Below, piece by piece: positions 1 to 18,913 of a stretch of DNA of 18,913 nucleotides (position 1 is its first letter; each line of letters opens with the position of its first letter). Source of the DNA: Polaromonas sp. (GTDB taxonomy: Bacteria > Pseudomonadota > Gammaproteobacteria > Burkholderiales > Burkholderiaceae_C); assembly GCA_014376885.1 (NCBI GenBank), contig JACMQR010000120.1:1-18913 (forward strand), written 5' to 3'. The notes under the pieces are model-generated. The model was not told where the DNA came from. It did no database searches and worked only from the letters and a program-made list of their open reading frames with translations. The position numbers and the translations under genes are program-made.

Positions 1-129
1 CAGCATGCCAACGCCGCGCTGAACGCGCCGCAGGACCAGTGGCCAGCGCTGGGCATTCACCTGCTGGCGCAGGGCGAAAGCCGGCGGTTACGGGCGCGGT
101 TCATGGTTTTTGAACAGCCACGAGCCTGA
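1..129 (+). CDS. 3' end of an unrecognised protein (partial)
   Basis: The first frame is open from the window edge to a TGA at 127-129 and encodes the last 42 residues of a protein, ending in FMVFEQPRA. Codon third positions are mostly G or C, like the other genes here, so the frame is probably real coding sequence. I do not recognise the family from this short tail, which is amphipathic and Arg-rich with no visible membrane segment. The rest of the gene lies upstream of the window. The 109 nt between this stop and the next gene contain nothing I can name. Confidence 0.45.
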   Translation, partial: QHANAALNAPQDQWPALGIHLLAQGESRRLRARFMVFEQPRA

Positions 130-238
130 CGGCGGCTCGGGCCGCTTCGGTTCGGGCTGGCCGATCATGTTCAAAGCGCTGTCAGGACGCTGCTGGCGCA
201 GGGAACGATGGCATGTGGCATTTATTCCGTTTGAATTT

Positions 239-415
239 ATGAGCAAAAAAATCAACTATGCCGATGAGCCGACGGAGGCCCAGGTCATCGAGGATTTTCT
301 TGCGCCGCCTGAGACGCTTGCCTTTCGCGAGGAAGGCATCAAGGTGACGCTGGCGCCGAGCAAAAAGAGCGTGGATTTTTTCAAGGCCGAAGCGGGAAAG
401 CGCCACACCCAGTAG
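239..415 (+). pseudogene. CopG-type (ribbon-helix-helix) antitoxin, C-terminally truncated
   Basis: The reading frame from ATG 239 gives 58 residues. It starts MSKKINYADEP, then VIEDFLAPPETLAF, then KVTLAPSKKSVDFFKAEA, and ends KRHTQ. This matches the N-terminal and strand/helix-1 portion of small CopG-family antitoxins, DNA-binding repressors that neutralise a partner toxin. Family members usually continue after HTQ with YQRMIR and a second helix of about 20 residues. Here a TAG sits where the Tyr codon is expected. The next two codons still read Gln-Arg, and then the similarity stops. The second helix needed for the dimeric fold is therefore missing. No toxin gene (BrnT-like or other) is visible on either side, so this looks like a remnant. 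No clear Shine-Dalgarno precedes the ATG. Confidence 0.55.
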
Positions 416-533
416 CAGCGAACGAATGGGGGTCAGATTCCAATTAGGCTTCATTTTCAACAGCAGTTTTTGCCAGTCACCCGCGCGCAAACAACCTGCC
501 AATCATAAAATCAGCCAAATAACAAAGGCATTT

Positions 534-1144
534 TTGACCCCAAGCCTTTTCGACGAACCGCCCGCACCTTATGGAGCACCCGCCCCCATCGCGCCAGGCG
601 CCGTGCTGCTGCGAGGCTTCGCCCTCTACCAGGCCGACGCTCTGATCCAAGCCATACAGCAGGTCATCGCGGCTGCGCCTTTTCGCCACCTCATGACGCC
701 CGGCGGGCGCGTCATGTCGGTCGGCATGACCAACTGCGGCATGTTGGGCTGGGTGTCTGATCGGACGGGCTACCGCTACAGCGCCACTGACCCGCTCACC
801 GGCCAACCCTGGCCGCCCATGCCAGCGTGCTTTGCCGATCTGGCGCTGCGGGCGGCGGCCGAGTCGGGTTTTGACAATTTTAAGCCTGACGCCTGCCTGG
901 TCAACCGCTACGAAGCCGGCTCGCGCATGGCGCTGCACCAGGACCGCGACGAAAGCGACCTGGGCGCGCCCATCGTGTCGGTGTCGCTCGGCCTGCCGGC
1001 GGTTTTTTTGTTGGGCGGCCTGCAGCGCAGCGGCCGGGCGGCGCGTCCCGGCTGGCGTTTCACGGCGTGGCGCCGCTGGCCGGCGGCGAGCACCCGCGCC
1101 TGGGGGGCCAGCGCATCAACCTGACGTTTCGCCGCGCGGCCTAG
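534..1144 (+). pseudogene. alkB: alkB, DNA/RNA alkylation-damage dioxygenase, disrupted
   Basis: AlkB is an Fe(II)/2-oxoglutarate dioxygenase that reverses 1-methyladenine and 3-methylcytosine damage. The first frame (about 534-1036) matches the family closely: TPGGRVMSVGMTNCG, then GWVSDRTGYRYS, then the iron-binding LHQDRDE, then IVSVSLGLPAVF. After GGLQRS the frame fails. The conserved C-terminus continues in a different frame from about 1037 to TAG 1142-1144, with SRLAFHG (third iron-binding His) and INLTFRR (2-oxoglutarate-binding Arg). The roughly 15-residue HGDVxVW segment between the two halves is missing. The frame change fits a deletion of about 43-46 nt (1 modulo 3). I prefer the TTG start at 534, with AAAGG just upstream, because it gives the usual N-terminus TPSLFDEPP. 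An ATG at 426 is in frame but lies in non-conserved sequence. Neither product would have a complete active site. Confidence 0.85.
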
Positions 1145-1148
1145 GGCG

Positions 1149-1160
1149 GCGCTGCAGCGC
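1149..1160. repeat. 12-bp perfect palindrome between convergent genes
   Basis: GCGCTGCAGCGC lies in the 17-nt gap between the converging stops of the alkB remnant and the sulP-type gene. It could form a small hairpin on either transcript but has no T-run, so a terminator role is only a guess. Confidence 0.3.
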
Positions 1161-1161
1161 T

Positions 1162-3147
1162 TCAGATGCGGGGCTGGTTGGCCGGGTCGTCGGCGCCGGG
1201 CGCACCCTTGCATTCCCGGAAGATACGGGCGCTGCAATGCCGGCAGATGCCGGGGTCGAGCTTGTGAAAGATCGTGGCGATGGCCGTCGCCTTGTCAGAA
1301 AACTGGTGCCCGGGGCCCAGCACCTCGGTAAAGCCGGTCTTGCGCCACATCTGGACAACCTCCGGACGCGGCCGGTGAAAGTACAGGCCGCCGCCCATGG
1401 CGCGCCGCGCCGCCAGTTCGCCCTCCCACAGCTCGGCACCGGCCAGGTCGATGAAGTTCATGCTCTTGGCCATGACCAGCAAATGCTTTTGCGGCGCTGG
1501 CTGGCTGCGCAGCGCGTGCAGGATGTCGGCGACATGCTGGGTCGCGCCGAAATACACCTCGCCTTCCATTCGTAATAACTTCAGCTGCGGGCACTCCGGG
1601 AGGTAGGCCCCCACGCTCCCCGCTGCGCGTGGTTCGCTGCCCCCCGAGGGGGCGCTGCGCCTGTGGCCCGGCGAAGCCGGTTCCACGGCCCCGGCCGGGG
1701 GGGGAATTGGCCGGCCAAGCTGGTTCTGCGGCCCGGGCTCCGCGCAGGTCTGCGGCGCACCGTCAATCACCACGAACTGCCGCTCTGGCCCGCGGCTGTC
1801 AAAGCCCATGGTGCGCATGGCCGGGCGCGAGGTGCGGTACAGGAACGACATCAGCGACAGCAGCATGCCCAGCAAAATCGCCACTTCCAGCCGGATGGTC
1901 AGGGTGGCGGCCAGCGTGGTCAGCGCTACCGCGAAATCGGTCCGGCTCAGGGCAAACAGCTGGCGCCAGCGCTTCAAGTCGAGCAGGCCCAAGGCCACCA
2001 GCACCAACAGCCCGGCCAGCGCGGCCATCGGGATCTGCGCCAGCACCGGCGCGCTGACGGCCACCAGGCCCAAGAGCAGCAGCGCCGAGAACACCGAGGC
2101 CAGCGGCGTGCGGGCGCCGGCTTCCAGGTTCGGCATAGATCGGTTCATCGAGCCGCAGGACACATAGCTGGAGAAAAACCCGCCAATGAGGTTGGACAGG
2201 CCCTGGCCGCGGAACTCGCGGTTGGCGTCGATGCGCTGGCCCGAGCGCGCCGCCACCGCCCGGGCAATCGCAATCGCCTGGCCCAGCGCGACGATGGTCA
2301 GCGCAAACGCCAGGCCGACCAGGTCGGCCGCCTGCGCCCAGCTGATAGCGGGCAGTTCAAAGCGCGGCCAGGGCGTGGCGATGGCGCCCACCAGGCGCAG
2401 CGCCGGCGCCGGCGCGGCGTTGCCAGCCGCCCACCGGCTCCAGCCCCAGGACAGCGCGGTGGCCACCACCAGCCCGGCCAGCATGTAGGGCCAGTTGCGG
2501 CGGTAGCGGCGCAGCCCCAGGGCCACCGCCAGCGTGACGGCGCCCACGGCCAGCGCCGCCCCACGGGCCTGCGGCAGCTGCCCGAGGACATGCGCCAGCA
2601 CGCCGGCCGCGCTGTGCTCTGCCGACGCGGCCAAGCCCAGCAAGTCGGGCAGCGCATGCACCGCAATCAACAGTGCCGCGCCCGAGGTGAAGCCGAAGAG
2701 CACTGCGGGCGAGATGAAATTGGCCAGCACGCCCAGCCGCAGCGCGCCGATCAGCCACTGCAGCGCGCCGACCATCACGGTGACGGCCAGCGCCAGCTGG
2801 ATGTACGCCGGACTGAACGCCAGGGCCAGCGGCGAGAGCATGGCAAACAGCGCCAGCGAATTGGCGTTCGTCGGACCGGACATGACATGCCAGCTGGAGC
2901 CGAACAGCGCGGCAATGATGCACGGCACGATGGCGGTGTACAGCCCGTATTCGGGCGGCAGCCCGGCCAGCGTGGCAAAGGCAATGCCCTGGGGCAGCAC
3001 CAGCACCGCGCCCAGCAGCCCGGCCATCGCATCGAGCCGCAGGCTGCCGGGCGTGACCTGGCGCACCCAGGGGCCAAACAGGCGCTCGGCCAGCCGACCG
3101 GCAGGGGTCGCGAAAGACAGGGCGGGGTGGGCGTCAGCAGGTTTCAT
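1162..3147 (-). CDS. SulP-family anion transporter with STAS domain and in-frame repeat insertion
   Basis: This is a 661-residue inner-membrane transporter of the SulP (SLC26) family, which moves sulfate, bicarbonate or similar anions. The N-terminal two thirds is membrane-spanning and carries LPQGIAFATLAGLPPEYGLYTA, the SGPTNANS segment and GFFSSYVSCGSMNRS, all family landmarks. A cytoplasmic STAS domain follows at about residues 515-630 (LKLLRMEGEVYFGA, then MNFIDLAGAELWE). The tail has a Cys-rich patch, CRHCSARIFREC. Between VVIDGAPQT and LPECPQLKLL there are about 48 extra residues. They include the 29-codon translation of an 87-bp repeat (1606-1692) and a run of eight G/C at 1697-1704. 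The start ATG overlaps the chrA stop (ATGA, 3144-3147), so translation is probably coupled to chrA. The substrate cannot be fixed from sequence, but an operon with metX-metW makes sulfate plausible. Confidence 0.9.
   Translation of the reverse strand: MKPADAHPALSFATPAGRLAERLFGPWVRQVTPGSLRLDAMAGLLGAVLVLPQGIAFATLAGLPPEYGLYTAIVPCIIAALFGSSWHVMSGPTNANSLALFAMLSPLALAFSPAYIQLALAVTVMVGALQWLIGALRLGVLANFISPAVLFGFTSGAALLIAVHALPDLLGLAASAEHSAAGVLAHVLGQLPQARGAALAVGAVTLAVALGLRRYRRNWPYMLAGLVVATALSWGWSRWAAGNAAPAPALRLVGAIATPWPRFELPAISWAQAADLVGLAFALTIVALGQAIAIARAVAARSGQRIDANREFRGQGLSNLIGGFFSSYVSCGSMNRSMPNLEAGARTPLASVFSALLLLGLVAVSAPVLAQIPMAALAGLLVLVALGLLDLKRWRQLFALSRTDFAVALTTLAATLTIRLEVAILLGMLLSLMSFLYRTSRPAMRTMGFDSRGPERQFVVIDGAPQTCAEPGPQNQLGRPIPPPAGAVEPASPGHRRSAPSGGSEPRAAGSVGAYLPECPQLKLLRMEGEVYFGATQHVADILHALRSQPAPQKHLLVMAKSMNFIDLAGAELWEGELAARRAMGGGLYFHRPRPEVVQMWRKTGFTEVLGPGHQFSDKATAIATIFHKLDPGICRHCSARIFRECKGAPGADDPANQPRI
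1606..1692 (-). repeat. 87-bp GC-rich palindromic element, copy A, inside the sulP-type gene
   Basis: This copy differs from the reverse complement of 5802-5888 at only 3 of 87 positions. It contains inverted repeats CCACGC...GCGTGG (10-nt loop), CCGGC-GAA-GCCGG, and a central C-run/G-run. Relative to the host gene it is inverted compared with the metX copies. The transporter therefore reads the opposite strand, giving GAVEPASPGHRRSAPSGG and onward with no stop. It sits at about residues 486-514, between the membrane and STAS domains. Confidence 0.9.
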
Positions 3148-4592
3148 GGGCTCACCTCAAGCATACTGCGCCTCATGCCAGGCACCTTGGCGCCGCGCGC
3201 CCAGGCCAGGCCAAACCAGCGCAGCAGCAGCCCGGCGCCCGCCGATGCGGCGATGACCGGGATCACGCCCCACTTCAGGCGCCACAGGGCAAACGCGGCC
3301 GCAGCCGCCAGCGCTAGTGCAATCCCGTCGATTTTTTTATCAATTATGCCGTTTGTGCTTGTCGGGTAAGCCACAGCAGCTATGAAAAACAGAGCAAGAT
3401 TGGCAATCACGCCGACCACGGCGGCGGTCACGGCGGCCAGCGGCGCGGTCAGCTTCAGGTTGCCGCGTGTGGACTCGACCCACGGCCCGCCGGCCAGGAT
3501 GAAGATGAACGACGGCAAAAAGGTGAACCAGGTCGCCACACCGGCAGCCAGCGCCGCGCCGGCAAACAGCGCCTGCGGCCCGGCCACCTGCTTGACCCAG
3601 CCGCCGACAAAGCCGACAAACGCCACCACCATGATGAGCGGACCGGGCGTGGTCTCGCCCAGCGCCAGGCCGTCCATCATCTGCGCCGTGGTGAGCCACT
3701 GGTAATGCCCGACCGCCATCTGGTTCACATACGGCAGCACGGCATAGGCGCCGCCAAAGGTCAGCAGCGCGGCCTTGGTGAAGAACCAGCCGATCTGCGT
3801 CAGCGTGCCGCTCCAGCCATAGCTGAAGAACAGCGCCGCCATTGGCGCCAGCCAGAGCGCCGCGCCGGCCAGCAGCACCGCGGCCAGCCGGTGCCGGCTG
3901 AACAGCGCATGGGCCGGCGTCGGCGTGTCGTCGTCAATCAGCGCCGCGCCGCGAACGCCGGGCGCTGAAGCCGCGTGGCCCTTGCCGTGCGCCAGGCTGC
4001 CGGGCGCCACGCGGGCCAGCACGGCGCCGGCCAGCATCGCGCCCAGCACGACCAGCGGAAACGGCAGCTTCAAGGCCCAGATGGCAATGAAGCTCATCGC
4101 GGCTATCGCCCATGGCGCCGGTGCCAGGCGCGGATTGCCCAGGGATTTGCTGGCAATGCGGTGCAGCGCATGCAGCACGATGGCTGCCACTGCCGGCTTG
4201 ATGCCGTAGAAAATCCCGGCTACCAGCGGCTGCTGGCCAAAGGCCATGTAGATCCAGCTCAGCCCGATCAGCAGCGCCAGCGACGGCAAGAAAAACAGCG
4301 TTCCCGCCACCACGCCGCCCCAGGTGCGGTGCATCAGCCAGCCGAGGTAGGTCGCCAGCTGCTGCGCCTCGGGGCCGGGCAGCACCATGCAAAAGTTGAG
4401 CGCATGCAAAAAGCGTTGCTCGGACACCCAGCGGCGCTTTTCCACCAGCTCGCGGTGCATGATGGCAATCTGCCCGGCCGGCCCGCCAAAGCTGATGAAG
4501 CCCAGCTGCAGCCAGAAGCGAAAGGCTTCGGCAAAGGAAACCGGGCGCGGCGCGTCGGACATGATGGGCTTCATGGGCTTCATGGGCTTCAT
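3144..4592 (-). CDS. chrA: ChrA-type chromate transporter
   Basis: This is an inner-membrane protein of the CHR (chromate ion transporter) family, which exports chromate, a toxic analogue of sulfate. It has two homologous halves. The first opens with FWLQLGFISFGGPAGQIAIMHRELVEKRRW and has MVLPGPEAQQLATYLGW. The second has FTKAALLTFGGAYAVLPYV and LGETTPGPLIMVVAFVGF. Length (about 480) fits two-domain ChrA. The start is uncertain. ATG codons occur at 4592, 4583 and 4574 inside a 9-bp tandem repeat, and at 4562 (MSDAPRPVSF, the most family-like). None has a good ribosome site. A TTG at 4613 is also in frame. An AT-richer stretch at 3328-3388 encodes part of the C-terminal membrane region and looks like an absorbed repeat. 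The gene begins 52 nt after metW and overlaps the sulP-type gene by 4 nt. Confidence 0.88.
   Translation of the reverse strand: MKPMKPMKPIMSDAPRPVSFAEAFRFWLQLGFISFGGPAGQIAIMHRELVEKRRWVSEQRFLHALNFCMVLPGPEAQQLATYLGWLMHRTWGGVVAGTLFFLPSLALLIGLSWIYMAFGQQPLVAGIFYGIKPAVAAIVLHALHRIASKSLGNPRLAPAPWAIAAMSFIAIWALKLPFPLVVLGAMLAGAVLARVAPGSLAHGKGHAASAPGVRGAALIDDDTPTPAHALFSRHRLAAVLLAGAALWLAPMAALFFSYGWSGTLTQIGWFFTKAALLTFGGAYAVLPYVNQMAVGHYQWLTTAQMMDGLALGETTPGPLIMVVAFVGFVGGWVKQVAGPQALFAGAALAAGVATWFTFLPSFIFILAGGPWVESTRGNLKLTAPLAAVTAAVVGVIANLALFFIAAVAYPTSTNGIIDKKIDGIALALAAAAAFALWRLKWGVIPVIAASAGAGLLLRWFGLAWARGAKVPGMRRSMLEVSP
3328..3388 (-). repeat. AT-richer short element absorbed in frame by chrA
   Basis: Read in the gene direction this stretch has CATAGCTGCTG, then GCTTACCCGACAAGC, then a stretch ending in an A-run. 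It is clearly less GC-rich than the flanking gene. It codes for IAAVAYPTSTNGIIDKK, which replaces the usual hydrophobic Ala/Leu-rich sequence. The order CATAGCT, GCTTA, AAGC is shared with a similar patch in mnmE at 13941-14010. From memory, abundant AT-rich repeats of this general form occur in Comamonadaceae genomes. That assignment needs a genome-wide search. Confidence 0.45.
4564..4590 (-). repeat. chrA: 9-bp tandem repeat at the chrA start
   Basis: Three perfect copies of ATGAAGCCC (gene direction) occur in tandem, coding for Met-Lys-Pro units. Each copy contains a possible start codon. Gain or loss of a unit keeps the frame and only changes the number of N-terminal starts. Confidence 0.8.
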
Positions 4593-4643
4593 GGGCAGGA
4601 TGGACTCGGGCAAGACGAACTCAGGCGATGCGCCGCGCCGGCT

Positions 4644-5252
4644 TCAGGCGCGCTGCAACTTGAACACCGCCCGGCTGGCGCGCGCATTGGGCCAAAAGCG
4701 GATTTCCCGGCCGTCCTGCAGGCCGAACGAGTCCAGGACCTGCAGCCGGTTCTGGCCGGCCAGCGCGGCAAAGTCCTGCAACGTGCCGACGCGGATGTTC
4801 GGCGTGTCATACCACTGGTAGGGCAGCACCTTGGTGACCGGCATGCGCCCGCGCAGCACCGCCAACCGGTTCGGCCAGTGGCCGAAGTTCGGAAAGGCGA
4901 CGATGCCGATGCGGCCGACGCGGGCAGTTTCCCGCAGCATGACCTCGGCATTGCGCAGGTGCTGCAGCGTGTCGATCTGCAGCACCACATCGAACGACGC
5001 ATCGCCAAACAACGCCAGCCCGTCTTCCAGGTTGAACTGGATCACATTGACGCCGCGCGCCACGCAGGCCTGCACATTGGCGTCGTCGATCTCCACGCCA
5101 TAGCCCGAGCAGCCGCGCGTCCGGATCAGGTGGTCGAGCAGCGCGCCGGTGCCGCAGCCCAGGTCGAGCACCCGCGAACCCTTGGGCACCAGCCGGGCAA
5201 TCGACAACTGGTCGGGCGACAGCGCTCCCTTGGCCTGGATTGCCCCGGTCAC
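4644..5252 (-). CDS. metW: MetW, methyltransferase-fold partner of MetX
   Basis: This is a 202-residue protein with a class I methyltransferase fold. Motif I is [15 protein letters not shown], followed by [21 protein letters not shown] and [12 protein letters not shown], all typical of MetW. MetW is found next to metX in proteobacteria and is thought to be needed with MetX for homoserine acylation; its own reaction is not settled. The start is a GTG at 5252 whose last bases overlap the metX TGA (GTGA, 5249-5252), a common coupling arrangement for this pair. Length and motifs look intact. Confidence 0.95.
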
Positions 5253-6658
5253 AAAGCCACCTTGCTCTCGAAATAAGAGCGAACCACGCCCATGTAGCGT
5301 GCATCATCAAGCAAAAAGGCATCATGGCCATGCGGCGCGTCTATTTCTGCGTAGCTGACATCGACCTGGTTGTCGAGCAGCGCCTTGACGATCTCGCGGC
5401 TGCGCGCCGGCGAAAACCGCCAGTCGGTGGTGAAGCTGACCAGCAAGAATTTAGCCTGCGCTAGCGCCAGCGCGCGACTCAGGTCGCCGCCAAAGTCGGC
5501 GGCCGGATCAAAATAGTCCAGCGCCCGGGTGATCAGCAGGTAGGTGTTGGCGTCGAAGTATTCGGCGAACTTGTCGCCCTGGTAGCGCAGGTAGCTCTCG
5601 ATCTGGAACTCGACTTCCTGCGTGGGGTAGCGGTACAGCGCAGCCCCGGCCCCGGCAGCCGCAGGCGGGCCAAAAACCCCCTCCTCGTTTTCATCAGCAG
5701 GGGCCGCGGAACCGGCTTCGCCGGGCCGCAGTCGCAGCGCCCCCCCGGAAGGCAACGCAGTACCCGGAGCGACAAGCGTGGGGGCCATATCTTCCACAAT
5801 CGGGGCCGCGGAACCGGCTTCGCCGGGCCGCAGGCGCAGCGCCCCCCCGGGGGGCAGCGAACCACGCGCAGCGGGGAGCGTGGGGGCCTTTTTCAACTGC
5901 CGTCCGAATTTTTCGTTCATCACATCGTCGCTCAGGTAGGTGATGTGGCCGATCATGCGGGCGATGCGCAGGCCGCGCTTGGGCAGCACGCCATGCTGGT
6001 AGAAGTGGCCTTCGTGAAAGTCGGGGTCGGTGACGATGGCGCGGCGTGCCACCTCGTTAAAGGCAATGTTCTCGGCGCTCAGGTTGGGCGCGCTCGCCAC
6101 CACCACGGCATGGCGCACCCGGTCGGGGTACTGCAGCGTCCAGGAAAGCGCCTGCATGCCGCCCAGGCTGCCGCCCATGACAGCGGCCAGCGTCCGGATG
6201 CCCAGCGCATCGAGCAGCCGCGCCTGGGCATCGACCCAATCCTGCACCGTGACCACCGGAAAATCGGCCCCGTACACCGCGCCTGTGTCGGGGTTGGTCT
6301 GCATCGGCCCGGTCGAGCCAAAGCACGAGCCGAGGTTGTTCACGCCAATGACGAAAAATCGGTTGGTGTCCACCGGCTTGCCGGGGCCGATCATGCTGCT
6401 CCACCAGCCTTCGGACTTGTCCTGCACCCGGCCGGCCTCGTCAAGATACACGCCAGCGACATGGTGCGACGCATTCAACGCATGGCAGATCAGCACCGCA
6501 TTGGACCGCTCGGCGTTCAGCTGGCCATAGGTTTCATAGCAAAGGTCATAGGCGCGAATCGAAGCGCCGCTGCGCAGCCCCAGCGCTGGGGCGAAATGCA
6601 GGGAGGCCGGCGTGGCAACCAGGTCGGGGGCGGTGGGCACGGTTGTTGAGGGGTCCAC
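5249..6658 (-). CDS. metX: MetX, homoserine O-acyltransferase, with tandem in-frame repeat insertion
   Basis: MetX transfers an acyl group (succinyl or acetyl) to homoserine, the first committed step of methionine synthesis. It is an alpha/beta hydrolase. The nucleophile Ser is in [10 protein letters not shown] (about residue 164), the Asp in FTTDWRFSP (about 412), and the His in [11 protein letters not shown] (about 445). At about 469 residues it is some 80-90 longer than usual. Nearly all the excess lies at residues 258-340, between GRQLKK and the conserved [19 protein letters not shown], in the lid region. It contains two copies of a 29-residue block, APTL...[16 protein letters not shown], encoded by an 87-bp repeat. 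I chose the GTG at 6658. A GTG at 6640 gives a better family-length N-terminus. Longer TTG starts reach into the leader terminator and are unlikely. Whether the acyl donor is succinyl-CoA or acetyl-CoA is not decided here. Confidence 0.93.
5700..5786 (-). repeat. 87-bp GC-rich element, copy C, inside metX
   Basis: This is the second metX copy in the gene direction. It differs from copy B at 12 of 87 positions, 11 of them in the half nearest the metX start, where the CCACGC/GCGTGG hairpin is lost. The CCGGC-GAA-GCCGG hairpin half is intact. It encodes [19 protein letters not shown] and onward. Confidence 0.88.
5802..5888 (-). repeat. 87-bp GC-rich element, copy B, inside metX
   Basis: This is the first metX copy in the gene direction, separated from copy C by 15 nt (codes for IVEDM). 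It has both outer hairpins and a central run of 7 C and 6 G. It is 84/87 identical to copy A in the sulP-type gene, but opposite in orientation relative to its host gene. It encodes [19 protein letters not shown] and onward. Confidence 0.92.
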
Positions 6659-6667
6659 GGTAAACAG

Positions 6668-6776
6668 GGTCCGGGTTGAGCTGGCAGTTGGAAGCGGGAA
6701 GACGACCTGGTAAGGCGCCCAAAAGAAAACCCGGCAGCGCTCAGGCGAGGTCCGGGTTGATGGAGGAAGTCGTCTT
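6668..6776 (-). promoter_or_regulatory. Structured metX leader RNA (candidate attenuator)
   Basis: On the minus strand the leader carries an outer 8-bp perfect stem, AAGACGAC (6776-6769) with GTCGTCTT (6706-6699). This encloses a terminator hairpin. The 12-nt sequence TCAACCCGGACC occurs twice (6760-6749 and 6679-6668). Its core AACCCGG can pair with the single CCGGGTT (6734-6728) from either side, so two mutually exclusive pairings exist. From memory, published comparative genomics of methionine regulation predicted a terminator/antiterminator RNA element ahead of metX or metZ in Betaproteobacteria. This leader has the right position and parts. No SAM-II or SAM/SAH riboswitch core is recognisable. 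Confidence 0.6.
6721..6758 (-). terminator. Rho-independent terminator inside the metX leader
   Basis: AACCCGG (6758-6752), a 17-nt loop, then CCGGGTT (6734-6728), running straight into TTCTTTT (6727-6721). It lies about 60 nt upstream of the metX start and downstream of the candidate promoter, so it would abort transcription before the operon unless the hairpin is prevented. Confidence 0.65.
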
Positions 6777-6825
6777 TGGCCGAACTTGTTACGTGCCCGC
6801 AAGCCAGGCAAATCGGCGCTTTTCC

Positions 6826-6831
6826 AGTATA
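6826..6831 (-). promoter_or_regulatory. Candidate -10 box of the metX promoter
   Basis: TATACT on the minus strand is one base from the sigma-70 consensus. A convincing -35 is not seen at the right distance, so an activator may be needed. Transcription would begin near 6819, giving a leader of about 160 nt. Confidence 0.4.
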
Positions 6832-6905
6832 GCAAGCCCCCCAGGAAATGCGGCTGCCCAGCGCAGGCCCGAGGATCAGCAATGCACCAGTTTAGAGCTG
6901 GCTAG

Positions 6906-6921
6906 CGGCGCATTTCTTGCT
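6906..6921 (+). promoter_or_regulatory. Candidate sigma-54 promoter for the ammonium transporter
   Basis: CGGCGCATTTCTTGCT has GG at 6907-6908 and GC at 6919-6920, exactly 10 nt apart. The TTGCT half fits the -12 consensus and GGC fits the -24 half, though the preceding T and following AC are not matched. Nitrogen-limited control by sigma-54 is common for amt genes. No convincing NtrC site pair is visible upstream. Confidence 0.35.
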
Positions 6922-7025
6922 TCACTTCGGTGCAGTTTTTGAAAAAAATCGGCAATATTCGGAAGAAGTCACAAAAATTCAGAGAATTGCACTGAAAAAC
7001 CACCTATTTACGGAAAGAACAATTT

Positions 7026-8228
7026 ATGGAAGCACTAAAACAGGGCTCGGATGCCCTGTTCATTTTGTTGGGCGGCATCATGGTGCTGGCGATGCACGCC
7101 GGCTTTGCCTTTCTTGAACTGGGCACGGTGCGCAAGAAAAACCAGGTCAACGCGCTGGTCAAGATCCTGGTGGATTTCTCGGTTTCCACCGTGGTTTACT
7201 TTGCCGTGGGTTACGGCGTGGCCTATGGCACCCACTTTTTTGTGGGCGCCGAACAGCTGGCGGCCAAAAATGGCTATGAGCTGGTCAAGTTCTTTTTCCT
7301 GCTGACCTTTGCCGCGGCCATTCCGGCGATTATTTCCGGCGGCATTGCCGAGCGCGCGCGTTTTTATCCCCAGCTGATCGCCACCGCCGTCATTGTCGGG
7401 TTTGTCTATCCGTTTTTTGAGGGCATTGCCTGGAACCAGCACTTTGGCGTGCAGGCCTGGATCAAGTCGCTCACCGGCGCCGAGTTTCATGACTTTGCCG
7501 GCTCTGTCGTGGTTCACGCAGTGGGCGGCTGGCTGGCCCTGCCGGCGGTGCTTTTGCTGGGCGCGCGCAGCAACCGCTACAGGAAGGATGGCGCCATGTC
7601 GGCGCATCCGCCGTCAAGCATTCCTTTTCTGGCGCTGGGTTCCTGGATTTTGGTGGTCGGCTGGTTTGGCTTCAATGTGATGAGCGCGCAAACCCTGGAC
7701 AAGATCTCCGGCCTGGTGGCGGTCAATTCGCTGATGGCCATGGTGGGCGGCACGCTGGCCGCGCTGGCGGTTGGCAAAAACGACCCCGGCTTTGTCTACA
7801 ACGGGCCGCTGGCCGGGCTGGTGGCGGTCTGCGCCGGCTCCGATGTCATGCATCCGCTGGGCGCGCTGGTGGTCGGCAGCGTGGCCGGTGCGCTGTTTGT
7901 CCTGATGTTCACCCTGACCCAGAACAAATGGAAGATCGACGATGTGCTCGGCGTCTGGCCCCTGCATGGGCTGTGCGGCACCTGGGGCGGACTGGCGGCG
8001 GGCATTTTTGGCAGCCAGGCATTGGGCGGCCTGGGCGGCATCCATCTGGGCGCGCAGCTGATCGGCACGGCCATGGGCGTGGCCTGGGCGGTGCTGGCAG
8101 GATTCATCGTCTATGGCGCACTGAAAATGACCATGGGGCTGCGCCTGAGCCAGGAGGAAGAATTTGAAGGCGCCGACCGGTCCATTCACCGGATTGGGGC
8201 GACACCAGAACACGAGGTAAATTGGTAA
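7026..8228 (+). CDS. amtB: Ammonium transporter (Amt/MEP/Rh family)
   Basis: This is a 400-residue inner-membrane channel that conducts ammonium. Eleven hydrophobic segments are expected. Visible landmarks are GTVRKKNQVNALVK, SGGIAERARFYPQ, DFAGSVVVHAVGGW (first pore His) and WPLHGLCGTWGGL (second pore His). It ends with a short charged cytoplasmic tail, EEEFEGADRSIHRIG, a tail type that contacts GlnK-like PII proteins. The start ATG has GGAAAGAA about 6 nt upstream. No glnK gene is next to it; it stands alone between the metX leader and the RRM gene. The family is certain; the exact subtype symbol is by similarity. Confidence 0.95.
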   Translation: MEALKQGSDALFILLGGIMVLAMHAGFAFLELGTVRKKNQVNALVKILVDFSVSTVVYFAVGYGVAYGTHFFVGAEQLAAKNGYELVKFFFLLTFAAAIPAIISGGIAERARFYPQLIATAVIVGFVYPFFEGIAWNQHFGVQAWIKSLTGAEFHDFAGSVVVHAVGGWLALPAVLLLGARSNRYRKDGAMSAHPPSSIPFLALGSWILVVGWFGFNVMSAQTLDKISGLVAVNSLMAMVGGTLAALAVGKNDPGFVYNGPLAGLVAVCAGSDVMHPLGALVVGSVAGALFVLMFTLTQNKWKIDDVLGVWPLHGLCGTWGGLAAGIFGSQALGGLGGIHLGAQLIGTAMGVAWAVLAGFIVYGALKMTMGLRLSQEEEFEGADRSIHRIGATPEHEVNW

Positions 8229-8416
8229 CTATTTACAAAAAACGAAACTTCAAGAACCTGGTGGCTTTGACCGTTCCAATACGGCAGCCCGACCATGGCC
8301 TGCGGGATGTTAAAAAATGGCTCGGGAGGTAAGTGTTTCTACCTCGCTATTTGTGACAACCGGGCAGCGCTGCGCCATTGCGGGCCTTGTTTGCCAAAAA
8401 ACCGCCGGCTAAGATT

Positions 8417-8450
8417 CACCGGCAAATGCGAGGTTTGCATTGTCCCGGTG
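8417..8450 (+). repeat. Long imperfect hairpin between amtB and the RRM gene
   Basis: CACCGG (8417-8422) pairs with CCGGTG (8445-8450). Inside, CAAATGC pairs with GCATTG with one bulged A, and TC is bulged on the 3' side. It has no T-run. It may end amtB transcripts or mark a regulatory site. Confidence 0.45.
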
Positions 8451-8481
8451 ACCGGTCCGTTTCGCGCGCTACAGCGGTAGG

Positions 8482-8510
8482 TTGAAGAAATGTTGTGCTT
8501 TCGGTATCCC
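8482..8510 (+). promoter_or_regulatory. Weak candidate promoter of the RRM gene
   Basis: TTGAAG (8482-8487), a 17-nt spacer, then TATCCC (8505-8510). The -35 is good and the -10 poor. The predicted leader would be about 30 nt, T-rich and ending in AGAGGAG. Confidence 0.3.
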
Positions 8511-8547
8511 GTCGCTTTTGTTTTTATGTTTTAGAGGAGTTCCCTTC

Positions 8548-8958
8548 ATGGGCAACAAGCTATACGTCGGCAACCTGCCCTATACGGTGCGCGACGAAGA
8601 CCTGCAGCAGTCCTTTGGCCAGTTCGGCTCCGTCACCAGTGCAAAAGTCATGATGGAGCGCGAGACCGGCCGCTCCAAAGGCTTTGGATTTGTCGAAATG
8701 GCCAGCGACGCCCAGGCGCAGGCGGCCGTCAACGGCATGAATGGCCAGTCTTTGGGCGGCCGCAACGTGGTCGTGAACGAAGCCCGTCCCATGGAGGCGC
8801 GAGCGCCCCGCAGCAGTGGCTTCGGGGGTGGCACGGACGGCGGCGGCGCTGGCTACGGCGGCCGCTCATCAGGCGGCGCCAGCGATGGCGGCTTTCGCAG
8901 CCCCTACGGCGGCAGCCGCTCTGGTGGCGGTGGCAGCGGCGGCCGCAGCGGCTACTGA
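8548..8958 (+). CDS. Small RRM RNA-binding protein with glycine-rich tail
   Basis: This is a 136-residue protein with a single RNA recognition motif at residues 1-80. RNP2 is LYVGNL and RNP1 is SKGFGFVEM, both intact. A low-complexity tail rich in Gly, Ser and Arg (GGGTDGGGAGYGGRSSGG and onward) ends in RSGY. This matches the small bacterial RRM/glycine-rich group often linked to cold or stress RNA handling; the RNA targets are unknown. The start ATG at 8548 has a strong AGAGGAG 8 nt upstream. An earlier in-frame ATG at 8482 would add a 22-residue hydrophobic extension but lacks a ribosome site, so I reject it. Confidence 0.93.
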   Translation: MGNKLYVGNLPYTVRDEDLQQSFGQFGSVTSAKVMMERETGRSKGFGFVEMASDAQAQAAVNGMNGQSLGGRNVVVNEARPMEARAPRSSGFGGGTDGGGAGYGGRSSGGASDGGFRSPYGGSRSGGGGSGGRSGY

Positions 8959-8984
8959 ACGCTGCCAGCAGCGTGGTCCGGCTG

Positions 8985-9010
8985 CCTGAAAAAACCGCTT
9001 TTTTTTCAGG
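8985..9010. terminator. Bidirectional terminator between the RRM gene and lptC
   Basis: CCTGAAAAAA (8985-8994), loop CCGC, then a T-run and TCAGG ending at 9010: a 10-bp stem with A-run and T-run on opposite sides. It lies 27 nt after the RRM stop and could also end lptC transcription from the other strand. Confidence 0.75.
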
Positions 9011-9073
9011 TCAGCCAGCCACTAGTGAACCGCCGCAGCAGCCCTTCTCAAATGGCTGGAGCCGCCGCTTGAC

Positions 9074-9790
9074 TCAGCGCCGGGGCGCGGCGCGCGCCGG
9101 CATGGCAGCGGCGGATTGCGGCATCAGCAGGCCGCGCACCCGGCCTGTGAGCAGCGCCACCTGGTCCAGGTTGCTGTAGCTGAAAACATTTCCGGTGAAC
9201 TGGTCGGTTCCACGGATCAGCAGCACCGGCAGGTGCGACTGGACCCGATCTTCGTTCAGGAACGCATGCAGGAATTCACCCCGGAACTCAAGCTGCGGCG
9301 TTTCTTTTTGCCCGGCAGCCTGGCTCGCCAGCCGCACCACCCGCGCATTACCGGTCAGCTGCACTTCGGAGCCGTCACCGTTGGCGTAAGCCCGGTTGGC
9401 CGTCGCCGTGGTGAGTTGCCGTTGGAGATTGACACTGCGAATCCGGGCTTGGTCAATTTCCAGAATGTCGGTGTCGGGAAAATGGCGCGCCTGCGAGCCG
9501 GCCACCTCGCTTTGGAGATGGCCGCTGGCGTCAAATGTTTTGATGGTGAAGTTCTGCATGAAGTAATCGGCCTCATGGCTGACCGCCGGGGCCGCTTCGG
9601 GCGCACTGAGCAGGGGCGTGTTGCGCACCAGCCAATAGGTTCCCAGGGCCAGGGCACCCATCATCACAAGCGGCATGTAAATGGCCGCGCGGTCCCAGAG
9701 AAGCCACAGCTGGCGCCACGCACGATGCCCCCGGCGCGGCGCGGCCGGGCGGCCGGCACCGGTTGGCAAAGCAGGCAGGTGTCTTGTCAT
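9074..9790 (-). CDS. lptC: LptC, LPS export complex protein
   Basis: LptC is the bitopic inner-membrane protein that passes lipopolysaccharide from LptB2FG to LptA. One N-terminal membrane segment (IYMPLVMMGALALGTYWLV) follows a basic, Pro-rich start. A beta-jellyroll periplasmic part follows, with YFMQNFTIKTFDASGHLQSEV, ILEIDQARI and EVQLTGNARVVR typical of the family. I start at ATG 9790 (MTRHLPALP), which overlaps the kdsC stop by 4 nt (ATGA). The protein is 238 residues. The Ala/Arg-rich C-terminus (AMPARAAPRR) is not conserved sequence. No lptA or lptB follows, which is unusual. Confidence 0.88.
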   Translation of the reverse strand: MTRHLPALPTGAGRPAAPRRGHRAWRQLWLLWDRAAIYMPLVMMGALALGTYWLVRNTPLLSAPEAAPAVSHEADYFMQNFTIKTFDASGHLQSEVAGSQARHFPDTDILEIDQARIRSVNLQRQLTTATANRAYANGDGSEVQLTGNARVVRLASQAAGQKETPQLEFRGEFLHAFLNEDRVQSHLPVLLIRGTDQFTGNVFSYSNLDQVALLTGRVRGLLMPQSAAAMPARAAPRR

Positions 9791-10404
9791 TCGAGGTACT
9801 TGCGCAGCAGGTCGGCATACAGGCCGCTGGCGACCAGCAGTAAATCGCAAAACTCGCGCACCGCGCCCTGGCCGCCCGGCAGGCGCGTGACATGGTCGGC
9901 TCGCTGCCTGACCTCCGGATGGGCGTTGGCTGGCGCGCAGCTCAACGCCGCCCGGCCCATCATCGGCAGATCGGGCCAGTCGTCGCCCATGGCCGCAGCT
10001 GCCGGCCAGTCCAGCCCCAATGCCCGCAGCGTCTGCTCGGCAGCCGGCCGTTTGTCTTCCGTGCCAAAGTGCGCCTGGGTGATGCCCAGCGCCTGCAACC
10101 GAGCGCGCAGCACCGAGCTGTCCCGGCCGGTGATGACGACGGGCGTGATTCCCGCTTTTTGCAGCAGTTTCAGGCCGTGGCCGTCCAGCGTGTTGAACCG
10201 CTTGATGGTCTCGCCGGACGAGCTGAAGCCGCCCGCCTGCCCGGCCTGCTCATGCCCGGCCGGGTACTCCGAAAAATACAGGCCGCCATCGGTGAGCACG
10301 CCATCGACATCAAAAAAAGCCACCTTGATGCCCTGGCCGCGCAGCAGCAACTCCGGCGGGAAATTCAGGGAAGGCGTGAAGGCTTGCGCCGGCTGGACGG
10401 ACAT
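9787..10404 (-). CDS. kdsC: KdsC, 3-deoxy-manno-octulosonate-8-phosphate phosphatase
   Basis: This HAD-family phosphatase (205 residues) removes phosphate from Kdo-8-phosphate on the way to the LPS core sugar Kdo. The catalytic motif is FFDVDGVLTDGGLYF, followed by IKRFNTLDGHGLKLL, VITGRDS and the Mg-binding GDDWPDLPMM. About 15 residues (PAGHEQAGQAGGFSSS) sit between LYFSEY and GETIKRF, longer than in many homologues and in a surface-loop position. It lies 1 nt after kdsD and overlaps lptC, so the three genes form one transcription unit. Confidence 0.93.
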   Translation of the reverse strand: MSVQPAQAFTPSLNFPPELLLRGQGIKVAFFDVDGVLTDGGLYFSEYPAGHEQAGQAGGFSSSGETIKRFNTLDGHGLKLLQKAGITPVVITGRDSSVLRARLQALGITQAHFGTEDKRPAAEQTLRALGLDWPAAAAMGDDWPDLPMMGRAALSCAPANAHPEVRQRADHVTRLPGGQGAVREFCDLLLVASGLYADLLRKYLE

Positions 10405-10405
10405 G

Positions 10406-11398
10406 TCAGATGACCTTGGCGCGCATCAGGTCGTTGGTGTTCAGGGCGCCGCACAGCGCGCCGCGCTCATCGACCACCAGCACGCTGTTGATGCGGTGCT
10501 GCTCCATCAGCGCAGCCGCCTCGACTGCGAGCGCGCTGCGCCTGACCGTGTGGGGGCGGGCATGCATCACGTCAGCCGCCCGCAAAGCGCGCAAATCCAC
10601 GCCTTTTTCAACCAGCCGGCGCAAATCGCCGTCGGTGAAAATGCCCAGCACCTGCCCCTGGCCATCCACCACAGCGGACGCGCCCAGGCCCTTGGCGCTC
10701 ATTTCCCGCATCAGCTCGGTAAATGGGGTGCCGGCCGCCACCTGCGGGACCGCCGGGCCACTGCGCATCACATCGCTGACATGGGTGAGCAGCTTGCGGC
10801 CCAGCGCGCCGCCAGGGTGCGAGCGGGCGAAGTCTTCCGGCCTGAAGCCGCGGGCGTCCAGCAGCGCCACCGCCAGGGCGTCGCCCATGGCCAGCTGCGC
10901 CGTGGTGCTGGCGGTCGGCGCCAGGTTCAGGGGACATGCCTCGCGGGCCACGCTGGTGTCCAGCGTGACACGGGACTGCAGGGCAAGCGTGGAGCGCCGG
11001 CCGCCGGTGATGGCAATCAGCGCAATACCCAGGCGGCTGAGCACCGGCAAGATGGCCATCAGCTCTTCACTTTCGCCGCTGTTGGAGATGGCCAGCACCA
11101 CATCGACCGCCTGAATCATGCCCAGGTCGCCATGGCTGGCCTCGGCGGGATGAACAAACATGGCCGGCGTGCCGGTCGAAGCCAGCGTTGCCGCAATTTT
11201 CCGGCCGATATGACCGCTTTTGCCCATGCCCATGACCACCACCCGCCCGCGGCAGGCCATCAGCAGCTCGACCGCCTGCACGAACTCGGCGCCGACCCGG
11301 CTGGCCATCTCCAGCACGGCAGCGGCTTCGACCTCGAACGTCATCCTTGCCAGGCTCAAGGCCTGGTCAGCATTCACGGTGGCGGCTTGACAACTCAT
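10406..11398 (-). CDS. kdsD: KdsD/KpsF-type arabinose-5-phosphate isomerase
   Basis: It interconverts ribulose-5-phosphate and arabinose-5-phosphate, the first step of Kdo synthesis. The 330 residues contain a SIS sugar-isomerase domain (about 40-175; GRVVVMGMGKSGHIGRKIAATLAS, HPAEASHGDLGM, ISNSGES), then SHPGGALGRKLL, then two CBS domains (about 205-330) ending VLVVDERGALCGALNTNDLMRAKVI. It is first in the kdsD-kdsC-lptC unit and divergent from the Kef-type gene. No Shine-Dalgarno is visible before the ATG. A TAGAAT box lies 6 nt upstream, so the transcript may start at or next to the start codon. Confidence 0.94.
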   Translation of the reverse strand: MSCQAATVNADQALSLARMTFEVEAAAVLEMASRVGAEFVQAVELLMACRGRVVVMGMGKSGHIGRKIAATLASTGTPAMFVHPAEASHGDLGMIQAVDVVLAISNSGESEELMAILPVLSRLGIALIAITGGRRSTLALQSRVTLDTSVAREACPLNLAPTASTTAQLAMGDALAVALLDARGFRPEDFARSHPGGALGRKLLTHVSDVMRSGPAVPQVAAGTPFTELMREMSAKGLGASAVVDGQGQVLGIFTDGDLRRLVEKGVDLRALRAADVMHARPHTVRRSALAVEAAALMEQHRINSVLVVDERGALCGALNTNDLMRAKVI

Positions 11399-11404
11399 GG
11401 CTGC

Positions 11405-11410
11405 ATTCTA
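11405..11410 (-). promoter_or_regulatory. Candidate -10 box directly upstream of kdsD
   Basis: TAGAAT on the minus strand is 6 nt before the kdsD ATG. If used, the message would be nearly leaderless. No good -35 is seen. The divergent gene shows the weaker box TACCAT at 11473-11478, 6 nt before its own ATG. Confidence 0.3.
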
Positions 11411-11484
11411 TCGACGCGCCAGCCAGGCGGCCGGGCTGGTGGAAACCGGCTGGCCAACGAAAAACCATCGGCTACCATGCACCA

Positions 11485-13470
11485 ATGAGCGCCCTTGAAC
11501 TGACCCTTTTGTACCTGCTGGCCGCAGTGCTTGGGGTGGTCATTTGTCGTTCCTTCAAATTGCCCCCCATGCTGGGCTACCTGGCTGTGGGCGTGGTGAT
11601 CGGCCCGCATGCGATGGCGCTGGCCCAGAACTCCGACAGCGTGCGCCATCTGGGCGAGTTCGGTGTCGTTTTCCTGATGTTTGTCATTGGCCTGGAATTT
11701 AACCTGCCCAGGCTGCGGTCGATGCGTCGCCATGTGTTCGGGCTGGGCTTTTTGCAGGTGGGGCTCACCATCCTCCTGGTGACCCTGGGTTCGTGGCTGC
11801 TGGCTCGCCTGGCGCCAGACCTGTGGCAAGTGCCGTGGCAGACGGCGCTTGCCCTGTCGGGCGCCATGGCCATGAGCAGCACGGCGATTGTGGTCAAGCT
11901 GCTGGCCGAGCGCCTGGAGCTGGCGTCCGAGCATGGCAAGCGAGTGATGGGCGTGCTGCTGTTTCAAGACCTGGCCGTCGTTCCCTTGCTGGTGCTGATT
12001 CCCGCGCTCGGCTCGCCTGCCGATGAGCTGTTTCTCAGCCTGGGCGTGGCCGGGTTGAAGGCAGCGGTCTTGCTGGGCCTGCTGCTGACCGGCGGGCAGC
12101 GGGTCATGCGCTGGTGGCTCACGCTGGTGGCGCGGCGAAAAAGCGAAGAGCTGTTTGTGCTCAACCTCCTGCTGGTGACGCTGGCGCTGGCCTGGCTGAC
12201 CGAACTGGCGGGCTTGAGCCTGGCCCTGGGCGCTTTCATTGCGGGCATGCTGATCTCCGAGACACAGTACAAGCACCAGGTGGAAACCGACATCCGGCCG
12301 TTCCACGATGTGCTACTCGGCCTTTTTTTCATCAGCGTCGGCATGCTGCTTGACTGGCACCAGGTTGTCGAGCATTGGCCGCTGGTGCTGTTGCTGCTGA
12401 CCGTGCCGGTGTTTTTCAAGCTGCTTCTCGTGACAGCGCTGGCCCGCAGCCTGGGCGCAACAGCAGGCGTGTCCCTGCGCACCGGCCTTTACCTGGCCCA
12501 GGCGGGCGAGTTCGGCTTTGTGCTGCTGTCGCTGGCGCAGGGGCACCAGCTCGTTCCGCCCGGCCTGATCAATCCCATTTTGGCCAGCATGGTGCTGTCC
12601 ATGCTGGCCACGCCCTTCATCATCCTGTATGCCAACCGCATTGTGATGAAGCTGGTGTCCAGCGAATGGCTGCAGCAGTCGCTGCAGATGACCACCATCG
12701 CCAGCAAATCGATGAACGCCAACCGGCATGTGATCATTTGCGGCTATGGCCGGTGCGGCCAGAACCTGGGCCGCATGCTGGAGCGGGAAAGCATTCCCTA
12801 CATTGCGCTTGACCTCGACCCCGATCGGGTTCGCCAGGCGGCGGCCGCCGGCAACCCAGTGGTGTTCGGCGATGCGGTCCGGCTGCAGTCGCTCATCGCG
12901 GCCGGCTTGGTGCGCGCCAGCGCCGTGGTGGTGACCTACCTCGACACGGCCAGTGCCCTGAAGGTGCTGGCCAACACCCGCACCCATGCGCCGACGGTGC
13001 CGATCATTGTCAGGACCGTCGACGACCGCGATCTGGAAAAACTCAAGGCGGGCGGCGCGACGGAGGTGGTTCCGGAAGCCATTGAAGGCAGCCTGATGCT
13101 GGCCAGCCATGCGCTGGCGCTGGTGGGCGTGCCGATGCGCCGCGTGATACGGGTGGTGCAGGACCAGCGGGACGCGCGCTACAACTTGCTGCGCGGATTT
13201 TTTCGCGGCGCCGACGATGACACCACCGACGAGCTCGACCAGGAGCGCCTGTTCACGGTCACGCTCGTGCCCGGCCTGGACGCCATCGGCAAGACGCTCG
13301 GGGAAATGGCATTGCAGGCCATCGCGGTGCGGACTGTCAGCTTGCGCCGCAGCAACGGCAAAACCCTCAAGGCGCTTGGCGAAACCAGGCTCGAAGCCGG
13401 GGACACGCTGGTTCTGCTGGGAAAGCCCGAAGCGCTGGCGCTGGCCGAGCAGCAGCTGTTGAAGATTTAG
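11485..13470 (+). CDS. KefB/KefC-like monovalent cation:proton antiporter
   Basis: This is a 661-residue CPA2 antiporter, a Kef-type potassium efflux system. A 12-13 segment membrane domain spans about residues 1-385, with MLGYLAVGVVIGPHAM, GAMAMSSTAIVVKLLAE, MGVLLFQDLAVVPLLVL, LALGAFIAGMLISET and FFISVGMLLDW. An RCK (TrkA-N) domain follows, with the nucleotide-binding GYGRCGQNLGRML at about 419 and acidic ALDLDPDR. A TrkA-C domain closes the protein (about 570-655). I start at ATG 11485 (MSALELTLLYLL); earlier in-frame codons read antisense to kdsD. No ribosome site is evident. Kef proteins are gated by glutathione adducts; the sequence alone does not tell KefB from KefC or from glutathione-independent relatives. 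Confidence 0.92.
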   Translation: MSALELTLLYLLAAVLGVVICRSFKLPPMLGYLAVGVVIGPHAMALAQNSDSVRHLGEFGVVFLMFVIGLEFNLPRLRSMRRHVFGLGFLQVGLTILLVTLGSWLLARLAPDLWQVPWQTALALSGAMAMSSTAIVVKLLAERLELASEHGKRVMGVLLFQDLAVVPLLVLIPALGSPADELFLSLGVAGLKAAVLLGLLLTGGQRVMRWWLTLVARRKSEELFVLNLLLVTLALAWLTELAGLSLALGAFIAGMLISETQYKHQVETDIRPFHDVLLGLFFISVGMLLDWHQVVEHWPLVLLLLTVPVFFKLLLVTALARSLGATAGVSLRTGLYLAQAGEFGFVLLSLAQGHQLVPPGLINPILASMVLSMLATPFIILYANRIVMKLVSSEWLQQSLQMTTIASKSMNANRHVIICGYGRCGQNLGRMLERESIPYIALDLDPDRVRQAAAAGNPVVFGDAVRLQSLIAAGLVRASAVVVTYLDTASALKVLANTRTHAPTVPIIVRTVDDRDLEKLKAGGATEVVPEAIEGSLMLASHALALVGVPMRRVIRVVQDQRDARYNLLRGFFRGADDDTTDELDQERLFTVTLVPGLDAIGKTLGEMALQAIAVRTVSLRRSNGKTLKALGETRLEAGDTLVLLGKPEALALAEQQLLKI

Positions 13471-13491
13471 GCACTCCTGTCTGCTTTTGTA

Positions 13492-13544
13492 GGAACGGCG
13501 GTTCCCTGCGGCCCGGCTTGCTGCCCTGGCGGCAAGCCCGGGCC
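13492..13544. terminator. Two adjacent hairpins between converging kef-type gene and mnmE
   Basis: GGAAC-GGCG-GTTCC (13492-13505) is followed by GGCCCGGCTTGC (13510-13521) pairing with GCAAGCCCGGGCC (13532-13544) with one bulge. The second stem is very GC-rich. Neither has a T-run, so classical intrinsic termination is uncertain, but position and strength suggest a two-way transcription stop. Confidence 0.5.
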
Positions 13545-13564
13545 ACGCGCAGCAGGAATGCCGG

Positions 13565-15001
13565 TTACTTGCCGATGCAGAAGTTTGAGAAAATCTCGCC
13601 CAGGAGATCGTCGGCACTGAACGCCCCGGTGATGGAGCCAAGCTGCAGCTGCGCCTGACGCAGATCTTCGGCCAGCAGGTCCAACGCCGGCGCGGCCGAT
13701 GCCAGCTGGGCCTGCGCCGCCAGCAACTGCTGCTGCACGCCGCGCAGCGCACTGACATGGCGCTCGCGCGCCATGAAGACACCTTCCGGGACCGCCTGCC
13801 AGCCCACCACCCGCAGCAACTGCTCGCGCAGCTCCTGCAGGCCAGCCTTGGTTTTGGCGGACACCTGCACGCCGCTGCCAGCCTGCCTGAGTACCTCCGG
13901 GCTGGCCATGTCGGACTTGTTCCAGACATCGATAACGGGTGTATTTTTTAAGAGTTTTGAGGCGATTGCGCTTGTAAGCAGGTCTTCTCTAGCTATGTAT
14001 TCAATAGCGTCTTGGCAGTTGTCGCCACGATCCTGGCGTGCCAGGTCATGGATGAACAGCACGGCGTCGGCGCTTTCGATTTCGCTCCAGGCCCGCTGGA
14101 TGCCGATTTTCTCGACCTCATCCTGCGCATCCCGCAGGCCGGCGGTGTCCACGACATGCAGCGGCACCCCGTCAATCTGGATGAGCTGGGACACCTTGTC
14201 GCGCGTCGTGCCAGCAACCGGCGTCACGATGGCCAGCTCGGCGCCGGCCAGCGCATTGAGCAGCGAGCTTTTGCCCACGTTGGGCTGCCCGGCAATCACC
14301 ACCTTGATGCCCTCGCGCAAGATGGCGCCCTGCACAGCGCGCTGCATGATGCCGGCCAGCGTGGCGTGCAGGCGCTGCAGTTGGCCCCGCGCATCGGCCT
14401 GTTGCAAAAAATCGATGTCTTCCTCGGGAAAATCCAGGCTGGCCTCCACCAGCATGCGCAGATGAACCAGCTGCTCGAGCAGCTGGTTGACGGCTTGCGA
14501 GAGCTCGCCGGTCATCGACCGCGCGGCAGAACGCGCTGCCGTTTCGGTGCTGGCGTCAATCAGGTCGGCAATCGCCTCGGCTTGCGCCAGGTCAATCTTG
14601 TCGTTGAGGAAAGCACGCTCGGTGAACTCGCCCGGCCCGGCGACTCGCAGCTGGGCCAGCACCGGCAGGCCGGTGGCAGGGCCCAGCGCCGCAGCCGCCT
14701 GCAGGCACCGGGCGAGCAGAAGTTGCAGCATCACCGGTCCGCCATGCGCTTGCAACTCAAGCACATCCTCGCCGGTGAACGAATGGGGGGCTGGAAAGAA
14801 AATGGCCAGCCCTTTGTCCATGACCTGGCCGCCGGCATCGTGAAATGGCAGGTAAGTGGCCATGCGGGGAACCAGCGCGCGCCCCATGAGGGCCTGAACA
14901 AGCGCCTTGATCCCCCGGCCCGAGACACGAACGATACCGACGGCACCACGCCCGGGCGGGGTGGCGATGGCGGCGATGGGATGGTGATGGCGAGCCAGCA
15001 T
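13565..15001 (-). CDS. mnmE: MnmE (TrmE), tRNA uridine-34 modification GTPase
   Basis: With MnmG, MnmE modifies the wobble uridine of several tRNAs. The 478 residues comprise an N-terminal tetrahydrofolate-binding domain ([34 protein letters not shown]), a helical domain, an inserted Ras-like G domain (G1 [13 protein letters not shown]2 GTTRD, G3 DTAGLRD, G4 NKSD), and the C-terminal CIGK with the catalytic Cys. The start ATG has GAGG about 4 nt upstream. Between [10 protein letters not shown] and VIDVWNKSD an AT-richer stretch (13941-14010) codes for an unusual Ile/Ala/Leu-rich segment, probably an absorbed repeat in the G3-G4 loop/helix. A terminator separates it from yidC. Confidence 0.96.
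13941..14010 (-). repeat. AT-richer short element absorbed in frame by mnmE
   Basis: In the gene direction it begins GCTATTGAATACATAGC (an inverted repeat GCTAT/ATAGC), then has GCTTACAAGCGC, and ends in an A-run. It is much more AT-rich than the rest of mnmE. It codes for [20 protein letters not shown] at residues about 331-353 in the G domain. It shares the order CATAGCT, GCTTA, AAGC with the chrA patch. Confidence 0.45.
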
Positions 15002-15021
15002 GGAGCCTCAATGCACAATGG

Positions 15022-15047
15022 AAAAAGGCCGCTTGGCGGCCCTTTTT
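15022..15047. terminator. Bidirectional-type terminator between yidC and mnmE
   Basis: AAAAA, GGCCGC, loop TTG, GCGGCC, C, then TTTTT. On the minus strand the hairpin follows the yidC stop at once and is trailed by a T-run, as for an intrinsic terminator. Only about 20 nt separate it from the mnmE ATG, leaving no room for a separate promoter. Confidence 0.8.
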
Positions 15048-15048
15048 G

Positions 15049-16755
15049 TTATCTGAACTTTGGCAGGTTGAACTGCGGCGGAACGCCCATCCGGGTGTTG
15101 ATGACCCACTGCTGGGCAATCGACAGGATGTTGTTGGTGATCCAGTACAGCACCAGGCCAGCCGGGAAGAAGAAGAACATCACGCTGAACGCGAGCGGCA
15201 TGATCCACATCATCTTGGCCTGCATCGGATCCGGCGGCGCCGGATTGAGCGCGGTTTGCAACATCGTCGTCAGCGTCATCACCACCGGCAGGATGAAGAA
15301 AGGATCGGGCGCCGACAGGTCATGGATCCAGCCCACCCAGGGCGCGCCGCGCATCCCAACGCTCGACAGCAGCACCCAGTACAGGGCGATGAACACCGGG
15401 ATCTGGACCATGATCGGCAGGCAGCCCCCCATCGGGTTGACCTTCTCGTCGCGGTAGATCTTCATCATCTCCTGCTGCATCTGCTGCGGGTTGTCCTTCA
15501 GGCGCTCCCGCATGGCCATCACCTTGGGATTGATGGCCTTCATCTTGGCCATGCTCTCGTAGCCCTTGGCCTGCAGCCAGTAAAACGCGACCTTGATCAG
15601 CAGCACCAGGCCCATGATCGACCAGCCCCAGTTGCCGACTACGCTGTGGATGCGGTCCAGCAGCCAGTACAGGGGCTTGGCCAGGATGGTCAGCCAGCCG
15701 TAGTCCTTGACCAGCTCGAGCCCGGGCGCGACCTGCTCCAGCACCTTTTCGAGCTGGGGCCCGGCGAAGAACTTCGCATCGACCGACTTGCTGGCGCCCG
15801 GTGCGATGGGCTCCAGCGGCGCAATCATGCCGACCGAATACAGGTTGCTGTCGACCTTGCGCACGAACAGCTCGCGCTTGATGCCGTCCGGCAGGATCCA
15901 GGCGCTGGCGAAATAGTGCTGCACCATCGCGACGTAGCCGCTGCTCGAATCCTTGTCGATGTCGGCCTTGTTCTTCTCGATGTCGCTGAACTCCACCTTG
16001 TGGTACTTCTTGGCCTCGGTGTAGACCGCCGGCCCGGTGAAGGTGGAATAGAAGGACGACTCGCCCGGCAGCTTGTTGCCGTCGCGCACCAGCTGCATGT
16101 AGAGCTGCGGAGAAACCGCTGCGGTGCCGGTGTTCACCACCTCGTGCCTGACGGCGACGTCGTAGGCGCCACGCCGCAAGGTGTAGCTTTTCACCAGCTT
16201 GACCCCGCCGACGTCGTTCGATTCGAAGCGCAGTGTCAGTGCATTGGCGCCGTCCTTCAGGTCGCGGTCGCCGCTGACCGTCATCGGTGTCTTGTGGGTC
16301 GGAAAGCTGCCGCCGATCAATCCGCTTTGTGCCACATAGACGCGGCCGGCGTTTTCTTCGAGCAAAACGAAACTGCCGGTCTTGCCATCGCCGGCCTGCT
16401 TGAGGAATTCGCTCTTGATGATGGTGCCACCATCGGTGTCGAAGGTCAGGCGCAGCAAATCGGTGGTGGCGGTGACCTGCTCGCGCGCAGAGGGAGGCGC
16501 TGCCATCGGGCCGCCCGGAACCGCGGAGACGCCCGTCCCGCCCGACCCTGCGGAAGCGGATGGTGCAGGCAGGCCGCTGGTGGTGGTGGGCACGCTAGAA
16601 GCGGGCGCTACAACAGGCACCACAGCGCTGGCCACCGGTTTCGTGCCCAGCAGGAAAAAGCCTTTCTGGCCGTTGTGGATCTGCCATTTGTCCCACAGCA
16701 ACACCAGGGAGAAACCAAAAATCACCCACAGGATGGTGCGGCGAATGTCGTTCAT
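15049..16755 (-). CDS. yidC: YidC membrane protein insertase
   Basis: YidC inserts and folds inner-membrane proteins, alone or with SecYEG. The 568 residues begin with a signal-anchor (MNDIRRTILWVIFGFSLVLLW). A Ser/Pro/Ala-rich linker and a large periplasmic domain (about 95-345; LLRLTFDTDGGTIIKSEFLKQ) follow. The conserved five-segment core comes next, with YGWLTILAKPLYWLL, IMGLVLLIKVAFYWLQAKGYESMAKM, PMGGCLPIMVQIPVFIALYWVL and LVLYWITNNILSIAQQWVIN. Its ATG overlaps the yidD stop by 4 nt (16752-16755). Confidence 0.97.
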   Translation of the reverse strand: MNDIRRTILWVIFGFSLVLLWDKWQIHNGQKGFFLLGTKPVASAVVPVVAPASSVPTTTSGLPAPSASAGSGGTGVSAVPGGPMAAPPSAREQVTATTDLLRLTFDTDGGTIIKSEFLKQAGDGKTGSFVLLEENAGRVYVAQSGLIGGSFPTHKTPMTVSGDRDLKDGANALTLRFESNDVGGVKLVKSYTLRRGAYDVAVRHEVVNTGTAAVSPQLYMQLVRDGNKLPGESSFYSTFTGPAVYTEAKKYHKVEFSDIEKNKADIDKDSSSGYVAMVQHYFASAWILPDGIKRELFVRKVDSNLYSVGMIAPLEPIAPGASKSVDAKFFAGPQLEKVLEQVAPGLELVKDYGWLTILAKPLYWLLDRIHSVVGNWGWSIMGLVLLIKVAFYWLQAKGYESMAKMKAINPKVMAMRERLKDNPQQMQQEMMKIYRDEKVNPMGGCLPIMVQIPVFIALYWVLLSSVGMRGAPWVGWIHDLSAPDPFFILPVVMTLTTMLQTALNPAPPDPMQAKMMWIMPLAFSVMFFFFPAGLVLYWITNNILSIAQQWVINTRMGVPPQFNLPKFR

Positions 16756-17030
16756 GAGGATTTCTTTTTTGAATAGGGGGTGAGCAGGTGGCTCAGGAAG
16801 CGCGGCGCCTGAAGCTGCTCCGGCACCGGGTCAGCGCCGCCTTCACACCAGGGATGGCAGCGGCCGATGCGCGTCAGCGTCAGGTAGCCGCCGCCGGCGG
16901 CTCCATGCTGTTCCAGCGCCTGCAGCGAATAGACGGAGCAGGTCGGTGTGAACCGGCAGGCCGATCCCAGCCAGGGAGACAACAGCAGCCGGTAGGCCTT
17001 GACCAGCCCGATGAGCGCCGCGCGAATCAC
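16752..17030 (-). CDS. yidD: YidD membrane protein insertion efficiency factor
   Basis: This is a 92-residue protein of the YidD family, which assists YidC. It shows IGLVKAYRLLLSPWLGSACRFTPTCSVYSLQALEQHG with the conserved Cys pair, then GRCHPWCEGGADPVP. A basic amphipathic N-terminus probably binds the membrane. The start is a GTG at 17030 overlapping the rnpA stop (GTGA). The gene joins the rnpA and yidC frames without gaps. Confidence 0.95.
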   Translation of the reverse strand: MIRAALIGLVKAYRLLLSPWLGSACRFTPTCSVYSLQALEQHGAAGGGYLTLTRIGRCHPWCEGGADPVPEQLQAPRFLSHLLTPYSKKKSS

Positions 17031-17410
17031 TGCGCGGCCCGGTCGAACAATTGCCGCAATTCGGTGCGCACGGCAAGCTTGAGGGCATCGGAGCTGGCGC
17101 TGGGAAATTTCGCGCGGTCGAAAGCGCTGCGCAACCGCACCACATGGGCGGCAGGCGATAGTTGTGCTTCGACGTCCTGACTCACGGCGTAGATCTGGCG
17201 CTTGATTGCATTACGAGTCACCGCCCGTTTGGCCCAGCGCTTGGGAATCAATGCGCCGACCCACGGTTCCTGGACGGCAAACAGTGGCTTGGAAAGGGGC
17301 AGCTGTTGCGCGTCGAGCCCGGTGCGGTGCAAGGCGAAGTGAGCCGTTCTAGCCACCGTGCCACCTGCGAGGACAGACTGGAACTGCGCCCGGGTCTTGA
17401 GCCGTTGCAC
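17027..17410 (-). CDS. rnpA: RNase P protein component
   Basis: This is the protein subunit of RNase P, which matures tRNA 5' ends. The 127 residues contain MQRLKTRAQFQSVL, ALIPKRWAKRAVTRNAIKRQIY with the basic RNA-binding helix, and LRQLFDRA at the end. I start at GTG 17410, 29 nt after the rpmH stop, where family similarity begins. The frame is open further upstream, but that part is only rpmH read in another frame. No strong ribosome site precedes it, so translation may depend on rpmH. Confidence 0.94.
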   Translation of the reverse strand: MQRLKTRAQFQSVLAGGTVARTAHFALHRTGLDAQQLPLSKPLFAVQEPWVGALIPKRWAKRAVTRNAIKRQIYAVSQDVEAQLSPAAHVVRLRSAFDRAKFPSASSDALKLAVRTELRQLFDRAAQ

Positions 17411-17439
17411 AGGAAGACCGCGTGGCTGCGGCTGGAACG

Positions 17440-17574
17440 TCAGACAGCCAGGCGCTTGCGGCCCTTGGCGCGACGGGCGTTGATCACGGCACGGCCACCG
17501 CGGGTCTTCATGCGGACCAGGAAGCCGTGGGTGCGTGCGCGGCGCACTTTGGAAGGTTGGTAGGTGCGTTTCAT
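17440..17574 (-). CDS. rpmH: Ribosomal protein bL34
   Basis: This is a 44-residue, highly basic 50S subunit protein: [18 protein letters not shown], then [20 protein letters not shown], ending KRLAV. It is complete and of standard length. First gene of the rpmH-rnpA-yidD-yidC unit, preceded by a good sigma-70 promoter. Confidence 0.98.
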
Positions 17575-17597
17575 GTTGGTTCTCAGGGTAACCCATG

Positions 17598-17626
17598 ATT
17601 ATCGTGGAAATCCGCCACCCCGGCAA
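17598..17626 (-). promoter_or_regulatory. rpmH promoter
   Basis: Minus strand: TTGCCG (17626-17621), 17-nt spacer, GATAAT (17603-17598). Transcription would start near 17591, giving a short leader of about 17 nt before the rpmH ATG. Confidence 0.65.
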
Positions 17627-17644
17627 GAACGGTTCCTATTTCCG

Positions 17645-17671
17645 GTGCTGCGCGGGGGACCCGCGGCGCAC
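17645..17671. repeat. GC-rich inverted repeat between rpmH and dnaA promoters
   Basis: GTGCTGCGCGGG and CCCGCGGCGCAC flank GGA, giving a long but imperfect stem with GCGGG/CCCGC at its tip. It separates the two divergent promoters; function unknown. Confidence 0.4.
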
Positions 17672-17703
17672 CTTTCGGCTACCGGTTCTTTGCTCGACGG
17701 TGA

Positions 17704-17732
17704 TTGTGGATAACGCTTTGATAAACTAGAAT
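17704..17732 (+). promoter_or_regulatory. dnaA promoter
   Basis: TTGTGG (17704-17709), 17-nt spacer, TAGAAT (17727-17732). The -35 box is inside a perfect DnaA box, which fits DnaA repressing its own gene. Confidence 0.6.
17705..17713 (-). promoter_or_regulatory. DnaA box (perfect)
   Basis: TGTGGATAA on the plus strand is the exact complement of the consensus TTATCCACA. It overlaps the -35 box of dnaA. Confidence 0.8.
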
Positions 17733-17753
17733 TGAGGGTTGGCGCAATCAATC

Positions 17754-17762
17754 ATATCCACA
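17754..17762 (+). promoter_or_regulatory. DnaA box (8 of 9)
   Basis: ATATCCACA, one mismatch from the consensus, 16 nt upstream of the dnaA ATG and opposite in orientation to the first box. Confidence 0.65.
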
Positions 17763-17778
17763 GAGGCGGCAGGCAGAA

Positions 17779-18913
17779 ATGAGTGAGGGGCAGCACAAGA
17801 GCGCCGCATCCAGTGCGGCGTTGAGCGCCGGCGAAAGCCTGTGGCAAACCTGCATCGAGCAGCTGGCGCAAGAACTTCCGGAACAGCAGTTCAACACCTG
17901 GATCAAGCCCTTGCTGGCGCAGGTCTCGGACGATTTTTCGCACGTCACCCTGTTTGTCGCCAACCGCTTCAAGCTCGATTGGGTACGGGCCCAGTATTCG
18001 CATCGAATCGCCATCATGCTGGAGAAGCTGAATGGCCATCCGGTGCATCTGGAGTTAGCACTCGCTCAGCGGGAGTTTCAGGCCCGCAGCTATTCTGCGC
18101 CCTCATCGTCCGACTCTGGTTCAGTTGCCGAGCCAGCGGAGATGGCAGACGACAGCGCGTCCGCAGCCTTCAAGAACCGGCTCAATACCGCGCTCACTTT
18201 CGACACGCTGGTGGAGGGCACGGCCAACCGCATGGCACGCGCAGCCGCCATGCACGTTTCCGGCATGCCGGGCCAGCTTTACAACCCGCTGTTCATCTAC
18301 GGCGGGGTCGGACTCGGCAAGACCCACCTGATGCACGCCGTGGGCAACAAGCTGCTGGCCGACAAGCCGGGCAGCAAAGTTCTCTACATCCACGCGGAGC
18401 AATTCGTTTCCGATGTGGTTAAGGCCTACCAGCGCAAGACTTTCGACGAGTTCAAGGACAAGTACCACTCGCTGGACCTGCTGCTGATCGACGACGTCCA
18501 GTTCTTCGCCAACAAGGACCGCACGCAGGAAGAATTCTTCAACGCTTTCGAGGCCCTGCTGGCCAAGAAGTCGCACATCGTGATGACGTCGGACACCTAT
18601 CCCAAGGGACTGGCCGACATCCACGAGCGGCTCGTTTCGCGCTTCGATTCCGGCCTGACGGTGGCCATCGAGCCGCCCGAGCTGGAGATTCGCGTTGCCA
18701 TCCTGATCAACAAGGCGCGCGCGGAAAGCGCCGAAATGCCGGAGGAGGTGGCCTTCTTCGTGGCCAAGAACGTGCGCTCCAACGTGCGCGAGCTCGAAGG
18801 CGCGCTACGCAAGATCCTGGCCTATTCGCGCTTCAACCAGAAAGAGATCTCGATCATGCTGGCGCGCGAGGCGCTGCGAGACCTGCTGTCGATCCAGAAC
18901 CGGCAGATCTCGG
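17779..18913 (+). CDS. dnaA: DnaA replication initiator (5' part)
   Basis: DnaA binds DnaA boxes at the origin and melts DNA to start replication. The first 378 residues are present. Domain I is [25 protein letters not shown] Ser/Asp-rich domain II linker follows (about 95-130). The AAA+ domain has FTFD-like LTFDTLVEG, Walker [11 protein letters not shown] (about 175), Walker [11 protein letters not shown] (about 236), sensor-1 MTSD, and VSRF with the Arg finger. Domain III continues to [18 protein letters not shown]; the DNA-binding domain IV runs past the window edge. The ATG at 17779 is preceded by GGCAGG. The adjacent boxes and divergent rpmH are the classical arrangement. Confidence 0.97.

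Follow-up and report, generated by a model that had tools for sequence, protein, structure and literature searches.

The window analysed here, an 18,913-nt stretch of DNA from a Polaromonas sp. assembly, raises the question of why a sulfate permease gene and a homoserine O-acetyltransferase gene carry closely similar segments of equal length within their reading frames. The preliminary description proposed independent insertions of a palindromic mobile element, comparable to the Rickettsia palindromic elements, in preference to local duplication.

Three Copies in Two Conserved Genes

In the window sequence, copies A, B and C lie wholly within open frames and leave the frame of their conserved host genes intact (Table 1). 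The coordinates are as first described, and so is the occurrence of both orientations relative to the host gene (A sense in sulP, B and C antisense in metX). The divergence figures are correct in part: B and C do differ at 12 of 87 positions, whereas the pair with three differences is A and C, and A and B differ at 15. The insertion in SulP is located C-terminal of the PF00916 match and that in metX after KFGRQL. Judging from its sequence, the segment adjoining A is probably the remnant of a second, truncated copy. The spacer between B and C appears to be the equivalent of the pyrimidine-rich leader of other copies (flank profile, 44 copies).

Table 1. Element copies, hairpins and host genes, with positions in the window.
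Feature	Position	Strand	Description
sulP-type sulfate permease host gene	1162..3147	-	661 aa; PF00916
Copy A	1606..1692	-	87 nt, in frame, sense orientation, in sulP-type gene
Probable remnant of a truncated second copy, adjoining A	1693..1740	-	reads PGPQNQLGRP in SulP
metX host open frame (homoserine O-acetyltransferase)	5249..6835	-	528 aa; PF00561
Copy B	5700..5786	+	87 nt, in frame, antisense to metX
B-C spacer	5787..5801	+	15 nt
Copy C	5802..5888	+	87 nt, in frame, antisense to metX; 102 nt from B, start to start
Hairpin 1 of copy C	5803..5837	+	13 pairs, 7 with both-side changes across copies; RNAalifold agrees
Hairpin 2 of copy C as drawn	5841..5855	+	6 pairs, 0 with both-side changes
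Hairpin 3 of copy C	5862..5875	+	5 pairs, 3 with both-side changes across copies; RNAalifold agrees

Copy Number and Taxonomic Range

With copy C as query, at least 48 matches occur in this incomplete assembly, the best besides C itself having an E value of 1e-35; further copies in the genome had been set beforehand as a check on the proposal. With 97% complementarity over 89 nt at a distance of 4 kb, and with this number of matches, the likeness is far beyond chance. A second search yielded at least 49 matches in the same genome (G000) and at least 52 in G036, and another at least 45 in G159; all are lower bounds, as just 40 first-look candidates were scored per genome. The element is present in 283 of the 399 sampled genomes of the window's GTDB family, and in a class-wide sample it was found in 2 of 369 genomes, namely this one and a member of the same family. 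Five plasmid records contain weak matches to it.

Structure and Length of the Unit

A length of 87 nt, as originally given, holds for the window copies, whereas the commonest core length in the genome is 88 nt (n = 24, against 13 copies of 87 nt and 6 of 89 nt; hand count of 43 aligned copies, left from 53 hits after 10 that were incomplete, rearranged or truncated at a contig end had been dropped). A conserved 5′ extension and an upstream pyrimidine patch are seen when the flanks of 44 copies are profiled. Both the comparison of filled with empty purL and the tandem spacing give an inserted unit of about 102 nt.

The element is not the one palindrome first supposed: covariation and RNAalifold resolve it into a row of hairpins. 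Three hairpins are common to the copies, of which two (1 and 3) covary. The RNAalifold consensus contains both of these and lacks hairpin 2 as drawn, pairing instead columns 51-55, its 5′ arm, with columns 91-95 at the 3′ end of the element. Compensatory cells number 59, against 15.2 ± 2.7 in shuffles and 1-13 in slid versions; further pair types, one of five structure measures, lie below the shuffles (15 vs. 18.1) and do not favor structure. The claim of structure rests on covariation, since the single-strand folding energy shows no excess over shuffles (z -0.89 to 0.75). An Rfam scan of the window gave no match at the gathering threshold. Open frames were likewise part of the original argument, and 38 of 51 copies are indeed stop-free in all six frames. 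However, 60% of dinucleotide shuffles are stop-free too, so that this openness is expected from composition; it was rejected as a selected property and dropped as evidence.

Placement Relative to Genes

The 118 sites classified in three genomes comprise 94 intergenic, 23 in-gene and 1 unclear. With most sites intergenic, the element counts as a dispersed repeat that is found in genes as well. Insertions in frame within conserved genes account for 9 of 37 sites in its own genome (6 sites near contig ends left out), 14 of 42 in P. glacialis, a cultured Polaromonas species, and 0 of 39 in another Polaromonas; earlier screens with other thresholds gave 10 of 47 copies for the own genome and 0 of 31 for G159. 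The counts of the own genome and P. glacialis (G036) are not independent, because four sites (MetX, SulP, FemAB_like and an M20 peptidase) are common to both. Host genes also include recQ, purL, priA, rsmA, mpl and an MdtB-type RND permease gene. Contigs of named genomes from several genera had 1 of 56 copies in a gene, a count that may be too low as the codon model was trained on own-genome genes. In-gene copies are a marked feature of two Polaromonas genomes; the third has none among its 39 sites, and in these other contigs they are rare.

Most classified intergenic sites lie 3′ of genes. Between codirectional genes, 56 sites are antisense and 19 sense (p = 2e-5); 16 sites are in convergent and 3 in divergent intervals (p = 0.004, three genomes in both cases). 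An earlier count (46 antisense and 16 sense, with 22 in convergent and 0 in divergent intervals and 8 unclear) was revised with clustered sites.

As the in-gene criterion itself demands a single frame and would be circular, frame keeping, a check likewise set beforehand, was examined separately. Where a coding sequence runs into the element, the frame is the same on both sides in 20 of 21 sites and different in 1, under a script that prefers a same-frame reading when either strand offers one and with 7 own-genome sites near contig ends left out.

Filled, Empty and Tandem Sites

Empty orthologous sites, the third check, occur in congeners for metX, sulP and purL. Among 30 MetX loci, classed by eye, the element or a remnant is present in 18 (15 antisense, 3 sense), leaving 12 empty, and across congeners this site ranges from empty through filled, in one or the other orientation, to tandem or decayed; in P0012, a close MetX relative, it is empty. 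Of the Polaromonas genomes parsed, 8 of 13 have an empty sulP site, and 11 of the 21 purL loci parsed are empty, with a difference of 34 codons between G000, G010 and G019 on the one hand and the 11 empty congeners, G036 among them, on the other. Tandem expansion is seen in SulP of G019 (five 28-aa units) and FemAB_like of G008 (three units). In the solved MetX structure 2pl5 the flanks of the insertion are about 7 residues apart, which suggests that the insert occupies a loop. The loop assignment is based on this gap, the AlphaFold model of MetX being too poor for use as evidence (pLDDT 50.4 on average and 23-28 in the insert region, from a shallow alignment).

Origin and Mode of Spread

With a probability of about three in four, the element is a short repeat of Polaromonas and its relatives that is mobile but non-autonomous, being copied in trans and surviving mostly 3′ of genes and partly within them. 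A hairpin-forming core of 87-89 nt, preceded by a pyrimidine-rich leader of about 14 nt, would make up a unit of some 102 nt, a multiple of three. A separate enzyme would copy it in trans, and the hairpins suggest that movement may involve a single-strand process. New copies would survive chiefly just 3′ of genes and, in part of Polaromonas, inside genes too, as the unit often lacks stops in every frame, keeps the frame and would sit in loops or at protein ends. Once there, copies may persist across species, decay through substitutions and deletions that keep the frame, and in some cases expand in tandem to create a new repeat region.

Local duplication, or an ancestral repeat of the host genes, would fit the tandem arrangement of B and C, but it is hardly credible as the source of the three copies given dozens of copies elsewhere, empty orthologues and the greater similarity of C to A than to B; for the element family as a whole it is already refuted. 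Many copies, empty sites in congeners and the kept frame all favor a mobile element, as the preliminary description held. A structured RNA or 3′-end signal, spread by recombination or gene conversion among homologous copies without transposition, would agree with the covarying stems and with the strong 3′-end and orientation bias. Its probability is small, since recombination through homologous flanks hardly explains presence in unrelated conserved genes with different flanks, filled in some congeners and absent in others. It is equally improbable that a classical DDE insertion sequence gave rise to the element as a MITE whose terminal repeats have since worn: the element's size, copy number and tandem or inverted neighbors fit MITEs generally, and MITEs of Polaromonas are listed in a review citing Mattes 2008 (PMC10969869, accessible part), but the longest exact inverted match between the element ends is 4 nt and the flank profile of 44 copies contains no constant target-site duplication. 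The empty sites could bear on such a duplication, but the host loops are too variable for exact ends.

It is conceivable, though rather doubtful, that the RAYT-like Y1 transposase of nearly every Polaromonas genome moves the repeat as a REP/BIME family. A Y1_Tnp match is present in 60 of 61 of these genomes and exactly one in 48 of 61 (hand count), and a single copy per genome is the expectation for a domesticated transposase. The covarying hairpins 1 and 3, with their compensatory changes, and the predominance of positions 3′ of genes agree with this reading, yet 23 of the 118 sites fall within genes. No element copy adjoins any of the 26 RAYT-like loci, for which flanks of at most 1.5 kb were inspected (shorter at contig ends); the longest match there is 16 nt (L249), and 1 of 5 IS200-type loci has an element match, of 44 nt (L229). 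GTAG, GTGG and CGTC are absent from the terminal windows at both ends in all 43 copies. Any association between element and Y1_Tnp is at most weak, because many listed genomes have one without the other: the element is carried by 12 of the 20 genomes listed from the 107 family members without Y1_Tnp, and Y1_Tnp by 13 of the 20 listed from the 116 without the element (hand comparisons).

Implications for Host Proteins

Taken as a mobile repeat copied in trans, the element might, in part of Polaromonas, be a standing source of new protein sequence, supplying loops of about 34 codons in either orientation that are refilled, inverted, trimmed and tandemly expanded at the same places across species, with some kept as functional repeat regions (e.g., the five units in SulP of G019); this remains a tentative and rather unlikely extension. 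If the inserts are translated, the prediction is that host proteins incorporate stretches of mobile DNA; the gene annotations and protein models of this group include segments derived from the repeat. Because filled and empty alleles exist, the addition of mobile DNA to working proteins is directly testable by allele swap. The literature searched contained no earlier description of the element, and a repeat found in most sampled genomes of one family may be undescribed; an earlier report is possible in Mattes et al. 2008 (Polaromonas JS666), outside that search, which the accessible part of PMC10969869 cites for MITEs. The genus names sought were absent from the accessible text of PMC3733652.

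Comparison with Known Systems

The element resembles REP, BIME and REPIN sequences in its high copy number, its hairpins with compensatory changes and the proximity of its intergenic copies to gene 3′ ends. Compared with REP/RAYT systems, it shows no GTAG-type tag in the end windows searched, is not found beside a RAYT-like gene, is a longer unit and, in two genomes, has many in-gene copies. Neisseria is, like Polaromonas, a betaproteobacterium. Correia/NEMIS (107-bp form) and ERIC are also small, and their open frames are reported to occur as in-frame fusions inside genes, but they have terminal inverted repeats and a terminal TA (PMC2229807, accessible part), whereas end complementarity here is limited to 4 nt. 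According to the accessible part of PMC2996958, PARCEL repeats are palindromic coding units of 25 residues that likewise occur in tandem in proteins; they are amphipathic, and many of them are found in membrane-targeted proteins of other taxa, whereas the Polaromonas unit lies mostly between genes and also inserts into conserved enzymes.

Rickettsia is the best-known case of frequent mobile inserts lying in frame within conserved genes (PMC10969869, accessible part). The palindromic elements of that genus are short hairpin-forming repeats of 105-146 bp, located both intergenically and, in 19 reading frames, within conserved protein genes without loss of frame, and the gmk product containing one is translated and active (PMC2229807, in the part available). 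In its placement the Polaromonas element may be said to work like them, and the parallel drawn at the outset stands as far as insertion in frame in many unrelated conserved genes and occurrence outside genes are concerned. It does not extend to the long stem-loop with terminal inverted repeats, in place of which there are separate hairpins. Among Polaromonas congeners, MetX, SulP, PurL and FemAB_like each occur as filled and as empty alleles, and inserts are also present in RecQ, PriA and RsmA. In contrast to the Rickettsia elements, the repeat belongs to another bacterial class, is GC-rich, occupies the same gene site in both orientations and expands there in tandem within the frame.

Copies of the Element and Their Distribution

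The preliminary description placed three 87-nt copies of the GC-rich repeat in open frames, and these are borne out at their positions, in frames of 661 and 528 codons. The difference of 3 positions, ascribed there to A and B, is that between A and C; copy B differs from C at 12 positions and from A at 15. The similarity among the three copies is far beyond chance, because the assembly itself (2.59 Mb, 401 contigs, 78% complete) holds at least 48 matches to copy C (best 40 of 106 first-look candidates scored) and at least 49 to the consensus (best 40 of 100 scored). The further genomic copies anticipated earlier are thus present, and the scoring of only these candidates means that the real copy number may exceed 48-49.

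Features of the window
Feature	Position	Strand
AlkB-type oxygenase gene (presumed)	540-1143	+
sulP-type gene, holding copy A in sense	1162-3147	-
Copy A	1606-1692	-
Gene with 9-base repeat at its start	3144-4613	-
Tandem 9-base repeat atgggcttc	4563-4600	
metX, holding copies B and C antisense	5249-6835	-
Copy B	5700-5786	+
Copy C	5802-5888	+

Two other features of the window were seen by eye. A gene that we take from its motif to encode an AlkB-type oxygenase seems to switch frame from about position 1040, seemingly as a frameshifted gene or through sequencing error. The atgggcttc repeat, of nearly four units, may give its gene several start codons or extra residues.

An exact 20-mer of the element occurs in at least 120 public-genome stretches, whose record titles name Variovorax, Hydrogenophaga, Polaromonas, Acidovorax, Rhodoferax, Rubrivivax and Aquabacterium, among others, and once a metagenome-assembled Stagnimonas (title only). 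Three exact matches within 8 kb form a local cluster in Hydrogenophaga aromaticivorans (locus L105). Scoring two candidates in each genome of an evenly drawn sample of the GTDB family gave a match at 1e-6 in 283 of 399 genomes and 112 of 141 genera. Outside Polaromonas, many of the family matches listed are restricted to roughly query positions 28-95, which shows that the element has related variants. A class-wide sample of 369 genomes gave two matches, one in the own genome and one in its family member G174; a further family member in that sample, G188, had none.

Genomic Placement and Reading Frame

Sites in three genomes (the own genome and its congeners G036 and G159) were classed by the codon content of their flanks, using a model trained on own-genome genes and merging tandem copies. 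The classed sites are the best-scoring matches, and six more in the own genome, at contig edges, were excluded.

Placement of classed sites (codirectional, convergent and divergent refer to intergenic sites)
Genome	Sites	In genes	Codirectional	Convergent	Divergent	Unclear
Own	37	9	24	4		
G036	42	14	26	1	1	
G159	39	0	25	11	2	1

With sites taken as independent, although MetX, SulP, FemAB_like and M20 peptidase are occupied in both the own genome and G036, intergenic copies between codirectional genes lie antisense to them in 56 cases vs. 19 in sense (p = 2e-5), convergent sites outnumber divergent ones 16 to 3 (p = 0.004), orientation is reversed within genes (16 sense vs. 7 antisense, hand count; Fisher p = 0.0003), and the in-gene share is uneven, at 23/79 in the own genome and G036 vs. 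0/39 in G159 (p = 4e-5). Contigs from named genomes yielded 56 copies, 1 of them inside a gene.

Since the in-gene class already demands one frame, frame was tested separately, on sites with coding sequence near the element on both sides and an upstream frame open into it. The frame was kept at 20 of 21 sites (own genome 8 and 1 different, G036 12 and 0, G159 no sites), in agreement with the preliminary description. Besides the four shared genes (MetX with two tandem copies in the own genome), hosts are RecQ, an MdtB-type RND permease, a molybdopterin-binding/CinA-like protein, PurL and malate/lactate dehydrogenase in the own genome, where further likely hosts lie near gene starts or contig ends, and a cyclopropane-fatty-acid-synthase-like protein, ligase-associated DEXH helicase, fatty-acid hydroxylase, Mpl, PriA, a GlcD-kind FAD oxidase, GlnE, RsmA/KsgA, a P-type ATPase and an alpha/beta hydrolase in G036. 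The profile match is broken in two around the insert in several hosts (e.g., RecQ, Ldh_2, CMAS, Mpl); SulP, fatty-acid hydroxylase and alpha/beta hydrolase carry the insert outside the part matched by Pfam.

Filled and Empty Sites

Empty sites in MetX and SulP orthologues, a further expectation, were found. Among 30 MetX loci (by eye), 12 are empty, 12 carry the element antisense, 3 carry antisense remnants or mosaics and 3 carry it in sense (1 clear, 2 decayed). In 119 close MetX proteins, a set biased to the query's relatives, a recognisable tag is present in 81 and absent in 38, 3 of which also have inserts of >35 residues. The empty relative P0012 matches 55% of the query, with 95% identity in that part, and in the solved MetX 2pl5 the insert flanks fall at residues 243 and 250. 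SulP holds the element or a remnant in 5 of 13 genomes parsed (G000, the own genome, and G014, G020, G001, G019) and is empty in 8. PurL, at 21 loci, has 5 full copies, 2 shortened, 2 remnants, 1 unrelated insert and 11 empty sites (G036 included); FemAB_like is empty in 2 of 12.

Tandem units indicate that the insert can grow into a repeat region: SulP of G019 (L200, minus strand of the locus) has five nearly identical in-frame units of 28 residues that stem from the element, and FemAB_like repeats a shorter relative of it in frame, with three tandem units in G008 (L328) and about two and a half in G030 (L343), at the site of the long form in other species. The unrelated PurL insert, in G004 (L296), occupies the same purL site and reads SPAGRGSDPQFPPLPRGEGWGEG; perhaps it is a second repeat family exploiting the same loop.

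Anatomy of the Element

The core is 88 nt in 24 of 43 aligned copies, 87 in 13 (A, B and C among them) and 89 in 6 (hand count). The flanks of 44 copies show strong conservation upstream at -6 to -2 (C, C/A, A, G, C/T), pyrimidines for the most part at -12 to -10, and little conservation downstream. The purL stretch that runs from CPFAVIG to the end of the PV.MP motif is 64 residues long in the carriers G000, G010 and G019 and 30 in the 11 empty congeners, a gain of 34 codons or 102 nt, and the B-to-C distance is likewise 102 nt. This length would be made up of 88 nt plus a pyrimidine-rich leader of 14 nt; divisibility by three in itself helps to keep the frame.

Three hairpins, scored on 43 copies, have 97.1% of their cells paired. 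Compensatory cells number 59, compared with 15.2 +/- 2.7 after shuffling and 1 to 13 for slid versions; folding energy alone is nothing unusual. Covariation is confined to hairpins 1 and 3. Hairpin 2 as drawn is uncertain, because none of its pairs is altered on both sides and RNAalifold assigns its 5' arm a different partner, the element's 3' end.

Mechanism and Comparison With Known Systems

Of the mobile insertion first proposed, a dispersed element entering new sites, then inherited and decaying, is supported; the act of transposition we infer. No enzyme moving the element was found when linkage to RAYT-like Y1_Tnp, a candidate transposase type, was looked for: no copy adjoins any of 26 such loci in Polaromonas, and the genomes listed show no clear co-occurrence. 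Y1_Tnp itself occurs in 60 of 61 Polaromonas genomes, with a single match in 48; the RAYT-like transposase (L195, L231-L255) is usually the sole one per genome. No REP tags were found at the element.

No description of the element was found in the literature searched, whose coverage leaves out Mattes 2008. The proposed parallel with Rickettsia palindromic elements does not extend to their terminal-repeat feature, no terminal inverted repeats having been found here, and it is drawn from descriptions of those elements. In its way of working, the repeat is like them as PMC2229807 and PMC10969869 describe them.
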